From contig NZ_AP024850.1 in assembly GCF_024346675.1 (NCBI RefSeq), positions 744,001-808,000 on the forward strand: DNA of 64,000 nucleotides. The letters are read 5' to 3'. Positions 1-64,000 of this stretch are shown in pieces. Every line of letters begins with the position of its first letter. The stretch's first letter is position 1. Made by a program: the position numbers and the translations under genes. This stretch comes from Photobacterium sanguinicancri. GTDB lineage: Bacteria > Pseudomonadota > Gammaproteobacteria > Enterobacterales > Vibrionaceae. Under the pieces are notes generated by a model that was given only the letters and a program-made list of their open reading frames with translations, searched no databases and was not told the DNA's origin.

Positions 1-7
1 TCAGTGT

Positions 8-34
8 AGCCGCCCACAGCAACGGGCGGCTTTC
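8..34. terminator. GC-rich hairpin downstream of miaB
   Basis: Two 8-base arms (agccgccc and gggcggct) close an 8-base loop. The hairpin lies about 50 bases past the miaB stop. The run after it is weak (tttcg on the plus strand, none on the minus strand), so it may be a terminator for a plus-strand gene outside the window or simply an mRNA 3' end structure. Confidence 0.4.
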
Positions 35-81
35 GTATCAGGGCATTGGTCTAAAGGTTATCTTTAGACGTGCGCTATATA

Positions 82-1506
82 CTATGGAGTATATACGCCA
101 ACACCCAATTCATCTTCTTTACGTGTTTTTGCCATCATCTCGGTAGGAGAGACCGCAATACGTAGATTCATTTCTGCTTCTGTGCGTACAAGTTCACCGC
201 GTAATGAGTTAGTAAACACATCAGTGATCTTAACATCAACAAATTGGCCAATAAGCTCTGCAGAACCTTCAAAGTTCACAACACGGCTGTTCTCGGTACG
301 ACCGCGCAGCTCCATGATGTTTTTACGTGACGGGCCTTCAACAAGGATACGTTGTTCAGTACCTAACATCTGGCGCGAGTAACGCATAGCTTGAGTATTG
401 ATCTGTTGCTGTAGTTCATACAAGCGTTCTTTCTTCACTTGCACTGGTAGATCACAAGGATAATCTGCCGCAGGCGTACCTGGTCGTGCTGAGAAGATAA
501 AGCTAAAGCTCATATCGAAGTCGATTTCACGGATCAGCTTCATGGTATCTTGGAAATCTTGATCTGATTCACCAGGGAATGCCACGATGAAATCAGAGCT
601 GATTGTAATACTCGGACGTGCTTTACGCAGCTTACGGATTTTCGATTTGTACTCGATCGCTGTGTGTGGACGCTTCATATTTGCCAGAATGCGGTCTGAA
701 CCACTTTGTACTGGTAAGTGAAGGAAGCTCACCACTTCAGGTGTATCTTTGTACACTTCGATAATATCGTCAGTGAACTCAATTGGGTGACTTGTGGTGT
801 AACGAATACGGTCAATACCATCAATTGCTGCAACTAAACGGAGTAGTTCAGCAAAAGTTGCGAGCTCATCGTCATGTGTTGCGCCACGGTATGCATTAAC
901 GTTTTGACCCAGTAGGTTAACTTCACGAACGCCTTGGTCTGCTAGTTGAGCAATTTCAAACAGCACATCATCAAGCGGTCGGCTAACTTCTTCACCACGG
1001 GTATAAGGAACCACACAGTAAGTACAGTACTTAGAACAGCCTTCCATGATAGAAACGAAAGCCGTTGCACCGTCAGCACGAGGTTCTGGTAGGTTATCGA
1101 ATTTTTCAATCTCAGGGAAAGAAATATCCATAACAGGCGCGTGGTTTGTACCTGACTGTTTAATCATTTCAGGCAAACGGTGCAGGGTCTGTGGGCCAAA
1201 AATAACATCAACGTATGGTGCACGTTTGCGAATCGAGTCGCCTTCTTGGGTTGCTACACAACCGCCTACACCAATCACAAGATCGGGCTTTTTATCTTTA
1301 AGGAATTTCCAACGGCCTAGCTGGTGGAAAACTTTTTCTTGTGCCTTTTCACGGATTGAGCAGGTATTCAGTAGCAGAACATCTGCTTCTTCTGGGATTT
1401 CCGTTAGCTCGAAGCCATTTGAGGCATTGAGAAGATCGGCCATTTTTGATGAATCGTATTCGTTCATCTGGCAGCCCCAGGTTTTAATAAGCAGTTTCTT
1501 AGCCAT
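82..1506 (-). CDS. miaB: tRNA-2-methylthio-N6-dimethylallyladenosine synthase MiaB
   Basis: This radical-SAM methylthiotransferase converts i6A37 to ms2i6A37 in tRNAs that read UNN codons. The 474-residue protein has the usual three domains. An N-terminal UPF0004 domain carries the auxiliary-cluster cysteines (C12 in [10 protein letters not shown]49 in NTCSIRE, and the GGCVA cysteine). A radical-SAM barrel follows with CSKYCTYC around residue 160, and then a C-terminal TRAM domain. An in-frame ATG 14 codons upstream exists, but the start at 1506 gives the canonical [14 protein letters not shown]-terminus. It is divergent from ubiF, with the tRNA array beyond, as in E. coli. The modification acts on tRNAs reading UNN codons, so the CUA/CAA/AUG/CCN-reading tRNAs of this window are not expected to be its substrates. 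Confidence 0.97.
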
Positions 1507-1751
1507 GTCTAACTCTTCGCTCGTAGTGTCAATTATTGCATTCAACATTGCTCGGAAGACGGTAGCCTCATTATTGAGTGCAAGACCGCCAGCAAGCCGC
1601 GTATTGTACTGCTTTATCTAGTGCCTGACTAGATCCTCGCCACCCCGAATAAATTGTGGTTTTTTGGACTGGGTTCAGTTGCTATGGTTGAAGGCTCGCA
1701 TTATGGTTCTAGCAAGGTAAAATATCAGCAGCCAAACAATGAGATAAGTGT

Positions 1752-2912
1752 ATGGAACAGTTTGATGTAGTGATCGCCGGTGGCGGTATGGTGGGGGCAG
1801 CAACAGCTGTCGGTATGGCGCAATACGGTTTACGAGTTGTTGTTTTAGACGGACAGCAACCGCAAGAGTTTGAAGCAAGCCAACCTATGGATTTACGAGT
1901 ATCGGCAATTTCCCCTAATTCAGTGGGACTATTAAGTCGATTGGGTGCATGGAATGCGATCCAAGCGATGCGCGTTTGCCCATTTAAGCGCTTAGAAACA
2001 TGGGACCATCCTGAGTGCCGTACACGGTTTAGTGCTGATGAGATGCAACTTGATCGTTTGGGCTTTATTGTTGAGAACCGATTGATCCAACTTGGGCTAT
2101 GGCAACAGTTTTCAGATTATCCAAACCTTACCTTGTTATGCCCAAGCAAAATGATAAACAGCCAAAAAGTATCCAGTGGGGTTGTTGTTACGCTAGATGA
2201 TGGCCGTCAGCTACAGGCGAAGCTATTAGTGGGGGCTGATGGTGCTAATTCGCAAGTACGCCAGCAATCAGGTATTGGTATTACGGCATGGGATTATCGT
2301 CAACACTGTATGTTGATCAATATTGAAACGGCGTTACCTCAGCAAGACATTACTTGGCAGTGGTTTACGCCTAAAGGGCCACGATCGTTCTTACCTTTAG
2401 TTGGTCATCAGGGATCACTGGTGTGGTATGACAGTCCACAACGCATTAAACAATTGTCAGCGATGACTGCCGAGCAGCTTGCTATGGAAGTAAAATGTCA
2501 TTTTCCTGCAGAGGTCGGTGAGTTTACCGTCGTTAATTGGGGAAGCTTCCCGTTAACGCGCCGTCATGCACAGCAGTATTACCAAGATAACATTGTGTTA
2601 CTTGGGGATGCCGCGCACACAATCAATCCATTAGCAGGTCAGGGGGTAAACCTTGGTTTTAAAGATGTGGATGTTTTACTGCATGAAATAGAAAAAGCGG
2701 GAAAGAACTGGGCAGAACAAGATGTACTGAAAAAGTACGAACGTCGTCGTCGTCCTGATAATCTGATCATGCAAAGTGGGATGGATTTTTTCTACACGAC
2801 ATTTAGCAATGATTTATTGCCGCTGAAAATAGCTCGTAACATAGGTTTAAAAGTGGCAGAGAAAGCGGGACCCATTAAAAAGCAAGTATTGAAGTATGCG
2901 ATGGGAATGTGA
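1752..2912 (+). CDS. ubiF: 2-octaprenyl-3-methyl-6-methoxy-1,4-benzoquinol hydroxylase UbiF
   Basis: This FAD monooxygenase of ubiquinone biosynthesis adds the C6 (older numbering C5) hydroxyl group. The 386-residue protein opens with the dinucleotide-binding motif VVIAGGGMVGAA. It has the family DG motif LLVGADGANSQVR near residue 165 and the second FAD motif LLGDAAHTINPLAGQGVNLG near residue 285. The C-terminal IMQSGMDFFYTTFSN matches UbiF better than the paralogues UbiH or VisC/UbiI. Its place between miaB and the Leu/Gln/Met tRNA operon matches the E. coli ubiF locus. A U-rich terminator follows within 20 bases of the stop. Confidence 0.93.
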   Translation: MEQFDVVIAGGGMVGAATAVGMAQYGLRVVVLDGQQPQEFEASQPMDLRVSAISPNSVGLLSRLGAWNAIQAMRVCPFKRLETWDHPECRTRFSADEMQLDRLGFIVENRLIQLGLWQQFSDYPNLTLLCPSKMINSQKVSSGVVVTLDDGRQLQAKLLVGADGANSQVRQQSGIGITAWDYRQHCMLINIETALPQQDITWQWFTPKGPRSFLPLVGHQGSLVWYDSPQRIKQLSAMTAEQLAMEVKCHFPAEVGEFTVVNWGSFPLTRRHAQQYYQDNIVLLGDAAHTINPLAGQGVNLGFKDVDVLLHEIEKAGKNWAEQDVLKKYERRRRPDNLIMQSGMDFFYTTFSNDLLPLKIARNIGLKVAEKAGPIKKQVLKYAMGM

Positions 2913-2930
2913 TTGATCACAAGATTGAAA

Positions 2931-2958
2931 GAGGCGAGCCAAAGTGCTCGTCTTTTTT
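2931..2958 (+). terminator. intrinsic terminator of ubiF
   Basis: The arms gaggcgagc and gctcgtctt form nine pairs including G-U pairs around a 6-base loop. A T-run follows. It lies 18 bases after the ubiF stop. Confidence 0.7.
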
Positions 2959-2999
2959 ATATCTGTTTTTTTGGCAACAATCGGTATTAGCCTGATAAA

Positions 3000-3033
3000 G
3001 AAAAAGCCGAATGTTATTAAAAACATTCGGCTT
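3000..3033 (-). terminator. distal terminator of the tRNA array
   Basis: Read on the minus strand, a 12-base-pair stem (AAGCCGAATGTT / AACATTCGGCTT) is followed by TTTCTTT. It is the last of three hairpin-plus-U-run elements downstream of the tRNA array. Confidence 0.75.
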
Positions 3034-3065
3034 AACAACCAGAGAGATACGATTTTTGAGGTTGT

Positions 3066-3087
3066 AAAAAGAGTGGAAAGCCACTCT
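3066..3087 (-). terminator. middle terminator downstream of the tRNA array
   Basis: On the minus strand the stem AGAGTGG / CCACTCT with loop CTTT is followed directly by a U-run. It lies between the other two terminators, so the trailer of the tRNA transcript can end at three places. Confidence 0.65.
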
Positions 3088-3164
3088 AAGTCTTCTGCAA
3101 AGATACAAAATTTCAATGCGATTAAGCTACTGATAGATGTGTCTTTAACTTGCAACAGGTAAAA

Positions 3165-3191
3165 GAAAACCCACCAAAAGGTGGGTTTCTA
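3165..3191 (-). terminator. first terminator of the tRNA array
   Basis: On the minus strand the stem AAACCCACC / GGTGGGTTT with a TTTT loop is followed by TCTTTT. It begins a few bases after the CCA end of the last tRNA-Leu. Confidence 0.85.
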
Positions 3192-3196
3192 AATGA

Positions 3197-3281
3197 TGGT
3201 GCGGACGGAGAGACTTGAACTCTCACACCTTGCGGCGCCAGAACCTAAATCTGGTGCGTCTACCAATTCCGCCACGTCCGC
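3197..3281 (-). tRNA. tRNA-Leu(UAG) copy 1
   Basis: This 85-nt cloverleaf with encoded CCA is the last gene of the transcript. The anticodon loop TTTAGGT sits in stem CCAGA/TCTGG. The variable arm is the GCAAGG type. Confidence 0.97.
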
Positions 3282-3336
3282 ATACTTAGCAATGATTATA
3301 CAACCGAAGTTGAATAACATCATTAAGTCTAAATTG

Positions 3337-3411
3337 TGGCAGGGCTACCTGGATTCGAACCAGGGGATGGCGGCATCAAAAGCCGCTGCCTTACCGCTTG
3401 GCGATAGCCCT
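3337..3411 (-). tRNA. tRNA-Gln(UUG) copy 1
   Basis: This 75-nt cloverleaf has acceptor stem AGGGCTA/TAGCCCT, discriminator G and encoded CCA. The anticodon loop TTTTGAT sits in stem GCGGC/GCCGC. Confidence 0.97.
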
Positions 3412-3475
3412 ACAGCGTTGCTCGATTAAGAGAACGTTTTTTCTCGGCGAGGAGAAAGAATAAGTTAAGAGAAAA

Positions 3476-3560
3476 TGGTGCGGACGGAGAGACTTGAACT
3501 CTCACACCTCGCGGCGCCAGAACCTAAATCTGGTGCGTCTACCAATTCCGCCACGTCCGC
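3476..3560 (-). tRNA. tRNA-Leu(UAG) copy 2
   Basis: This 85-nt gene has the same cloverleaf as copy 1 but a GCGAGG variable arm. That variant recurs in every second Leu gene of array A. Confidence 0.97.
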
Positions 3561-3678
3561 ATTTTTTATCGTTAATTGCTTAACGAATCTCTTACTTATT
3601 AAGTCACATAATCAGCAATTGGTGAGCGCGATTATGATCTTTTTTACTTTGAACTCTAGTGAAAGAGAGCAAAGAATA

Positions 3679-3763
3679 TGGTGCGGACGGAGAGACTTGA
3701 ACTCTCACACCTTGCGGCGCCAGAACCTAAATCTGGTGCGTCTACCAATTCCGCCACGTCCGC
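3679..3763 (-). tRNA. tRNA-Leu(UAG) copy 3
   Basis: This is an 85-nt cloverleaf with anticodon TAG, GCAAGG variable arm and encoded CCA. Confidence 0.97.
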
Positions 3764-3818
3764 ATACTTAGCAATGATTATACAACCGAAGTTGAATAAC
3801 ATCATTAAGTCTAAATTG

Positions 3819-3893
3819 TGGCAGGGCTACCTGGATTCGAACCAGGGGATGGCGGCATCAAAAGCCGCTGCCTTACCGCTTGGCGATAGCCCT
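3819..3893 (-). tRNA. tRNA-Gln(UUG) copy 2
   Basis: This is a 75-nt cloverleaf with anticodon TTG and encoded CCA, identical to Gln copy 1. Confidence 0.97.
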
Positions 3894-3957
3894 ACAGCGT
3901 TACTCGATTAAGAGAACGTTTTTTCTCGGCGAGGAGAAAGAATAAGTTAAGAGAAAA

Positions 3958-4042
3958 TGGTGCGGACGGAGAGACTTGAACTCTCACACCTCGCGGCGCC
4001 AGAACCTAAATCTGGTGCGTCTACCAATTCCGCCACGTCCGC
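3958..4042 (-). tRNA. tRNA-Leu(UAG) copy 4
   Basis: This is an 85-nt cloverleaf with anticodon TAG and the GCGAGG variable arm. Confidence 0.97.
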
Positions 4043-4160
4043 ATTTTTTATCGTTAATTGCTTAACGAATCTCTTACTTATTAAGTCACATAATCAGCAA
4101 TTGGTGAGCGCGATTATGATCTTTTTTACTTTGAACTCTAGTGAAAGAGAGCAAAGAATA

Positions 4161-4245
4161 TGGTGCGGACGGAGAGACTTGAACTCTCACACCTTGCGGC
4201 GCCAGAACCTAAATCTGGTGCGTCTACCAATTCCGCCACGTCCGC
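4161..4245 (-). tRNA. tRNA-Leu(UAG) copy 5
   Basis: This is an 85-nt cloverleaf with anticodon TAG and the GCAAGG variable arm. Confidence 0.97.
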
Positions 4246-4300
4246 ATACTTAGCAATGATTATACAACCGAAGTTGAATAACATCATTAAGTCTAAATTG

Positions 4301-4375
4301 TGGCAGGGCTACCTGGATTCGAACCAGGGGATGGCGGCATCAAAAGCCGCTGCCTTACCGCTTGGCGATAGCCCT
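4301..4375 (-). tRNA. tRNA-Gln(UUG) copy 3
   Basis: This is a 75-nt cloverleaf with anticodon TTG and encoded CCA. Confidence 0.97.
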
Positions 4376-4439
4376 ACAGCGTTACTCGATTAAGAGAACG
4401 TTTTTTCTCGGCGAGGAGAAAGAATAAGTTAAGAGAAAA

Positions 4440-4524
4440 TGGTGCGGACGGAGAGACTTGAACTCTCACACCTCGCGGCGCCAGAACCTAAATCTGGTGC
4501 GTCTACCAATTCCGCCACGTCCGC
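4440..4524 (-). tRNA. tRNA-Leu(UAG) copy 6
   Basis: This is an 85-nt cloverleaf with anticodon TAG and the GCGAGG variable arm. Confidence 0.97.
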
Positions 4525-4642
4525 ATTTTTTATCGTTAATTGCTTAACGAATCTCTTACTTATTAAGTCACATAATCAGCAATTGGTGAGCGCGATTATG
4601 ATCTTTTTTACTTTGAACTCTAGTGAAAGAGAGCAAAGAATA

Positions 4643-4727
4643 TGGTGCGGACGGAGAGACTTGAACTCTCACACCTTGCGGCGCCAGAACCTAAATCTGG
4701 TGCGTCTACCAATTCCGCCACGTCCGC
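4643..4727 (-). tRNA. tRNA-Leu(UAG) copy 7
   Basis: This is an 85-nt cloverleaf with anticodon TAG and the GCAAGG variable arm. Confidence 0.97.
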
Positions 4728-4782
4728 ATACTTAGCAATGATTATACAACCGAAGTTGAATAACATCATTAAGTCTAAATTG

Positions 4783-4857
4783 TGGCAGGGCTACCTGGAT
4801 TCGAACCAGGGGATGGCGGCATCAAAAGCCGCTGCCTTACCGCTTGGCGATAGCCCT
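4783..4857 (-). tRNA. tRNA-Gln(UUG) copy 4
   Basis: This is a 75-nt cloverleaf with anticodon TTG and encoded CCA. Confidence 0.97.
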
Positions 4858-4921
4858 ACAGCGTTACTCGATTAAGAGAACGTTTTTTCTCGGCGAGGAG
4901 AAAGAATAAGTTAAGAGAAAA

Positions 4922-5006
4922 TGGTGCGGACGGAGAGACTTGAACTCTCACACCTCGCGGCGCCAGAACCTAAATCTGGTGCGTCTACCAATTCCGCCAC
5001 GTCCGC
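4922..5006 (-). tRNA. tRNA-Leu(UAG) copy 8
   Basis: This is an 85-nt cloverleaf with anticodon TAG and the GCGAGG variable arm. It is the last array A gene in plus-strand order. Confidence 0.97.
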
Positions 5007-5123
5007 ATTTTTTATCGTTAATTACTTAACGAATCTCTTACTTATTGAGTCACATAATCAGCAATTGGTTAGCATAATTACGATCTTTTTTACTTCACGC
5101 ACTTATAAAGTGAATGAAGAATA

Positions 5124-5208
5124 TGGTGCGGACGGAGAGACTTGAACTCTCACACCTTACGGCGCCAGAACCTAAATCTGGTGCGTCTACCAATTCCGCC
5201 ACGTCCGC
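5124..5208 (-). tRNA. tRNA-Leu(UAG) copy 9, variant arm
   Basis: This 85-nt cloverleaf has anticodon TAG. It sits at the junction of arrays A and B and alone carries a GTAAGG variable arm. Confidence 0.97.
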
Positions 5209-5254
5209 ATCTGGTAAAGTTTTACATCTTTCGATGATTTCTCTAGAAGAGAAA

Positions 5255-5331
5255 TGGTGGCTACGACGGGATTCGAACCTGTGACCCCATCATTATGAGT
5301 GATGTGCTCTAACCAGCTGAGCTACGTAGCC
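5255..5331 (-). tRNA. elongator tRNA-Met(CAU) copy 1
   Basis: This 77-nt cloverleaf has acceptor GGCTACG/CGTAGCC, anticodon loop CTCATAA and encoded CCA. The paired first base and the lack of the initiator GGG/CCC anticodon-stem pairs indicate elongator Met, as E. coli metT/metU. A CAU tRNA modified to k2C for Ile cannot be fully excluded by eye. Confidence 0.93.
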
Positions 5332-5419
5332 ATTTTGTTCTACTCGATGAGTAGTTATTTAATCATGCCGCTTACGCTTCACAGTCGAAACTGAGAAATC
5401 AAAGCCACATAATAAAATG

Positions 5420-5494
5420 TGGCAGGGCTACCTGGATTCGAACCAGGGGATGGCGGCATCAAAAGCCGCTGCCTTACCGCTTGGCGATAGCCCT
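5420..5494 (-). tRNA. tRNA-Gln(UUG) copy 5
   Basis: This is a 75-nt cloverleaf with anticodon TTG and encoded CCA. Confidence 0.97.
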
Positions 5495-5557
5495 ACAGTG
5501 TTACATAAAGTAACTTGCCTAATCTAGTGTTAGGCACTCTTAACCGAGTTAAGAGAA

Positions 5558-5642
5558 TGGTGCGGACGGAGAGACTTGAACTCTCACACCTTGCGGCGCC
5601 AGAACCTAAATCTGGTGCGTCTACCAATTCCGCCACGTCCGC
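5558..5642 (-). tRNA. tRNA-Leu(UAG) copy 10
   Basis: This is an 85-nt cloverleaf with anticodon TAG and the GCAAGG variable arm. Its trailer forms a CTCTTAAC/GTTAAGAG hairpin. Confidence 0.97.
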
Positions 5643-5688
5643 ATCTGGTAAAGTTTTACATCTTTCGATGATTTCTCTAGAAGAGAAA

Positions 5689-5765
5689 TGGTGGCTACGA
5701 CGGGATTCGAACCTGTGACCCCATCATTATGAGTGATGTGCTCTAACCAGCTGAGCTACGTAGCC
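5689..5765 (-). tRNA. elongator tRNA-Met(CAU) copy 2
   Basis: This 77-nt cloverleaf is identical to Met copy 1. Confidence 0.93.
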
Positions 5766-5853
5766 ATTTTGTTCTACTCGATGAGTAGTTATTTAATCAT
5801 GCCGCTTACGCTTCACAGTCGAAACTGAGAAATCAAAGCCACATAATAAAATG

Positions 5854-5928
5854 TGGCAGGGCTACCTGGATTCGAACCAGGGGATGGCGGCATCAAAAGC
5901 CGCTGCCTTACCGCTTGGCGATAGCCCT
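5854..5928 (-). tRNA. tRNA-Gln(UUG) copy 6
   Basis: This is a 75-nt cloverleaf with anticodon TTG and encoded CCA. Confidence 0.97.
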
Positions 5929-5991
5929 ACAGTGTTACATAAAGTAACTAGCCTAATCTACTGTTAGGCGCTCTTAACCGAGTTAAGAGAA

Positions 5992-6076
5992 TGGTGCGGA
6001 CGGAGAGACTTGAACTCTCACACCTTGCGGCGCCAGAACCTAAATCTGGTGCGTCTACCAATTCCGCCACGTCCGC
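5992..6076 (-). tRNA. tRNA-Leu(UAG) copy 11
   Basis: This is an 85-nt cloverleaf with anticodon TAG and the GCAAGG variable arm. Confidence 0.97.
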
Positions 6077-6122
6077 ATCTGGTAAAGTTTTACATCTTTC
6101 GATGATTTCTCTAGAAGAGAAA

Positions 6123-6199
6123 TGGTGGCTACGACGGGATTCGAACCTGTGACCCCATCATTATGAGTGATGTGCTCTAACCAGCTGAGCTACGTAGCC
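6123..6199 (-). tRNA. elongator tRNA-Met(CAU) copy 3
   Basis: This 77-nt cloverleaf is identical to Met copy 1. Confidence 0.93.
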
Positions 6200-6287
6200 A
6201 TTTTGTTCTACTCGATGAGTAGTTATTTAATCATGCCGCTTACGCTTCACAGTCGAAACTGAGAAATCAAAGCCACATAATAAAATG

Positions 6288-6362
6288 TGGCAGGGCTACC
6301 TGGATTCGAACCAGGGGATGGCGGCATCAAAAGCCGCTGCCTTACCGCTTGGCGATAGCCCT
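6288..6362 (-). tRNA. tRNA-Gln(UUG) copy 7
   Basis: This is a 75-nt cloverleaf with anticodon TTG and encoded CCA. Confidence 0.97.
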
Positions 6363-6425
6363 ACAGTGTTACATAAAGTAACTAGCCTAATCTACTGTTA
6401 GGCGCTCTTAACCGAGTTAAGAGAA

Positions 6426-6510
6426 TGGTGCGGACGGAGAGACTTGAACTCTCACACCTTGCGGCGCCAGAACCTAAATCTGGTGCGTCTACCAATTCCG
6501 CCACGTCCGC
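6426..6510 (-). tRNA. tRNA-Leu(UAG) copy 12
   Basis: This is an 85-nt cloverleaf with anticodon TAG and the GCAAGG variable arm. Confidence 0.97.
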
Positions 6511-6556
6511 ATCTGGTAAAGTTTTACATCTTTCGATGATTTCTCTAGAAGAGAAA

Positions 6557-6633
6557 TGGTGGCTACGACGGGATTCGAACCTGTGACCCCATCATTATGA
6601 GTGATGTGCTCTAACCAGCTGAGCTACGTAGCC
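6557..6633 (-). tRNA. elongator tRNA-Met(CAU) copy 4
   Basis: This 77-nt cloverleaf is identical to Met copy 1. Confidence 0.93.
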
Positions 6634-6721
6634 ATTTTGTTCTACTCGATGAGTAGTTATTTAATCATGCCGCTTACACTTCACAGTCGAAACTGAGAAA
6701 TCAAAGCCACATAATAAAATG

Positions 6722-6796
6722 TGGCAGGGCTACCTGGATTCGAACCAGGGGATGGCGGCATCAAAAGCCGCTGCCTTACCGCTTGGCGATAGCCCT
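6722..6796 (-). tRNA. tRNA-Gln(UUG) copy 8
   Basis: This is a 75-nt cloverleaf with anticodon TTG and encoded CCA. Confidence 0.97.
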
Positions 6797-6859
6797 ACAG
6801 TGTTACATAAAGTAACTAGCCTAATCTACTGTTAGGCGCTCTTAACCGAGTTAAGAGAA

Positions 6860-6944
6860 TGGTGCGGACGGAGAGACTTGAACTCTCACACCTTGCGGCG
6901 CCAGAACCTAAATCTGGTGCGTCTACCAATTCCGCCACGTCCGC
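6860..6944 (-). tRNA. tRNA-Leu(UAG) copy 13
   Basis: This is an 85-nt cloverleaf with anticodon TAG and the GCAAGG variable arm. It is the second gene from the promoter. Confidence 0.97.
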
Positions 6945-6990
6945 ATCTGGTAAAGTTTTACATCTTTCGATGATTTCTCTAGAAGAGAAA

Positions 6991-7067
6991 TGGTGGCTAC
7001 GACGGGATTCGAACCTGTGACCCCATCATTATGAGTGATGTGCTCTAACCAGCTGAGCTACGTAGCC
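6991..7067 (-). tRNA. elongator tRNA-Met(CAU) copy 5
   Basis: This 77-nt cloverleaf is the promoter-proximal gene of the array. It matches the metT-first order of the E. coli metT-leuW-glnU-glnW-metU-glnV-glnX operon. Confidence 0.93.
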
Positions 7068-7112
7068 ATAATTGTTCTTCAAATTTCACTGTCAGATGAC
7101 TGACCGCTAACT

Positions 7113-7155
7113 CGGGAACGGGGCGCATTATGCTCATACCAGCGAAAAGCGTCAA
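7113..7155 (-). promoter_or_regulatory. stable-RNA promoter of the tRNA array
   Basis: On the minus strand a -35 TTGACG (7155-7150) and a -10 CATAAT (7132-7127) are spaced by 17 bases. The discriminator GCGCCCCG is G/C-rich, the hallmark of stringently controlled tRNA and rRNA promoters. The first tRNA starts about 55 bases further on. No comparable promoter was seen inside the array. Confidence 0.85.
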
Positions 7156-7301
7156 CAGTTTTTTTAAATATCTCGATAAAATCGCCTTGTTCGATGGATA
7201 TTTGGACGAAATGAATAATTGGCACACGAAGCAGGCTTTTTTAAGTAGGTAAACACTTGCTTTGTCAGGGTTATCAGAAGAAGTTGTTGATAAACGATAG
7301 G

Positions 7302-7332
7302 TAAAAAATAAGCCAGCAATCATGCTGGCTTA
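7302..7332 (-). terminator. intrinsic terminator of ychF
   Basis: On the minus strand, TAAGCCAGCA / TGCTGGCTTA with a 4-base loop is followed by TTTTTT. It lies about 40 bases past the ychF stop. Confidence 0.9.
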
Positions 7333-7373
7333 TAAAATTTATGCATCAAAATGCGTTTTTAACGTATTTAGTT

Positions 7374-8465
7374 TTATACGTTGAAGCGGAAGTGAACCAC
7401 ATCGCCATCTTTAACGATGTAATCTTTACCTTCTAGACGCCATTTACCTGCTTCTTTTGCACCGCTTTCACCTTTGAACTCGATGAATGCGTCGTAACCA
7501 ACAACTTCAGCACGGATAAAGCCTTTTTCGAAGTCGGTGTGGATCTTACCCGCAGCTTGTGGCGCAGTTGCACCAACAGGGATAGTCCATGCACGTACTT
7601 CTTTAACGCCTGCTGTGAAGTAAGTTTGTAGCGTCAGTAGTTCGTAACCAGAACGGATCACTCGGTTCAGGCCTGGTTCTTCGATACCCATGTCAGCTAG
7701 GAACTCTTCGCGATCAGCATCGTCAAGCTCAGCAATTTCAGATTCGATAGCAGCACAAACCGGAACAACAACTGCATTTTCTTTCGCAGCGTATTCAATA
7801 ACCATGTCTAGGAATTCGTTATCTTCGAAACCGTCTTCGCTAACGTTAGCGATGTACATAGTTGGTTTGATTGTTAGGAAGTGTAGGTAATCAATCGCAG
7901 CAGCTTCTTCTTTAGAAAGCTCGATTGAACGTACCATACCGCCTTCAGTTAGCGTTGGCAGTAGCTTTTCAAGTACAGCAATTTCGTATTTAGCTTCGCT
8001 ATCGCCGCCTTTAGCACGTTTTGCTTGACGGAAAATAGCACGCTCACAGGTATCAAGGTCAGCCAGAGCTAGCTCTAGGTTGATCACTTCGATATCGTCT
8101 AGCGGGCTGATTTTACCTGCAACGTGAACGATGTTGTCGTCTTCAAAACAACGAACAACGTGACCAATCGCGTCAGTTTCTCGGATGTTTGCTAGGAATT
8201 TATTACCAAGGCCTTCACCTTTAGATGCACCAGCGACTAGGCCAGCAATATCTACGAATTCCATCGTTGTTGGTAAAATGCGCTCTGGATTTACAATTTC
8301 AGCTAGCGCATCCAGACGTAGATCTGGCACAGGTACGACACCAGTGTTTGGCTCGATAGTACAGAACGGGAAGTTCGCTGCTTCGATGCCTGCTTTTGTT
8401 AAAGCGTTAAATAGTGTTGATTTACCAACGTTAGGAAGACCAACGATGCCGCATTTAAAACCCAT
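7374..8465 (-). CDS. ychF: redox-regulated ATPase YchF (Obg-like)
   Basis: YchF is a ribosome-associated P-loop ATPase of the OLA1/Obg-like family. The 363-residue protein has the G1 motif [15 protein letters not shown] at residues 8-22 and the G3 motif [17 protein letters not shown] near residue 70. The altered G4 region (NVSED instead of NKxD) explains ATP preference. A C-terminal TGS domain ends in the typical HFRFNV. It is followed on the same strand by no other protein gene, while pth lies upstream. The pth-ychF pair is conserved in enterics and vibrios. Confidence 0.97.
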
Positions 8466-8571
8466 GGTATTAAACCCTTTTGGTGATTACGCAATGCCAC
8501 GTTAGCTGTTTTACACCAGCGTAACGTAACAAACATTACTAATGAAAACTCACAAGCAGATCGAAATGAAT

Positions 8572-9162
8572 CTATTCTGCTTTGAATGAATGTAGTCGGT
8601 TTTGTGCTTTATTAAGCCCATCTTTCAGTAAGATATCCATACAGCGCACAGCTTCATCAGCCGCCGCGTCAATGCATTCTTGCTCTTTAGTCGGTGCTTT
8701 ACCCAAAACAAAATTGGCGACTTTATTCTTGTCGCCAGGGTGGCCAATGCCAACACGTAAGCGATAGAAATCTTTGTTGTTGCCCATTTTACTGATGATG
8801 TCACGCAGACCATTATGCCCACCGTGCCCACCGCCTTTCTTGAATTTCGCTACTCCAGGCGGGAGGTCGAGCTCGTCATGCGCCACTAGGATCTCTTCCG
8901 GTTTTATTTGGTAGAAATTCGCTAGCGCTGCCACGGATTTACCTGACAGGTTCATGAATGTTGTTGGGATCAACAAGCGGAGATCTTGGCCATTTGCCAT
9001 GATCCGGCCAGTCAGACCGTAGTATTTTGATTCTTCTCGTAAGCTGATGTTATGAACACGCGCTAATTCTTCGACGACCCATGCGCCGGCATTGTGGCGA
9101 GTTCTAGCATACTCAGGACCTGGATTTGCCAGGCCAACTAGTAGACGAATTTGGTTACTCAC
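8572..9162 (-). CDS. pth: peptidyl-tRNA hydrolase Pth
   Basis: Pth cleaves peptidyl-tRNA released from stalled ribosomes and recycles tRNA. The reading frame is open to an ATG at 9252. The family N-terminus aligns with the GTG at 9162 ([15 protein letters not shown]), which is preceded by a GAGAG ribosome-binding site, giving 196 residues. The catalytic His is in TRHNAG near residue 20, and [19 protein letters not shown] and [15 protein letters not shown] are all present. It sits between prs and ychF. Confidence 0.95.
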
Positions 9163-9267
9163 GCTTGATTTCTCTCGTCTTAGGCTGAAAACGCGCGCTA
9201 TGTTATACCAAACTTGGAAAGATTGATACGGATCGCGGTTATTGCCCTGCAAGGTTGTTATAGCCCC

Positions 9268-9300
9268 AAAAGCAAAACGCCCCGCAAAAGCGAGGCGTTT
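9268..9300 (-). terminator. intrinsic terminator of prs
   Basis: On the minus strand a stem AAACGCC...GGCGTTT with a short inner stem and loop precedes a broken T-run (TGCTTTT). It is positioned 20 bases after the prs stop. Confidence 0.6.
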
Positions 9301-9321
9301 GTCAGTTCCCGCTTCGCTCGA

Positions 9322-10269
9322 TTAGTGTTCGAACATTGCTGAAATTGATTCTTCGTTGCTAATGCGACGAATAGCTTCCGCTAGCATGCCAGAAAGCGTT
9401 AGAACAGATACGCGGCCTGTGTCTATGATTTCTTGAGATAGAGGAATTGAGTCAGTTACGATAACTTCATCGATAACAGATTCACGGATGTTTTGAACAG
9501 CCGTACCAGAGAATACTGGGTGAGTTGCGTAAGCGAATACACGCTTAGCGCCGCGCTCTTTCAGTGCTTCTGCTGCTTTACATAGTGTGCCGCCAGTATC
9601 GATCATGTCATCAACAATGATGCAGTCACGACCTTCAACGTCACCGATCAGGTGCATTACCTGAGAAACGTTCGCGCGAGGGCGACGCTTATCGATGATA
9701 GCGATGTCAGTATCGTCTAGTAGTTTAGCGATAGCACGTGCACGCACAACACCACCGATATCTGGAGATACAACAACTGGATCTTCCAGTTTCTTCGCCA
9801 GGATGTCTTCTAGTAACACAGGGCTACCGAATACGTTATCAACTGGTACATCGAAGAAGCCTTGGATTTGCTCAGCGTGCAGGTCAACAGTCAGAACGCG
9901 GTCAACACCAACGTTTGAAAGGAAATCAGCAACGACTTTTGCAGTAATAGGCACACGAGCAGAACGGACGCGGCGGTCTTGGCGAGCATAACCGAAGTAA
10001 GGGATAACTGCGGTAATACGGCCTGCAGATGCACGACGAAGTGCATCGATCATTACAACTAACTCCATTAGGTTGTCGTTAGTTGGTGCACAAGTTGATT
10101 GAATAATGAATACGTCGCTACCACGAACGTTTTCATTAATCTGAACACATACTTCACCATCAGAAAAACGGTTAACTGTCGCATCTCCAAGAGAGATGTA
10201 TAGACGGTCAGCAATGCGTTGGGCTAGTTCTGGTGTAGCGTTACCAGCAAACAGCTTCATATCAGGCAC
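9322..10269 (-). CDS. prs: ribose-phosphate pyrophosphokinase Prs
   Basis: Prs makes PRPP from ribose-5-phosphate and ATP for purine, pyrimidine, histidine, tryptophan and NAD synthesis. The 315 residues match the E. coli length exactly. Visible motifs are the flexible-loop [16 protein letters not shown] near residue 100, the metal-binding [11 protein letters not shown] near 130, and the PRPP loop [15 protein letters not shown] near 220. It lies directly downstream of ispE (33-base gap) as in other gammaproteobacteria. Confidence 0.98.
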
Positions 10270-10302
10270 GGTGGAAACCTCAGGGTTGCGTCCAAGTTGT
10301 AA

Positions 10303-11178
10303 TTACTGACCATCCGAAGAATGTGTGCTCAAGGCTGTCAATAAGGGAGACGTGTTGACACCTTTTGCGACAAATCCGTGGAGCCAGTTAGGTAATTTGT
10401 TCAGTGTTGCAATGGCCTCGCGATGGGTGCTAAATTCAGCGAACACACATGCGCCAGTACCAGTCAATCTTGACGGCGCATATTCTAACAGCCAAGAAAG
10501 CGCCTTATCAACCTTAGGGTGCAGTCTTCTTACTATTTTTTCGCAATCGTTTTCGTAAGTCCCTGCTAATAGTGCCTTCAGGCTGCGTTTTTCAGTATCG
10601 CGAGTTAAGTCCGAATGGGTGAAAATATCGACAGTTGCGATGCTAACGTCTGGTTTTGCGACTAAATACCACTTTTCTTCGGGCTCTGCTGGTTGTAATT
10701 TTTCACCAACACCTTCAGCAAAAGCACTGACTCCGCGTACGAAAACAGGTACATCAGCGCCTAGGGCTAAACTTATCTCAGCAAGCTGCTCTACGGTTAG
10801 CTTGGTTTGCCATAAATAGTTGAGTGCAACCAAGGTTGTCGCAGCATCAGATGAACCACCACCCAATCCTCCACCCATAGGTAAAATCTTGTCTATATGA
10901 ATATCAGCGCCGGCTGTAATGTTTGCCGCTTTACGCAGGGCATCGGCTGCGCGATAGATCAAATTATCTTCGGTTGCGACCCCTTCAATTTCAGGGGAAA
11001 TCGTAATTTCCGTGCTGTTATTAGCGGTGATCGTCAGTGTGTCACTGTGATCTAAGAACTGAAATAAGGTCTGTAGATCATGGTAGCCGTTAGGTCTACG
11101 ACCAGTGATGTAAAGGAAAAGGTTGAGTTTTGCAGGCGCAGGCCAGCGTGTTGTTTGAGTAAGAATTGGGCTGCTCAT
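10303..11178 (-). CDS. ispE: 4-diphosphocytidyl-2-C-methyl-D-erythritol kinase IspE
   Basis: IspE is a GHMP kinase of the MEP isoprenoid pathway. The 291-residue protein has the N-terminal [22 protein letters not shown] motif and the glycine-rich ATP loop [18 protein letters not shown] near residue 100. A C-terminal [10 protein letters not shown] motif supports the call. Its start lies 3 bases past the lolB stop, so lolB-ispE-prs is probably one transcript. Confidence 0.96.
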
Positions 11179-11181
11179 AAC

Positions 11182-11802
11182 TTATTTCAAAGACCAAGAA
11201 TGAATAATCAGGGTGATACGTTGGCTATTTTGCGTGAGTACCATTTTTTTTGGTAATACAGGTGAGGTGGTGTAGTCATATTCATCAAACGTCATTTCCC
11301 ACGTTTGATTGCCCACTGTCTTGGCTAAGTAGCTAACGGTATTTTGTTCATTTAGTTGGTAGCTATCTGCGGCTGTTGGCAGACCAATCAACCAATCTCG
11401 CATTTGTTCTACAGGAAGGTTAATCCCCGTGAGTTGCTGGACTAGCGTTGCTGCATCTGTCCCTTGATGACGACGACCATTATTGTCGATCAGTGTGGCA
11501 CCAGATTCTGTGGTATCGAGTTTGAGTAAAGTACTACCTAAAAAATTGGTAAGAAGCAGCTGATCTTTTTGCGCCGCTGTTTTCCAGAGTAAGTTCGCAC
11601 CAAAACGAAGATCGGGGCCTTTGTAGCCCAGTTTCCCTTTTGCTTGGTAGTGGCTTAACTGTTCGAGTGCATATTGATGGGTTTGCCAATTGGTAGATTG
11701 AACGGGGGCTTGTTGGGCACACCCAGCTAATAATATCAGCATTAAGGCAGTGCTCAGCATGCGATGGCAGCGTTTAAACGACAATGGCACGGATAAATTC
11801 AT
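11182..11802 (-). CDS. lolB: outer-membrane lipoprotein receptor LolB
   Basis: LolB accepts lipoproteins from the periplasmic carrier LolA and inserts them in the outer membrane. The chosen start at 11802 gives 206 residues with a signal peptide ending in lipobox LLAGC (Cys28). The frame stays open 34 more codons upstream, but that stretch is not lipoprotein-like. The mature part has the LolA/LolB barrel pattern, including WQTHQYALEQLSHYQAKGKLGY and WLIGLP. It is divergent from hemA, an arrangement found in E. coli. Confidence 0.93.
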   Translation of the reverse strand: MNLSVPLSFKRCHRMLSTALMLILLAGCAQQAPVQSTNWQTHQYALEQLSHYQAKGKLGYKGPDLRFGANLLWKTAAQKDQLLLTNFLGSTLLKLDTTESGATLIDNNGRRHQGTDAATLVQQLTGINLPVEQMRDWLIGLPTAADSYQLNEQNTVSYLAKTVGNQTWEMTFDEYDYTTSPVLPKKMVLTQNSQRITLIIHSWSLK

Positions 11803-12108
11803 GACGAATGACTCATTCGGTAGTTTGGGCAAACAATAGCGGTAATTAGGCGATAAGCCAAATAAAAGCCGTGGTGACAAAGTGATAATATGTAACAGAA
11901 GCACAGGCTTAGCATTGGCTTAATACGCAATTTCATGCGCTTGCAATTAATGTGTATATTGTTAGCGAGTGGGTAAAATAGCACCTAAAAAGCGGCAAAT
12001 GTGTACTCTATGATGAATGAATCTGCCTGTTTCCTTTTATTACGGTGGGTCATCAAGTAAAATCCCGCCCTAGATCTTTTTATTTGGCAACGTTGGTACA
12101 CCGTCTCC
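11803..12108. other. lolB-hemA divergent intergenic region
   Basis: About 306 bases lie between the two start codons. It must hold both promoters, but no -35/-10 pair with good spacing could be picked with confidence. A 16-codon frame from 12010 has no ribosome-binding site and is not called. Confidence 0.5.
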
Positions 12109-13386
12109 ATGACCTTGCTTGCATTAGGCATCAATCACAATACTGCGACTGTAGATTTGCGTGAAAAAGTGGCTTTTTCTCCTGATAAGCTAACAGCCGC
12201 TCTACATGAGCTAGGCACACACCCTGACGTGAATAGTGGCGTTATTATCTCTACGTGCAATCGCACGGAGCTGTATTGTGACGTCTCTCAAGCGGGGCCA
12301 GGTGTGCTTATTGATTGGTTAAGCCAATTTCATCAGCTGTCGGCAGATGAGCTCATGCCAAGCCTTTATTTCCATGAAGAGCAAGCTGCAGTACGCCATT
12401 TAATGCGTGTTGCTTGTGGCTTAGACTCCTTGGTATTGGGTGAACCGCAAATATTAGGTCAGGTAAAACAAGCGTATTCAGATGCTGGTGATCACCACGC
12501 GGTGCACGGCATGTTAGAGAAGCTGTTTCATAAAACCTTTACCGTCGCGAAGCGGGTGCGAACTGAAACTGATATTGGCGGTAACGCAGTATCCGTCGCG
12601 TTTGCCGCCTGTACGTTAGCAAAACAGATTTTCGAATCTATGTCAGAAGCAACAGTTTTACTGGTAGGTGCAGGTGAAACAATTGAACTTGTGGCGCGCC
12701 ACCTTGTTGAGCAAGGGTGTAACAACCTTATTGTTGCTAACCGCACCAAAGAGCGTGCGGCAGGATTATCTAAAGAATTTGGTGCTGAGGTGATCGGCTT
12801 ACCTGAAATCCCTGATCACCTTCACCGTGCTGATATTGTAATTAGTTCAACAGCCAGCCCATTACCCATTGTTGGTAAAGGGATGGTGGAAAAAGCGATC
12901 AAAGCACGTCGACACCAACCTATGCTATTAGTAGATATCGCAGTTCCACGTGATATCGAGCAAGAAGTGGGTGATCTCAACGACGTATATCTTTACACGG
13001 TGGATGACTTACAAGGAATTGTGAACAAAAACCGTGAACAACGTAAAGTGGCTGCAATTCAAGCGGAAGCCATTGTCAGTGAAGAAAGCGCCGCTTTTAT
13101 GAGTTGGCTACGTTCACTGGAAGCGGTAGATAGTATCCGTCAATACCGTTGCCATGCTGATGATATTAAACAAGACTTATTGAGCCGCAGTCTACAGTTA
13201 CTGGCTAATGGTAGTGATCCTGAAAAGGTATTAACCGAACTCAGTAATAAGCTCACCAATAAGTTGATTCATGCCCCAACGCGCGCCATGCAACAAGCGG
13301 CTCATCACGGTGAACCGGAAAAGCTGGCCGTTATTCGTGAAAGCTTAGGATTAGATTCTCAGAGTCTAAGCACCAAAAGCAAATAA
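12109..13386 (+). CDS. hemA: glutamyl-tRNA reductase HemA
   Basis: HemA reduces glutamyl-tRNA to glutamate-1-semialdehyde, the first committed step of C5-pathway haem synthesis. The 425-residue protein carries the catalytic Cys50 in [10 protein letters not shown]. Family motifs include [17 protein letters not shown], the NADPH-binding [17 protein letters not shown] near residue 185, and a C-terminal dimerisation helix. It begins the hemA-prfA-prmC-sirB2-sirB1-kdsA series. Confidence 0.98.
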
Positions 13387-13474
13387 CGACGTCCTATTCG
13401 AGGTGGTAAGTTAAGCATTCTTAATGAGAGATGTTGCTTATCGCCATAAACAGAACATTGATTTGTAGTGAATT

Positions 13475-14563
13475 ATGAAACCGTCCATTTTAGTTAAATT
13501 AGAAACTTTGGTTGAGCGTTACGAAGAAGTTCAACACTTACTGGGTGATCCTGGGGTTCTTAGCGATCAAAATAAGTTCCGTGCGCTATCACGTGAATAT
13601 TCTCAGCTAGAAGAAGTAACCAAAGCTTTCCAAGCGTATCAACAAGCAAAGGAAGACTTGGAAGCCGCTGAAGAAATGGCACAAGAAGACGATCCTGAAA
13701 TGCGTGAAATGGCGCAAGAAGAAGTGAAAGACGCGAAAGCGAATATCATTCGTCTGGAAGATGAGCTGCAAGTACTATTGATCCCGAAAGATCCAAATGA
13801 TGAACGTAACTGTTTCGTCGAAATTCGTGCAGGTGCGGGTGGTGATGAAGCGGGTATCTTTGCGGGTGATTTGTTCCGTATGTACAGCAAGTTTGCTGAG
13901 CGTCAAGGTTGGCGTATCGAAGTGATCAGTGAAAACCGCTCAGAACAAGGCGGTTATAAAGAAATGATCGCGAAAGTAAACGGCGAAGGTGCTTACGGTA
14001 TCTTAAAATTTGAATCTGGTGGTCACCGTGTACAGCGTGTTCCGGCCACAGAATCACAAGGTCGTGTTCATACATCGGCTTGTACCGTTGCTGTAATGGC
14101 AGAGATCCCAGAAGCGGACCTTCCTGAGATTAAAGCGGCAGATTTGAAAATTGATACATTCCGTGCATCAGGCGCGGGTGGTCAGCACGTCAACACCACG
14201 GATTCTGCAATTCGTATTACGCACTTACCAACAGGTACTGTTGTGGAGTGCCAGGATGAGCGTTCACAGCATAAAAACAAAGCAAAAGCGATGTCTGTAC
14301 TGGCTGCTCGTATCATTAAAGCTGAAGAAGAACGTCGTCACGAAGCGGAAGCAAGTACACGTCGTAACCTACTAGGTTCGGGTGACCGTTCTGACCGTAT
14401 CCGTACTTATAACTACCCACAAGGTCGTGTATCGGATCACCGTATTACGTTAACGCTTTACCGCCTAAATGAAGTGATGGAAGGTGATTTAGATAGCTTG
14501 ATCCAACCAGTATTGGTTGAGCACCAAGCGGATCAACTTGCAGCAATGGCTGAACAAAACTAA
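13475..14563 (+). CDS. prfA: peptide chain release factor 1
   Basis: RF1 recognises UAA and UAG stop codons and triggers peptide release. The 362-residue protein has the anticodon-like PAT motif ([14 protein letters not shown]) near residue 190. The catalytic GGQ loop ([15 protein letters not shown]) is near residue 230. It overlaps prmC by one base at the TAATG junction, which couples their translation; PrmC methylates this GGQ glutamine. Confidence 0.98.
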
Positions 14564-15411
14564 TGGCGTTGTCGATTGACGCTTTGCTCAAGCAAACTAC
14601 AGCGCAATTGACCGATGCGGGCTCTGATAGCCCGCACATTGATGCTGCTGTTTTGCTTTGTCATGTGCTGGATAAACCGCGCAGTTATTTGCTGACGTGG
14701 CCAGAAAAAACGTTAGAGGACGCGCAGCAGCAGATGTTTGATGCATTAGTTGCACGGCGTATTCAAGGTGAGCCGATTGCTTATATTGTCGGTGAACGTG
14801 AATTTTGGTCGCTGTCTTTGAAAGTCGCACCGCATACTTTGATCCCACGCCCTGATACCGAACGCTTAGTGGAGCTGGCATTGGATAAAATGCCAAGCCA
14901 AGCATGCCGAGTGTTAGATTTGGGAACAGGTACGGGAGCGATTGCACTAGCACTGGCTTCTGAACGTGCTGACGCCTTGGTAACTGGGATTGATCTTCGT
15001 CCTGAAACGGCGCAATTGGCGACTGAAAATGGGCAACGTTTGGGTATTACCAATGCGGCTTTTTTGTCTGGAAGTTGGTATAGCCCGTTATCAGCCAATG
15101 ATCAGTTTGCTGTGATTGCGAGTAACCCGCCTTATATTGACGATCAAGACCCGCATTTAGCGCAAGGGGATGTGCGGTTTGAACCGCTAACAGCACTTGT
15201 TGCGCCAGATAATGGTTTAGCTGATATTCGAATTATCAGTGAGCAAGGCCGACAGCATTTACAAACGGATGGCTGGTTATTGATGGAGCATGGCTTTGAG
15301 CAAGGCTTCGCCGTTCGTCAGATTTTACAGGATTTGGGGTATACCCAAGTAGAGACAGCTCAAGATTACGCAGGATTAGATCGCGTAACGCTTGGGTGTT
15401 GGCAAGGATAG
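14563..15411 (+). CDS. prmC: release factor glutamine methyltransferase PrmC
   Basis: PrmC transfers a methyl group from SAM to the GGQ glutamine of RF1 and RF2. The 282-residue protein has an N-terminal helical domain, the SAM-binding VLDLGTGTGAIALAL near residue 110, and the catalytic NPPY tetrapeptide at residues 188-191. The start codon shares a base with the prfA stop. This gene was formerly called hemK. Confidence 0.97.
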   Translation: MALSIDALLKQTTAQLTDAGSDSPHIDAAVLLCHVLDKPRSYLLTWPEKTLEDAQQQMFDALVARRIQGEPIAYIVGEREFWSLSLKVAPHTLIPRPDTERLVELALDKMPSQACRVLDLGTGTGAIALALASERADALVTGIDLRPETAQLATENGQRLGITNAAFLSGSWYSPLSANDQFAVIASNPPYIDDQDPHLAQGDVRFEPLTALVAPDNGLADIRIISEQGRQHLQTDGWLLMEHGFEQGFAVRQILQDLGYTQVETAQDYAGLDRVTLGCWQG

Positions 15412-15423
15412 AGAGACAAAACT

Positions 15424-15804
15424 ATGTATGCAGCAGCTAAACACTTCCACATGCTGGCTATCGTTCTGAGCGTATTGTTATTTACAGTTCGTTATTGCTT
15501 GATGATGGCTAATTCCACGCTGAATGAAAAAAAATTCCTCAAAATAGCACCCCACGTCGTTGATACGTTTCTATTACTGTCGGGTGTGGCGCTGATCTTC
15601 ATAACGGGCTTTATGCCGTTTACCGAAGCTGGAAGCTGGTTAACACAAAAACTAAGTTGTGTGCTGGCGTACATTGCGTTGGGCTTTTTCACATTGAAAT
15701 ACGGTAAAAATAAAGTTTTTAAAACGTTCGCGTATTTTGGTGCGTTAGGTTGGCTAGTTGCTGCCGCTAATATCGCAATGACCAAAACATCATTTTTAGG
15801 GTGA
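15424..15804 (+). CDS. sirB2: SirB2-family membrane protein
   Basis: This 126-residue protein of unknown function has four hydrophobic segments and the family opening YAAAKHFHMLAIVLSV. It also shows conserved KIAPHVVDTFLLLSG. It is encoded between prmC and the SirB1/YchA gene as in E. coli (ychQ). Its TGA overlaps the GTG start of the next gene by 4 bases. Confidence 0.9.
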   Translation: MYAAAKHFHMLAIVLSVLLFTVRYCLMMANSTLNEKKFLKIAPHVVDTFLLLSGVALIFITGFMPFTEAGSWLTQKLSCVLAYIALGFFTLKYGKNKVFKTFAYFGALGWLVAAANIAMTKTSFLG

Positions 15805-16616
15805 TTGACGTGAACTTTAGTCATGAAGAATTAGAGCAAATGCCACTTGTTGAAGGAGCATTAGCGATGACAGCGTTAACGGATCCTTCATTTCCGAAAG
15901 GCTGGGTACAAATCCAACTTGAGCGTATGGCAAAAGAAGCTGAACACGCGTTGATGGATGAACCTAACCCACATGTACGATTGGATGGCTTGATTCGTTT
16001 ATTTTATCGTGAGTGGGGCTTTGAAGGGGATGAACAGCAATACTTCTCGTCTGACAATATCTACCTCGATAAAGTGTTAGATCGTAAGCGCGGTATTCCT
16101 GTGAGTTTAGGTGCTATCTTTCTTTATTTGGCTAATCACCTTGATCTACCTGTTAGTAGTGTCGGTTTCCCCACCCAATTCATTTTGAAAGTGACTTGGT
16201 ATGATAGCGAAATTCAGTATATCAACCCATTTGACGGTGAATTTTTAAGCCTACGTACTTTAGGTGGTTGGCTTAAAGGGGCGAAAGGCCCATTCGCACA
16301 AATTGGCGCAAGAGATCTCGAAAATGCGACCAACAGCGATATAATTAAGCGTTGGTTAACGGTAATGAAAAGCGCTTTACTGCGTGAAGAGCAATATACC
16401 GATGCGTTGCGCTGTAGCGATCTTGCTTTGAAGATGCAGCCAGACGATCCGCATGAAATTCGTGACCGTGGTTATATTTATCAAAAGCTAGACTGTAGCC
16501 ATGCTGCAGCCTCTGATTATAGCTATTTTATTGAACAATGCCCTGAAGACCCTGCAGCTGAGTTATTGAAGTTGCAAGTAGCAGCCCTGAACGAAGAGCC
16601 GCTGACCCTTCACTAA
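15801..16616 (+). CDS. sirB1: SirB1/YchA family tetratricopeptide protein
   Basis: This 271-residue protein has a transglutaminase-like SirB1 domain followed by TPR-like helices (ALRCSDLALKMQPDDPHEIRDRGYIYQKL near residue 200). The conserved core DKVLDRKRGIPVSLGAIFLYLA lies near residue 88. GTG at 15801 is used as the start because it overlaps the sirB2 stop (GTGA). Its biochemical role is not known. It lies immediately before kdsA, the usual order. Confidence 0.9.
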   Translation: MIDVNFSHEELEQMPLVEGALAMTALTDPSFPKGWVQIQLERMAKEAEHALMDEPNPHVRLDGLIRLFYREWGFEGDEQQYFSSDNIYLDKVLDRKRGIPVSLGAIFLYLANHLDLPVSSVGFPTQFILKVTWYDSEIQYINPFDGEFLSLRTLGGWLKGAKGPFAQIGARDLENATNSDIIKRWLTVMKSALLREEQYTDALRCSDLALKMQPDDPHEIRDRGYIYQKLDCSHAAASDYSYFIEQCPEDPAAELLKLQVAALNEEPLTLH

Positions 16617-16619
16617 TAA

Positions 16620-17486
<867 letters not shown>

Positions 17487-17520
17487 TTATCAGTGCACTA
17501 GTGCATACTAGTTATAGTGA

Positions 17521-17556
17521 AAAGCCCCAGTAAGTTCGCCTACTGGGGCTTTTTTG
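17521..17556 (+). terminator. intrinsic terminator after kdsA
   Basis: A perfect 10-base-pair stem (agccccagta / tactggggct) with an 8-base loop is followed by a T-run. It lies 35 bases past the kdsA stop. Confidence 0.93.
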
Positions 17557-17691
17557 TTCGGCAATAAAAAAATGAAAATTTGAAAAATTTGGTGGATAGC
17601 TCTGCTTAACTGGCCACTTAGTAGCGAATTAAAGTATCCACCTCTTTTATGGTGGGGGATGTAACTATATATTTCATGGTTACGGAGTGAG

Positions 17692-19029
17692 ATGTTTGTC
17701 GTTCGCTTTGTGAGAATTAAATGCCAAGCCGATATACTTCGGCCAGATTTTAATTCCGCAGAAGTAGGTTGTTACGTGTCATTATCTCAAGATATACCAG
17801 TAAGCAATGAAGACGTGTCCAGTTCTTCATGGAGTAAACACGATACAAGCTGGATGCTAAGCTTATTTGGTACCGCAGTGGGGGCGGGTATTCTCTTCTT
17901 GCCAATCAACATTGGTGCGGGTGGCTTTTGGCCCTTAGTGTTGATGTCCTTACTTGCATTTCCGATGACCTACTTTGCACACCGTGGTTTAGCGCGTTTT
18001 GTTCTTTCTTCTCGTAATCAGAAAGCAGATTTTACCGATGTAGTAGAAGAGCATTTTGGCCGCTCGGCTGGTCTAGTGATCTCGGTATTGTATTTTCTGT
18101 CTATTTTCCCGATCTTGTTGATTTACGGCGTCGGTCTAACGAATACTGTTGATAGCTTTATTGTTAATCAACTGGGCTTCGGTTCGCCATCGCGTATTGC
18201 CTTATCTGGTCTACTGGTTTTTAGTATGATCACCATCATGCTAGCGGGTGAAAAGGTGATGCTAAAAGCCTTTGAAATTATTGTTTATCCGCTGGCTGCA
18301 ATTCTATTTTGCCTTTCGGTATACATGATCCCCAACTGGCATTTACCAACTATGGGTGCGCTACCAAGTGTGGGGGATTTTTCACTGACAGTTTGGCTTT
18401 CTGTACCTGTGACGGTTTTTGCATTTAGTCATGCAGCTGCAATCTCAAGTTTTGCCCAAGCGCAGCGTCGTCACTACGGTAAAGCCGCTAACGATAAAGC
18501 GGAACATATTCTAAAGCGTACCTCTATCATGCTGATTGGCTTTGTACTGTTCTTCGTTTTCTCTTGTGTCTTAAGCTTAAGCCCAGAGCAACTACTTGAA
18601 GCGAAAGCGCAGAATGTCTCTGTACTGTCTTACCTTGCTAATATTCATGACAATCCTTTTATTGTTCTGCTTGGTCCGCTGATTGCCTTTATTGCCATAT
18701 CATCATCATTTCTTGGTCACTTTTTAGGTGCGCGCGAGAGTTTTAATGGTTTAGTCCGTAAGCATTCTAGTTTGTCGCCAAAAGCGACAGATAAAGCGGG
18801 AATTGTCTTTATGATGCTGAGTATTTGGGGAGCAGCTGTGATGAACCCGAGTATTTTAGGCATGATGGAAGCCTTTTCAGGCCCAGTGATTGCGATGATT
18901 TTATTTATCATGCCAGTTATTGCGGTTTATAAAGTTGAATCGTTACGCCGTTATCGTGGCAAAGTGAGTAATCACTTTATTTTAGTGGTTGGTGTGCTGG
19001 CGGTATCTGCAATCTTATTCAATTTTTAA
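17692..19029 (+). CDS. sdaC: serine/threonine permease of the HAAAP family (SdaC-like)
   Basis: This inner-membrane amino acid symporter resembles E. coli SdaC over its length. Motifs include WMLSLFGTAVGAGILFLPINIGAGG, FAHRGLARFVLS, VFSCVLSLSPEQL and FLGHFLGARE. About 11 membrane segments are visible. The ATG at 17692 has a good GGAG site. A GTG at 17776 would remove 28 residues with no family resemblance, so the true start may be there. Serine is the likely substrate but threonine or another amino acid is possible. Confidence 0.88.
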   Translation: MFVVRFVRIKCQADILRPDFNSAEVGCYVSLSQDIPVSNEDVSSSSWSKHDTSWMLSLFGTAVGAGILFLPINIGAGGFWPLVLMSLLAFPMTYFAHRGLARFVLSSRNQKADFTDVVEEHFGRSAGLVISVLYFLSIFPILLIYGVGLTNTVDSFIVNQLGFGSPSRIALSGLLVFSMITIMLAGEKVMLKAFEIIVYPLAAILFCLSVYMIPNWHLPTMGALPSVGDFSLTVWLSVPVTVFAFSHAAAISSFAQAQRRHYGKAANDKAEHILKRTSIMLIGFVLFFVFSCVLSLSPEQLLEAKAQNVSVLSYLANIHDNPFIVLLGPLIAFIAISSSFLGHFLGARESFNGLVRKHSSLSPKATDKAGIVFMMLSIWGAAVMNPSILGMMEAFSGPVIAMILFIMPVIAVYKVESLRRYRGKVSNHFILVVGVLAVSAILFNF

Positions 19030-19084
19030 CCGTGCGCTATTGATATAAGCGGAGTCAGGGTTAGTAGATACTGACTAATAGGTA

Positions 19085-19125
19085 AAAGAAAAGGGTGTCA
19101 CTGATTCAGTGACACCCTTTTTTGT
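19085..19125. terminator. bidirectional terminator between sdaC and the chemoreceptor
   Basis: A 13-base-pair perfect stem (aagggtgtcactg / cagtgacaccctt) with a 3-base loop has a T-run on the plus strand and a U-rich run on the minus strand. It serves the convergent genes on both sides. Confidence 0.92.
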
Positions 19126-19142
19126 TTCATTTTCAGGCTGGC

Positions 19143-21026
19143 TTATAGCTTAAACTGATTAATTTCTTGTTGTAGCTGATGTGACAATGAAGAGAGTTCA
19201 GCAGCTTGTCGCGCAGCTTCGTCGGCTTCTAATGCCAGTTCATCAGACACATCGCGAATACCCTGAGTATTGCGAGTGATTTCTTCTGTAACTGAAGATT
19301 GCTCTTCAGCAGCAGAGGCAATTTGTGTCGCCATATCGCTAATATTGGTCACTGCTGTATTAATCTGTGACAGGCTAGCAGAGGCTGCGTTTGCATCATC
19401 AACTGAAGTTTCAGCTAAGTGGCGACTGTTTTCCATTATACCGACAGCGCGACCTGTTGTTTGCTGTAGCGTCTCAATCATCTGCTGGATTTCTTGCGTT
19501 GAAGCGTGAGTACGTTGGCTCAATACACGTACTTCATCGGCTACAACGGCGAAGCCACGGCCTTGTTCACCTGCACGAGCAGCTTCAATTGCGGCATTCA
19601 ATGCCAGTAGGTTAGTTTGCTCGGCAATCCCTTGAATGGTCGAAAGGATAGTATTGATACTTTGCGCATGTGTATTTAACTCACCAATCACACCTGTTGC
19701 GGTTTCGACTTCACCGGCAAGGCTAGAGATCGAGTGCTGACTTTGGGTAACTTGGGTTGAACCATGCTCTGCTGCACTCACCGTTTCACCTGATGTTTGC
19801 GCGGTATTATCTGCATTACCGGCGATTTCCTGTGTTGCTGCCGCCATTTCATTAATCGCAGTGGCAACCATATTGATTTCATCTTGTTGATGTTGAATAC
19901 GAGTGCTGCGTTCTTCTGCTTGCGATGCCGTTGTTTGCGCTTGTTGGCCTAACGAATCAGAAACATCACGTAAGCGCATCACCATTTGGTGCATGTTACC
20001 GACAAAGCGGTTGAAATTAAGAGCTAGTTGACCGACTTCATCATCGCTGCGTGGCTCAAGACGCTGGGTTAAATCGCCTTCCCCTGATGCGATTTCTGCG
20101 AGTGCATCAGATACACGCATAAGATCGCGGAACAAGAAGTTAACTAGCCAAGCCACAATAGCGACCACAATAATAGTGATCACAATCGAGGTGATGAACA
20201 GTTGGCGCATCAGGCTATGCATGCTTGCTTCTTCTGTTGCTTGATCCATTTCGATACCAAGGATCCAGTCGGTATCCGGGATAGCAGTGAAGTGAACGAG
20301 CTTATCAACACCTTTGATCTGCATATTTTCAATCTGATTGGATCGCATTTGTGTATCGATGGCAGACAAGGAGAACGCACTGCTGTAGCGGTTGATAGGT
20401 TGCAGTAATAAAGACTTATTTGGATGAGCTAAAAATGTACCGTCTTGCTTATTGATCAACATGGCATAAGCATTTTTGCCTGCATCAAGGTTAATCACAT
20501 CATCAATCAACTGATCGATTAGTACATCTGCGCCAACAACACCTACTAGCTGACCATTTTTACGAACGGGTTCTGCAATAGTCACTAATAGTGCGTTAGT
20601 AATGGCATCTTGATAGGCGGTAGTAATAATTTGTTTGCCAGCACTGTTTGCATCTTTGTACCAAGGTCGAGTACGTGGATCGTAGTCCGCTCGGTTACGT
20701 TCTGGATGAGAGCGGTACATATCACCTTGTGGAGTACCTAAGAAAATATCGTCAAATCCACCGGCATTACGAGCTTGCTTCAGGAAAGGAACAACATCTG
20801 CTTGGCTAGCATGATCGTTAAATGCACTAGCGATATCTCGACGGATGTTAACCCAATCACTGATACCATCGGTTGCTGCGGTTGATAGGCTATTTACGCG
20901 GGAATAAACGCCATTACGAGTTTGGTTGTTTAGTTGGTTTGCTGCCAGCCAGGTTAAAGCTGTTGCCATTAGTACAACGGCTGAAAGGCTAGCTCCAATG
21001 AGTTTTTGTTTTAATGTTAAGGTCAT
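19143..21026 (-). CDS. methyl-accepting chemotaxis protein, amino-acid dCache type (copy 1)
   Basis: This 627-residue chemoreceptor has a membrane segment at about 10-30, a periplasmic dCache sensor at about 35-275 and a second membrane segment near 280-300. HAMP and the signalling coiled coil follow, with the tip [22 protein letters not shown]. The sensor carries the amino-acid-binding residues Y115, R120, W122, Y123, Y138, D140 and D167 with the spacing known from PctA-like receptors. It therefore probably senses amino acids. There is no C-terminal CheR-tethering pentapeptide (it ends in NQFKL). A close paralogue follows upstream. Confidence 0.93.
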
Positions 21027-21442
21027 TGTCTACTTCAATGTCATATTTAGGAACTGTTTGGGACACTAAGTTTATAAACATACTTTTTAATATGCACGGG
21101 TATTTAATTAATTTATTAATATTTTTATTCATAATAAATGCTGCGTGTTTTTTATGACGTTTGACTTGTAATTAAGCATCAAAAAGCGACGTTTAAATGG
21201 CAGTATTGAAATATACGCCAGTGGAATACTAATCAAGTTGCATTTGTTCTGAAAAACAAAAGTAATAGAGCATTGATCGTGAAGATATTTTACGAAAGAA
21301 ATAAAGCGGTATGCAAAAAAGTATATTGAAGAGGGTAAATAAAGCGTTATTTAATGAAAAGGCATAGCGCGCAATAAATGATTTACGCTATGCCTTGATT
21401 TTAACTAATAGACTCTACTACGTGTAGAGTCTGTTGGTGGGG
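21027..21442. other. AT-rich region between the two chemoreceptor genes
   Basis: The 416 bases are AT-rich and hold no open reading frame of note. They contain a terminator for the upstream receptor (21358-21397) and a second small hairpin at 21412-21434 (agactctac/gtagagtct). The promoter of copy 1 must lie here, but no clear sigma-70 or sigma-28 site was identified. Confidence 0.5.
21358..21397 (-). terminator. terminator of chemoreceptor copy 2
   Basis: On the minus strand, GGCATAGCG / CGCTATGCC with a 16-base loop is followed by TTTTC. It lies about 45 bases after the copy 2 stop. Confidence 0.7.
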
Positions 21443-23326
21443 TTATAGCTTGAAGCGGTTAATCTCTTGCTGCAATTCGTGTGATAGCTGTGATAATTCA
21501 GCTGCTTGTCGTGCTGCTTCATCGGCTTCTAGCGCCAGCTCATCAGACACATCGCGAATACCTTGGGTATTGCGGGTGATTTCTTCTGTTACCGATGACT
21601 GCTCTTCAGCGGCAGAGGCAATTTGAGTTGCCATATCACTGATGTTAGTGACGGCATTATTAATTTGCGACAAGCTTGCTGAAGCGGCATTGGCATCATC
21701 AACTGAGGTTTCCGCTAAGTGGCGGCTGTTCTCCATAATGCCCACAGCGCGGCCTGTTGTTTGCTGTAGTGTTTCAATCATCTGCTGGATTTCTTGTGTT
21801 GAAGCGTGAGTACGTTGGCTCAGTACTCGAACTTCATCGGCCACAACAGCAAAACCCCGGCCTTGCTCGCCGGCGCGTGCGGCTTCAATGGCGGCATTCA
21901 ACGCAAGTAAGTTGGTTTGTTCTGCAATACCTTGAATGGTTGAAAGAATGGTGTTGATGCTTTGCGCATGTGTATTGAGCTCACCAATCACACCTGTCGC
22001 CGTTTCAACTTCACCAGCTAAGCTCGAAATAGATTGCTGACTTTGAGTGACTTGCTCAGAACCATGCTCTGCCGCGCTAACGGTTTCACCCGATGTTTGC
22101 GCAGTGTTATCTGCATTACCTGCGATCTCTTGAGTTGCTGCCGCCATTTCATTAATCGCAGTGGCAACCATGTTGATTTCATCTTGCTGGTGTTGGATGC
22201 GCGTGCTGCGCTCTTCTGCTTGTGATGCGGTTGTACGCGCTTGCTCACCTAATGAGTCAGACACATCACGTAAACGCAACACCATTTGGTGCATGTTACC
22301 GACAAAGCGGTTGAAGTTAAGGGCCAATTGACCAACTTCATCGTCACTACGTGGTTCTAAGCGTTGCGTTAAATCGCCTTCACCTGATGCAATTTCTGCT
22401 AATGCGACAGATACATGATCAAGATCGCGGAATAAAAAGTTAACCAAGAAAGTAACAGCGGCTACTACTGCCAGTGTAATTAGAATTGAAACGATGATTA
22501 ATTGACGGAGGGATGACGTTAAACTTGCCTCTTCAGTGTTTCGATCCATCTCAACGCCAAGTGTCCAAGTCGTATTTGGAACTTGTATAAAGTAAATTAA
22601 TTTATCGTCACCATCAATATTGAGAGTTTCAATTGATTTATCTTGTATTGCTTTTTTAATACTTGATTGGTTGAACTCACTATTATATTGGCTGATTGGT
22701 TTTAGCAATAAGTTTTTATTTGGATGTGCTAAGAATGTACCATCACGGTTATCCAGTAACATCGCATAAGCATTTTTACCTGCATCTAGGTTAACCACTT
22801 CATCAATAAGCTGATCAATTAAAACATCTGAACCAATTACGCCAACTAGGCGGCCATTTTTATACACAGGTTCAGTAATGGTTACCATGAGTGAACCACT
22901 CATTGCATCACGGTAAGCTGATGTAATTGTTTGTTTACCTTCTGCCGCTGCACCCTTGTACCACGGGCGCTCACGTGGGTCGTAAGCACTGTAGTTACGA
23001 TCAGATATAGAGCCATAGACCTTGCCATTACTGTCACTGAAGTAGATGTCTTCAAAGTCACCAGCTTGTTTTGCTTGTTGTAGAAAAGGCGTTGGATTAG
23101 TGCTGTTTATATAAGGTGAGAATGCTTTGGTAATACTACCTCGAATATTAACCCATTCACGAACTGTATTACTTGCGGCATTTGTTAAGCTGTATGCGCG
23201 AGAAATTACACCATTACGTGTCTCATTATATAACTGGTCGGAAGCTAACCAAGTTAATGCGGTTGCCATAATAACAACTGCCGCTAAACTAGCACTGATG
23301 AACTTCTTCTTTAAAGATAATTTCAT
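21443..23326 (-). CDS. methyl-accepting chemotaxis protein, amino-acid dCache type (copy 2)
   Basis: This is a tandem paralogue of exactly the same length (627 residues). From the HAMP domain to the C-terminus it is almost identical in protein to copy 1, although many synonymous bases differ. The sensor half is clearly diverged and more AT-rich in DNA. The ligand residues Y115, R120, W122, Y123, Y138, D140 and D167 are all kept, so it too should bind an amino acid, probably a different one. The gene has its own upstream region and terminator. Confidence 0.93.
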
Positions 23327-23647
23327 AGTTTTTATGATTATATTGAAAAGGAATTATATTTTAGCTTTAAAGTTATAATTGTGCACGTGTTTGTTTTATA
23401 GGGCAGATTGTTTTACTGTTAAATTTGTATTTTAATTATTTTTGAATAATAAAATTAATTGTGGATATAAAAGTTATTTATCATCGTATATAAAAAATAA
23501 ACTTTTTAGTTTTAATTTATAAATTAAACTAAATGTGAGATTTGTATTATACGCAATTCGTGGTGCATATTTTAATTTGGATGTTTAGACGTCTAGATGT
23601 TGACTCGGCTAGGGGTTAGTTTTAGTCTAAGCCAAATTCTAAAATAG
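23327..23647. other. AT-rich region with a large palindrome
   Basis: These 321 bases lie between the divergent chemoreceptor and antiporter genes and are strongly AT-rich. A nearly perfect palindrome occupies 23505-23533 (arms tttagttttaattta and taaattaaactaaa, one unpaired T). No gene is seen. Confidence 0.6.
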
Positions 23648-25027
23648 ATGACTAAAGCCATCATGCCGAACACAACACAATCTCAGTCTGATCAGCCCAT
23701 TGCGCCGTCAGCACTTGCGCTCTTACCGCTAGGGGTATTTCTAACCCTCTTTATTGGTGTCGGGAGTTATTTAACCTTTCAAGGTGTCGATTTTGCCTTC
23801 TACCAGTTACCAGCCCCTGTTGCAGCATTACCAGCTGTCGTTGTTGCGCTATTACTGAGTAAAAATAAACTGAATAAAGCGATAGAGCAGTTTATTAAAG
23901 GTGTAGGCCATGGCGATATTATCGCTATGTGTATGATTTATTTATTAGCGGGTGCCTTTGCGTCTGTTGCGAAAGCAACGGGTGGGGTAGATGCGACCGT
24001 TAACCTTGGTTTGTCGATGCTACCGTCAAGCTTGATTCTGCCGGGTATTTTCGTTATTTCTGCCTTTATTGCGACGGCGATGGGCACATCAATGGGCACA
24101 ATTGCAGCGGTTGCCCCCGTTGCTTTAGGTATTGCGCAAGCTGCAGGTATGGATGTTGCTCTAACTGCGGGTGTGGTACTGAGCGGTGCCATGTTTGGTG
24201 ATAACTTATCTATTATCTCTGATACAACGATTGCCTCGACACGCTCACAAGGCTGTCAGATGCGCGATAAATTCAAAGAGAATATCGGCATTGCTTTGCC
24301 TGCTGCTATTGCCGCGATTTTATTGTTTGCGGCGAGTAGTACCGCCACTGATGTGCCAGCAACGGGTGATGTTGAATGGTTGAAGGTGCTGCCTTACATT
24401 ACCATTTTAGTACTCGCGGTATCTGGCGTGAATGTCTTTGTGGTACTTAGCTTGGGTATTGTTCTTGCTGGTGGCGTTGGTTTAGTGGCAACAGATGGCT
24501 ATGGCTTCGCGACGTATGCGAAAGATATCTATGCTGGTTTTGGCAATATGCAAGAGATCTTCTTACTGTCGATGTTAATTGGCGGTATGGGCGAGTTAAT
24601 GCGCCAACAAGGTGGCTTAGCGTATCTAACACAGCTGATTAGTCGTGTGATTAACGTGTTTAGTAAAGCGCACACGAAAGGACAAAACTTGCGTGCCAGC
24701 GAATTGGGTATCGCGAGCCTTGTTAGTCTAACTAACTGCTGTACTGCTAATAATACGGTGGCGATTATCGTATCGGGTGGTGTCGCGCGTGAGCTAGCTG
24801 AAACCAACGGTGTGACGCCTCGTCGAGCGGCAAGTTTGCTTGATATATTCTCGTGTGTCATCCAAGGTATTCTACCGTACGGCGCGCAAGCACTATTATT
24901 GGGCTCTGTTTTTGGCTTATCACCATTAGAAGTGGTGAGTCATTCTTATTACTGTTTCTTCTTAGCGATTGCTGCTGTTGCTGCTGTGTTTATTAAGCAT
25001 GCAGCGCGTGAGGCTGCTACTGCCTAG
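23648..25027 (+). CDS. NhaC-family Na+/H+ antiporter-like membrane protein
   Basis: This 459-residue polytopic protein of the NhaC/ArsB-NhaD superfamily has about 11-12 hydrophobic segments. Characteristic stretches are ATAMGTSMGTIAAVAPVA near residue 138, GAMFGDNLSIISDTTIAST near 180 and SLTNCCTANNTVAIIVSGG near 365. The family exchanges sodium for protons, and some members instead exchange organic anions or amino acids, so the substrate is not fixed. ATG codons at 23648 and 23663 are both possible starts. Confidence 0.85.
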   Translation: MTKAIMPNTTQSQSDQPIAPSALALLPLGVFLTLFIGVGSYLTFQGVDFAFYQLPAPVAALPAVVVALLLSKNKLNKAIEQFIKGVGHGDIIAMCMIYLLAGAFASVAKATGGVDATVNLGLSMLPSSLILPGIFVISAFIATAMGTSMGTIAAVAPVALGIAQAAGMDVALTAGVVLSGAMFGDNLSIISDTTIASTRSQGCQMRDKFKENIGIALPAAIAAILLFAASSTATDVPATGDVEWLKVLPYITILVLAVSGVNVFVVLSLGIVLAGGVGLVATDGYGFATYAKDIYAGFGNMQEIFLLSMLIGGMGELMRQQGGLAYLTQLISRVINVFSKAHTKGQNLRASELGIASLVSLTNCCTANNTVAIIVSGGVARELAETNGVTPRRAASLLDIFSCVIQGILPYGAQALLLGSVFGLSPLEVVSHSYYCFFLAIAAVAAVFIKHAAREAATA

Positions 25028-25077
25028 TGAGCCTTATACACAATTATGCGTAAGCATAGATAAAGCCAATTCTTATC

Positions 25078-25104
25078 AAGCTCTACTTCGGTAGAGCTTT
25101 TTTA
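25078..25104 (+). terminator. terminator of the NhaC-family gene
   Basis: Stem aagctctac / gtagagctt with a ttcg tetraloop is followed by a T-run. Confidence 0.93.
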
Positions 25105-25298
25105 TGCAAATTTGCAATAAATCAGACAATTAGTGCCACTGTAGGGTGAGCTAACCGACATATTCATGAAATGGATGCACTTGATATCAGTAATTATTTT
25201 AAACTAACGCCGATTTCTACTCCTAACGGTTGCCTTTTTGAGCGCAGTAAAGAGTAGTGGCATAAAGGAATAATAATAACTGAATTAAGGTGATATTC

Positions 25299-26972
25299 AT
25301 GAAGCAACGCCTATTTGCTAAGACTGCATTAAGTGCAGCTTTACTTGCAGTACTCAGTGGCTGTGCAAGCCAAGCTGATAGTAACGCTCCTACGTGGGAT
25401 GCTGATAAAGCCTACAAAATTACTATCCTTCACACGAACGATAACCATGGCCGTTTTTGGGAAAACAAATACGGTGAGTATGGTATGGCTGCGCGTAAAA
25501 CCCTGCTTGACCAAATTCGTACTGAAGTAAAAGCTGAAGGTGGCACAACGTTGCTTCTTTCTGGTGGCGATATCAACACCGGTGTACCTGAATCAGATCT
25601 TCAAGATGCTGAGCCTGATTTTAAAGGCATGAACATGCTAGGTTACGATGCAATGGCATTGGGTAATCACGAATTTGATAACCCACTTGATGTACTTCGT
25701 AAGCAAGAAGGTTGGGCTGACTTCCCATTTCTTTCTGCCAATATTTACGATAAAAAAACCGGTGAGCGTTTATTCCAGCCGTATCAAATCTTTGAACAAC
25801 AAGGTATCAAAATTGCGGTTATCGGCCTAACAACGGAAGATACTGCAAAAATTGGTAACCCTGAATATATCGGTGGGGTAGAGTTCCGCGATCCTAAAGC
25901 TGAAGCGAAAAAAGTGATTGCAGAGCTGCGTGAAACTGAAAATCCTGACGTGATCATTGCCGCGACTCACATGGGTCACTATGCCAATGGTAACCGTGGT
26001 GTGAATGCGCCGGGTGATGTTGCATTAGCGCGCTACCTTCAAGAAGGCGATCTGGATATGATCGTCGGTGGCCACTCGCAAGAACCTGTGTGCATGGAAG
26101 GTCCAAACATGTACAACAAGAACTTCAAACCAGGTGATGCTTGTAAGCCTGATAGCCAAAATGGTACTTGGATTGTTCAGGCGCACGAATGGGGTAAATA
26201 TGTAGGTCGTGCGGATTTCGAATTCCAAAACGGCGAACTACGTATGGTGAGCTACGATCTTGTACCAGTGAACTTGAAGAAAAAAGTGAAGTTGGCTGAT
26301 GGCTCGAAAAAGCGCGTATTCATTCAAGATGAAATTGTTAAAAATGAAGAAGTGCTTGATTTCTTAACGCCTTACCAAGAAAAAGGCCAAGATCAACTTA
26401 ACGTTAAGATTGCTGAATCAAACGGTAAACTGGAAGGTGACCGCGGTGTTGTGCGCTTTAAGCAAACTAACTTAGGTCGTCTGATTGCAGCATCACATAT
26501 GCAGCGTGCCAAAGCAGATTTTGCGGTAATGAACTCGGGCGGTGTACGTGATTCTATTGCCGCGGGCGATATCACTTACAAAGATGTGCTTACGGTTCAA
26601 CCATTCGGCAATATCGTAACTTACACTGATATGAGCGGTGCAGAAGTACTTGATTACCTTAATGTCGTTGCGACCAAGCCTATCGACTCTGGTGCTTACG
26701 CACAGTTCTACGGTATTTCAATGACGGTAGCGAATGGTCAAGTAAACAACGTGGTACTTAACGGTAAAAAGCTAGATCCTAAAGCGACATACCGTTTCAC
26801 TGTGCCAAGTTTTAACGCTGCGGGCGGCGATGGTTACCCTAAATTGGCTGACCACCCAGGTTATGTAAACACTGGTTTTGTTGATGCAGAAGTCCTTAAA
26901 GAGTTCTTAGAAACAAATAGCCCTGTTGATGTGAATGCCTACGCGCCTAAAGGCGAAATCATTTATAAATAA
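25299..26972 (+). CDS. nutA: 5'-nucleotidase / UDP-sugar hydrolase lipoprotein (NutA/UshA family)
   Basis: This cell-envelope enzyme dephosphorylates extracellular nucleotides so that nucleosides can be taken up. The start at ATG 25299 has AAGGTGAT in front; a GTG three codons upstream is less likely. The 557 residues begin with a lipoprotein signal ending in LSGC (Cys22), followed by Ala, which suits the outer membrane. Metallophosphatase motifs HTNDNHGRF, GGDINTG, GNHEFDN and GGHSQEP are present. The C-terminal nucleotide-binding domain shows NSGGVRDSIAAGDITYKD and FNAAGGDGYP. The lipobox makes it resemble Vibrio NutA more than soluble E. coli UshA. Confidence 0.92.
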   Translation: MKQRLFAKTALSAALLAVLSGCASQADSNAPTWDADKAYKITILHTNDNHGRFWENKYGEYGMAARKTLLDQIRTEVKAEGGTTLLLSGGDINTGVPESDLQDAEPDFKGMNMLGYDAMALGNHEFDNPLDVLRKQEGWADFPFLSANIYDKKTGERLFQPYQIFEQQGIKIAVIGLTTEDTAKIGNPEYIGGVEFRDPKAEAKKVIAELRETENPDVIIAATHMGHYANGNRGVNAPGDVALARYLQEGDLDMIVGGHSQEPVCMEGPNMYNKNFKPGDACKPDSQNGTWIVQAHEWGKYVGRADFEFQNGELRMVSYDLVPVNLKKKVKLADGSKKRVFIQDEIVKNEEVLDFLTPYQEKGQDQLNVKIAESNGKLEGDRGVVRFKQTNLGRLIAASHMQRAKADFAVMNSGGVRDSIAAGDITYKDVLTVQPFGNIVTYTDMSGAEVLDYLNVVATKPIDSGAYAQFYGISMTVANGQVNNVVLNGKKLDPKATYRFTVPSFNAAGGDGYPKLADHPGYVNTGFVDAEVLKEFLETNSPVDVNAYAPKGEIIYK

Positions 26973-26992
26973 GCGTGAATTAAATCAAAGAG

Positions 26993-27021
26993 AACGGCTC
27001 CTTTAGAGGAGCCGTTTTTTT
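26993..27021 (+). terminator. terminator of nutA
   Basis: Stem aacggctcct / aggagccgtt with a 4-base loop is followed by a T-run, 20 bases after the stop. Confidence 0.95.
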
Positions 27022-27068
27022 ATGGTTTGAAAAGCGTATGATGAAAGTATTGATTTGAACCAGCAAGA

Positions 27069-27554
27069 ATGAAGAGCATGACACCAGCAATTAAATTAGC
27101 GAAAAAACAAGGCATCTCATATCAAGTTCATCAGTATGAACACGACCCAGCTAACACCAATTTTGGTTTAGAAGCCGCTGATGCTTTAGGGCAAGATCCG
27201 CAACAGGTTTTTAAAACACTGTTATTTGCATTAAACGGTGACCCCAAAAAGCTTGCGGTAGCAGTAGTTCCTGTCGCCGGTATGCTTGATCTTAAATCCG
27301 CGGCAAAAGCGGCGGGTGGCAAGAAAGCAGATATGGCGGATCCTGCTATTGCTGAAAAAACCACAGGGTATGTGGTCGGGGGGATCAGTCCATTAGGTCA
27401 GAAAAAGCGCTTACCAACATTTGTTGATCAATCAGCAACGGCCTTTTCAAGTATTTGTGTGAGCGCTGGTCGACGCGGGCTTGAAATTGAATTGTCTCCG
27501 CAAGATTTGGTTAAGCTAACACAAGGTACTTTTGCTCCAATAGCCAAAATTTAA
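27069..27554 (+). CDS. ybaK: Cys-tRNA(Pro)/Cys-tRNA(Cys) deacylase YbaK
   Basis: YbaK hydrolyses cysteine mischarged on tRNA-Pro in trans. The 161-residue protein shows [11 protein letters not shown], the [11 protein letters not shown] segment, FKTLLFAL near residue 55, and the conserved [15 protein letters not shown] near residue 112 with the active-site lysine region. ATG at 27069 or 27078 may start it; the second gives the family N-terminus MTPA. It precedes a LysR gene with a 14-base gap. Confidence 0.93.
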
Positions 27555-27568
27555 CAGGCTGTATATTC

Positions 27569-28486
27569 ATGAAAAATATTAATCTTAACTTATTGGTTAG
27601 CTTGCAGGCTTTGCTGGAAGAGTGCCATGTTAGTCGTGCGGCAGAGCGGCTGCACATTACTCAGTCTGCGGTTAGCCGACAGCTTTACCAGTTACGTGAT
27701 ATTTTTCATGATCCCTTGTTGATTCGTGACGGTAATCGATTGTTGATGACACCCAAAGCAGAGCAACTCAAGGCAAGAGTGGATGCTGTGCTTGGTGATT
27801 GTCAGCAGATCCTTCAGCTAGATACTTTTGATCCGCAAACTTGGCGGGGCAAGGTTGTATTGTCATCATCGGATTATGTTGCGCAATATATTTTACCTGA
27901 TGTGGTAGAGCTATTACGTGAACATGCACCTCAAGTCTCGGTAGAGTATCAATTATGGCAACCTGATTTTTACTCTGAATTAGGTCAGCGTGATATTCAT
28001 TTATTCTCCTCCATGCTTTCTTCATTGCCTGAAGGTTTATGTGGTGAACCGATTGGTGCTGATTATCCGGTTTGCGTGATGAGTCAGCAGCATCCTCTTG
28101 CTCAGCAAAGTCAGTTATCGCTGACAGACTTTTTACGTTATAGCCATATTTCAGTTTCAGGTGGTGGTGATAAAGACAGTTTTATTGAGCAGTACTTATC
28201 GTCGCAAGGACTTCAACGGGATATTAAATTTCGAGTTCCTTTTTTTACTTCTGCATTCAATACGTTGAGTCGTAGCGATATGTTGATGGTTGTACCTGAA
28301 CATATTGCGCTAAACATGAAGCCAAGCTATCCCATTCATTTTCTGCCACTTCCTATGCCTGTTGACCAGCATAAATACTGGCTAATGTGGCACCCTAAAT
28401 ATGATAGCGACTTGCCTCATCAATGGCTTCGCCAGCGTGTACTCACCGTGATGCGTGATTCTATGTATTCAATGAGTATGAGTTGA
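27569..28486 (+). CDS. LysR-family transcriptional regulator
   Basis: This 305-residue protein has an N-terminal winged helix-turn-helix (LNLLVSLQALLEECHVSRAAERLHITQSAVSRQLYQLRDIF) and a periplasmic-type effector domain. Opening with NLNLLVSL suggests the NodD/LeuO-like branch. It is transcribed in the same direction as the LysE/RhtB exporter that starts 80 bases later and may regulate it. Effector and targets are unknown. Confidence 0.9.
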   Translation: MKNINLNLLVSLQALLEECHVSRAAERLHITQSAVSRQLYQLRDIFHDPLLIRDGNRLLMTPKAEQLKARVDAVLGDCQQILQLDTFDPQTWRGKVVLSSSDYVAQYILPDVVELLREHAPQVSVEYQLWQPDFYSELGQRDIHLFSSMLSSLPEGLCGEPIGADYPVCVMSQQHPLAQQSQLSLTDFLRYSHISVSGGGDKDSFIEQYLSSQGLQRDIKFRVPFFTSAFNTLSRSDMLMVVPEHIALNMKPSYPIHFLPLPMPVDQHKYWLMWHPKYDSDLPHQWLRQRVLTVMRDSMYSMSMS

Positions 28487-28566
28487 AGTCATAAGGTCCA
28501 TGACTTTTTTTGATTTCAATTAATACTATAGTCTTGTTACTTTAGCGCCCTAACAAGGAGCGCAGC

Positions 28567-29181
28567 ATGACACTCAGTATTTGGTTTTCTCTTTTTATTA
28601 TCTGTATTTTAGGTGCGATGTCACCAGGGCCTAGTCTTGCCGTTGTGGCGAAGCACAGTCTTGCAAGTGGGCGATTACACGGCATAGTTACATCATGGGC
28701 GCATGCGATGGGTGTCGGCTTTTATGCTTTACTGACGCTATTAGGGCTTGCAGTTGTGTTGAAGCAGTCGCCAACCTTGTTTATGGCTATTGGCTATGCA
28801 GGGGCTGCGTATCTTGCGTATTTAGGTGTGAATGCACTGCGCTCGAAGGGCGGTATTGCTGCTAAGTTGAAAGCGGGGGAAACAACAAGTTTATTTGAAG
28901 CAGCACGTGATGGACTAATGATTTCATTATTAAACCCTAAACTTGCACTGTTCTTTTTAGCCTTGTTTAGTCAGTTTGTTGCGGTAGGGACCGAATCGGT
29001 TAGCCGTAGCATCATTGTTGCGACCCCACTGCTGGTGGATGGGTTATGGTACACCTTGATAGCGATAGTCTTATCGCGACCTAAAGTGCTGGATGTATTA
29101 AGAACTAAGGCTCTGTGGATAGATCGTTTATCCGGTGTGGTACTTATTCTATTAGCTTTACGTGTTGTGTATTTTGTATAA
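28567..29181 (+). CDS. LysE/RhtB-family amino acid exporter
   Basis: This 204-residue membrane protein has six hydrophobic segments and the family hallmark GAMSPGPSLAVVAKHSLASGRLHG at residues 16-39. LNPKLALFFLALFSQF lies near residue 120. It probably exports an amino acid such as threonine, homoserine lactone or lysine; the substrate cannot be read from sequence. It has AAGGAG before its start and a strong terminator after its stop. Confidence 0.92.
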   Translation: MTLSIWFSLFIICILGAMSPGPSLAVVAKHSLASGRLHGIVTSWAHAMGVGFYALLTLLGLAVVLKQSPTLFMAIGYAGAAYLAYLGVNALRSKGGIAAKLKAGETTSLFEAARDGLMISLLNPKLALFFLALFSQFVAVGTESVSRSIIVATPLLVDGLWYTLIAIVLSRPKVLDVLRTKALWIDRLSGVVLILLALRVVYFV

Positions 29182-29183
29182 AG

Positions 29184-29212
29184 AAAAAGGAGCGCTAGTC
29201 GCTCCTTTTTTG
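29184..29212 (+). terminator. terminator of the LysE/RhtB gene
   Basis: Stem aaggagcg / cgctcctt with loop ctagt, flanked by A-run and T-run, ends the unit. The A-run may also allow termination of the opposite strand. Confidence 0.92.
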
Positions 29213-29268
29213 ATCTGGTCGATCTGAAAAGAGTGCCTCGTCCTAAAAGACATTCACGGGTTATCGAG

Positions 29269-29850
29269 TTAGCCTTTTTTACTCATGTGGCGCTCTCGAT
29301 TTTCCAGCTTTTTCTCTGGACTCTTTTTCAACATCACATACAAAGCACCATTGCCGCCATGCTGACGAAGGGCTGAGTGGTAGCACATCACTTCACAGAT
29401 TTGTTCTAGCCAAGTCGAGAGATAGCTTTTCATTAATGCAGGTGGATTAGAGCGCTCACCTTTGCCATGTATAATGATGACAGTACGAATATCCATGCGA
29501 TGGCATTGTCGAAGAAAGTGCAGCACTTCGTCACGGGCTTGTTTTAATGTTTTGCGGTGAAGGTCTAACCTAGCTTGAATATCGTATTTACCTAGGCGCA
29601 TTTTTCGAAATACACCTTCTTGAACACCATCTCGCTTAAATTCCAACATATCATCAGGCTGACACATTTTCGCATAATCCAACGACAGATATTCTGGATC
29701 GCTATTGGTCAGTGTTTGGGCTGCAAGGCGGCGTGCAAGATGTGCATCGGTGACTTGATGCTTTACTGTGGTTTCAATTGTATCTTGGGTGATTGGCGCA
29801 ACGTCGGCCATCATCTCTTTAAAGAGATCGAGTTCATCGTTATTTGGCAT
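29269..29850 (-). CDS. smrA: Smr-domain DNA endonuclease SmrA
   Basis: This 193-residue protein ends in a Smr (MutS2 C-terminal-like) domain with LDLHRKTLKQARDEV near residue 95, IIIHGKGERSNPP near 125 and HGGNGALYVMLKK near 163. These motifs are linked to nicking or RNA/DNA endonuclease activity. The N-terminal half and the C-terminal ENRERHMSKKG match E. coli SmrA (YdaL) rather than SmrB. The function in the cell is unclear. Confidence 0.88.
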   Translation of the reverse strand: MPNNDELDLFKEMMADVAPITQDTIETTVKHQVTDAHLARRLAAQTLTNSDPEYLSLDYAKMCQPDDMLEFKRDGVQEGVFRKMRLGKYDIQARLDLHRKTLKQARDEVLHFLRQCHRMDIRTVIIIHGKGERSNPPALMKSYLSTWLEQICEVMCYHSALRQHGGNGALYVMLKKSPEKKLENRERHMSKKG

Positions 29851-29915
29851 GATGATATAGCTTAAGAAACGGGTGTTCTTAGTATACCTATTTGCGGAGA
29901 AAAATGATCAAAATG

Positions 29916-29955
29916 CAAAGCTTCAACCTGATCGAATTATCAGATTGAAGCGAAA
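29916..29955 (-). terminator. terminator of the DUF3149 gene
   Basis: On the minus strand GCTTCAATCTGAT / ATCAGGTTGAAGC (13 positions, one wobble) with a 6-base loop is followed by TTTGCATTTT. It lies between the DUF3149 gene and smrA. Confidence 0.6.
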
Positions 29956-30054
29956 AATAAGCCACAAGAAAAGTGACCAGGGTCAAGCTACGACTTGCGG
30001 TCGTGCAAACCATAAAGACCCCGGGTCAGCAAAAATAGATTTTGCTTAATGGCT

Positions 30055-30195
30055 CTAGTGAGGAGAAGGTGCCGAGAGCACTTTGTAAACAAAGAACCCG
30101 CCGAAAAAGATCATTAACCCTAACGCACCAAAGATTACAATCATTGAAGATAAGCCAACGGCATTACCGAAGAGGAGATCTAACCAAAAGTCCAT
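30055..30195 (-). CDS. small DUF3149-type membrane protein
   Basis: This 46-residue reading frame starts at ATG 30195 with AAGGAT seven bases upstream. It reads MDFWLDLLFGNAVGLSSMIV at the N-terminus, then a single hydrophobic stretch rich in Gly and Phe (FGALGLMIFFGGFFVYKVL). It resembles the DUF3149 family of short membrane proteins found in vibrios. Function is unknown. It is a separate unit between smrA and the tRNA-Pro cluster. Confidence 0.82.
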   Translation of the reverse strand: MDFWLDLLFGNAVGLSSMIVIFGALGLMIFFGGFFVYKVLSAPSPH

Positions 30196-30399
30196 GCTAA
30201 TCCTTAGCGTTGTTGAGTAATGGTGACAAGATACCCAATGATAACGATTTGTTATGATGATCTAGATCAATGGTATTAAAACTGTATGCAAGTTGTACTT
30301 TGCTTTGTGTGTCAGATCACTCTAAGTGTGTGATATTGAGCAATCTGGACGTTAGATAAGCAACTGATGTTTTAAAGTGAAAAAAAATGCGTTAAGTAC

Positions 30400-30429
30400 T
30401 TGCGTAAATTACCGTGCTGAGTATTATAA
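30400..30429 (+). promoter_or_regulatory. promoter of the tRNA-Pro cluster
   Basis: A -35 TTGCGT (30400-30405) and a -10 TATTAT/TTATAA (30422-30429) are spaced by 16-18 bases. A gcgacc discriminator follows. The first tRNA-Pro begins about 48 bases downstream. Confidence 0.6.
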
Positions 30430-30477
30430 GCGACCTCAGCAGCAATCCTGTTGAGTCAGTTGATAAAACTGAATTGT

Positions 30478-30554
<77 letters not shown>

Positions 30555-30616
30555 CTCTTACTTCTGTTGGGTGTATGTCGGACAGAATAATCTGGTAAGA
30601 TTTAAAATATACAGCT

Positions 30617-30693
<77 letters not shown>

Positions 30694-30754
30694 CCTTATT
30701 TCTGTTGAATGTAAGTTGAGCAGAAGAATCTGGTAGGATTTAAAACATACAGCT

Positions 30755-30831
<77 letters not shown>

Positions 30832-30836
30832 CCTTT

Positions 30837-30870
30837 AGAAAGCCTCGTCGAAAGACGAGGCTTTTTTCGT
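30837..30870 (+). terminator. terminator of the tRNA-Pro cluster
   Basis: Stem aaagcctcgtc / gacgaggcttt with loop gaaa is followed by a T-run. The same hairpin recurs at 31829-31863. Confidence 0.95.
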
Positions 30871-30950
30871 TAAAGCGAATGTGGATTTGTGTAGTGAATG
30901 GCTCAGTGCATAGCGTAGCTTGGTAGCGCATCGCAGCTCTGTAGAGTGGC
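30841..30950 (+). repeat. direct repeat copy 1: terminator plus decayed tRNA-Pro
   Basis: About 110 bases, from the terminator stem through aagcgaatgtgga...gtagagtggc, are repeated with substitutions at 31834-31940. The pair flanks the lipoprotein gene. Confidence 0.85.
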
Positions 30951-30975
30951 GGACCAGAGGGTCGGGGGTTCCCTA
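30904..30975 (+). pseudogene. degenerate tRNA-Pro remnant 1
   Basis: The 5' half keeps the D-arm (agcttggtagcgcatc) and the 3' half keeps ggaccagagggtcgggggtt. The 5' anticodon stem is replaced by about 18 foreign bases (gcagctctgtagagtggc). The T-loop lacks cgaat and the acceptor 3' strand and CCA are gone. It cannot form a functional tRNA. Confidence 0.85.
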
Positions 30976-31201
30976 TTTTCAAAAGCAGGCTCTTTACTCT
31001 TGGCCTATTTATTAACCTCCTAAACTCTCACCACAAGACACTGTTTTAGTACGCTGATAATTAAGAACTTATTGTCTGGCTTTATGAGTCGAATGCTTTT
31101 TATTCGATTAATAGTTAATGAGCCTACTAAATAGTGCTTTTATTAGACTCCGCACATATGGGTGGTAGTATCTCAGCTCTGTATTCTTTTAAGTGTCTGT
31201 T
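30976..31201. other. spacer between the tRNA remnant and the lipoprotein gene
   Basis: No gene is seen here. A short stretch at 31161-31183 (ggtggtagtatctcagctctgta) resembles the middle of the tRNA remnant and may be a third, more decayed piece. The promoter for the lipoprotein gene is presumably here. Confidence 0.45.
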
Positions 31202-31804
31202 ATGAAACATGTAATCATTTTTGCTGGTATTCTTTTCGCATTGACTGGCTGTGTAACTAAAAAAATCCAACTCAATCCTGGTGCTGAAAGTGTCTCTGAA
31301 ATTTCAGAACATTCTGTTCGTTTCTTAAATTGCGATTTAATTAAAACGCATACAATTCAAAATGCGCATCCTAATAATGTCGACTTAGAGCTGAAAAATG
31401 TGGCTTACGCGAGTGGTGGTAATCACTACAGTGTCGTAGAAGTACTTGCGACTAGGAAAAATCGTCCAACAAGTGTGGTTGCTGCTATCTATCAATGTGG
31501 TGAAAAAATTCAAGAGAAGAAGCCTGAACTGACAACGTCGGATGTTGCCCAGCTATTGCCTGGGGCACATTTGGTTAAAGCGATCACTTTTGCTGAAATT
31601 GAAAACGCTACCTGTAAAGTTTTGGGTACGCAGTTTATTGAGAAAACTTCACCGGAAGGCGTTTATATTAACCTTGCGAACGATACGTATATGATGTCGG
31701 GTAACCGTTATCAGATTAAGAAAATAGTGTCGACATCCGGTGGTGCACCAACGTCGGTATACGCTGATATTTACCGTTGTAAGCATCAAAGCGCACACTA
31801 CTAA
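31202..31804 (+). CDS. putative lipoprotein with two repeated Cys-containing domains
   Basis: ATG at 31202 gives a 200-residue protein with a lipobox LTGC (Cys17). Two similar halves follow: FLNCDLIKTHTI...ASGGNHYSVVEV...SVVAAIYQC and NATCKVLGTQFI...MSGNRYQIKKI...SVYADIYRC. Each begins and ends with Cys, so each may form one disulphide. The layout recalls DUF4156/RcsF-like envelope lipoproteins, but I do not recognise the family with certainty. A GTG three codons upstream is a less likely start. The gene is flanked by duplicated terminator and tRNA remnants. Confidence 0.75.
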   Translation: MKHVIIFAGILFALTGCVTKKIQLNPGAESVSEISEHSVRFLNCDLIKTHTIQNAHPNNVDLELKNVAYASGGNHYSVVEVLATRKNRPTSVVAAIYQCGEKIQEKKPELTTSDVAQLLPGAHLVKAITFAEIENATCKVLGTQFIEKTSPEGVYINLANDTYMMSGNRYQIKKIVSTSGGAPTSVYADIYRCKHQSAHY

Positions 31805-31828
31805 GTGTTTCGTGGAAAAATGATAATG

Positions 31829-31863
31829 AAAAAAGCCTCGTCGAAAGACGAGGCTTTTTTTTA
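31829..31863 (+). terminator. terminator of the lipoprotein gene (duplicate of the tRNA-Pro terminator)
   Basis: Stem aaagcctcgtc / gacgaggcttt with loop gaaa and a T-run lies 27 bases after the stop codon. The sequence is the same as the hairpin at 30837-30870. Confidence 0.93.
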
Positions 31864-31940
31864 AGCGAATGTGGACTTCTGTAGTAGATGGCGCAGTGAA
31901 TAGTGCAGCTTGTTCGCGCATCGTAGCTTTGTAGAATGGC
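31834..31940 (+). repeat. direct repeat copy 2: terminator plus decayed tRNA-Pro
   Basis: This matches 30841-30950 with scattered substitutions. The tRNA part carries the same insertion-like cagctctgta segment (here tagctttgta), so the duplication came after the tRNA had decayed. Confidence 0.85.
31894..31940 (+). pseudogene. degenerate tRNA-Pro remnant 2
   Basis: Only the 5' acceptor and D-arm part remains recognisable (cagtgaatagtgcagcttg, with ttcgcgcatc), followed by the same foreign segment as remnant 1. The anticodon, T-arm and CCA are absent. Confidence 0.7.
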
Positions 31941-31955
31941 GTGAACATTCAATGA

Positions 31956-32468
31956 CTATGAGTGTTCAACCATGATTAATTTCGAGGTATCAAATCCTTT
32001 CTTTTTAGCATCGGCGAGAAACTTCTTCATGATGCTAGGATCCACTTGCGGTGTGCGTGACAGCAGCCATAAATAATCTTTGTTATAGCCTGAAACAAAG
32101 GCGTAATCGTAATTATCTCCTAATTCGAAAACGACATACGATGAATAGAAAGGTCCCCAAAAAGAGACTTTGAGATGACCAACATCGGTTTTATCGACGA
32201 AGTAAGCTTTACCTATTGCCTCACTCCATTGTTCTTTATCTGCAGAAAATCCACGGTTAACAACATTGATTCCTTGATCCTTACGCATTTCATAAGTCGC
32301 GGTGACATTGGATAGCCCAGACTCAAATGAATGATCGAGTCTTGCCACTTCGTACCATTGGCCTAGAAAGCGATTAATGTCGAAGGCTTTTACCGGCTCT
32401 ATATCATCAGGAGTATGTGTGCAGCCTGTCAGTAAAATAAGTGACAATAAAAGTGCTCTTATTTGCAT
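31956..32468 (-). CDS. blc: outer-membrane lipocalin Blc
   Basis: This bacterial lipocalin is an outer-membrane lipoprotein that binds lysophospholipids or fatty acids and helps envelope maintenance. The 170-residue protein has lipobox LLTGC (Cys16), the lipocalin motif FLGQWYEVARLDHSFE near residue 35, and YDYAFVSGYNKDYLWLLSRTP near 120. Blc genes are often stress-induced; no sigma-S site was identified here. Confidence 0.94.
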   Translation of the reverse strand: MQIRALLLSLILLTGCTHTPDDIEPVKAFDINRFLGQWYEVARLDHSFESGLSNVTATYEMRKDQGINVVNRGFSADKEQWSEAIGKAYFVDKTDVGHLKVSFWGPFYSSYVVFELGDNYDYAFVSGYNKDYLWLLSRTPQVDPSIMKKFLADAKKKGFDTSKLIMVEHS

Positions 32469-32523
32469 GTTTAATCCTCAGATATCGAGCGTAAAATTCG
32501 AAGAATGGTAAGCGATAGAGTAT

Positions 32524-33390
32524 TTACCATTCGCACTGTGATTGCCCACTTTGAGTGAGTAACTGAACGCTAAACCCTTCTTCTTTCAAAAGGCTAGGTA
32601 AGCCTTGTGGACCGATTAAATGAAATGCACCTACTACTAGCATGTAATTTCCCGCTGGGTATTTTTGGGTATCGTTCAGTTGTTCTACCCAATTGATATT
32701 ACGCTGGTCGATCAACATAAAATCGGTTTCATCTGAGTAACTGCTAGCGGCAAATAAACTCTCGAGTTTTTCTTTATCGCCATCTTGCCAAGCCGCAATG
32801 AGACAGTCGAGTTGATCATCGACTTCATCCCAATCATTAATGGTCTCAAGCAGCATATCTAATCCATTTTTAGGTAGCTTTTTCATCATATCAAGCTGCT
32901 TAGCGACACTTTCGAGTTGATGAATAGGCATCGATTGATTAGCGGCACGTTCTAGCAAAATATAATCAATGCCTAAATCGGCTTGAAGCCCGAGGTTATA
33001 AGCAAGCGCGAGCTGAATACTCATTACGCTATACCATGGTGGAGCATAAGCCAGATCATTGGGTTTTAGCTTCAATTGTTTGGCTATTTTGTTGAGCTTT
33101 AGTGTGTCTGATTCGCTGAGTAATGAGTGGGTTAATGGTGGATTAAAGGTGAATGAAGGCATCTTGGTGTCAAGAATATTGGCTTCGACTATCAGTCCAT
33201 CAGCGGCTTGCCAGTGATTAAGGAAAATTTCAGGTAGGGGGTACATATCTTGTGTACCCACATGGATCGAGCCTAAGATCGTAAATTGGCGATGGCCATC
33301 AGTAGCATGCCAAACCATAGGATCAGCAAAAGCAGAAGATGCTAAAAAAGGGAAAACGATAAACAGTTTCGTGAAGAAAGATTTCAGCAT
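32524..33390 (-). CDS. TraB/GumN-family protein
   Basis: ATG at 33390 starts a 288-residue protein with a Sec signal peptide (MLKSFFTKLFIVFPFLASSA, then FA). The family signatures WHATDGHRQFTILGSIHVGTQDMYPLP and the C-terminal YMLVVGAFHLIGPQGLPSLLKEEG hold the paired conserved Gly-His sites of this putative metallohydrolase clan. The frame stays open 19 codons further upstream without signal-peptide character. The substrate is unknown. Confidence 0.88.
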   Translation of the reverse strand: MLKSFFTKLFIVFPFLASSAFADPMVWHATDGHRQFTILGSIHVGTQDMYPLPEIFLNHWQAADGLIVEANILDTKMPSFTFNPPLTHSLLSESDTLKLNKIAKQLKLKPNDLAYAPPWYSVMSIQLALAYNLGLQADLGIDYILLERAANQSMPIHQLESVAKQLDMMKKLPKNGLDMLLETINDWDEVDDQLDCLIAAWQDGDKEKLESLFAASSYSDETDFMLIDQRNINWVEQLNDTQKYPAGNYMLVVGAFHLIGPQGLPSLLKEEGFSVQLLTQSGQSQCEW

Positions 33391-33543
33391 AACGCACCAA
33401 AGGTCATTGTTTAACTTAGGTATATCATAGCCCTTTAAGTTGAACAATTTATCCTTATAGTGCGTTAATGTTATGTCGACACAGTAATTTATTGCTTGGT
33501 ATGAGTGTTTTTTGCTAGTGATTTTCTGAACAATGATTCACTC

Positions 33544-33609
33544 TTATTGGCATAACCAAAACCACCAAACAATAAATGCGATGAGTGCAACCCCGATAAT
33601 GAGTACCAT
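33544..33609 (-). CDS. candidate 21-residue membrane microprotein behind copA
   Basis: ATG at 33609 begins 2 bases after the copA stop, with AGGAGAG in ideal position. The product, MVLIIGVALIAFIVWWFWLC plus Q, is one membrane-spanning helix with a tryptophan-rich end. It could be a regulator or subunit of the copper ATPase, like other very small helper proteins of P-type ATPases and oxidases. I do not recognise a named family, and existence of the peptide is inferred only from start, ribosome site and spacing. Confidence 0.55.
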   Translation of the reverse strand: MVLIIGVALIAFIVWWFWLCQ

Positions 33610-33610
33610 C

Positions 33611-36580
33611 TTAGCTCTCCTTTTTATTGGGTGTGAATAGGCGTAGTCGGTTAGCGTTACTGACGACCGTAATGGAAGACAAGGCCATTGCCGCTCCTGC
33701 AACGACAGGGCTGAGTAAAGTACCTGTAAACGGAAATAGTAGACCTGCAGCAACAGGGATCCCTAGCGAGTTATAAATAAATGCGCCAAAGAGATTCTGC
33801 TTCATATTGTTCAGTGTGGCTTGAGAAAGCTGTAATGCATCTGCAACGCCGTGAAGCGAGTGACGCATCAAGGTAAACTGAGCGCTTTCAATTGCGACAT
33901 CACTGCCGCCACCCATGGCTAAACCAACTTCTGCTTGAGCGAGGGCTGGGGCATCATTAATACCATCTCCTACCATTGCAATTCGTTGTCCTTGTTGTTG
34001 AAGGTCGGTAATTAATTGGGCTTTTCCATCAGGCAATACACCAGCGATTACGCGATCAATTCCTGCTTGTTGCGCTATCGCTTGAGCGGTGGTTTCTGTA
34101 TCGCCAGTCAACATCACCACATTGAGCTTCATCGCTTTTAAGCGGCTAATTGCCTCAGCAGAATCGGCGCGCAGTGGATCACTGACTGCAAACACACCTG
34201 CGAGGACGTGGTTTACCGCAAAGAAAACAACCGTGGCACCTGTTTGCGCTAGCTTCAGGTTGTCTGCTTGTGCCATTTCCGTCGAGATACCATGTTGCTC
34301 CAGTAGGCCGGCATTGCCGAGCTGTAGATCGTAGTGAGTATCCGTTGCAGGTGTACCAAGGCTGCCAACAACACCTAAACCCGGTATTGCTTTAAACTGA
34401 ACGTTATCATTCAGTGTGAGCGATTGTGCCTGCGCTTCTTGTACAAAGGCTTTTGCAAGCGGGTGCTCTGAATGCAGCTCTAAACTTGCGGCTAACGCTA
34501 ATAGAGTCTGTTTGTTGTGATTGCCATAGCTAATGGTTTCAGTAACGCGAGGTTTACCTTCGGTAATTGTGCCCGTTTTATCTAATACGACAGTATCGAT
34601 GTTGGCGGCAACTTGCATCGCTTCGGCATCTCGAATGAGTACACCGTATTCCGCTGCTCTGCCAATACCGACGGTAACTGACATTGGGGTCGCTAAGCCA
34701 AGTGCACATGGACAGGCGATAATGAGCACTGTGGTTGCTGTGACTAACATATACACAGCGGAAGGTTGTGGACCAAAGTAGTACCACGCCATCGCGGTGA
34801 TGGTCGCAATGATCATTACTGCGGGCACAAAGATCGCTGAAATAGAATCGGCCAATTTGGCTAATGCAGGTTTACTGCTTTGCGCTTGGCGAACCAGTTG
34901 GATGATACGCGCCAGCATAGTGTCGTTACCAATTTGTTCCGCTTTGAACAGTAGGCTGCCATGTTGATTGATGGTGCCTGCATGGATGGTGTCACCTTGT
35001 TGTTTATTCACCGCAAGTGGTTCACCTGTTAGCATGGATTCATCAATATAGGTATCGCCTTGCTCTACAACGCCATCAACGGGCACTTTTGAACCGGGAC
35101 GTAAACGTACCAGCATGCCTTTTTGAACCTGATCAAGCGCGACCTCGATTTCTTCACCATTGTGAACGATGATAGCGGTTTGAGGCTGAAGATCGATCAA
35201 ACGCTCAATGGCTTGAGAAGTACGCGTACGCGCTTTCGCTTCGAGTGCATGACCAAGTGTGATTAAACCAAGGATCATCGCGGACGCTTCGTAATACACG
35301 TGGCGTGCTTGTGGGGGGAACCAATCAGGTGCAATGACCACCAGAGTAGAGTAGAGCCACGCAGCCCCTGTGCCTAACGCAACCAAGGTATCCATGCTAG
35401 CGCGGTGATGAAGGAAGGCTTTATACGCATTCACATAAAAATGACGCCCCGTCGTGACTAAGAGACCTAGCGTAATTAGGCCGATTAATCCCCAACCTAT
35501 TTGGCTTGCCTTTGATTCAATCATCATACTGCCACCAAATACGCCCCACGCCATCAAGGGAATACCTATGCTGAGGGCGATTATTGCATTGCGAATGTGG
35601 GTTTTATAGCTGGTGGTTTGTTGTTCTTGTTGGCGTTGGCGACGAGCGTGTTCATCTTCGCTGACTTCTGCACCGTAACCTGCTTCGATAACGGCGGTAA
35701 TAATATCGATATTTACGGCAGTACCACTGACTAAAGCTGTGCGTTCGGCCAAGTTAATATTAGCGGTTTGTACCCCTGCGACACCGAGAATTGCTTTCTC
35801 TACTGAAGAAACACAGCTTGCGCATGTCATGCCGGTTAGTAAAAACTGCGTCGTTTGTTGGTTAGCTGGATCTTCAGCCTGAGTTGTTGTTTCAGTGTCA
35901 TTGTTAGTATTGGCTTGATGCTGTTCTTGGTCTGTTTCTACACCTGCACTTTTAGTCACCGCCGAGGTTTCATTATCCGTGCTCGCCGTGGTATCGCGAA
36001 ACTCAGGTGGTGTGACGCTGGCTTGAAAGCCTAATTGTTCAATGAGCTCAATGAGGGTGCCTGTTGTAAGGGCACTGGAAATGACAGCAGTATTTTTAGT
36101 CACACTAAACTGGCTGATATCCGCTTGTTCGCTAAGTACTTTCTCTACTTTTGCGACACACTTTCCGCAGCTTAGTCCACTGAGTGCCAAGGTGATAGTC
36201 GGCTGTTGTTCAACACGGTAACCTAAGACTGTGACAATTTCGCTGATTTCTTGCGTGGAAATAAGCCCTGAAATATCGAGTTGGTGTTTAGTGACTGTGG
36301 CTTTACTGACGAGTGGGTGTTGATCGAAAACTTGCTGCACTTTGGCAACACAGCGTCCGCATGACAAACCTGCTAGGGGTAATGAATGTTGCTGACCGAC
36401 GCCATAGCCGAGATGTTCGATAGCGGTAAAGACCGTATGTAAGGGTTCTTCAGTGCTCACCCTTGCTTGCTTTGTATCAACATCGGCGGTGGTATTGGGT
36501 AGCGCAGTTAGTGCAGCCTTTATTTTATTAGCGCAGTTCATGCAGCGAACTTGGCTTAAAGGTAGATGAAATTCAGCCAT
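33611..36580 (-). CDS. copA: Cu(I)-translocating P1B-type ATPase CopA
   Basis: CopA pumps Cu+ (and Ag+) from the cytoplasm. The start is ATG 36580; a TTG six codons upstream is not needed. The 989-residue protein is longer than E. coli CopA (834) because it has four heavy-metal-binding domains, with CxxC at residues 13-16, 74-77, 138-141 and 253-256. Catalytic features are the ACPCALGLATP membrane motif (C623, C625), phosphorylation site DKTGT (D667), SEHPLAKAF and GDGINDAPALAQA. The region between domains 3 and 4 (about 195-245) is a low-complexity Thr/Gln/Asn linker. A CueR-type promoter lies upstream, with cueR divergent. Confidence 0.97.
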   Translation of the reverse strand: MAEFHLPLSQVRCMNCANKIKAALTALPNTTADVDTKQARVSTEEPLHTVFTAIEHLGYGVGQQHSLPLAGLSCGRCVAKVQQVFDQHPLVSKATVTKHQLDISGLISTQEISEIVTVLGYRVEQQPTITLALSGLSCGKCVAKVEKVLSEQADISQFSVTKNTAVISSALTTGTLIELIEQLGFQASVTPPEFRDTTASTDNETSAVTKSAGVETDQEQHQANTNNDTETTTQAEDPANQQTTQFLLTGMTCASCVSSVEKAILGVAGVQTANINLAERTALVSGTAVNIDIITAVIEAGYGAEVSEDEHARRQRQQEQQTTSYKTHIRNAIIALSIGIPLMAWGVFGGSMMIESKASQIGWGLIGLITLGLLVTTGRHFYVNAYKAFLHHRASMDTLVALGTGAAWLYSTLVVIAPDWFPPQARHVYYEASAMILGLITLGHALEAKARTRTSQAIERLIDLQPQTAIIVHNGEEIEVALDQVQKGMLVRLRPGSKVPVDGVVEQGDTYIDESMLTGEPLAVNKQQGDTIHAGTINQHGSLLFKAEQIGNDTMLARIIQLVRQAQSSKPALAKLADSISAIFVPAVMIIATITAMAWYYFGPQPSAVYMLVTATTVLIIACPCALGLATPMSVTVGIGRAAEYGVLIRDAEAMQVAANIDTVVLDKTGTITEGKPRVTETISYGNHNKQTLLALAASLELHSEHPLAKAFVQEAQAQSLTLNDNVQFKAIPGLGVVGSLGTPATDTHYDLQLGNAGLLEQHGISTEMAQADNLKLAQTGATVVFFAVNHVLAGVFAVSDPLRADSAEAISRLKAMKLNVVMLTGDTETTAQAIAQQAGIDRVIAGVLPDGKAQLITDLQQQGQRIAMVGDGINDAPALAQAEVGLAMGGGSDVAIESAQFTLMRHSLHGVADALQLSQATLNNMKQNLFGAFIYNSLGIPVAAGLLFPFTGTLLSPVVAGAAMALSSITVVSNANRLRLFTPNKKES

Positions 36581-36679
36581 AGTTTTAACCTTAATCAAAT
36601 AGGTATAAGGCGGCAGTATGGTTAGCGATAACGTAAGTGAAGGTGCTAGCCCACTGTCGATTATTTACGAGTTAGGCAT

Positions 36680-36710
36680 AGAATAAACCTTCCATCAACT
36701 GGAAGGTCAA
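36680..36710 (-). promoter_or_regulatory. CueR-dependent copA promoter and operator
   Basis: On the minus strand -35 TTGACC (36710-36705) and -10 TATTCT (36685-36680) are separated by 19 bases, the overlong spacer typical of MerR-family targets. The spacer contains the dyad ACCTTCC-N7-GGAAGGT (36687-36707), which matches the CueR box of E. coli copA. Confidence 0.93.
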
Positions 36711-36789
36711 CAGTATTTATGCAATGCTAATAAACATGGCTGTGATGGATGTTTACGTGTGATTGGCGTGTAAAACAAAAGGTGAAAAA

Positions 36790-37221
36790 ATGAACATTAG
36801 CGATATAGCTAAAAAAACCGATTTGAGCACCAAGACGATTCGGTTTTATGAAGATAAAGGCATTATTAGTTCACCGCAGCGGGCGAGTAATGGTTATCGC
36901 CGCTATAACGAGAGCCACATTGCCGAACTCAATTTGATTCGACGTGCGCGTTTGGTTGGATTTACCTTGGATGAAGCGAAAGCCTTGCTGGGATTATCTC
37001 GTGATCCTGAGCGAAAAAGTGCCGATGTGAAAGAGAAGGCGCTAGAGAAGTTAGTGGAAATCGATCATAAAATAGCTGAGCTACAACAGATGAAGCACAC
37101 CTTGGAAACTTTAACCAATCAGTGTCCAGGTAATGAAGGGGCGGTTTGTCCAATTATTGAAGGATTACAAAATCCGTCGTTCCTATCATCGCCCTGCTGC
37201 AATGCGAAAGAAGCGTTGTAA
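36790..37221 (+). CDS. cueR: copper-responsive MerR-family activator CueR
   Basis: CueR binds Cu+, Ag+ or Au+ and distorts the copA promoter to activate it. The start is ATG 36790, giving 143 residues with MNISDIAKKTDLSTKTIRFYE as winged helix and a coiled-coil dimer helix. The metal-binding loop has Cys112 and Cys120 (CPGNEGAVC), the same numbers as in E. coli CueR. A C-terminal CC pair is also typical. It is divergent from copA. Confidence 0.96.
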   Translation: MNISDIAKKTDLSTKTIRFYEDKGIISSPQRASNGYRRYNESHIAELNLIRRARLVGFTLDEAKALLGLSRDPERKSADVKEKALEKLVEIDHKIAELQQMKHTLETLTNQCPGNEGAVCPIIEGLQNPSFLSSPCCNAKEAL

Positions 37222-37313
37222 GTTATGGTTTTAAACCAATCTAAATAACAGATAATTACTTTTTTAGGTTGATGTGAAATAAATTAATGTATAAAAATCA
37301 AATCAATAGATGC

Positions 37314-37343
37314 AAAAAAGCCATATTAAAGATGGCTTTTTTG
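37314..37343. terminator. bidirectional terminator between cueR and ybbN
   Basis: AAAAAAGCCAT / ATGGCTTTTTT with a 7-base loop lies between the convergent genes and has U-runs on both strands. Confidence 0.9.
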
Positions 37344-37393
37344 ACAGAAAAGTGACCACTTAATACATGGTTAACTTTGGACGATTAGTGGCA

Positions 37394-38257
37394 TTAGTAC
37401 AGTAGCGAGTAAAGCTGGCGACGGTACAGTGCGGCAATCGCATTCCCTTGACCAAGGGCGGCAAGGATGTCCATCATCGTTTTTTTCGCATTGCCATCTG
37501 CGAAGTTCATGTCTTTTCGCAGTAAACCAATCAACAATTCTAATGACTCTTCTTGGCGGTTCACTTGGCTGTATTGTAGTGCAAGCTCGTAGGCAACGTG
37601 TTTATCACTAGGGTCTGCAGCTAGTTTTTCTTCGAGTAAGCGAATTTCAGGTGACTCACTTGCTTGTTTATGAAGTTCTAGTTTTGCCATCAGGCCTTTA
37701 TATTTAGCATCTTGATCTTGCATGGTAATGGTTGCAAGTAAGGTTTCTGCTTCATCAAATTGCATCGTTTCAACTAAACATTCTGCAATCGCAAGTGTGA
37801 CAATAGCTTGTTGTGGGAACTTAGGTGCAAGCTCTCTTAGTATCGGCAGTGCTTGATTAAAGGCTTGGGTATCAACCAAATTCAACGCTTGTTTTAGCGC
37901 AATTTCATCTTGGCTTGGTAAATGTTTTGCCAGCATGGTACGAAGACTATCTTCTGTTTGTGGGCCAGCAGAGCCGTCAGCTGGTTGACCATTTTTGAAG
38001 AGGGCAACAGTAGGAAGGCCACGAACGCCAAATTGTTGTGCGACTGCTGGTTGCGCTTCACAGTTCAATGTTGCGACGGTGAGTAAACCTTGGTACTCAG
38101 CAGCCAGCCTATTGAGTAAAGCGTTAACTTCAATAGTTTCAGGCATTGATGGCGCCCAAAAGCTAATAGCAACAGGAGTCTGCATTGATTGCTCAATAAC
38201 TTGCTGTAAATTTTGTTCGTTGATTTCGATAGCTGAGTTTTGGTACATGCCATTCAT
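37394..38257 (-). CDS. ybbN: thioredoxin-fold co-chaperone YbbN (CnoX)
   Basis: YbbN/CnoX is a chaperedoxin: an N-terminal thioredoxin fold followed by a TPR region that holds clients for GroEL and DnaK. ATG 38257 (or 38248) gives about 287 residues. The thioredoxin active-site region reads FWAPSMPET, with no cysteines, so it cannot act as an oxidoreductase at that site. The C-terminal IAALYRRQLYSLLY matches the family. The open frame upstream to 38308 lacks family similarity. A promoter lies at 38279-38308. Confidence 0.93.
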   Translation of the reverse strand: MNGMYQNSAIEINEQNLQQVIEQSMQTPVAISFWAPSMPETIEVNALLNRLAAEYQGLLTVATLNCEAQPAVAQQFGVRGLPTVALFKNGQPADGSAGPQTEDSLRTMLAKHLPSQDEIALKQALNLVDTQAFNQALPILRELAPKFPQQAIVTLAIAECLVETMQFDEAETLLATITMQDQDAKYKGLMAKLELHKQASESPEIRLLEEKLAADPSDKHVAYELALQYSQVNRQEESLELLIGLLRKDMNFADGNAKKTMMDILAALGQGNAIAALYRRQLYSLLY

Positions 38258-38278
38258 TCCATAAACTGTTTGATACTC

Positions 38279-38308
38279 ACTATATGGGGATCGTGGCGTT
38301 AATATCAA
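38279..38308 (-). promoter_or_regulatory. predicted ybbN promoter
   Basis: On the minus strand -35 TTGATA (38308-38303) and -10 TATAGT (38284-38279) are spaced by 18 bases. It lies between the terminator of the upstream mini-gene and ybbN. Confidence 0.6.
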
Positions 38309-38332
38309 GGGGATGCTGGGGGGCTAAAAAGC

Positions 38333-38358
38333 AAAAAGGAGAGCGAGGCTCTCCTTTT
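38333..38358 (-). terminator. terminator of the 23-codon mini-gene
   Basis: On the minus strand AAAAGGAGAGC / GCTCTCCTTTT with a 3-base loop is followed by further T residues. The stem overlaps the stop codon of the mini-gene. Confidence 0.85.
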
Positions 38359-38428
38359 AACCGTTAAAGGTTAGAAGCAATGCAAGTGTCACACAAACAC
38401 AAAGCATATTTAACTGTCGTAAGGACAT
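38357..38428 (-). CDS. candidate 23-residue hydrophobic small protein
   Basis: ATG 38428 is preceded by AGGAA at 6 bases. The peptide MSLRQLNMLCVCVTLALLLT plus FNG has a short basic start and one hydrophobic helix. Its stop overlaps a strong intrinsic terminator, and ybbN has its own promoter after that, so this seems to be an independent transcription unit. It could be a membrane microprotein, a leader peptide, or a small RNA with a coding part. I do not recognise a named family. Confidence 0.5.
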   Translation of the reverse strand: MSLRQLNMLCVCVTLALLLTFNG

Positions 38429-38660
38429 GAGCGTTCCTCATAATGTTCTTTTTATAATTAATAGTTGCGGTGTAGCTATCTCTGATAGTGACTAATTTAC
38501 AATCACTCTATGACAGTAATATTACGTTAGTGGTACTTTTTGATTAAATCGCGCTATATCGGACTAGAAAAGTTATTTAGCTAACTTTAGAAGGCTACAT
38601 ATGAGCATATGGGTTAAATAGAGTGTTATTTTAGGATTGTGTTCATGATGGATAAGTCAT

Positions 38661-38697
38661 GATAAAGACCATCACAAGTATTATGAATGGTCTTTGC
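38661..38697 (-). terminator. weak terminator of ybbO
   Basis: On the minus strand AAAGACCAT / ATGGTCTTT with a 14-base loop, then TATC, lies just after the ybbO stop. Confidence 0.5.
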
Positions 38698-38719
38698 TTT
38701 AGGCTATGCGGTGTCTGGC

Positions 38720-39547
38720 TTAGACGCTTTTACTTAGTATTTTATCGAGTATGCTAGAAGGTAGCACTCTGCGTAAGAAACCAAAGAGATATGTTGGCTG
38801 TGTGACAAAATAGCGAGCCTTTGGCTTATCACTGCCAATTATATGTAATAAAGGGCGTAAAACGGCTTCTGATGTCAGTGTAAATTTATTAGATGGTGAA
38901 GATTTACCCAATCGTTCCAGTGTCTTATGGTAATTATCAATATGGCGAGACTCATCAATATTGATGTGTTTTTCGAATGCATTTTTCGCATTTTCACGGA
39001 AGTGACTCTCGATGGGGCCGGGCTCAATCAAGCAGACCTTGATTGGTGTATCCATTAATTCAAGACGCAATGTGTCGGTATAGCCTTCAAGGGCGAATTT
39101 ACTGGCATTGTATGCCCCGCGATATTTCATTGCGACTAAACCCAGCACTGAGCTGTTTTGAACAATTTTACCACTGCCTTGCTTGAGCATGAGGGGAATA
39201 ACGGCTTGTGTGAGTTCATGCCAACCAAATACATTGGTTTCAAACTGTTCACGTAAAGCTTGAGTGGGAAGATCTTCTAACGCGCCCGCTTGGCCATATG
39301 CGCCGTTATTAAACAACACATCTAATTTACCTTCTGTCAGTGCAAGCGCTTGTTTTAGGCCTTGATGAATCGAATCTGTATCTGCTAAATCAAGTTGAAC
39401 ACATTGCAAACCTTGAGATTGCAATTCATCGACATCATGTTGTTTTCGGCAACTGGCTACTACGTTATAACCCGCTTTATGAAGGGCAAAGGCACAGTGG
39501 CGACCAATACCTGTACTGCAGCCAGTGATTAAAATTGAGCTTGTCAT
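38720..39547 (-). CDS. ybbO: short-chain dehydrogenase/reductase YbbO
   Basis: This NAD(P)-dependent oxidoreductase of the SDR family is 275 residues long from ATG 39547. It has the cofactor motif TGCSTGIGR near residue 10, NNGAYG near 80, the catalytic Ser in NSSVLG near 132 and YNASK near 147. In E. coli, YbbO reduces fatty aldehydes in the same ybbN-ybbO-tesA context. The upstream gene on the same strand is tesA, 70 bases away, so they are likely co-transcribed. Confidence 0.9.
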   Translation of the reverse strand: MTSSILITGCSTGIGRHCAFALHKAGYNVVASCRKQHDVDELQSQGLQCVQLDLADTDSIHQGLKQALALTEGKLDVLFNNGAYGQAGALEDLPTQALREQFETNVFGWHELTQAVIPLMLKQGSGKIVQNSSVLGLVAMKYRGAYNASKFALEGYTDTLRLELMDTPIKVCLIEPGPIESHFRENAKNAFEKHINIDESRHIDNYHKTLERLGKSSPSNKFTLTSEAVLRPLLHIIGSDKPKARYFVTQPTYLFGFLRRVLPSSILDKILSKSV

Positions 39548-39617
39548 GTGCTTCCTGCTTTTATTATTTATCATGAATCTATTGGCGAATAGATAAAGGG
39601 AGTTTGCTTTTTTCTAC

Positions 39618-40250
39618 CTAATTGCCGCTATTATTGATTTCTAATACTTTAATAATTTCTGTCGCCATGTAACCCGCGATCCACGGCTGTGCTTCCGCTT
39701 TCGGGTGAAGGCCATCATCCATCATCCACTCTTGCTTCAAAATCACCTCTTCAAGAAAAAAGGGCAGCAAAGGCGACGAATATTCCTGACTTAACGCTGG
39801 GTAGAGTGCGCTAAACAGCTGGCTGTATCGTTTACCATAATTAGGGGGAACTTGAATTTGCATTAGCAAGCTCTGAGCGCCACTGGCTTGAATGTCTTCG
39901 ATCATCATCGCTAAATTGTTACGAATCGTTTTAGGAGGAAACCCTCGTAAACCATCATTCGCACCTAGCTCGATTATGACGTAATCTGGTTGATGACGGT
40001 CTAATAGGGTTGGCAGCCTTGCGAGTCCATTGCCTGTGGTATCCCCAGAGATACTGGCATTGATGACAGTTAAGTCATGGCCTTGCTGGCGAAGTTTGGG
40101 CTCAAGGAGTATTGGCCAACTTTGTTCAGCACGCATGTTGTAACCCGCGCTTAGGCTATCTCCTAGCACCATTAAGGTGCCACAGTATCCAGTTATCGAT
40201 ACTAAGGGCAGCGTAAAAATAAAAATTAAAACTGAAAGGAATCGTTTCAT
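39618..40250 (-). CDS. tesA: thioesterase I / lysophospholipase L1 TesA
   Basis: TesA is a periplasmic SGNH hydrolase acting on acyl-CoA, lysophospholipid and ester substrates. ATG 40250 gives 210 residues with signal peptide [19 protein letters not shown]. Motifs are GDSLSAGYNM (catalytic Ser), ELGANDGLRG and DDGLHPKAEAQ (catalytic Asp and His). The open frame further upstream lies antisense to ybbA and is not real. The start codon overlaps that of divergent ybbA by two bases. Confidence 0.95.
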   Translation of the reverse strand: MKRFLSVLIFIFTLPLVSITGYCGTLMVLGDSLSAGYNMRAEQSWPILLEPKLRQQGHDLTVINASISGDTTGNGLARLPTLLDRHQPDYVIIELGANDGLRGFPPKTIRNNLAMMIEDIQASGAQSLLMQIQVPPNYGKRYSQLFSALYPALSQEYSSPLLPFFLEEVILKQEWMMDDGLHPKAEAQPWIAGYMATEIIKVLEINNSGN

Positions 40251-40923
40251 GTCTACATCCGTGATTAAAGCTGTGTCCGTATCTAAGCACGTGGCTACGA
40301 CAACATCGTCTATTACTATTCTGCAGGATGTTTCGCTTGAGGTCGAGCAGGGTGAAAGCATTGCATTGGTTGGCGTCTCTGGTGCTGGTAAATCAACCTT
40401 AATGACCTTACTGGCTGGGTTGGATATTCCCACGTCTGGTGATATTGAATTGTTGGGGCAATCATTAACGACGTTAGATGATGAAGCACGCGCGGCTTTA
40501 CGCAGTGAATCGATTGGTTTTGTTTTTCAAAGTTTTTTATTAATCCCTTCGTTAACGGCACTTGAGAATGTGCTCTTACCTGCGATTATCCGTGGTGAAG
40601 AGGGTGATGCCACTCGTGCAATGGAGCTGCTTGCCCAAGTGGGCTTACAAGGGCGTGAAACGCATTTACCGACCCAGCTATCAGGTGGAGAGCAACAACG
40701 TGTCGCCTTGGCGCGTGCATTTATTACCAAGCCAAAAATCCTGTTTGCCGATGAGCCAACGGGTAACCTCGATCAGCATACCGCCAGTACCATTATTGAA
40801 ATTCTTTTTGCGTTAAATCGCGATCATGGCACCACGTTAGTCTTGGTTACTCATGATCCGCAATTAGCGCAGCGTTGTGATCGCGTAGTCCGTATTGAAG
40901 GCGGTATGGTGGCAGCAGCATGA
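40249..40923 (+). CDS. ybbA: ABC transporter ATPase YbbA
   Basis: YbbA is the ATPase partner of the MacB-like permease YbbP. The 224-residue protein from ATG 40249 has Walker [10 protein letters not shown], signature [15 protein letters not shown], Walker [13 protein letters not shown] and the H-loop VTHD, in the LolD/MacB subfamily. AAAGGA precedes the start. Its stop overlaps the ybbP start (ATGA). The exported substrate is not established. Confidence 0.93.
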
Positions 40924-43493
40924 GTGAGCTTAGTGAAACATCGGTAACAACACGGCAGCGTACGCCGCATTTATTATCTCGTTGGAGCTGGCGAGAGTTA
41001 TGGCAAGGGCAGTTATGGCCTGTCGCAGTGGCATTAACGCTCATTATTGCGTGCGTGTTTGCGCTGTCGGCACTTGTTGTGCGGGTCGAGAAGATCATGA
41101 CGGATCAGGGGCGATCCGTGTTAGCAGCAGATTTGGTTCTGGTGTCGGGTAACCCGATTGATGATGACACTCTGGCCTCCGCATCGCAGCGCGGTTTAAC
41201 CGTATCTAAGCAAACTCGATTCGGTACGATGGCATTTAGCGATGAAAATATGCAGCTAGTCAGCGTAAAAGCGGTAGCCAATGATTTTCCGTTACGTGGC
41301 AATTTAGCCTTGTCGTCTGGCGAGGCGGCAAGTGTTCAGTCACAGCATGTGCAGCCGGGCGAACTTTGGTTAGCTGAACGGTTATTTTCATTACTCGCGG
41401 TGAAAGAGGGTGATGAAGTCATGATAGGTGATGCGCAGTTCACCGTTTCAGGCTTAATCGCACAAGACCCTGAATTATCTTTTAATCCATTCAGTCAGAT
41501 GCCCGCGGTGCTTATTCACTATGATGATATTGCACGTACGGGGGCGGTACAGCTTGGTGGTCGAGTGCAATATCGGGCGTATTTTGTCGGAGCTGATGCT
41601 GTTCTTTCTCCGTTTAGACAGAGTATTGAACTGCAAGCGGGTCAGCGATGGATCAGTGAATCAACCCAAGGGCGAACGGGTGATTTGATTGATAGAGCTC
41701 GTCAATATTTATCCTTGACCCTCATTTTGGTCATTATCATGGCCAGTGCCACCTTGGTTCTTACCTGTCAGCACTACACCGCTAGCCGTCGAGAAACGGT
41801 TGCTATGATGAAAAGCCTTGGTGCACGTAAGGCATGGTTATGGCGTTGGTTGGCTGGTCAGCTATTGATGCTATTTGCTTTTGCGGCTGTGCTGGGTGTC
41901 GGTTTAGGGGCTTTACTGGAGACTTTATTACGGTTGCCATTAGGGGATATTTTACCCGATCCGCTACCGCCAATGGGGTTGACTCCCTTACTCACCAGCG
42001 TGTTGGTGGCCTTGTTGGTTGCGATACCAGGGATGGGGATTTCATTAATTAAACTTGTGAATACCCCTGCCATTGCTGTTATGCAGCCTGAAGGCTCTGC
42101 GCAATCCGGTTCAGGGTTATTGAATACAAGCCTATTGAATACAGGGCTATCGAATACAAGCCAACTATCACCCTGGCGCTTTGGATTGGTGTTATTGCCC
42201 CTTGGTGCTTTATTGATTTGGTTTGGCGATAACACCTTGATGTGGTTAACCCTATTAGGGCTAGCCGTTATGCTGATCTTACTTGCAGCAATCGGTGTTG
42301 CTGTCGTGGCGTTATTACGGAAAAAACGTTGGGGGCCAGCGATGCAGTTGGCACTGAGCCGTATTGGTCGAAGTCCTTTAGCGACAGGAGCACAGTTAGC
42401 AGCATTAACAGCGTCGCTGATGTTACTGGCGGTGATATGGCTGCTACGAACAGATTTGCTCGCGGATTGGCAGCAAACCTTGCCACCTGATGCACCGAAT
42501 GTGTTTGCTCTCAATATTAGTGAAGCGGAAACTCAGCCTTATTTAGCCGCGTTAGATGCACAAAATATTGAACATTCCTCGATGTACCCTGTTATTCGCG
42601 GGCGTCTTGTTGCCGCCAATGGCGAGCAATTTCTTAAGGGTACTCAGATTCCGCAAGATAATAAAAATGCGCAAGCGAGCGGTGATCAAGCCCAGTCGGA
42701 TGAAGCCCAGCCGGATGAAGCATTACGCCGTGAGTTAAATTTCACATGGCGCGAATCGCCACCCGTACATAATCAAATTATAGCGGGAGCATGGGGCGGT
42801 GAAGGGACGGTATCGGTTGAACAAGGCATTGCAGAACGCTTGAGCATTCAAGTCGGCGATGAGCTGGCATTTACCGTTAACAGCCAGCCATTTTCAGCGG
42901 TCGTTGGCAGTATCCGTCATGTTGAGTGGCGTAATATGCGACCTAATTTTTATTTTATCTTCTCGCCAGATGTGGTGGCAGAGCTCCCTGCGACCTTCTT
43001 AGTCAGCTTTCGGATTGGCTCAGATCAGAGTCCTTTGCTCAATCAACTGGGTCGTGACTACCCAACGGTAAGTCTGATGGACTTACGGACCATGGCATCA
43101 CGTATCCAGTTAATGTTACAGCAAGTGTCACTGTCGCTATCTGTACTGGCTGCGCTGGGGGTGGTGAGTGGGTTATTACTGGTACTGACGTTATTACGCC
43201 TTGGTTTGTCGCAGCGTCAGCAAGAGATGAAGCTCTATCGTACTTTAGGGGCGAGCCGTCAACGGATCAGTGCAACGGTATGGTCTGAATACGGCATGAT
43301 GGCACTGATTGCCGGTGTGATGGCAACCTTGGGGGCTGAGAGCATGGTGGCTGCCTTAGTGTACTTTGGGTTTGAGCTCACACCGCAATGGCACCCGTTG
43401 CTTTGGTTAGGTTTACCTGTGATCGCTGTAGGGCTGGTATTGGCATTAGCGCAAAGTATGCTGCCTAAATTGCTCCAGCCGCTAAAAAATTAG
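40920..43493 (+). CDS. ybbP: FtsX/MacB-type ABC permease YbbP
   Basis: This 857-residue inner-membrane protein has two FtsX permease domains with about ten membrane segments and large periplasmic loops (about 60-260 and 535-710). The second FtsX block near the C-terminus shows LTLLRLGLSQRQQEMKLYRTLGASRQRI. Two in-frame 15-base minisatellites occur: three copies at 42118-42162 (LLNTS/LLNTG/LSNTS) and two at 42690-42719 (AQSDE/AQPDE). It is translationally coupled to ybbA. Confidence 0.93.
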   Translation: MSELSETSVTTRQRTPHLLSRWSWRELWQGQLWPVAVALTLIIACVFALSALVVRVEKIMTDQGRSVLAADLVLVSGNPIDDDTLASASQRGLTVSKQTRFGTMAFSDENMQLVSVKAVANDFPLRGNLALSSGEAASVQSQHVQPGELWLAERLFSLLAVKEGDEVMIGDAQFTVSGLIAQDPELSFNPFSQMPAVLIHYDDIARTGAVQLGGRVQYRAYFVGADAVLSPFRQSIELQAGQRWISESTQGRTGDLIDRARQYLSLTLILVIIMASATLVLTCQHYTASRRETVAMMKSLGARKAWLWRWLAGQLLMLFAFAAVLGVGLGALLETLLRLPLGDILPDPLPPMGLTPLLTSVLVALLVAIPGMGISLIKLVNTPAIAVMQPEGSAQSGSGLLNTSLLNTGLSNTSQLSPWRFGLVLLPLGALLIWFGDNTLMWLTLLGLAVMLILLAAIGVAVVALLRKKRWGPAMQLALSRIGRSPLATGAQLAALTASLMLLAVIWLLRTDLLADWQQTLPPDAPNVFALNISEAETQPYLAALDAQNIEHSSMYPVIRGRLVAANGEQFLKGTQIPQDNKNAQASGDQAQSDEAQPDEALRRELNFTWRESPPVHNQIIAGAWGGEGTVSVEQGIAERLSIQVGDELAFTVNSQPFSAVVGSIRHVEWRNMRPNFYFIFSPDVVAELPATFLVSFRIGSDQSPLLNQLGRDYPTVSLMDLRTMASRIQLMLQQVSLSLSVLAALGVVSGLLLVLTLLRLGLSQRQQEMKLYRTLGASRQRISATVWSEYGMMALIAGVMATLGAESMVAALVYFGFELTPQWHPLLWLGLPVIAVGLVLALAQSMLPKLLQPLKN
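42118..42162 (+). repeat. 15-bp minisatellite in ybbP (3 copies)
   Basis: Three tandem copies of tattgaatacaagcc with one to three changes keep the reading frame and encode a five-residue repeat in a cytoplasmic or linker stretch. Confidence 0.85.
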
Positions 43494-43515
43494 GTGTTAG
43501 CCACATTGTGAGCGG

Positions 43516-44418
43516 CTATTTCACGGTATGAAGGGTTTCTTTTAAGGCGTGTTCCAGTTCTGGAAAGCAAAATTTAAACCCTTCTGCTTCAAGTCGAGCA
43601 GGGAGTGCGCGTTGACTGTCGAGTAACAGGCAAGCAGATTCCCCAAGCCCCATTTTAATCAGCCACTCTGGGGTGCTTAGAACATGGGGGCGGTGCAATA
43701 CTTTGGCTAATGTCTGGCTAAATTGCTTGTTGGTGACAGGTGCTGGCGCGGTAAAGTTAAATGGCCCCTTTGCTGTCGGGTGCTTCAATAAAAATAGAAT
43801 ACCTTTCACCATGTCTTGCAAATGGATCCAAGGAAAATACTGACCGCCACCACCAATAGGGCCACCTAAACCAAGTTGATAAGCGGGTAGCATTTTGGCT
43901 AACGCACCGCCATGCCTTGCGAGCACAATGCCAGTGCGAAGTAAACAGACGCGGGTTTGATCTGACTGCGCTTGCAATGCGATATCCTCCCATTTCTGGC
44001 AGACATGATGGGCAAAATCATCTTTGTTTACTTGCAGATTCTCATCAAACATATCTTCTTTTTGGTCGCCATAGATACCAACAGCTGAACCACTAATGAA
44101 AATGTGGGGTGGGTTGTGTCCTGCCTTTAATTTGTTCACCAGTTCTTGGGTGATGTGCCAGCGGCTATCGCAAATCTTTTGTTTCTGTTTTTCGCTCCAG
44201 CGTTTATTCACGATAGGTTCTCCCGCCAGATTAATAACGGCATCAAAACTATCGAGGTTGTCTAATTCAATGAGCTGGTTAATGACTTTTATATGATGAC
44301 CTAAACGTTGATAAGCGCGGGTGGTATCTCGGGTTAGGACGGTCACCTGATCATGGTTGAAGTGAGGAAGAAGCGCTTTGCCGATAAACCCTGTCCCGCC
44401 TGTTATTAGTATGTTCAT
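43516..44418 (-). CDS. yfcH: TIGR01777-family epimerase (YfcH-like)
   Basis: This 300-residue protein has an NAD(P)-binding Rossmann motif at the start (MNILITGGTGFIGKALLPHF). The family features NLAGEPIVNKRWSEKQK near residue 65 and ISGSAVGIYGDQ near 108 are present. A DUF1731 C-terminal domain (KVLHRPHVLSTPEWLIKMGLGE) follows. A sugar-nucleotide or related substrate is presumed but unknown. Confidence 0.92.
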   Translation of the reverse strand: MNILITGGTGFIGKALLPHFNHDQVTVLTRDTTRAYQRLGHHIKVINQLIELDNLDSFDAVINLAGEPIVNKRWSEKQKQKICDSRWHITQELVNKLKAGHNPPHIFISGSAVGIYGDQKEDMFDENLQVNKDDFAHHVCQKWEDIALQAQSDQTRVCLLRTGIVLARHGGALAKMLPAYQLGLGGPIGGGGQYFPWIHLQDMVKGILFLLKHPTAKGPFNFTAPAPVTNKQFSQTLAKVLHRPHVLSTPEWLIKMGLGESACLLLDSQRALPARLEAEGFKFCFPELEHALKETLHTVK

Positions 44419-44801
44419 TGTAACCTCTCCCTTCCTTCAAATGCCGTGTGGGTATTCGTTTGTAACTGCCTTCGGGCTGATACTAGATGATACCCCGATA
44501 ATGCTTTGATAGATCACCAGTTTGTATCTGGATGTATGACGTTATGATTTTGGTGCGAAGTGATTATCAGCAGGCTAAGTATAACGGAGATGTAAAAATC
44601 GAATTTGAAAGGAAAACAATTGAGGGGAAACTTTTGGATACGAGACCATTTTAGAATGGCTAAAAACCATATTAATAACAAGGGATAAATTTAACAATAA
44701 TCATATTTGTGTGCTACTTCGCGCTGTCTACATTTCAAATTGTAACCTAGTGTAAATTAGCACTATCACTACAGTATGAAGGCATCATAAAGGAGTGATG
44801 A
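44419..44801. other. intergenic region before the DUF1538 operon
   Basis: These 383 AT-rich bases contain no gene. A small inverted repeat ccattttagaatgg is at about 44646-44659. A possible promoter with TTGTAA (44740-44745) and a weak -10 at 44763-44769 precedes the operon; its quality is low. Confidence 0.4.
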
Positions 44802-45536
44802 GTGAAAGGATTCACGGCATTTTTACAGTCCATGCTTTCTAGTCTGCGCGATTTATTACCCATTATTGTGGTGATAGGATTTTTCCAGCTTATTGTCTTA
44901 CAGCAGCCTCTTCCTCAGCTTGGCACTATCAGCTTTGGCTTACTGCTGGTGGTACTTGGCCTAACGTTATTTGTGATCGGTTTAAACATGGGATTGTTTC
45001 CCATCGGCGAATCGATGGCGCAAGCATTTGCCCGTAAAGGGAGTGCAGCGTGGTTGTTATTTTTTGCATTTTGTCTGGGTTTTGGTACCACGATAGCGGA
45101 ACCTGCGTTAACTGCTGTGGCATCTGAAGCGGCGTACGTAGCTGCTGAAGGGGGCATGATTGCGAGCAATGAAAGTGCGATGCAGGACTATGCTTCAGGA
45201 TTACGGTTAACCGTTGCCTTATCGGTTGGAGTCGCAATTGTATTAGGGGTATTGCGGATTTTAAAAGGTTGGTCAATTCAAAGAATGATCATCGGCGGTT
45301 ACTCGTTAGTCATGGTGATGACATGGTTTGCCCCCCCAAGCATTATCGGTATTGCTTATGACTCGGGTGGTGTAACGACATCCACCATTACCGTTCCCTT
45401 AGTCACCGCCCTCGGCGTCGGCTTGGCTTCATCCATTAAAGGCCGAAACCCTATGGTTGACGGCTTTGGTTTGATTGCTTTTGCTTCCTTAACGCCCATG
45501 ATCTTTGTGATGGCGTATGGCTTATGGTTAGCTTGA
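44802..45536 (+). CDS. DUF1538 membrane protein, subunit A
   Basis: GTG at 44802 is used because AAGGAG lies 6 bases upstream; the nearby ATG is out of frame. The 244-residue protein has about seven hydrophobic segments. DUF1538 hallmarks are [17 protein letters not shown] near residue 90 and [20 protein letters not shown] near residue 186, then [23 protein letters not shown]. The family is a putative transporter of unknown substrate. It is the first of four tightly packed genes that also encode a second DUF1538 protein, a PII-like protein and a CBS protein. Confidence 0.88.
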
Positions 45537-45549
45537 AAGGAGTGTTGAT

Positions 45550-46341
45550 ATGAGCCTACTTGCTACCACCGCCCAGCACTTTCTATCGACTTTCATAGGC
45601 ACTGTCCGTGATGTTATGCCGATCGTGATCATTATGTTTGGTTTCCAGTTTGCGGTATTGCGCCGCCCAGTCAAAAATTGGCGCAAAGTTGCCACTGGTT
45701 TTGTGCTGGTTATTTTTGGCTTATCTTTTTTCCTTATGGGGCTAGAGTTAGCGCTATTTCCTCTAGGGGAGTCGATGGCTCAGCAACTCACGGCGCCTGC
45801 TTTTTTGTTTGATAGTGATGAAGTGATCCCATTACACATTGATTGGTCTGAGTATTATTGGATTTACCTATTTGCTGCTGCTATTGGTTTTAGTACGACT
45901 ATTGCCGAACCTTCATTGATTGCGGTGGCCATTAAAGCTAACCAAGTATCGGGTGGAACCATTAAAGTTAATGGACTGCGTATTGCGGTTGCGCTTGGTG
46001 TTTCCATGGGGATTGCACTGGGGAGTTACCGTATTGTCGTAGGTGACCCGCTGCATTATTACATTTTGGTTGGTTATATCATTGTTGTCATTCAGACCTT
46101 TTTTGCACCCAAAATGATAGTGCCACTGGCGTATGATTCTGGTGGAGTGACCACTTCAACAGTGACCGTACCGATTGTGACAGCATTGGGACTAGGGCTT
46201 GCCTCTACTGTCCCAGGACGAAATCCGATGTTAGATGGTTTTGGTCTGATTGCGTTTGCGAGTTTGTTTCCGATGATGACAGTGATGGGCTATGCCCAGT
46301 TATCGGTATGGCGAGAAAGGAGATCGGAAAATGCGCTTTAA
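45550..46341 (+). CDS. DUF1538 membrane protein, subunit B
   Basis: This 263-residue protein is a paralogue of the preceding one, with about seven membrane segments. It shows FSTTIAEPSLIAVAIKA and [20 protein letters not shown], then [31 protein letters not shown] stands before its start, 13 bases after subunit A. In other genomes both halves may be fused, so the two proteins probably form one pseudo-symmetric transporter. Its last 11 bases overlap the PII-like gene. Confidence 0.88.
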   Translation: MSLLATTAQHFLSTFIGTVRDVMPIVIIMFGFQFAVLRRPVKNWRKVATGFVLVIFGLSFFLMGLELALFPLGESMAQQLTAPAFLFDSDEVIPLHIDWSEYYWIYLFAAAIGFSTTIAEPSLIAVAIKANQVSGGTIKVNGLRIAVALGVSMGIALGSYRIVVGDPLHYYILVGYIIVVIQTFFAPKMIVPLAYDSGGVTTSTVTVPIVTALGLGLASTVPGRNPMLDGFGLIAFASLFPMMTVMGYAQLSVWRERRSENAL

Positions 46342-46681
46342 ATTGATAGTCGCGTTTGTTGAAGATGATAAAACTGATGCAGTGCTTGATGCCGCGCGTG
46401 CTGCTGGTGCAACGGGGGCTACGGTAATTAATAACGCCCGCGGAGAGGGGCTTCACAAAAAAACCACTTTCTTTGGCTTGTCGTTAGAAGTTCAGCGCGA
46501 TGTTATTTTATTTTTAGTGGAAGAACACCTTGCGCGCCATATCCTCGAAACTATCGAGCAAGTCGGCGAGTTTGATTCGGCATCGGGGCAGGGGATTGCG
46601 GTTCAAATTGATGTAGAAGATGCCGTTGGCGTTGCTCATCAAGTCGAGCAACTCACTAAAGTTGTGGAGGATAAATTATGA
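46331..46681 (+). CDS. PII-like signalling protein
   Basis: This 116-residue protein from ATG 46331 has the ferredoxin-like PII fold order, starting MRFKLIVAFVEDDKTDAVLD. The region corresponding to the T-loop is INNARGEGLHKKTTFFGLS. GlnB/GlnK features such as the uridylylated Tyr are absent, so it belongs to a divergent PII-like group. PII-like proteins bind adenine nucleotides and gate nearby membrane transporters. The 11-base overlap upstream and 4-base overlap downstream imply coupled expression with both. Confidence 0.85.
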   Translation: MRFKLIVAFVEDDKTDAVLDAARAAGATGATVINNARGEGLHKKTTFFGLSLEVQRDVILFLVEEHLARHILETIEQVGEFDSASGQGIAVQIDVEDAVGVAHQVEQLTKVVEDKL

Positions 46682-47082
46682 GTGATGCAGCGATCGTTAG
46701 AGTACGTGATGTCATGATGAACACTTATGCCATGGTTGAAGGTGTGACGACAGTGGCAGAGGCTATTGGCATTGCTAAACACCAACAAGTGAAAGCATTG
46801 ATAGTGAATAAGCGGGATGCTGATGATGAATTTGGCATCGTCTTAATGAACGATATCGCCAAAAATGTGTTAGCGAAAGACCGTTCACCCAAACGGACTA
46901 ATGTGTATGAAATCATGACTAAGCCTGCGTTATCTGTCAGTGGTTCGATGGATGTTCGCTATTGTGCGCGGTTATTTGAACGCTTTGGGGTGAGTCGTGC
47001 ACCAGTGATCGAAGATGGTAAAGTTTTGGGGATGGTCAGTTATAACAACATCGTACTGAATGGCATGCTGCGGGACGAATAG
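46678..47082 (+). CDS. CBS-domain protein
   Basis: This 134-residue protein consists of one CBS pair: VRDVMMNTYAMVEGVTTVAEAIGIAKHQQVKALIV and VYEIMTKPALSVSGSMDVRYCARLFERFGVSRAPVIEDGKVLGMVS. CBS pairs commonly sense AMP, ATP or S-adenosylmethionine and control channels or enzymes. Its start overlaps the PII-like stop (ATGA). With the PII-like protein it would give the DUF1538 pair two nucleotide sensors. Confidence 0.9.
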   Translation: MSDAAIVRVRDVMMNTYAMVEGVTTVAEAIGIAKHQQVKALIVNKRDADDEFGIVLMNDIAKNVLAKDRSPKRTNVYEIMTKPALSVSGSMDVRYCARLFERFGVSRAPVIEDGKVLGMVSYNNIVLNGMLRDE

Positions 47083-47144
47083 CAATCATAGTGTGAAGGG
47101 CGTAACATACTTTGCATTCGGTATTGATTGTATTTATACGACTT

Positions 47145-47696
47145 ATGAAATTGTTTTTTGCTTCAGATTTACACGGCTGTGCTGAGAGCACCCGTACCAT
47201 GTTGGCTGCGTTTGAACAAAGTGGTGCTGAGCACTTAGTCTTATTGGGTGATGTTTTAAATCATGGCCCTCGCAATGCCTTGCCAGCGGGCTATGCACCG
47301 ATAGAAGTCGCAGAGCAGCTGAACCAATATGCTGATCGTATTTTGGCGGTACGTGGCAATTGCGACAGTGATGTTGATCAAATGCTACTCGACTTCCCTA
47401 TGATGGCGGATTACAACTGGGTATTGCTGCCAACGGGGCGCCGCTTATTCCTAACTCATGGTCACCTTTACCATGCGGACAAACACCCTCGATTACGCCA
47501 AGGTGATGTGATTGTTTCGGGTCATACGCATTTACCTGTAGCGCAAGCACACGGTGACTATTTTGCGTTTAATCCGGGCTCGACAACGATTCCGCGGGGT
47601 GAGCATCAAGCGAGTTATGGTCTGTTAGAAGACAAGACATTGTCGGTAATGAGCTTTACTGGCGAGACCTTGTGTTCAGTAGCGTTGAGTGATTAA
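47145..47696 (+). CDS. yfcE: metallophosphodiesterase YfcE
   Basis: This 183-residue calcineurin-like phosphodiesterase starts at ATG 47145. Metal-binding motifs are ASDLHG, LGDVLNHGPRN, VRGNCDSDVD, THGHLYH and SGHTHLP. E. coli YfcE hydrolyses artificial phosphodiesters; its natural substrate is uncertain. It follows the CBS gene by 62 bases and ends with its own terminator. Confidence 0.93.
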   Translation: MKLFFASDLHGCAESTRTMLAAFEQSGAEHLVLLGDVLNHGPRNALPAGYAPIEVAEQLNQYADRILAVRGNCDSDVDQMLLDFPMMADYNWVLLPTGRRLFLTHGHLYHADKHPRLRQGDVIVSGHTHLPVAQAHGDYFAFNPGSTTIPRGEHQASYGLLEDKTLSVMSFTGETLCSVALSD

Positions 47697-47732
47697 CGTC
47701 GCGGAGAGTCGCGAATAAAAATGATAACAGTA

Positions 47733-47757
47733 AGCGCACCTCGGTGCGTTTTTTTGT
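47733..47757 (+). terminator. terminator of yfcE
   Basis: Stem agcgcac / gtgcgtt with loop ctcg is followed by a T-run. Confidence 0.85.
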
Positions 47758-47939
47758 GGCTGCAATCCCCCCTGATGGTATTGAATGATAATGGGATCTG
47801 TCAGTAATACTCGGCTTTTACGTGTTTTGGGATGAGGTTCGTAGGCTTTGACAGAAACCTAACATGCAGCGCTAGAACAATAAGCATAAAGGTGCAATGC
47901 TTAGTGACATTAGCGTAACATTAATGTGCGCGGCAACGT

Positions 47940-48677
47940 ATGAATAGGCAGAATATGAACAAGAATTTATTAGGGATAGCGCTTGGTGGTTTGTTGATTG
48001 CGTCGGGATTAGGCGCGAGTGGCTATTTCATAGGCCAGACGATGTATAACGCCAAAGTAGCAATGAATACGGCTGAAGTGAAAGGTCTAGCTGAACAGCG
48101 TGTTGAGGCGGACGTCGCAAACTGGTCGCTAAGTTTTTCTAACCAAGTGAAGAGTAAAGCAGAGATCCCTTCACTGTATCAACTCGCCGAAAAGCAGCAG
48201 CAAGAAATCGTCGATATACTGAAAGCTAATGGTTTTACTGATGAAGAAATTACTGTTGGTCTGATTGATTACAGTACCTATGAATACCGTGATGAAAACC
48301 AAGTGGTTGTCGAACAAGATCATGATCTAACGGGTACCATTAGCTTAGAAACGACCAAGATCCATGAAATAGCCAAGGTGCGTGCTGCGGTCAATAAGTT
48401 GATTGCTAAGGGCTACAATATTTCGAATCATGCTCCGACATATCGGTTTACCAAGCTGAACCAAATAAAGCCTGAAATGCTGAAAACTGCCACTAAAAAT
48501 GCGCGTATCGCTGCTAATGAATTTGCTGAAAATGCCGGTGTTAAAGTGGGCAGCATTCGTACTGCTCGTCAGGGGAATTTTTCGATCACCGATGCTGGGC
48601 AGGAATACGGTGACTTGTATAAAATCGAAAAAGACATTCGAGTGGTCACCAGTATTGAATTTTACTTAACGGAATAG
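47940..48677 (+). CDS. SIMPL (DUF541) domain protein
   Basis: This 245-residue protein has an N-terminal membrane anchor or signal (LLGIALGGLLIASGLGASGYFIG) and a periplasmic SIMPL domain. The domain includes VKGLAEQRVEADVANWSLSF near residue 47 and EFAENAGVKVGSIRTARQGNFSI near 190. ATG 47955, with AGG upstream, is an alternative start. SIMPL proteins are of uncertain function, with links to oxidative stress and envelope processes. Confidence 0.88.
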   Translation: MNRQNMNKNLLGIALGGLLIASGLGASGYFIGQTMYNAKVAMNTAEVKGLAEQRVEADVANWSLSFSNQVKSKAEIPSLYQLAEKQQQEIVDILKANGFTDEEITVGLIDYSTYEYRDENQVVVEQDHDLTGTISLETTKIHEIAKVRAAVNKLIAKGYNISNHAPTYRFTKLNQIKPEMLKTATKNARIAANEFAENAGVKVGSIRTARQGNFSITDAGQEYGDLYKIEKDIRVVTSIEFYLTE

Positions 48678-48711
48678 CGTGATTTTACTTAATTGAGTAG
48701 TACGGACAGTT

Positions 48712-48742
48712 GGCGGTGAAATGTGTTCACCGCCCGTTGCTT
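48712..48742 (+). terminator. hairpin after the SIMPL gene
   Basis: A perfect 9-base stem ggcggtgaa / ttcaccgcc with a 5-base loop is followed by a weak T-rich run. It lies between convergent genes. Confidence 0.55.
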
Positions 48743-48771
48743 TATTCTTCTATTGTTACTAGCTATTACTA

Positions 48772-49050
48772 CTACTTGCTATCCGAGTGTCCCAAATCGC
48801 GTTTGGGATCGATAATATCGCGTACTCGCTGCTTCAATATCTTCGCTTCAGGAAAGCCACCGTCGGCTTTACGTTCCCATATTTGCTCACCATTACATAA
48901 GATACGAAAGTGACCACCTGTATCTGGGTGGAGGCTGACGGTTTCTATCTCTTCGCTAAACGTATGCAGTAACTCTTGGGTGAGCCAAGTTGAGCGCAGC
49001 ATCCAGTTACATTGACGGCAGTAGTAAATATCAATTTTTGCTTTTTCCAT
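48772..49050 (-). CDS. SelT/SelW/SelH-family (Rdx) thioredoxin-like protein
   Basis: This 92-residue protein has the redox motif CRQC (C11-C14) within IDIYYCRQCNWMLRSTWLTQELL and the conserved GGHFRILCNGEQIWERK segment. DGGFPEAKILKQRVRD follows. The second residue of the redox pair is Cys, where animal family members often have selenocysteine. A start 5 codons upstream is less typical. The partner is unknown. Confidence 0.92.
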   Translation of the reverse strand: MEKAKIDIYYCRQCNWMLRSTWLTQELLHTFSEEIETVSLHPDTGGHFRILCNGEQIWERKADGGFPEAKILKQRVRDIIDPKRDLGHSDSK

Positions 49051-49095
49051 ATCGTGATCTTCCAATACGTTTAATTCATACGCTAAAGCTAATGA

Positions 49096-49857
49096 CTAAA
49101 AACCAAGTAGTAATTTGAAGCCAATAACAAAAGTCAGTAGTTCAAAGCACCGCTTGATCAAGCGGTTACTTTTTTGTGTCGCAAGGTGGGCGCCAAGGTA
49201 GCCACCTAACAGTGAGCCAAGTAATAGCACAGGGATCCAAGGCCAAAATATTTTCGCGCCTGCAACATACATGGTGACAGCACCAATACCGTTCCAAAAT
49301 AACCCGACGCTAACGAGTGTCAGAGCCACTGCTTTTTTGTAATCAAAGCCGAACCATCGCACCAAAAATAGCGTGACAAACAAACCTGTCCCTGCAGTGA
49401 GTGAGCCATTAAGGATCCCGATCAAGGCCAAACCTAGCCCACCTATGATCATGCCGATTCTATTACGGTGCTGAAGTTGTTCAGTTTGACCGAGCTCTTT
49501 TTGAAACAGTGAATAGATACCTAGCCCTAAAATTAAGCTGCCAAGTAAGGCTTCAGCAATTCGCCCTGGTACAAAAAGGATTACATTAGCCCCTAGGATG
49601 ACCCCAAGCGATCCAGCTGCCACTACATAAGAGGTTAAAGCCCAGTTTAACGAGCCTGATCGAATATGTTTGATGGCGGCACCGACACCAAGGGCGACAC
49701 TGGCGACTTTGTGAGTGGCAAGGGCAATACTAAAAGGGAGACCAAGAAAGATCAGTAGTGGAAATTGGATCAGACCTGCACCACCACCTGAGAGGGAGGC
49801 AAGGGTATTTGAAATCAGTGAGCCGATAAACAGGCCAAGGGTGTTGATGACATCCAT
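49096..49857 (-). CDS. TauE/SafE (TSUP) family permease
   Basis: This 253-residue protein has about eight hydrophobic segments and both family half-motifs. These are SLSGGGAGLIQFPLLIFLGLPFSIALATHKVASVALGVG near residue 22 and a similar GTGLFVTLFLVRWFGFDYKKAVALTLVSVG near residue 160. The family moves sulphur-containing or organic anions; the substrate here is open. It starts about 45 bases after the SelW-like gene in map order, and both are on the minus strand. Confidence 0.9.
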   Translation of the reverse strand: MDVINTLGLFIGSLISNTLASLSGGGAGLIQFPLLIFLGLPFSIALATHKVASVALGVGAAIKHIRSGSLNWALTSYVVAAGSLGVILGANVILFVPGRIAEALLGSLILGLGIYSLFQKELGQTEQLQHRNRIGMIIGGLGLALIGILNGSLTAGTGLFVTLFLVRWFGFDYKKAVALTLVSVGLFWNGIGAVTMYVAGAKIFWPWIPVLLLGSLLGGYLGAHLATQKSNRLIKRCFELLTFVIGFKLLLGF

Positions 49858-49982
49858 GAAAGTACAAGCTTATCCGTAAGCGTAATAGCGTGTTAATTAG
49901 CATACGGACTGATGTGCAATATTGGAATGGTTATGGATACTGATACTAAAAACTAATATTGGGCATGATAAAAGAGAGGCAT

Positions 49983-50016
49983 AAAAAAACGCCCCCATCA
50001 GAGATGGAGGCGTTCA
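49983..50016 (-). terminator. terminator of pta
   Basis: On the minus strand AACGCCTCCATC / GATGGGGGCGTT with a 3-base loop is followed by seven T residues. Confidence 0.9.
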
Positions 50017-50041
50017 AGTGGCAGTTAGTCGTTAAAAACGA

Positions 50042-52195
50042 TTAAGCGCCAGCTTCTTCAGCTTGTTTAGCCTGAATCGCAGTAAGTGCAACTGTGTATA
50101 CGATATCGTCTACTAGTGCGCCACGAGAAAGGTCATTTACAGGCTTACGCATGCCTTGCAGCATTGGACCGATAGATACTAGGTCTGCTGAACGTTGTAC
50201 TGCTTTGTAAGTCGTGTTACCCGTGTTTAGGTCTGGGAATACGAATACAGTCGCTTTACCCGCTACTGGCGAGTTAGGCGCTTTAGAAGCAGCAACGTTT
50301 TCCATGATTGCAGCATCGTACTGTAGAGGACCATCGATGATTAGATCAGGACGTTTCTCTTGAGCAATGCGAGTTGCTTCACGTACTTTATCTACGTCTG
50401 CGCCTTTACCAGAAGTACCAGTAGAGTATGAGATCATAGCAACGCGTGGTTCGATACCGAATGCTTTCGCTGAATCTGCAGATTGAATTGCGATTTCAGC
50501 AAGTTGCTCAGCGTTTGGATCTGGGTTGATTGCACAGTCACCGTATACCAGTACTTGATCAGGCAGAAGCATGAAGAATACTGAAGATACGATAGATGCA
50601 TCAGGTGCAGTTTTGATGATTTGGAACGGAGGAACGATAGTGTTCGCCGTAGTGTGAACAGCACCAGAAACTAGGCCGTCCACTTCATCGTTTTCTAGCA
50701 TCATAGTGCCAAGGAAAACTGAATCTTGCAGTTTTTCACGTGCAACAACATCAGTCATGCCTTTCGCGCCACGTAGCTCAACAAGACGAGCAACGTAGTT
50801 TTCGCGTACTGCTTCAGAATCGATGATAGTTACGCCAGCACCAAGTACAACGCCTTGTTGCTCAGCAACACGCTTGATTTCTTCTGGGTTACCAAGAAGT
50901 ACACATTCAGCAATACCGCGCTCAGCACAGATAGCCGCAGCTTTAACTGTACGTGGCTCATCACCTTCAGGAAGAACAACACGCTTAGCCGCTTTACGAG
51001 CAAGTTCAGTTAGTTCGTAACGGAATGCTGGTGGGCTTAGGCGACGCTCTTTCGTTGAACCTTCAGTTAGCGATTCAATCCACTGACCATCAATGTGGCT
51101 AGCCATGTATTCGTTAACGAATTCAACACGCTCTTTATCGTCCGCTGGTACTTCTAGGCTGAAGCTTTGAAGGTTTAGCGATGTCTGCCAAGTGTTACCT
51201 TGAGCAGTCATAACTGGAAGACCAGTTTCGAATGCGCGCTCACAAAGATCAGTTACTGCTTTAGGTAGCTCGTAGCCGCCAGTAAGTAGTAGAGCACCGA
51301 TTTCAACACCGTTCATTGCAGCAAGACATGCAGCAACGATAACGTCAGGACGGTCTGCAGAAGTTACTAGCAGTGAACCTGGACGGAAGTGTTCAACCAT
51401 GTGAGGGATAGAGCGTGCACAGAAAGTGATGCTCTTAATACGACGAGTCGCGATATCACCTTCGTTGATGATTTCAGCGTTTAGGTGCTTCGCCATGTCT
51501 GTTGCACGTGTTGCGATTAGCTCTGGGCTCCAAGGTGCACAACCAAGTACACGGATAGGGCTAGAGTTGAACACTTGCATAACTTCAACGTTTGAAGGAA
51601 CAGTACCTTCAGCATCGTCAAAGATTTCAGATAGGTCAGGACGAGTACGGCCGTCAGCATCTACAGGTGCGTTTAGTTTGTTAACGATAACGCCAGAGAT
51701 TTGCTTGTTTTTCGTGCCGCCGAAGTTAGAACATGCTACTTCGATACGCTCTTTAAGTTGTGATGGGTTGTCTGTACCCGGAGTCACAACGAATACGATT
51801 TCCGCATCCAGCGTTTTAGCAATTTCATAGTTAATCTGGTTCGCAAATGGGTGCTTGCGAGTTGGTACTAGACCTTCGATTAATGCAACTTCAGCATTAG
51901 CTGTCGCTGTTTTGAAACGTGCAACGATATCTTCTAGAAGAACATCGCTTTGGTCGTTACGAAGAAGCTCTTCAGCACGAGCCATTGATACAGGATCTGC
52001 AACGTTCATGTCGCTGTTTGCGCGAATGATCGTTGTTGTTAGATCTGGCTGATCGCCACCGTGACGCGGTTGAGCGATAGGCTTAAAGAAAGAAACACGA
52101 ACGCCTTTGCGCTCCATTGCACGAACAACACCAAGACTAACGCTTGTTAAGCCAACACCAGCGCCAACTGGGATAAGCATAATAGTACGGGACAC
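50042..52195 (-). CDS. pta: phosphate acetyltransferase Pta
   Basis: Pta interconverts acetyl-CoA and acetyl-phosphate. The 717-residue long form has an N-terminal P-loop-like domain ([17 protein letters not shown]), a central DRTGG domain (about 220-335), and the C-terminal catalytic domain (about 385-710). The catalytic domain shows [31 protein letters not shown] and [15 protein letters not shown]. It lies 186 bases downstream of ackA on the same strand; the terminator between them suggests partial read-through. Confidence 0.97.
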
Positions 52196-52318
52196 TATGA
52201 ATTCCTCAAACTATTGAACAATACAGCGCTGTTCCGTAATCGTTTTAGGCCACTAGTGGTTAGAAACAACTATGGAACAACACCACAATAAAAATAAAAG
52301 TTCATGGGATTAACCATG

Positions 52319-52345
52319 AAAAACGGCCGGCCTAAGCCAGCCGTT
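52319..52345 (-). terminator. terminator or attenuator between ackA and pta
   Basis: On the minus strand AACGGC-GGC / GCC-GCCGTT with one mismatch and a 4-base loop is followed by TTTTT. It sits 37 bases past ackA and would lower pta transcription from the ackA promoter. Confidence 0.8.
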
Positions 52346-52381
52346 AGAGGCTGTTTTAATCAACAACCTGATAATCTCAGA

Positions 52382-53578
52382 TTAGATTTCAGTCAGACGA
52401 GCTGTATCTTCTGCGATTACTAGTTCTTCGTTAGTCGAAACAACCATTGCAGGAATACGGCTGTTTGCAGAAGTAATAGTACCTTCTTTACCGAAACGTG
52501 CTTTAAGGTTAGCTTCGCTATCTACTTCAACACCTAGGATAGCTAGACGGTTAAGAACCATCTCGCGGATAGGTGCAGAGTTTTCACCGATACCACCAGT
52601 GAAAGTAATTGCGTCTAGACGACCTTCTAGTGTTGCAGTGTAGCCAGCAACGTACTTAGCTAGACGGTGACAGAATACGTCCATTGCACGCGTTGCTTCT
52701 TCTTTCTCGCCGTAGTTGTCTTCAACGAAACGACAGTCAGAAGTCACTTGAGTTAGACCTTGTAGGCCAGACTCTTTAGTAAACATAGTGTTGATTTCAG
52801 CAACGCTCATGCCTAGCTTGTCGTGTAGGTGGAACATAACAGCAGGGTCTAGGTCACCACAACGTGTACCCATAACAAGACCTTCAAGAGGAGTAAGGCC
52901 CATAGAAGTATCTACAGATTTACCGTTCTTGATTGCACATACAGATGCACCGTTACCTAGGTGACAGTTGATGATGTTTAGTTCATCTTCTTTCTTACCT
53001 AGTAGCTCAGCTGTTACACGCGTGATGAACAGGTGAGAAGTACCGTGTGCGCCGTAGCGACGGATACCGTGGTCTGTGTATAGGTTGTACGGAAGAGCGT
53101 ATAGGTACGCTTCTTCTGGCATAGTTGTGTGGAACGCAGTATCGAATACAGCTACGTTTTGTAGTGCAGGGAATGCGCTCTGAGCAGCTTTAATACCAAT
53201 GATGTGAGCTGGGTTGTGAAGCGGTGCGAAAGTCGCAGCGTCTTCGATACCTTGAAGAACTTCATCAGTGATAAGAGCAGAAGCAGTGAATTGCTCACCA
53301 CCGTGAACTACACGGTGACCGATAGCTGCTAGGCTGTCAGCAAGTTCAGGCTTAGAAGCAATGATAGTATCTACCATGAATGCTAAAGCTTCTTCGTGTG
53401 CAGCACCGTTACCAAGCTGTGCTTCGTGCTTACCATCAAGTTTCCACTTGATGCGAGCTTCTGGAAGGTGCAGACATTCTGCAAGACCTGTTAGGTGTTC
53501 ATCACCTGATACAGGATCAACGATTGCGAACTTTAGAGAAGAGCTACCGCAGTTAAGTACTAGAACCAGCTTAGACAT
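52382..53578 (-). CDS. ackA: acetate kinase AckA
   Basis: AckA converts acetyl-phosphate and ADP to acetate and ATP. The 398-residue protein begins with the phosphate-binding [14 protein letters not shown]. It has the motifs [27 protein letters not shown] and FTGGIGENS near residue 325. The order yfbV divergent from ackA-pta is conserved in enterics and vibrios. Confidence 0.98.
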
Positions 53579-53914
53579 GAGAGTGACTACCTATAATCTG
53601 TCTGAAAGTTGATATTCATTCGAATAAAAAAGTACCCATAGAATAGACGACTTTTTATACAGCCGATCTAATCTGGGTCAAATTCGTGTCTATCCGTAGA
53701 ACTGAGAATTGAGAAACCCACAATCCTGGGTCATCCTTGAGGTTGCCTTAGAGTTGCCATAATAGAAATTACGAGCAACAATTAATTGAGGCGTGCTGTA
53801 GGATAGCGATTGTTACGCAATATAACAAAAAGATTTTTAGAAAAGTTTAATTTGAATCAAGTTTATTATCACTTAATTTGAATTGTTGTACTAAAATTTG
53901 AAGTTTGGTGTTTT
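53579..53914. other. ackA-yfbV divergent intergenic region
   Basis: These 336 bases hold the promoters of both genes, though no site could be fixed by eye. The part near yfbV is very AT-rich, with two similar stretches of tttaatttgaatcaag type around 53845-53885. No gene is seen. Confidence 0.5.
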
Positions 53915-54364
53915 ATGAGTCGAAAATCGATTTGGTCACTGCTCCGTAATGGGCAGGATTACATGGCTATATGGCCAATGCGCAAAGAACTGGCTCCTAT
54001 GTTCCCAGAGCCGCGCTATATTAAAGCGACACAATTCGCAATTCGTGTCATGCCAGCAGTAGCTGTGATTAGCGTATTAAGCCAGATGGTGTTCCACAAT
54101 TATGATGCGATTCCACAAGCGATGATTATTGCGCTGTTCTCTCTGAGTATGCCGCTGCAAGGTTTATTGTGGCTTGGCCGACGCAGCCGAACAGATCTGC
54201 CACCATCATTAGCGACTTGGTATCGTGAACTTCATGACAAGTTAGAGAATGAAGGTAATGCGATGCAGCCAGTGAAAGCGAAGCCACGGTATTTGGAATT
54301 AGCGCAAGTATTAAATCTCGCGTTTAAGCAACTTGATCGCACCTCGCTTGAGCGTTGGTTTTAA
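53915..54364 (+). CDS. yfbV: UPF0208 membrane protein YfbV
   Basis: This 149-residue protein shows the family start [28 protein letters not shown] and two hydrophobic segments (about 47-65 and 72-90). The [24 protein letters not shown] stretch is also typical. YfbV in E. coli influences chromosome organisation near the terminus through MatP-related effects; the mechanism is not known. It is divergent from ackA. Confidence 0.94.
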
Positions 54365-54372
54365 TCTTGCCT

Positions 54373-54400
54373 AGATAGCAGATAGCAGATAGCAGATAGC
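54373..54400 (+). repeat. heptamer repeat agatagc x4
   Basis: Four perfect copies of a 7-base unit lie between the yfbV stop and its terminator. The copy number is likely to vary by slippage. Confidence 0.9.
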
Positions 54401-54427
54401 AAAAAAGCCCAGAAATGGGCTTTTTAG
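54401..54427. terminator. bidirectional terminator between yfbV and the DUF6172 gene
   Basis: AAAAAAGCCCA / TGGGCTTTTT with loop gaaa has U-runs on both strands between convergent genes. Confidence 0.92.
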
Positions 54428-54451
54428 TCTCTTAGCTTAATAAAGCGAAGA

Positions 54452-54760
54452 TTAGAACTCGTCGTCTTCTAATAGTTGACGTTTTGCACGAGCAGCTGGC
54501 TTAGCCAGAATCTCAAGGTAGAACGACGGTTGTGCTGCAGCTTCAGCGTCATCGATGCACTTGTTGATTTCTTTTACGTGGATCACTGTTGCTTCTTGCT
54601 CAGTGTTACCAAACTTACAATCAAAATCCCAGTAATCTGCACCCTGTGGAAGCGCTTTGTTACGCTCGCGTTTCAGGTATTTCTTCACTTCGTGCTTAAC
54701 AGCTTCTACAACGCGTGGAACGGCTTTTTTTGGGTGAGTTAAAGCAAATGTTTTTTTCAT
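54452..54760 (-). CDS. DUF6172-like small conserved protein
   Basis: This 102-residue protein is rich in Lys and Arg at the start (FALTHPKKAVPRVVEAVKHE) and acidic at the end (LLEDDEF). The middle, YWDFDCKFGNTEQEATVIHV, and the final SFYLEILAKPAARAK suggest a small folded domain of the DUF6172 type. Function is unknown. No membrane segment is present. Confidence 0.75.
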   Translation of the reverse strand: MKKTFALTHPKKAVPRVVEAVKHEVKKYLKRERNKALPQGADYWDFDCKFGNTEQEATVIHVKEINKCIDDAEAAAQPSFYLEILAKPAARAKRQLLEDDEF

Positions 54761-54947
54761 CGTTTTCCTAAATCAAATTTGGGCACTGCTATGCAGGCGC
54801 TGATCACATTTTACTTCAATTTAGCGTCAGAGGCGATAATGAATCTATTTTGAGCAATCACAAGTTAAAAAATAGCCCACAATTAATGCAGGCCAATCCT
54901 TATATGTGTCTTTTTACGGTTGTGATTCCGCATTTTTCATTACTTAG

Positions 54948-55742
54948 TTAGCTTAATAACAGACTGTCATCTGCTAGTTCTTCGCCGCGGACTTTGCTAA
55001 ACATTTCGAGCAGTTGTTTTACATCCATCCCTTTGCGCTCTTGCCCCATCACATCTAACACTATTTTGCCTTGGTGTAGCATGACAGTACGTTCTCCGTA
55101 TGCCAGTGCATCTTTCATTGAGTGTGTGACCATCATTACCGTCAGATTAAACTCATTCACCACGGTATTAGTAAGCGCTAGCACAAAAGCAGCCATGCGC
55201 GGATCAAGTGCTGCGGTGTGTTCATCAAGCAATAGCAGTTTACTGTCTGCCAAGGTTGCCATAACGAGGCTAACTGCTTGGCGTTGACCGCCAGACAATA
55301 AACCTATGCTATCGCCTAAACGATCTTCTAACCCAAGGCCAAGAATACTGATGCGCTCTTGAAATAACTTTCGGCGGTTAGATGACAAAGCATGTTTCCA
55401 GCTACGACGCCCACCGCGTTTGTAAGCTAACGCCATATTTTCTTCTATGGTCAGTGATCCACATGTTCCCGCCAGTGGATCTTGAAAAACACGAGCGGCA
55501 TACCGCGCACGCTCATGGACACTGTGGTGGGTGACATCAATATTATCGATCAGCACATGGCCGTCGGTCATTTGGGTTTCGCCACTGATCGCCCCTAACA
55601 GGGTTGATTTACCTGCACCGTTAGAGCCGATAACGGTCACAAACTGTTTTTCTGGCACTGTCAGTGATACGCCACGTAATGCGGGGTTTTCTAATATTGT
55701 GCCTTCGTTGAAGGTAACGCGAATATCGTTTAGTTCTATCAT
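54948..55742 (-). CDS. ABC transporter ATP-binding protein
   Basis: This 264-residue ATPase has Walker A GSNGAGKSTLL near residue 40, the signature LSGGQRQAVSLVMA near 150, Walker B KLLLLDEHTAALDP near 170 and the H-loop THSMKDA near 205. The partner genes immediately upstream encode a branched-chain-type permease and a substrate-binding protein of the PF04392 type. Related systems import tryptophan or other aromatic or nucleoside-like ligands; the substrate is not established here. Confidence 0.92.
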   Translation of the reverse strand: MIELNDIRVTFNEGTILENPALRGVSLTVPEKQFVTVIGSNGAGKSTLLGAISGETQMTDGHVLIDNIDVTHHSVHERARYAARVFQDPLAGTCGSLTIEENMALAYKRGGRRSWKHALSSNRRKLFQERISILGLGLEDRLGDSIGLLSGGQRQAVSLVMATLADSKLLLLDEHTAALDPRMAAFVLALTNTVVNEFNLTVMMVTHSMKDALAYGERTVMLHQGKIVLDVMGQERKGMDVKQLLEMFSKVRGEELADDSLLLS

Positions 55743-55757
55743 TTTATTACCTCCGAG

Positions 55758-56702
55758 TTAGGCTAAATTCTTGGTGTGAGAGGGGGCATTTTTGCGCTTT
55801 CTTTGCTTGGCCTTCTTTTGAAATGATGACTTCAACTTAGGCGCGATAAGGGCGGCTGCAACTAAAACGGCGGTGATTAAATTTAAGTCGGATGCTTGTA
55901 GTCCAAACATGCCGCTACTGAGTGCGAATGCAACGGCTAAGCGGTAAAGCACTGAACCCAAAATAACGGCAACAACGGCAACCCAAATCTTTCGGCCTGG
56001 GATTAAAGTTTGTCCTAAGATGACCGCAGCAAGGCCGACCACAATTGTGCCAACGCCTGATGTCACATCGGCAAAGCTATTGGTTTGTGCAAATAACGCA
56101 CCAGAAAAACCAACAAAACCATTAGACAGCGCAAGACCAAGGTAGGTATACAAGGCGGTATTGCCCCCTTGCGCATTGACCATACGGCTATTAACGCCTG
56201 TTGCACGTAAGCCGAGGCCAAAATCACTCGCCAATAAACGAACAATGAACCAAGCACTAAACAGAACCAGTAAGAACACCATTGCTAGTCGCAGCACGCC
56301 CGAATCAAAACCATGATCCATGGCAAAAAATTCAAGTGGTGTAAAGATAGTCTCTTCGCCGAGTAGTGCTAAGTTAGGTTTTCCCATGATACGAATATTG
56401 ATGGAAAAGGCGGCAATCATGGTGAGGATGCTGGCCAGTAAATGCAGGATCCCACAACGAATGGCAAGAACCCCGGTGACTAAACCACAGAGCCCGCCCG
56501 CAATAATGGCAAGCCCAGTGGCTATCCATGGGTTGATACCAGCCACAATGGCGGTTGCGGCGACAGCTGCGCCCATCGGAAAGCTGCCATCAACGGTTAA
56601 ATCGGGAAAGTCGAGTACGCGAAAAGTGAGGTAAACCCCAAGCGCGACCAAGCCGTAGACGAGGCCAATTTCAAGCGTACCGATAAAGGCGAAAAAAGAC
56701 AT
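55758..56702 (-). CDS. ABC transporter permease (BPD_transp_2 type)
   Basis: This 314-residue membrane protein has about eight to nine hydrophobic segments. It shows VLDFPDLTVDGSFPMGAAVAA near residue 30 and NGFVGFSGALFAQTNSFADVTSGVGTIVVGLAAVILGQ near 194, typical of permeases paired with PF04392 binding proteins. The C-terminus is a basic Lys-rich tail (KSSFQKKAKQRKRKNAPS). Only 15 bases separate it from the ATPase gene. Confidence 0.92.
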   Translation of the reverse strand: MSFFAFIGTLEIGLVYGLVALGVYLTFRVLDFPDLTVDGSFPMGAAVAATAIVAGINPWIATGLAIIAGGLCGLVTGVLAIRCGILHLLASILTMIAAFSINIRIMGKPNLALLGEETIFTPLEFFAMDHGFDSGVLRLAMVFLLVLFSAWFIVRLLASDFGLGLRATGVNSRMVNAQGGNTALYTYLGLALSNGFVGFSGALFAQTNSFADVTSGVGTIVVGLAAVILGQTLIPGRKIWVAVVAVILGSVLYRLAVAFALSSGMFGLQASDLNLITAVLVAAALIAPKLKSSFQKKAKQRKRKNAPSHTKNLA

Positions 56703-56853
56703 TAACTGCTCCTTGTCTTTGATACCACAAGTCGGGGGGAGCCTACTTGTGGCATTGTCCTTGTGTTTATTTTAAGAGATTTTTAATCGAACGGCTGTTA
56801 ATAGAACTGCTTTTAATATATCTGTGTGGCGCTCGATCTTAGATCAAGTGCTG

Positions 56854-56886
56854 ACCACGAATTAACGGTTTCAGTTAATTCGTGGT
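56854..56886 (-). promoter_or_regulatory. perfect stem-loop between the binding-protein and permease genes
   Basis: A perfect 13-base-pair stem (accacgaattaac / gttaattcgtggt) with a 7-base loop starts 10 bases after the binding-protein stop. No U-run follows. It probably protects the 3' end of the binding-protein mRNA and lowers expression of the membrane components. Confidence 0.75.
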
Positions 56887-56895
56887 GTTTAGCGG

Positions 56896-57864
56896 CTACT
56901 GTTTAATAGAGGTCGCACGTTTAAGTACTGACTCTGGCAATGTGATCCCTAGTTTTTGTGCGGCAACTTTGTTTAGGGCAAGATCAGAACCTTTAGCCAC
57001 TTTCACTGGGAGTGAAGAGATCTTTTGCCCTTTCAGGAGAGCATCAACATAATCTGCGGTTTGCATGCCCACTTGGTAGTAATCAAATCCTAGTGCTGCA
57101 AGAACACCGTTTTCGACATAGGTTGTTGATGCACCAATGATGGGTTTATTGGCTTGGTTAGCGGCATTGACTAGACCATCAATTGCACTGGCGACCGTAT
57201 TATCAGTTGGGGCGTAAATAACATCCGCTTTTGAAGCGACAATTTGCGCGGCTGATTGTACATCTGCACTTTTTAGTGCTGTGCCCTCAACAACCGTAAA
57301 GCCTTTTTCTTTCGCCGCGGCTTTCAGCAATTCAACCAGTGCAACAGCGTTGGATTCACCAGGGTTGAACACCACACCGATACTTTTCATATTCGGTACA
57401 AGCTCGTGCATTAAATCGACATGCTGTGCCACAGGAGAGAGGTCAGATAATCCAGTCACATTACGTGCGGGTTTATCCATGTTTTTGACTAATTTGGCTC
57501 CTACAGGATCGGTAACGGCAGTAAAAACAACAGGGATAGAACGAGTTGAAGCGGCAAGGGCTTGCGCCGTTGGTGTTGCAATACCGACTAAAACATCCGG
57601 CTGCTCACCAACAAGTTGCTTGGCAATTTGTACCGCAATCGCTGGGTTACCTTGCGCTGTTTGGTAAGTGAATTCGAGGTTCTCACCTTCGATATACCCT
57701 TTTTTCTTAAGGCCGTCGAGTAAACCTTGGCGAGCTGCATCTAAAGCGGGATGTTCAACAATTTGTGATACTGCAACGTGCGCGGTTTCGGCCACGGCAA
57801 GCGATGACGTTGCCATTAATGATGCGGCAATACAGACCGCAGATAATAATTTATTTCCTTTCAT
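56896..57864 (-). CDS. ABC transporter substrate-binding protein (PF04392 type)
   Basis: This 322-residue periplasmic protein has a Sec signal peptide ending in LAVAETA. The type 1 periplasmic fold shows HVAVSQIVEHPALDAARQGLLDGLKKKGYIEG, then GIATPTAQALA, FTAVTDPVGAKLV and GVVFNPGESNAV. It is first in the operon and has AGGAGC before its start. Homologues bind amino acids such as tryptophan, but the ligand cannot be read from the sequence alone. Confidence 0.92.
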   Translation of the reverse strand: MKGNKLLSAVCIAASLMATSSLAVAETAHVAVSQIVEHPALDAARQGLLDGLKKKGYIEGENLEFTYQTAQGNPAIAVQIAKQLVGEQPDVLVGIATPTAQALAASTRSIPVVFTAVTDPVGAKLVKNMDKPARNVTGLSDLSPVAQHVDLMHELVPNMKSIGVVFNPGESNAVALVELLKAAAKEKGFTVVEGTALKSADVQSAAQIVASKADVIYAPTDNTVASAIDGLVNAANQANKPIIGASTTYVENGVLAALGFDYYQVGMQTADYVDALLKGQKISSLPVKVAKGSDLALNKVAAQKLGITLPESVLKRATSIKQ

Positions 57865-58379
57865 ACTTGCTCCTTGCTGTGTTCCGTTCCGTGTGTTTTT
57901 TATCTGCTGGTATCAGCAATTTTATTGGCTTGGAATAATGTTTTAGCGCAAAGAGAAAAGAAAGAACATCTAAATTTTAACAATATTGAAACATGCAAAA
58001 GGCAAGAGTAACTGCATTTTAAGTCTATAGTAGAGAATAATATTACAACGAGATATGACGGGGTTCATTAGTGTCTAAAATGTGAACTGACTCTGAAATA
58101 TCATTCTTTATTGGAATATTCATCCATGAGTGAGGATATTTCAGATTATGTTCAGTTTGCTGACAGGATATGCGGCGATAATGCATTTATAGGGCTATTT
58201 ATTTTCCCATAGGATGGAAGTTTATGTGGCTCCTTGAGATACAGCTGTATCTCTCCCAATGAGTCCCAGTACCTCGCACTACATAAGTAGAGTGAAGTAA
58301 AAAAGCTTGGCCGCCGATGGGACTCAATCCACCCTACTCATCATGACTTCCTTAAATCGCCACTTTGCGATTCAGAGCC
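57865..58379. other. 515-base intergenic region with several inverted repeats
   Basis: There is no clear gene. A 10-base inverted repeat ctgaaatatc / gatatttcag lies at 58093-58102 and 58135-58144. A perfect 18-base palindrome gagatacagctgtatctc is at 58236-58253. An 8-base pair gagtccca / tgggactc spans 58261-58325. The part from 58220 to 58379 differs in texture from the AT-rich DNA to its left and may be a decayed mobile element or a long mRNA trailer of the ChaN-like gene. Confidence 0.6.
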
Positions 58380-59372
58380 TTATTCGTAGCATTGTAATGA
58401 CTTGTTTCGACCATGAATCTTCGTCATAGCTGCAATCATCTTTTCTTTACTCATGTATTGTTTCGGCAATGGCTGCATTTCAACCTGATAATCTGGCGCT
58501 CCTTGCTTCAAGACCGTTTCAGAAGAAACTGGCGTGACCATCACAACCTTTAAGTTTGGATTTCGCGAAAGAATACGTGACGCAGTACCTAGCCCTTCTT
58601 CAACATGGAATCGACCCGCTGTGTGTAATATCTGGGTATGTGGATGCGTCGCCAAATAATTCACCATGCTTTCTGCCATCGTGTCATCCCAGGCTGTTTG
58701 CGCGGCAAATTGACGTTTAGTTTGTGCTTCATCCCCATGGTGCATCGAGCTGATGAATTTATCTTGATAGGCATCTTCCGCCAGTGTCAGTGAGCCTGCA
58801 ACCCAAGTTCGTTCATTTGTCGGTAGGCGATTTAGGTAAGTTTCACCGTATTTACCAATGCAACGAACGATAGGCTTTGGTGCGTTGGCAGCAATGACAT
58901 CAAGATTATTGGTTTTCGCAAATTCAACCAAAGGGCGATAGTCAGAGATGTAATTTGGCCATGCGTTAGCGTCTTTGGTTAAGCTTGCTTCACCAATTTT
59001 GTTTGCCAGATAATCATCAACAACCCCTTGCTTATCACGAGTGAATTGTTCCATAGAAAGCGCAAGATTCGTGTTTTGGCTGTATAACGCAGCAAGTAAC
59101 TGTGCTTGTAATAAATGGGCTGCAGGATGGCCATGCCATTCACCGACTAACACTATGTCTGCATCTTGGATCTGGACGGCTAGTGCAGAGAGAGAAAGCA
59201 CTTCACCTTGAGGGGAACTAATAGTGTAGTCATAAAAAGTTGGCGCGAGAGTGTTTGCTGTTACAGCGCTGGGTATGGCATTAATTGTACTTGGTGATGA
59301 TGCTGATTGTGCCGAGCAACCAACTAATAAACTAATACAGCTGAGAGAAAACCATTGTTTCATGCTTTTCAT
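58380..59372 (-). CDS. ChaN-family lipoprotein
   Basis: This 330-residue protein has lipobox LLVGC (Cys19 from the first ATG, or Cys16 from ATG 59363). The ChaN domain opens with DADIVLVGEWHGHPAAHLLQAQLLAAL near residue 72 and contains ALSMEQFTRDKQ. ILHTAGRFHVEEGLGTASRI near residue 245 holds conserved His and Glu. ChaN-like lipoproteins bind haem and have been linked to iron uptake. It appears to be a single-gene unit. Confidence 0.88.
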   Translation of the reverse strand: MKSMKQWFSLSCISLLVGCSAQSASSPSTINAIPSAVTANTLAPTFYDYTISSPQGEVLSLSALAVQIQDADIVLVGEWHGHPAAHLLQAQLLAALYSQNTNLALSMEQFTRDKQGVVDDYLANKIGEASLTKDANAWPNYISDYRPLVEFAKTNNLDVIAANAPKPIVRCIGKYGETYLNRLPTNERTWVAGSLTLAEDAYQDKFISSMHHGDEAQTKRQFAAQTAWDDTMAESMVNYLATHPHTQILHTAGRFHVEEGLGTASRILSRNPNLKVVMVTPVSSETVLKQGAPDYQVEMQPLPKQYMSKEKMIAAMTKIHGRNKSLQCYE

Positions 59373-59538
59373 TAAATATTCCCAAACCTTAGGTGTGCAG
59401 AGTGTTTGCTAATTGATAGCAGTAACTTTAACTCTAGATGAAAGGCTGGATAATAGAGCAGATGAAATTGATTCTCAATATTTAATGAGAATCAATTTCA
59501 CTTGTAATGATTAATTCGTGGTGCGAGGAAAAAACAGC

Positions 59539-60360
59539 TTACAGGCTATTTTTTCGGTAAACACGGATTGAAAAATCAGCTTCACAACGAAACTGTGTTG
59601 CTTTGGCCAGTTGTGCCCATACCGCCTCTGAAGTTTTCCAAGCAAATGGAGTCATTTGCATCAACGCAGTGGCTTCGTCACCGTTTAGGCTCATTTCGTA
59701 ATGAAGCTGCTCATCTTCAATCAGTGTAAACCCTTCAATATTCTCTGGGGCTATATCATGCAGGCGCACGTCTGAATAAATGAGCTCTTTTAATTGATAT
59801 AAATGTCTTGCAGCTGGTGTCACGGTCACCAGCAGGCCATTTTCTTTGATTGTGCGTTGAAGCTCTTCTTGGCGACAAGGGGCATAAATGCGAACAACAG
59901 CATCTAGAGAGTTATCTGCGAAGGGTAACCTATGGCTAGAAGCAACGCAGAAATGACATTGAGAGTAACGTTTTGCTGCGTAACGTACTGCTATTTTTGA
60001 AATATCTAATCCATGAATGCTTAAATCAGGGTGTTGTTCGTTCAGCTTAGTAAAAGCTGAAGTGTAGTAACCTTCTCCACAACCTATGTCCAATAGATTG
60101 GTTGCACCTTGTACCATGTTTTTATTTAGCGTGTTAACAACATGATCACGCAGCGGTTGGTAATGATCGGTATTTAGGAATAAACGACGCGCTTGCATCA
60201 TTTCCTTATTGTCTCCCGGGTTTTTAGAGCTTTTATGATGCGCGGGCATCAGATTCACATAGCCTTCTTTTGCAAGATCAAACTGGTGATTATTCTCGCA
60301 GCGCCAAGTGTTGGCTTGTTGAGTAAGTGGTTGATGACAAAGAGGGCACTGATAAGGCAT
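59539..60360 (-). CDS. rlmA: 23S rRNA (guanine745-N1)-methyltransferase RlmA
   Basis: ATG 60360 gives a 273-residue protein with an N-terminal zinc site CPLC...CENNH, then GYVNLMPAHHKSSKNPGDNKEMMQARRLFL. SAM-binding LLDIGCGEGYYT is near residue 88. The frame is open 26 codons further upstream, but the start at MPYQCPLC matches the family. It methylates G745 of 23S rRNA near the peptide exit tunnel. Confidence 0.94.
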   Translation of the reverse strand: MPYQCPLCHQPLTQQANTWRCENNHQFDLAKEGYVNLMPAHHKSSKNPGDNKEMMQARRLFLNTDHYQPLRDHVVNTLNKNMVQGATNLLDIGCGEGYYTSAFTKLNEQHPDLSIHGLDISKIAVRYAAKRYSQCHFCVASSHRLPFADNSLDAVVRIYAPCRQEELQRTIKENGLLVTVTPAARHLYQLKELIYSDVRLHDIAPENIEGFTLIEDEQLHYEMSLNGDEATALMQMTPFAWKTSEAVWAQLAKATQFRCEADFSIRVYRKNSL

Positions 60361-60790
60361 GAATTTAACCGAGATAAAAATGAGAGCTCTATTGTAATCC
60401 TCCGACAATCCAGCTGCAACTAACGGCTTAAAGCACATTTATGCGTTGCATGTTTCATATCTAGCATCAAGAAATACGATCGGAATCACAAACAAAAACA
60501 ATTATTTCTGAATACAAAACAACGCTGTTTTTATTCAGGGTTGATTCAGGTTAAATCGCTATCTTAATGCGTAATCCGAGTGCTTAATGTACTGATAAAG
60601 ACATAAATACTTGGCTTTTTTTGCTCCAAAAATGTGTAAGTGCCCATGCTTTTATAGGAAATTCGATGGCATCAGGGCTTAGTCATCATTCATGGATGAA
60701 AAGCAAAATTATTCGGTTTGTTCAAGAAAGATCCACTGCCGTGAACATGCTGAGTAGGGATAACTAAAAATAATATTAGGACTCAGAAAA
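60361..60790. other. porin upstream region
   Basis: These 430 bases between rlmA and the porin gene hold no open reading frame of note. A possible porin promoter is TTGATT (60541-60546) and TTAATG (60564-60569) with a 17-base spacer. It overlaps a repeated ttcagg motif (60535-60550). It would give a leader of about 220 bases, as often seen for regulated porin mRNAs targeted by small RNAs. Confidence 0.45.
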
Positions 60791-61873
60791 ATGAAAAAAA
60801 CAATTCTAGCAGCACTACTTCCAGCAATGCTTGTAGCAGGTACTGCACAAGCTGCATCTGTATACCAAGCTGAAGACGGTTCAAACGTAGACGTATTTGG
60901 TCGTCTAGGTTTTAACGCACATAACCGTACTTCTGGCGATAACGCTGATGGCGATATGCGCGGTAGCTTCGATAACCGTCTAGGTTTTGGTGGTTCTCAA
61001 ACTATCAACGATCAAATGTCAGTGATCGGTTGGGCTGAATACCAAATCGGTGCTGCTGAAGGTTCTAACGCAGGTAACGATAGCTTCACCGCTCGTTACG
61101 TGTGGGCCGGTGTAGACATGGGTAACATGGGTAAAGTTACAGGTGGCCGTGTGGCTTCTGGTCTTATCATGGCGACAGACATTGCTGATGTATTCGCATC
61201 TTCAGATGTTAACCTTGCAAGCCAAGCTAGCGTAATCAACACCAACGCAACTCAAGTTTTCCGTCAAGATGATACTATTCAGTACCAAAACAGCATCGCT
61301 GGTTTTGATATGTCTGCGGCGTACATCATCGGTAACGATCGTCTGAAAAATGGTTACAACCTTGCACTACGTTACACATTAGACATGGGTAACGCAGGTA
61401 AACTAGCTCCAGTTGTTGGTTACCAAAGCAACACTGCTGAAGATGGTACTCGTGAAATTGTTAACGGTTCAGCGACTGGCTCTGAACTAGATAAGAACGA
61501 TTTCTGGGTTGTTGGTACGCGCTACTACTTCAACGACCTAATGCTAGGTGCGGTTTACTCTGAAGACAAAGTAAGCTACCGCGGCAACGTTGAAGATACT
61601 AAAGATAAAGGTTACGAACTAACAGCTGTTTACGACTTCCAAAACGATTGGGTTGTTCGTGGTGGTTACCGTGACTACAAGAAAACATCTGGCTCAACTA
61701 CAGACAGCAAGATGAAAGATTGGACTGCTGAAGTTCAATACAAACTAACAGATCGTTCTTCTATCTTCACAAGCTACATCTTACGTGATGGCGAAGATAA
61801 CTCTAAAGCAAGCAATGCTAAATACGATCTAAACCAAGATTACTACAATGTTGGTCTACGTTACGAATTCTAA
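60791..61873 (+). CDS. general outer-membrane porin (OmpU/OmpL-like)
   Basis: This 360-residue porin has a signal peptide MKKTILAALLPAMLVAGTAQ cleaved at AQA-ASVYQ and a beta-barrel pattern throughout. It ends with the insertion signal YNVGLRYEF (C-terminal Phe). DVFGRLGFNAHNR and RLGFGGSQTINDQMSVIGWAEYQ are typical of gram-negative porins. Codons are strongly biased to CTA/CTT, CAA, CCA, GTA and GCA, which suggests high expression. Whether it is OmpU, OmpH or OmpL of Photobacterium cannot be decided here. Confidence 0.92.
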   Translation: MKKTILAALLPAMLVAGTAQAASVYQAEDGSNVDVFGRLGFNAHNRTSGDNADGDMRGSFDNRLGFGGSQTINDQMSVIGWAEYQIGAAEGSNAGNDSFTARYVWAGVDMGNMGKVTGGRVASGLIMATDIADVFASSDVNLASQASVINTNATQVFRQDDTIQYQNSIAGFDMSAAYIIGNDRLKNGYNLALRYTLDMGNAGKLAPVVGYQSNTAEDGTREIVNGSATGSELDKNDFWVVGTRYYFNDLMLGAVYSEDKVSYRGNVEDTKDKGYELTAVYDFQNDWVVRGGYRDYKKTSGSTTDSKMKDWTAEVQYKLTDRSSIFTSYILRDGEDNSKASNAKYDLNQDYYNVGLRYEF

Positions 61874-61909
61874 TCGAATCGTAACTGTTAGAAATATACT
61901 GCTTTAAGA

Positions 61910-61938
61910 CAAGCCAGCGTGAGAACGCTGGCTTTCAT
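61910..61938 (+). terminator. terminator of the porin gene
   Basis: Stem agccagcgt / acgctggct with loop gaga is followed by a short T-run. Confidence 0.8.
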
Positions 61939-61985
61939 CTATCTGATACTTTGGCAATCAAGCACTTAGTTAGTAAGGGAAGGGA

Positions 61986-62627
61986 ATGAAAAAGACATTA
62001 ATGGCACTGACATTACCAGCATTATTGGTTGCGCAAGCCGCTTGGGCCGATGTGATGGTGAAAATGCCTAGCAATTTTGAAATATTGGCAACGGAACAAG
62101 TACGTATCAAAAGGGCAACGAAACAAGTAGCACTACCAGAGGGCGATCAACATATTCTGGTGCGTTTTGATAGTCCTACTAACCCTCACTCAACGGCGCA
62201 GTCACTAGGGTTTGTCAGCTCTAAGCCTATTCTTGTGAGTTTTACTGCAAAAGACGGTGAAGTGGTGTCGTTGGTGCCACCAAGAATTGATACTCAGCAA
62301 GAGGTAAAAACGTTTGCTCGCCAACCAACCTTTAAGCTTGTTGATGCAAAGGGAAACACGGTTGCGCATGAATCGACGAAGATACTGTTCGAAGGCTCAC
62401 CAATGACGGCGGATTACAATGCGATTTTAGCTGATCAAATTGTATCACCTGCGCCTGTTTTATCTTCAACTGCGGTTGCTGGAAGTGGTGTCGCTGCGGT
62501 TAATGCCGCGCAAATAGACGTGAACAACTTAACCCCACAACAGGCTGATGCCTTGCTACGAGATTTGTATAAAAATGCGGATGAAAAACGTCGCAAAGAC
62601 TTTATGCGCTGGGCGTTAGGACTATAA
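61986..62627 (+). CDS. DUF2057-family periplasmic protein (YccT/CsgI-like)
   Basis: This 213-residue protein has a signal peptide MKKTLMALTLPALLVAQAAW cleaved before ADVMVKMP. The DUF2057 domain shows VKMPSNFEILATEQV, GDQHILVRFDSP and SKPILVSFTAKDGEVVSLVPPRI. The C-terminal part ends LRDLYKNADEKRRKDFMRWALGL. An E. coli relative inhibits curli assembly; whether that applies here is unknown. GGAAGGGA precedes the start. Confidence 0.88.
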   Translation: MKKTLMALTLPALLVAQAAWADVMVKMPSNFEILATEQVRIKRATKQVALPEGDQHILVRFDSPTNPHSTAQSLGFVSSKPILVSFTAKDGEVVSLVPPRIDTQQEVKTFARQPTFKLVDAKGNTVAHESTKILFEGSPMTADYNAILADQIVSPAPVLSSTAVAGSGVAAVNAAQIDVNNLTPQQADALLRDLYKNADEKRRKDFMRWALGL

Positions 62628-62673
62628 CTGGTGAGCACGTTAGCATATTAGCGCTAAGCGTAAGATAGCTTTA

Positions 62674-62703
62674 AAGAAAGCCCAGAATTTCTGGGCTTTT
62701 TCA
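62674..62703. terminator. terminator between the DUF2057 gene and pgtA-like gene
   Basis: Stem aaagcccaga / tctgggcttt, short loop, then T-run; the A-run on the other side also suits the convergent gene. Confidence 0.88.
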
Positions 62704-62718
62704 TTGGTGTTGTTTGTT

Positions 62719-63996
62719 CTAGCAGCTAGATTGAACCTTATATTCTGCTTTATCGAGACTGTGTTTTTTCATTCTCAAATACAGCTTCTTCCGAGGGATT
62801 TGTAAGTAGCTTGATACTTCGTTAATACGACCTGCAAACAAGTAAAGTGCGTCTTCAATCACTTGTTTTTCGTAGCTATCAACTAAATCATCGAGTGGAC
62901 TACTCATTTGATCTAGTGGTTTAGTGCGTTCTTGTCCGGCTAACTTAACAATACCTATCGCATAAAGCTCCGCGACATTTTTAATTTCTAAAACGTTTCC
63001 TGCCCAATCATGGCGATTCAGGGTATTGATATACGCTTTATCCACCGACGGTAATGGTTTTTTCAGGGTTAAACAGCTCTGTTTCAAGAAGTGCTTAAAT
63101 AGCATGGCAATATCGCAAGTACGTTGCTGGATTGTTGGCATGCTTAAACGAACCTGACTTAAGAAGTAGAACAACTCAGGCAAGAATACTTCGGTTTCCA
63201 CTTGTTGTTCAGGGTTGTTATTGGTGACGGCCAATACGCGTACTTCTTTTTTACCCTGACGTTCTTGCTCTAACAAGAAACGACATAGCCATTGTTGGGT
63301 TTCTTTAGGCATTTCTTGTGGGTTGTGCAAGCATAGGGTACCACTGCGCGCAGAAATCATGCTGCGCTGTAAATCAGGTGTCGTGCTGACTGCGCTGCCT
63401 TTTAATGTCACGTAAGGGCCTTGGCGAATGTGGCTACCATCGTGTAATAATTTCGCGACGGTGCTGCGACCCGTACCTTGGCAACCTTCGATCAGTACAT
63501 CTTTGAGGGTTGGTGCTGTTTCAGCAATTTGCTCGCGGATTTTTGTGATCAGCGGACTATCGCCAAGTAAAATGCTACTAGCTCCTTTAAGTAACGTAAT
63601 ACGTTGCTCGATCGTTTGTTGACGGCGAGGTAAAAAGCGTTCAAGCAGGGCTAATAATTGCTCTGGCTGTAATGGCTTTTGCAAGAAGTCGATCGCGCCT
63701 TTTTTGACGGCATCGACAGCCATTGGGATATCACCGTGACCAGTGATCATAATGACAGGCAATTCAGCATCTAAGTCTTTGATCTGTTCGAGCAATTCGA
63801 TACCGCTGAGCCCTGGCATGTACATATCCGTTACGACTACACCTGCCCAATCTTTATGGAGCATTTCAATCGCTTTAGTCGGATCGGTAACAGCAAGTGC
63901 ACTATAACCAGCAATCTCTAAAAGGCTTTGATATGCCTCAACCACATCTTGGTCATCATCAATGACCAGCACTTGAATATCATTAGTTATTTTCAT
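62719..63996 (-). CDS. pgtA: PgtA-like NtrC-family response regulator with degenerate ATPase
   Basis: This 425-residue protein has a receiver domain with phospho-acceptor D57 (VVVTDMYMPGLSG), an AAA-like middle and a Fis-type C-terminal helix-turn-helix (GRINEVSSYLQIPRKKLYLRMKKHSL). The P-loop reads GCQGTGRS and the Walker B region GTLCLHNPQEMP lacks the acidic pair. The sigma-54-contacting GAFTGA motif is absent. This pattern and the C-terminus match Salmonella PgtA, regulator of the phosphoglycerate transporter PgtP. The ATG at 63996 is 4 bases from the window edge; a sensor gene (pgtB-like) would be expected beyond it. Confidence 0.85.
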   Translation of the reverse strand: MKITNDIQVLVIDDDQDVVEAYQSLLEIAGYSALAVTDPTKAIEMLHKDWAGVVVTDMYMPGLSGIELLEQIKDLDAELPVIMITGHGDIPMAVDAVKKGAIDFLQKPLQPEQLLALLERFLPRRQQTIEQRITLLKGASSILLGDSPLITKIREQIAETAPTLKDVLIEGCQGTGRSTVAKLLHDGSHIRQGPYVTLKGSAVSTTPDLQRSMISARSGTLCLHNPQEMPKETQQWLCRFLLEQERQGKKEVRVLAVTNNNPEQQVETEVFLPELFYFLSQVRLSMPTIQQRTCDIAMLFKHFLKQSCLTLKKPLPSVDKAYINTLNRHDWAGNVLEIKNVAELYAIGIVKLAGQERTKPLDQMSSPLDDLVDSYEKQVIEDALYLFAGRINEVSSYLQIPRKKLYLRMKKHSLDKAEYKVQSSC

Positions 63997-64000
63997 GTGT

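Follow-up and report, generated by a model that had tools for sequence, protein, structure and literature searches.

The window (the whole 64,000-nucleotide stretch of Photobacterium sanguinicancri DNA that was analysed) carries four closely packed genes encoding two membrane proteins of the DUF1538 family, a PII-like protein and a protein with a pair of CBS domains (Table 1; Pfam cut-offs are 22.6 bits for PF07556, 25 for PF00543 and 24 for PF00571). The umpA-like and umpB-like genes are separated by 13 bp, the PII-like gene overlaps the umpB-like gene by 11 bp, and the CBS gene overlaps the PII-like gene by 4 bp; an earlier note on this DNA had described a four-gene operon with these coordinates and spacings, and both were reproduced from the open reading frames. 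Its further claim, that the four genes act together as a single unit, agrees with the gene cluster being kept across loci (see below), and since many families of the phylum show the same gene order, the operon arrangement is not due to chance. The start chosen for the umpA-like gene is shared by many relatives of the same length, which begin at the equal residue, while two records (P0130 and P0132) begin 10 residues later. In protein similarity, subunit A is 97% similar to its P. swingsii relative and the PII-like protein 94% similar to that of P. jeanii. The gene upstream of the operon is divergent, and a yfcE-like gene lies downstream. An Rfam scan of the operon at the gathering score yielded no family, and the promoter and terminator matches found there are consensus matches only, to which we attach no weight.

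Table 1. Features of the window, with positions counted from its first letter
Feature	Position	Strand	Properties
umpA-like, DUF1538 membrane subunit A	44802-45536	+	244 aa, GTG start; PF07556, 232.7 bits
umpB-like, DUF1538 membrane subunit B with hydrophilic C-terminal tail	45550-46341	+	263 aa; PF07556, 229 bits
PII-like protein, UmpAB-linked clade	46331-46681	+	116 aa; PF00543, 44.3 bits
CBS-pair protein	46678-47082	+	134 aa; PF00571 twice, 58.2 bits
yfcE-like phosphoesterase	47112-47696	+	
tRNA array	3200-7067	-	26 tandem genes
Further tandem tRNAs	30478-30828	+	3 genes

Both membrane proteins contain the motifs TTIAEP and [10 protein letters not shown]; over 249 aligned positions their sequences are 47% identical, which bears out the earlier view of them as two homologous halves of one transporter. 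An internal repeat within one DUF1538 domain received no support from hhalign (probability about 1%), so the visible symmetry is that between the subunits. The best NCBIfam models were NF041627 (UmpA) for subunit A (377.9 bits, under the cut-off of 490) and NF041628 (UmpB) for subunit B (351.1 bits, under the cut-off of 500), models that are named as subunits of a Na,Li,K/H+ antiporter. The UmpA equivalog cut-off was reached by none of 369 genomes of the window's class, and it therefore fits a narrow clade. The substrate of the system had been called unknown in the earlier note; however, a homologous DUF1538 pair, UmpAB of Halomonas zhaodongensis, had already been characterised in 2017 as a Na+(Li+,K+)/H+ antiporter (PMC5484666). 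According to that report, UmpA and UmpB form a heterodimer (by co-immunoprecipitation), co-expression of both genes enables growth of an antiporter-deficient E. coli in salt and also at pH 8.0, and the exchange of Na+(Li+,K+) for H+ in vesicles is pH-dependent with an optimum at pH 9.0 (PMC5484666). The terms PII, P-II and CBS do not occur in the main text of the same report, and the ORFs it describes for the cloned fragment end with umpB; as the antiport was obtained in antiporter-deficient E. coli and neither regulator is mentioned there, it does not require the regulators. Most likely, then, the Photobacterium operon encodes a UmpAB-type monovalent cation/proton antiporter, antiport itself having been shown for the Halomonas homologue. 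The acidic residues D17, E100, D187 and D220 are invariant in a 35-row alignment of UmpA and UmpB and intact in the window proteins. Residue 62 of the window UmpA is Asn (GLNMGLFP), and Glu stands at this position in most relatives (GLE); P. swingsii has Asn as well and P. jeanii has Asp. The 35-row DUF1538 profile gave no match at E up to 1 among solved chains, SbtA included (a structure of which is published, PMC8352866). The SbtA family was considered for the membrane proteins and rejected at the sequence level, where Pfam places them in DUF1538.

The PII-like protein scored 165.6 bits with the profile of its clade, versus 29.1 and 29.0 bits for the GlnB and GlnK encoded by this genome, which has a canonical glnB and, in addition, a glnK adjoining amtB. 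In canonical PII proteins the uridylylated tyrosine sits in the YRGAEY T-loop, the B-loop TGxxGDGKIF holds Lys90, and the C-loop RIRTGE holds Arg101 and Arg103. The window protein has TTFFGLSLE where the GlnB and GlnK encoded alongside it in the genome have LYRGAEY, and the uridylylation tyrosine is absent; its B-loop reads SGQGIAV and its C-loop AVGVAHQ, so that the TG, the GDGK and the C-loop arginines of its own genome's GlnB and GlnK are lost. The losses at positions 90, 101 and 103 run through the clade (110 sequences from 106 loci): Lys occupies the Lys90 position in 0/110, Arg the Arg101 position in 0/101 and Arg the Arg103 position in 4/100, where 101 and 100 are the sequences with a letter at these positions. 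As Lys90 and Arg101 are missing across the clade, canonical nucleotide binding cannot be assumed. G26, G29, T31 and G38 are invariant in the UmpAB-linked clade and G88 nearly so. The clade has a shorter T-loop with a conserved motif of its own, TFFGLTLExQRD (F47 in 97/110, G49 in 107/110 and L50 in 95/110), together with a clade-specific G100 and Q104 (kept in 100/101 and 97/100). Against solved structures, the family profile came closest to ordinary PII (E 1.6e-8), with SbtB at about 0.003; the window sequence on its own reached only E 0.31 with solved PII, and PHROGs held no match for it. Relatives of the protein are annotated as 'P-II family nitrogen regulator'. We rejected its assignment as a canonical GlnB/GlnK nitrogen regulator, the uridylylation tyrosine, Lys90 and Arg101 being missing; judged by its sequence, it is a PII-like member of the PII superfamily and not a canonical nitrogen regulator.

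The family profile of the CBS protein matched cyanobacterial CBS-CP12 (5nmu) with E 2e-36 over profile positions 7-128, the next solved chain following at 5e-26. Nucleotide-binding CBS domains have a GxVxxxD-type ribose motif that includes an Asp; in the window protein this Asp is present in site 1 (D59), and in site 2 an Asn stands at its place, both in the window and in close relatives. A review describes CBS-CP12 as hexameric and able to bind AMP (PMC9406205).

The earlier note had tied the PII-like and CBS genes to the transporter. We ran the co-occurrence check, and the linkage is conserved: across 109 pooled loci anchored on DUF1538, a PII-like gene was present in the cluster in 105 and a CBS gene in 77, the script finding no CBS gene in the other 32. 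The first DUF1538-anchored sample (PII-like 65/69, CBS 39/69) consists of 60 + 9 loci chosen for spread among genomes with matches (78/295; 126/398), leaving out L186, which repeats a genome region of L060; a cluster was here a row of labelled genes sharing a strand, with fewer than 400 bases between neighbours. The second sample (PII-like 40/40, CBS 38/40) holds one locus for each of 40 families, taken from the 126 matching genomes among 369 of the class that were found with the UmpA model, and a gene was counted if it lay on the same strand and started no more than 2.5 kb (PII) or 3 kb (CBS) away, a rule under which L193, with a gap of ~1.4 kb, counts. One of its loci (L212) has a CBS domain inside an over-long ORF that was omitted by the length filter and so stands outside the 38/40. 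Conversely, when loci were anchored on the PII-like gene (the best 80 of at least 573 confirmed loci, mostly Vibrionaceae), DUF1538 was found in 79/80 and CBS in 80/80; the one locus without DUF1538 is at the end of a contig. The locus genomes are from the window's phylum; beyond it we have one locus from a Deltaproteobacteria MAG (L159) and the named organisms among the fusion matches described below. UmpAB-type PII was found in none of 30 genomes lacking DUF1538, all of the window's order, where the best score (32.2 bits) was comparable to that of canonical PII (29 bits under a related profile). Where the DUF1538 pair was unlinked, such a PII was encoded elsewhere in three of four genomes (145.7-153.6 bits) and was not found in the fourth, which is 84% complete.

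A mirror-tree comparison of 39 loci gave correlations of 0.64 for UmpA-UmpB, 0.45 for PII-CBS, 0.42 for UmpB-CBS and 0.37 for UmpA-CBS. The signal for PII was weak: PII-UmpA (0.26) and PII-UmpB (0.23) stayed under the maxima of 500 permutations (0.35 and 0.36). The yfcE-like phosphoesterase was rejected as a fifth component, as it was present in 43/80 PII-anchored loci but in only 1/60, 0/10 and 0/40 elsewhere; as a downstream gene it is common mainly to Vibrio and Photobacterium. One genome (G422, locus L060) has a UmpAB-PII set with fused UmpAB back to back with a second set whose subunits are separate, and a single CBS gene lies between their PII genes.

Fusion of UmpA and UmpB was also found in L045, L058, L059, L061 and L062. 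In one locus (L044) a single ORF of 642 residues comprises UmpA, UmpB and PII. A search with the PII part of this fusion, in which candidates were limited by whole-protein length, returned 355 proteins over the threshold, and both Pfam domains were present in 118 of the 120 listed. The matches with organism names come from Sulfurimonas, one Arcobacter, other Campylobacterota and one plain 'bacterium'; among these, the UmpA-UmpB-PII fusion is mainly found in Campylobacterota. The L044 genome itself (G029) is placed in the window's order and has 5% contamination, and as the closest named relatives of its fusion are from Campylobacterota, transfer or contamination of the bin is possible. PII-fold proteins are typically trimers and cytoplasmic. 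If the fused PII domain lies in the cytoplasm, like known PII proteins, the C-terminus of UmpB would be cytoplasmic too, and since the fusions fix one PII per UmpA-UmpB, three UmpAB heterodimers under one PII trimer are likely. CBS was not found in the divergent fused DUF1538 lineages. In four of the fused loci (L177, L178, L180 and L182) a second gene after the PII-like one has a weak match to PII (E 1e-9, 1e-6, 2e-4 and 1e-3), as if a second PII replaced the CBS sensor there; the corresponding second genes in L183 and L184 had no Pfam match.

Genes for monovalent-cation transport lie in the fetched flank of 10/69 loci, which belong to five families: TrkH (L073 and L091), a channel with TrkA domains (L063, L072, L079, L085 and L087), a channel with a cyclic-nucleotide domain (L183 and L184) and a Na_H_Exchanger with TrkA domains (L179). 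They made up 4/20 of the neighbouring genes scanned in one round and 6/10 of those in another, six of these ten having been preselected by phmmer. In those 10 genomes, 7/23 Ion_trans_2 genes fall inside the fetched stretches (up to about 10 kb), as do 2/26 TrkH match rows; because the genomes were chosen for having cation genes, the co-location is support rather than a test. Searches by phmmer with three of the cation genes gave no match in the 80 PII-anchored loci; in the 40-family loci phmmer flagged two further candidates (L202 and L213, partial). Most of the scanned flanking genes have no relation to cations; examples are ETF-QO, SH3, AMP-binding enzyme, response regulator and band-7 proteins.

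From the linkage, the co-occurrence and the fusion we infer that the PII-like protein physically controls UmpAB. Our preferred reading, to which we give odds of roughly two in three, is that the operon encodes a UmpAB-type cation/proton antiporter and two cytoplasmic regulators dedicated to it, of which the PII-like protein gates the transporter and the CBS protein senses adenylates. The two small genes might instead share no more than a transcript with umpAB and have their function elsewhere, for instance in nitrogen regulation, as the name given to relatives of the PII-like protein implies and as could be expected from an antiporter that worked in E. coli without them (PMC5484666). We consider this very improbable, as the genome has its own GlnB and AmtB-linked GlnK, the window protein lacks the uridylylation site, and its relatives are fused to UmpAB and absent from all 30 genomes without DUF1538. 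Another reading concerns the substrate: in vivo UmpAB could carry something other than a monovalent cation (an anion, bicarbonate), the antiport in E. coli being a side activity brought out under selection and the PII-like protein reporting carbon or nitrogen status. PII and PII-like proteins are indeed known beside ammonium and bicarbonate transporters (PMC8352866), and reports of Na+/H+ antiport for the RDD, MFS, UPF0118 and CDF families mean that such activity may be easily found. However, the exchange was assayed directly in vesicles with Na+, Li+ and K+ (PMC5484666), and TrkH, K+-channel-like, cyclic-nucleotide-domain channel and Na+/H+ exchanger genes occur near the cluster in the 10 loci named above, with seven of the 23 Ion_trans_2 genes close by even if in genomes picked for having them. 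A non-cation substrate thus seems unlikely to us.

A further alternative accepts that the PII-like protein controls UmpAB and differs in what it senses, namely a ligand in the PII cleft other than an adenine nucleotide (for example a metal or other cation, another metabolite or a dinucleotide), in which case the CBS protein alone would bring adenylate information, or none would be brought. This deserves more weight than the two readings above, although we lean against it. The absence of Lys90 and Arg101 and the near-absence of Arg103 speak in its favour, the conserved G100 and Q104 suggest a different pocket, and a metal-sensing role has been proposed for the PII-NG proteins, whose genes are tied to those of a cation/proton antiporter (PMC7726332). 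On the other side, T31 and the cleft framework (G26, G29, G38 and G88) are kept, and SbtB, likewise a non-canonical PII-like protein, binds AMP in the same cleft (PMC8352866).

Returning to an antiporter with a PII-like gate and an adenylate-sensing CBS partner, the T-loop insertion, stoichiometry, ligands, direction of control and CBS role proposed here are what we infer for it. A PII-like trimer would sit on the cytoplasmic face of three UmpAB heterodimers, with its T-loop (TFFGLTLExQRD) entering the transporter as in GlnK/AmtB and SbtB/SbtA. The CBS pair, a relative of an AMP-binding protein, would probably read adenylate status and tune the contact between PII and transporter. At low ATP the antiporter would be throttled, so that H+ would not leak inward and K+ would not be lost. 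In its widest form the proposal is a new branch of PII signalling, in which a PII-like trimer and an AMP-sensing CBS protein cap a UmpAB trimer, energy charge sets Na+/K+-H+ exchange, the pH and salt homeostasis of many marine bacteria comes under direct adenylate control, and in Campylobacterota such as Sulfurimonas the sensor is built into the antiporter polypeptide; we offer this version tentatively, at somewhat less than even odds.

The system resembles several known ones in part. It shares with Halomonas UmpAB the two homologous DUF1538 subunits side by side (378 and 351 bits for the window pair) but differs in that the window pair lies under the equivalog cut-offs (490 and 500), and the main text of the Halomonas report names neither PII nor CBS (PMC5484666). 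As in SbtA/SbtB and AmtB/GlnK, a transporter gene stands beside a gene for a PII-fold protein; in SbtA/SbtB the T-loop reaches into a cleft on the cytoplasmic side, and AMP is bound between SbtB subunits (PMC8352866). In contrast to both, the window system has a transporter of another family, a heterodimer performing cation/proton exchange (as known from the homologue), another T-loop motif, an added CBS partner and, in some bacteria, a covalent fusion. PII-NG/CzcABC likewise ties a PII-family protein genetically to a proton-driven cation antiporter (PMC7726332), whereas CzcABC performs metal efflux and the window PII is linked to DUF1538; the two PII types may nevertheless be related. The CBS protein has in common with CBS-CP12 (5nmu) a CBS pair with a shared VYEIMxKP segment, but it is without the CP12 tail and operonic with a transporter. 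In the full-text literature, where subscription journals are thinly covered, we found no report that links a DUF1538/UmpAB antiporter to a PII or CBS regulator. The antiporter function of a homologous DUF1538 pair was already known, while we found no description of the regulatory pair.

The partnership, conserved in many bacteria, suggests that the exchanger is throttled via a dedicated relative of the PII nitrogen sensors. If this is true, many proteins labelled 'P-II family nitrogen regulator' would be antiporter regulators that play no part in controlling nitrogen, the PII family would gain a dedicated monovalent cation/proton antiporter as a target, and DUF1538 would gain its regulation. 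The natural fusion is a self-contained protein, and one structure of it could then resolve how PII gates the transporter.

Apart from the operon, the window contains two groups of tandem tRNA genes (Table 1). The larger array is built from few repeated units with identical scores, and the three further tRNAs share one score.
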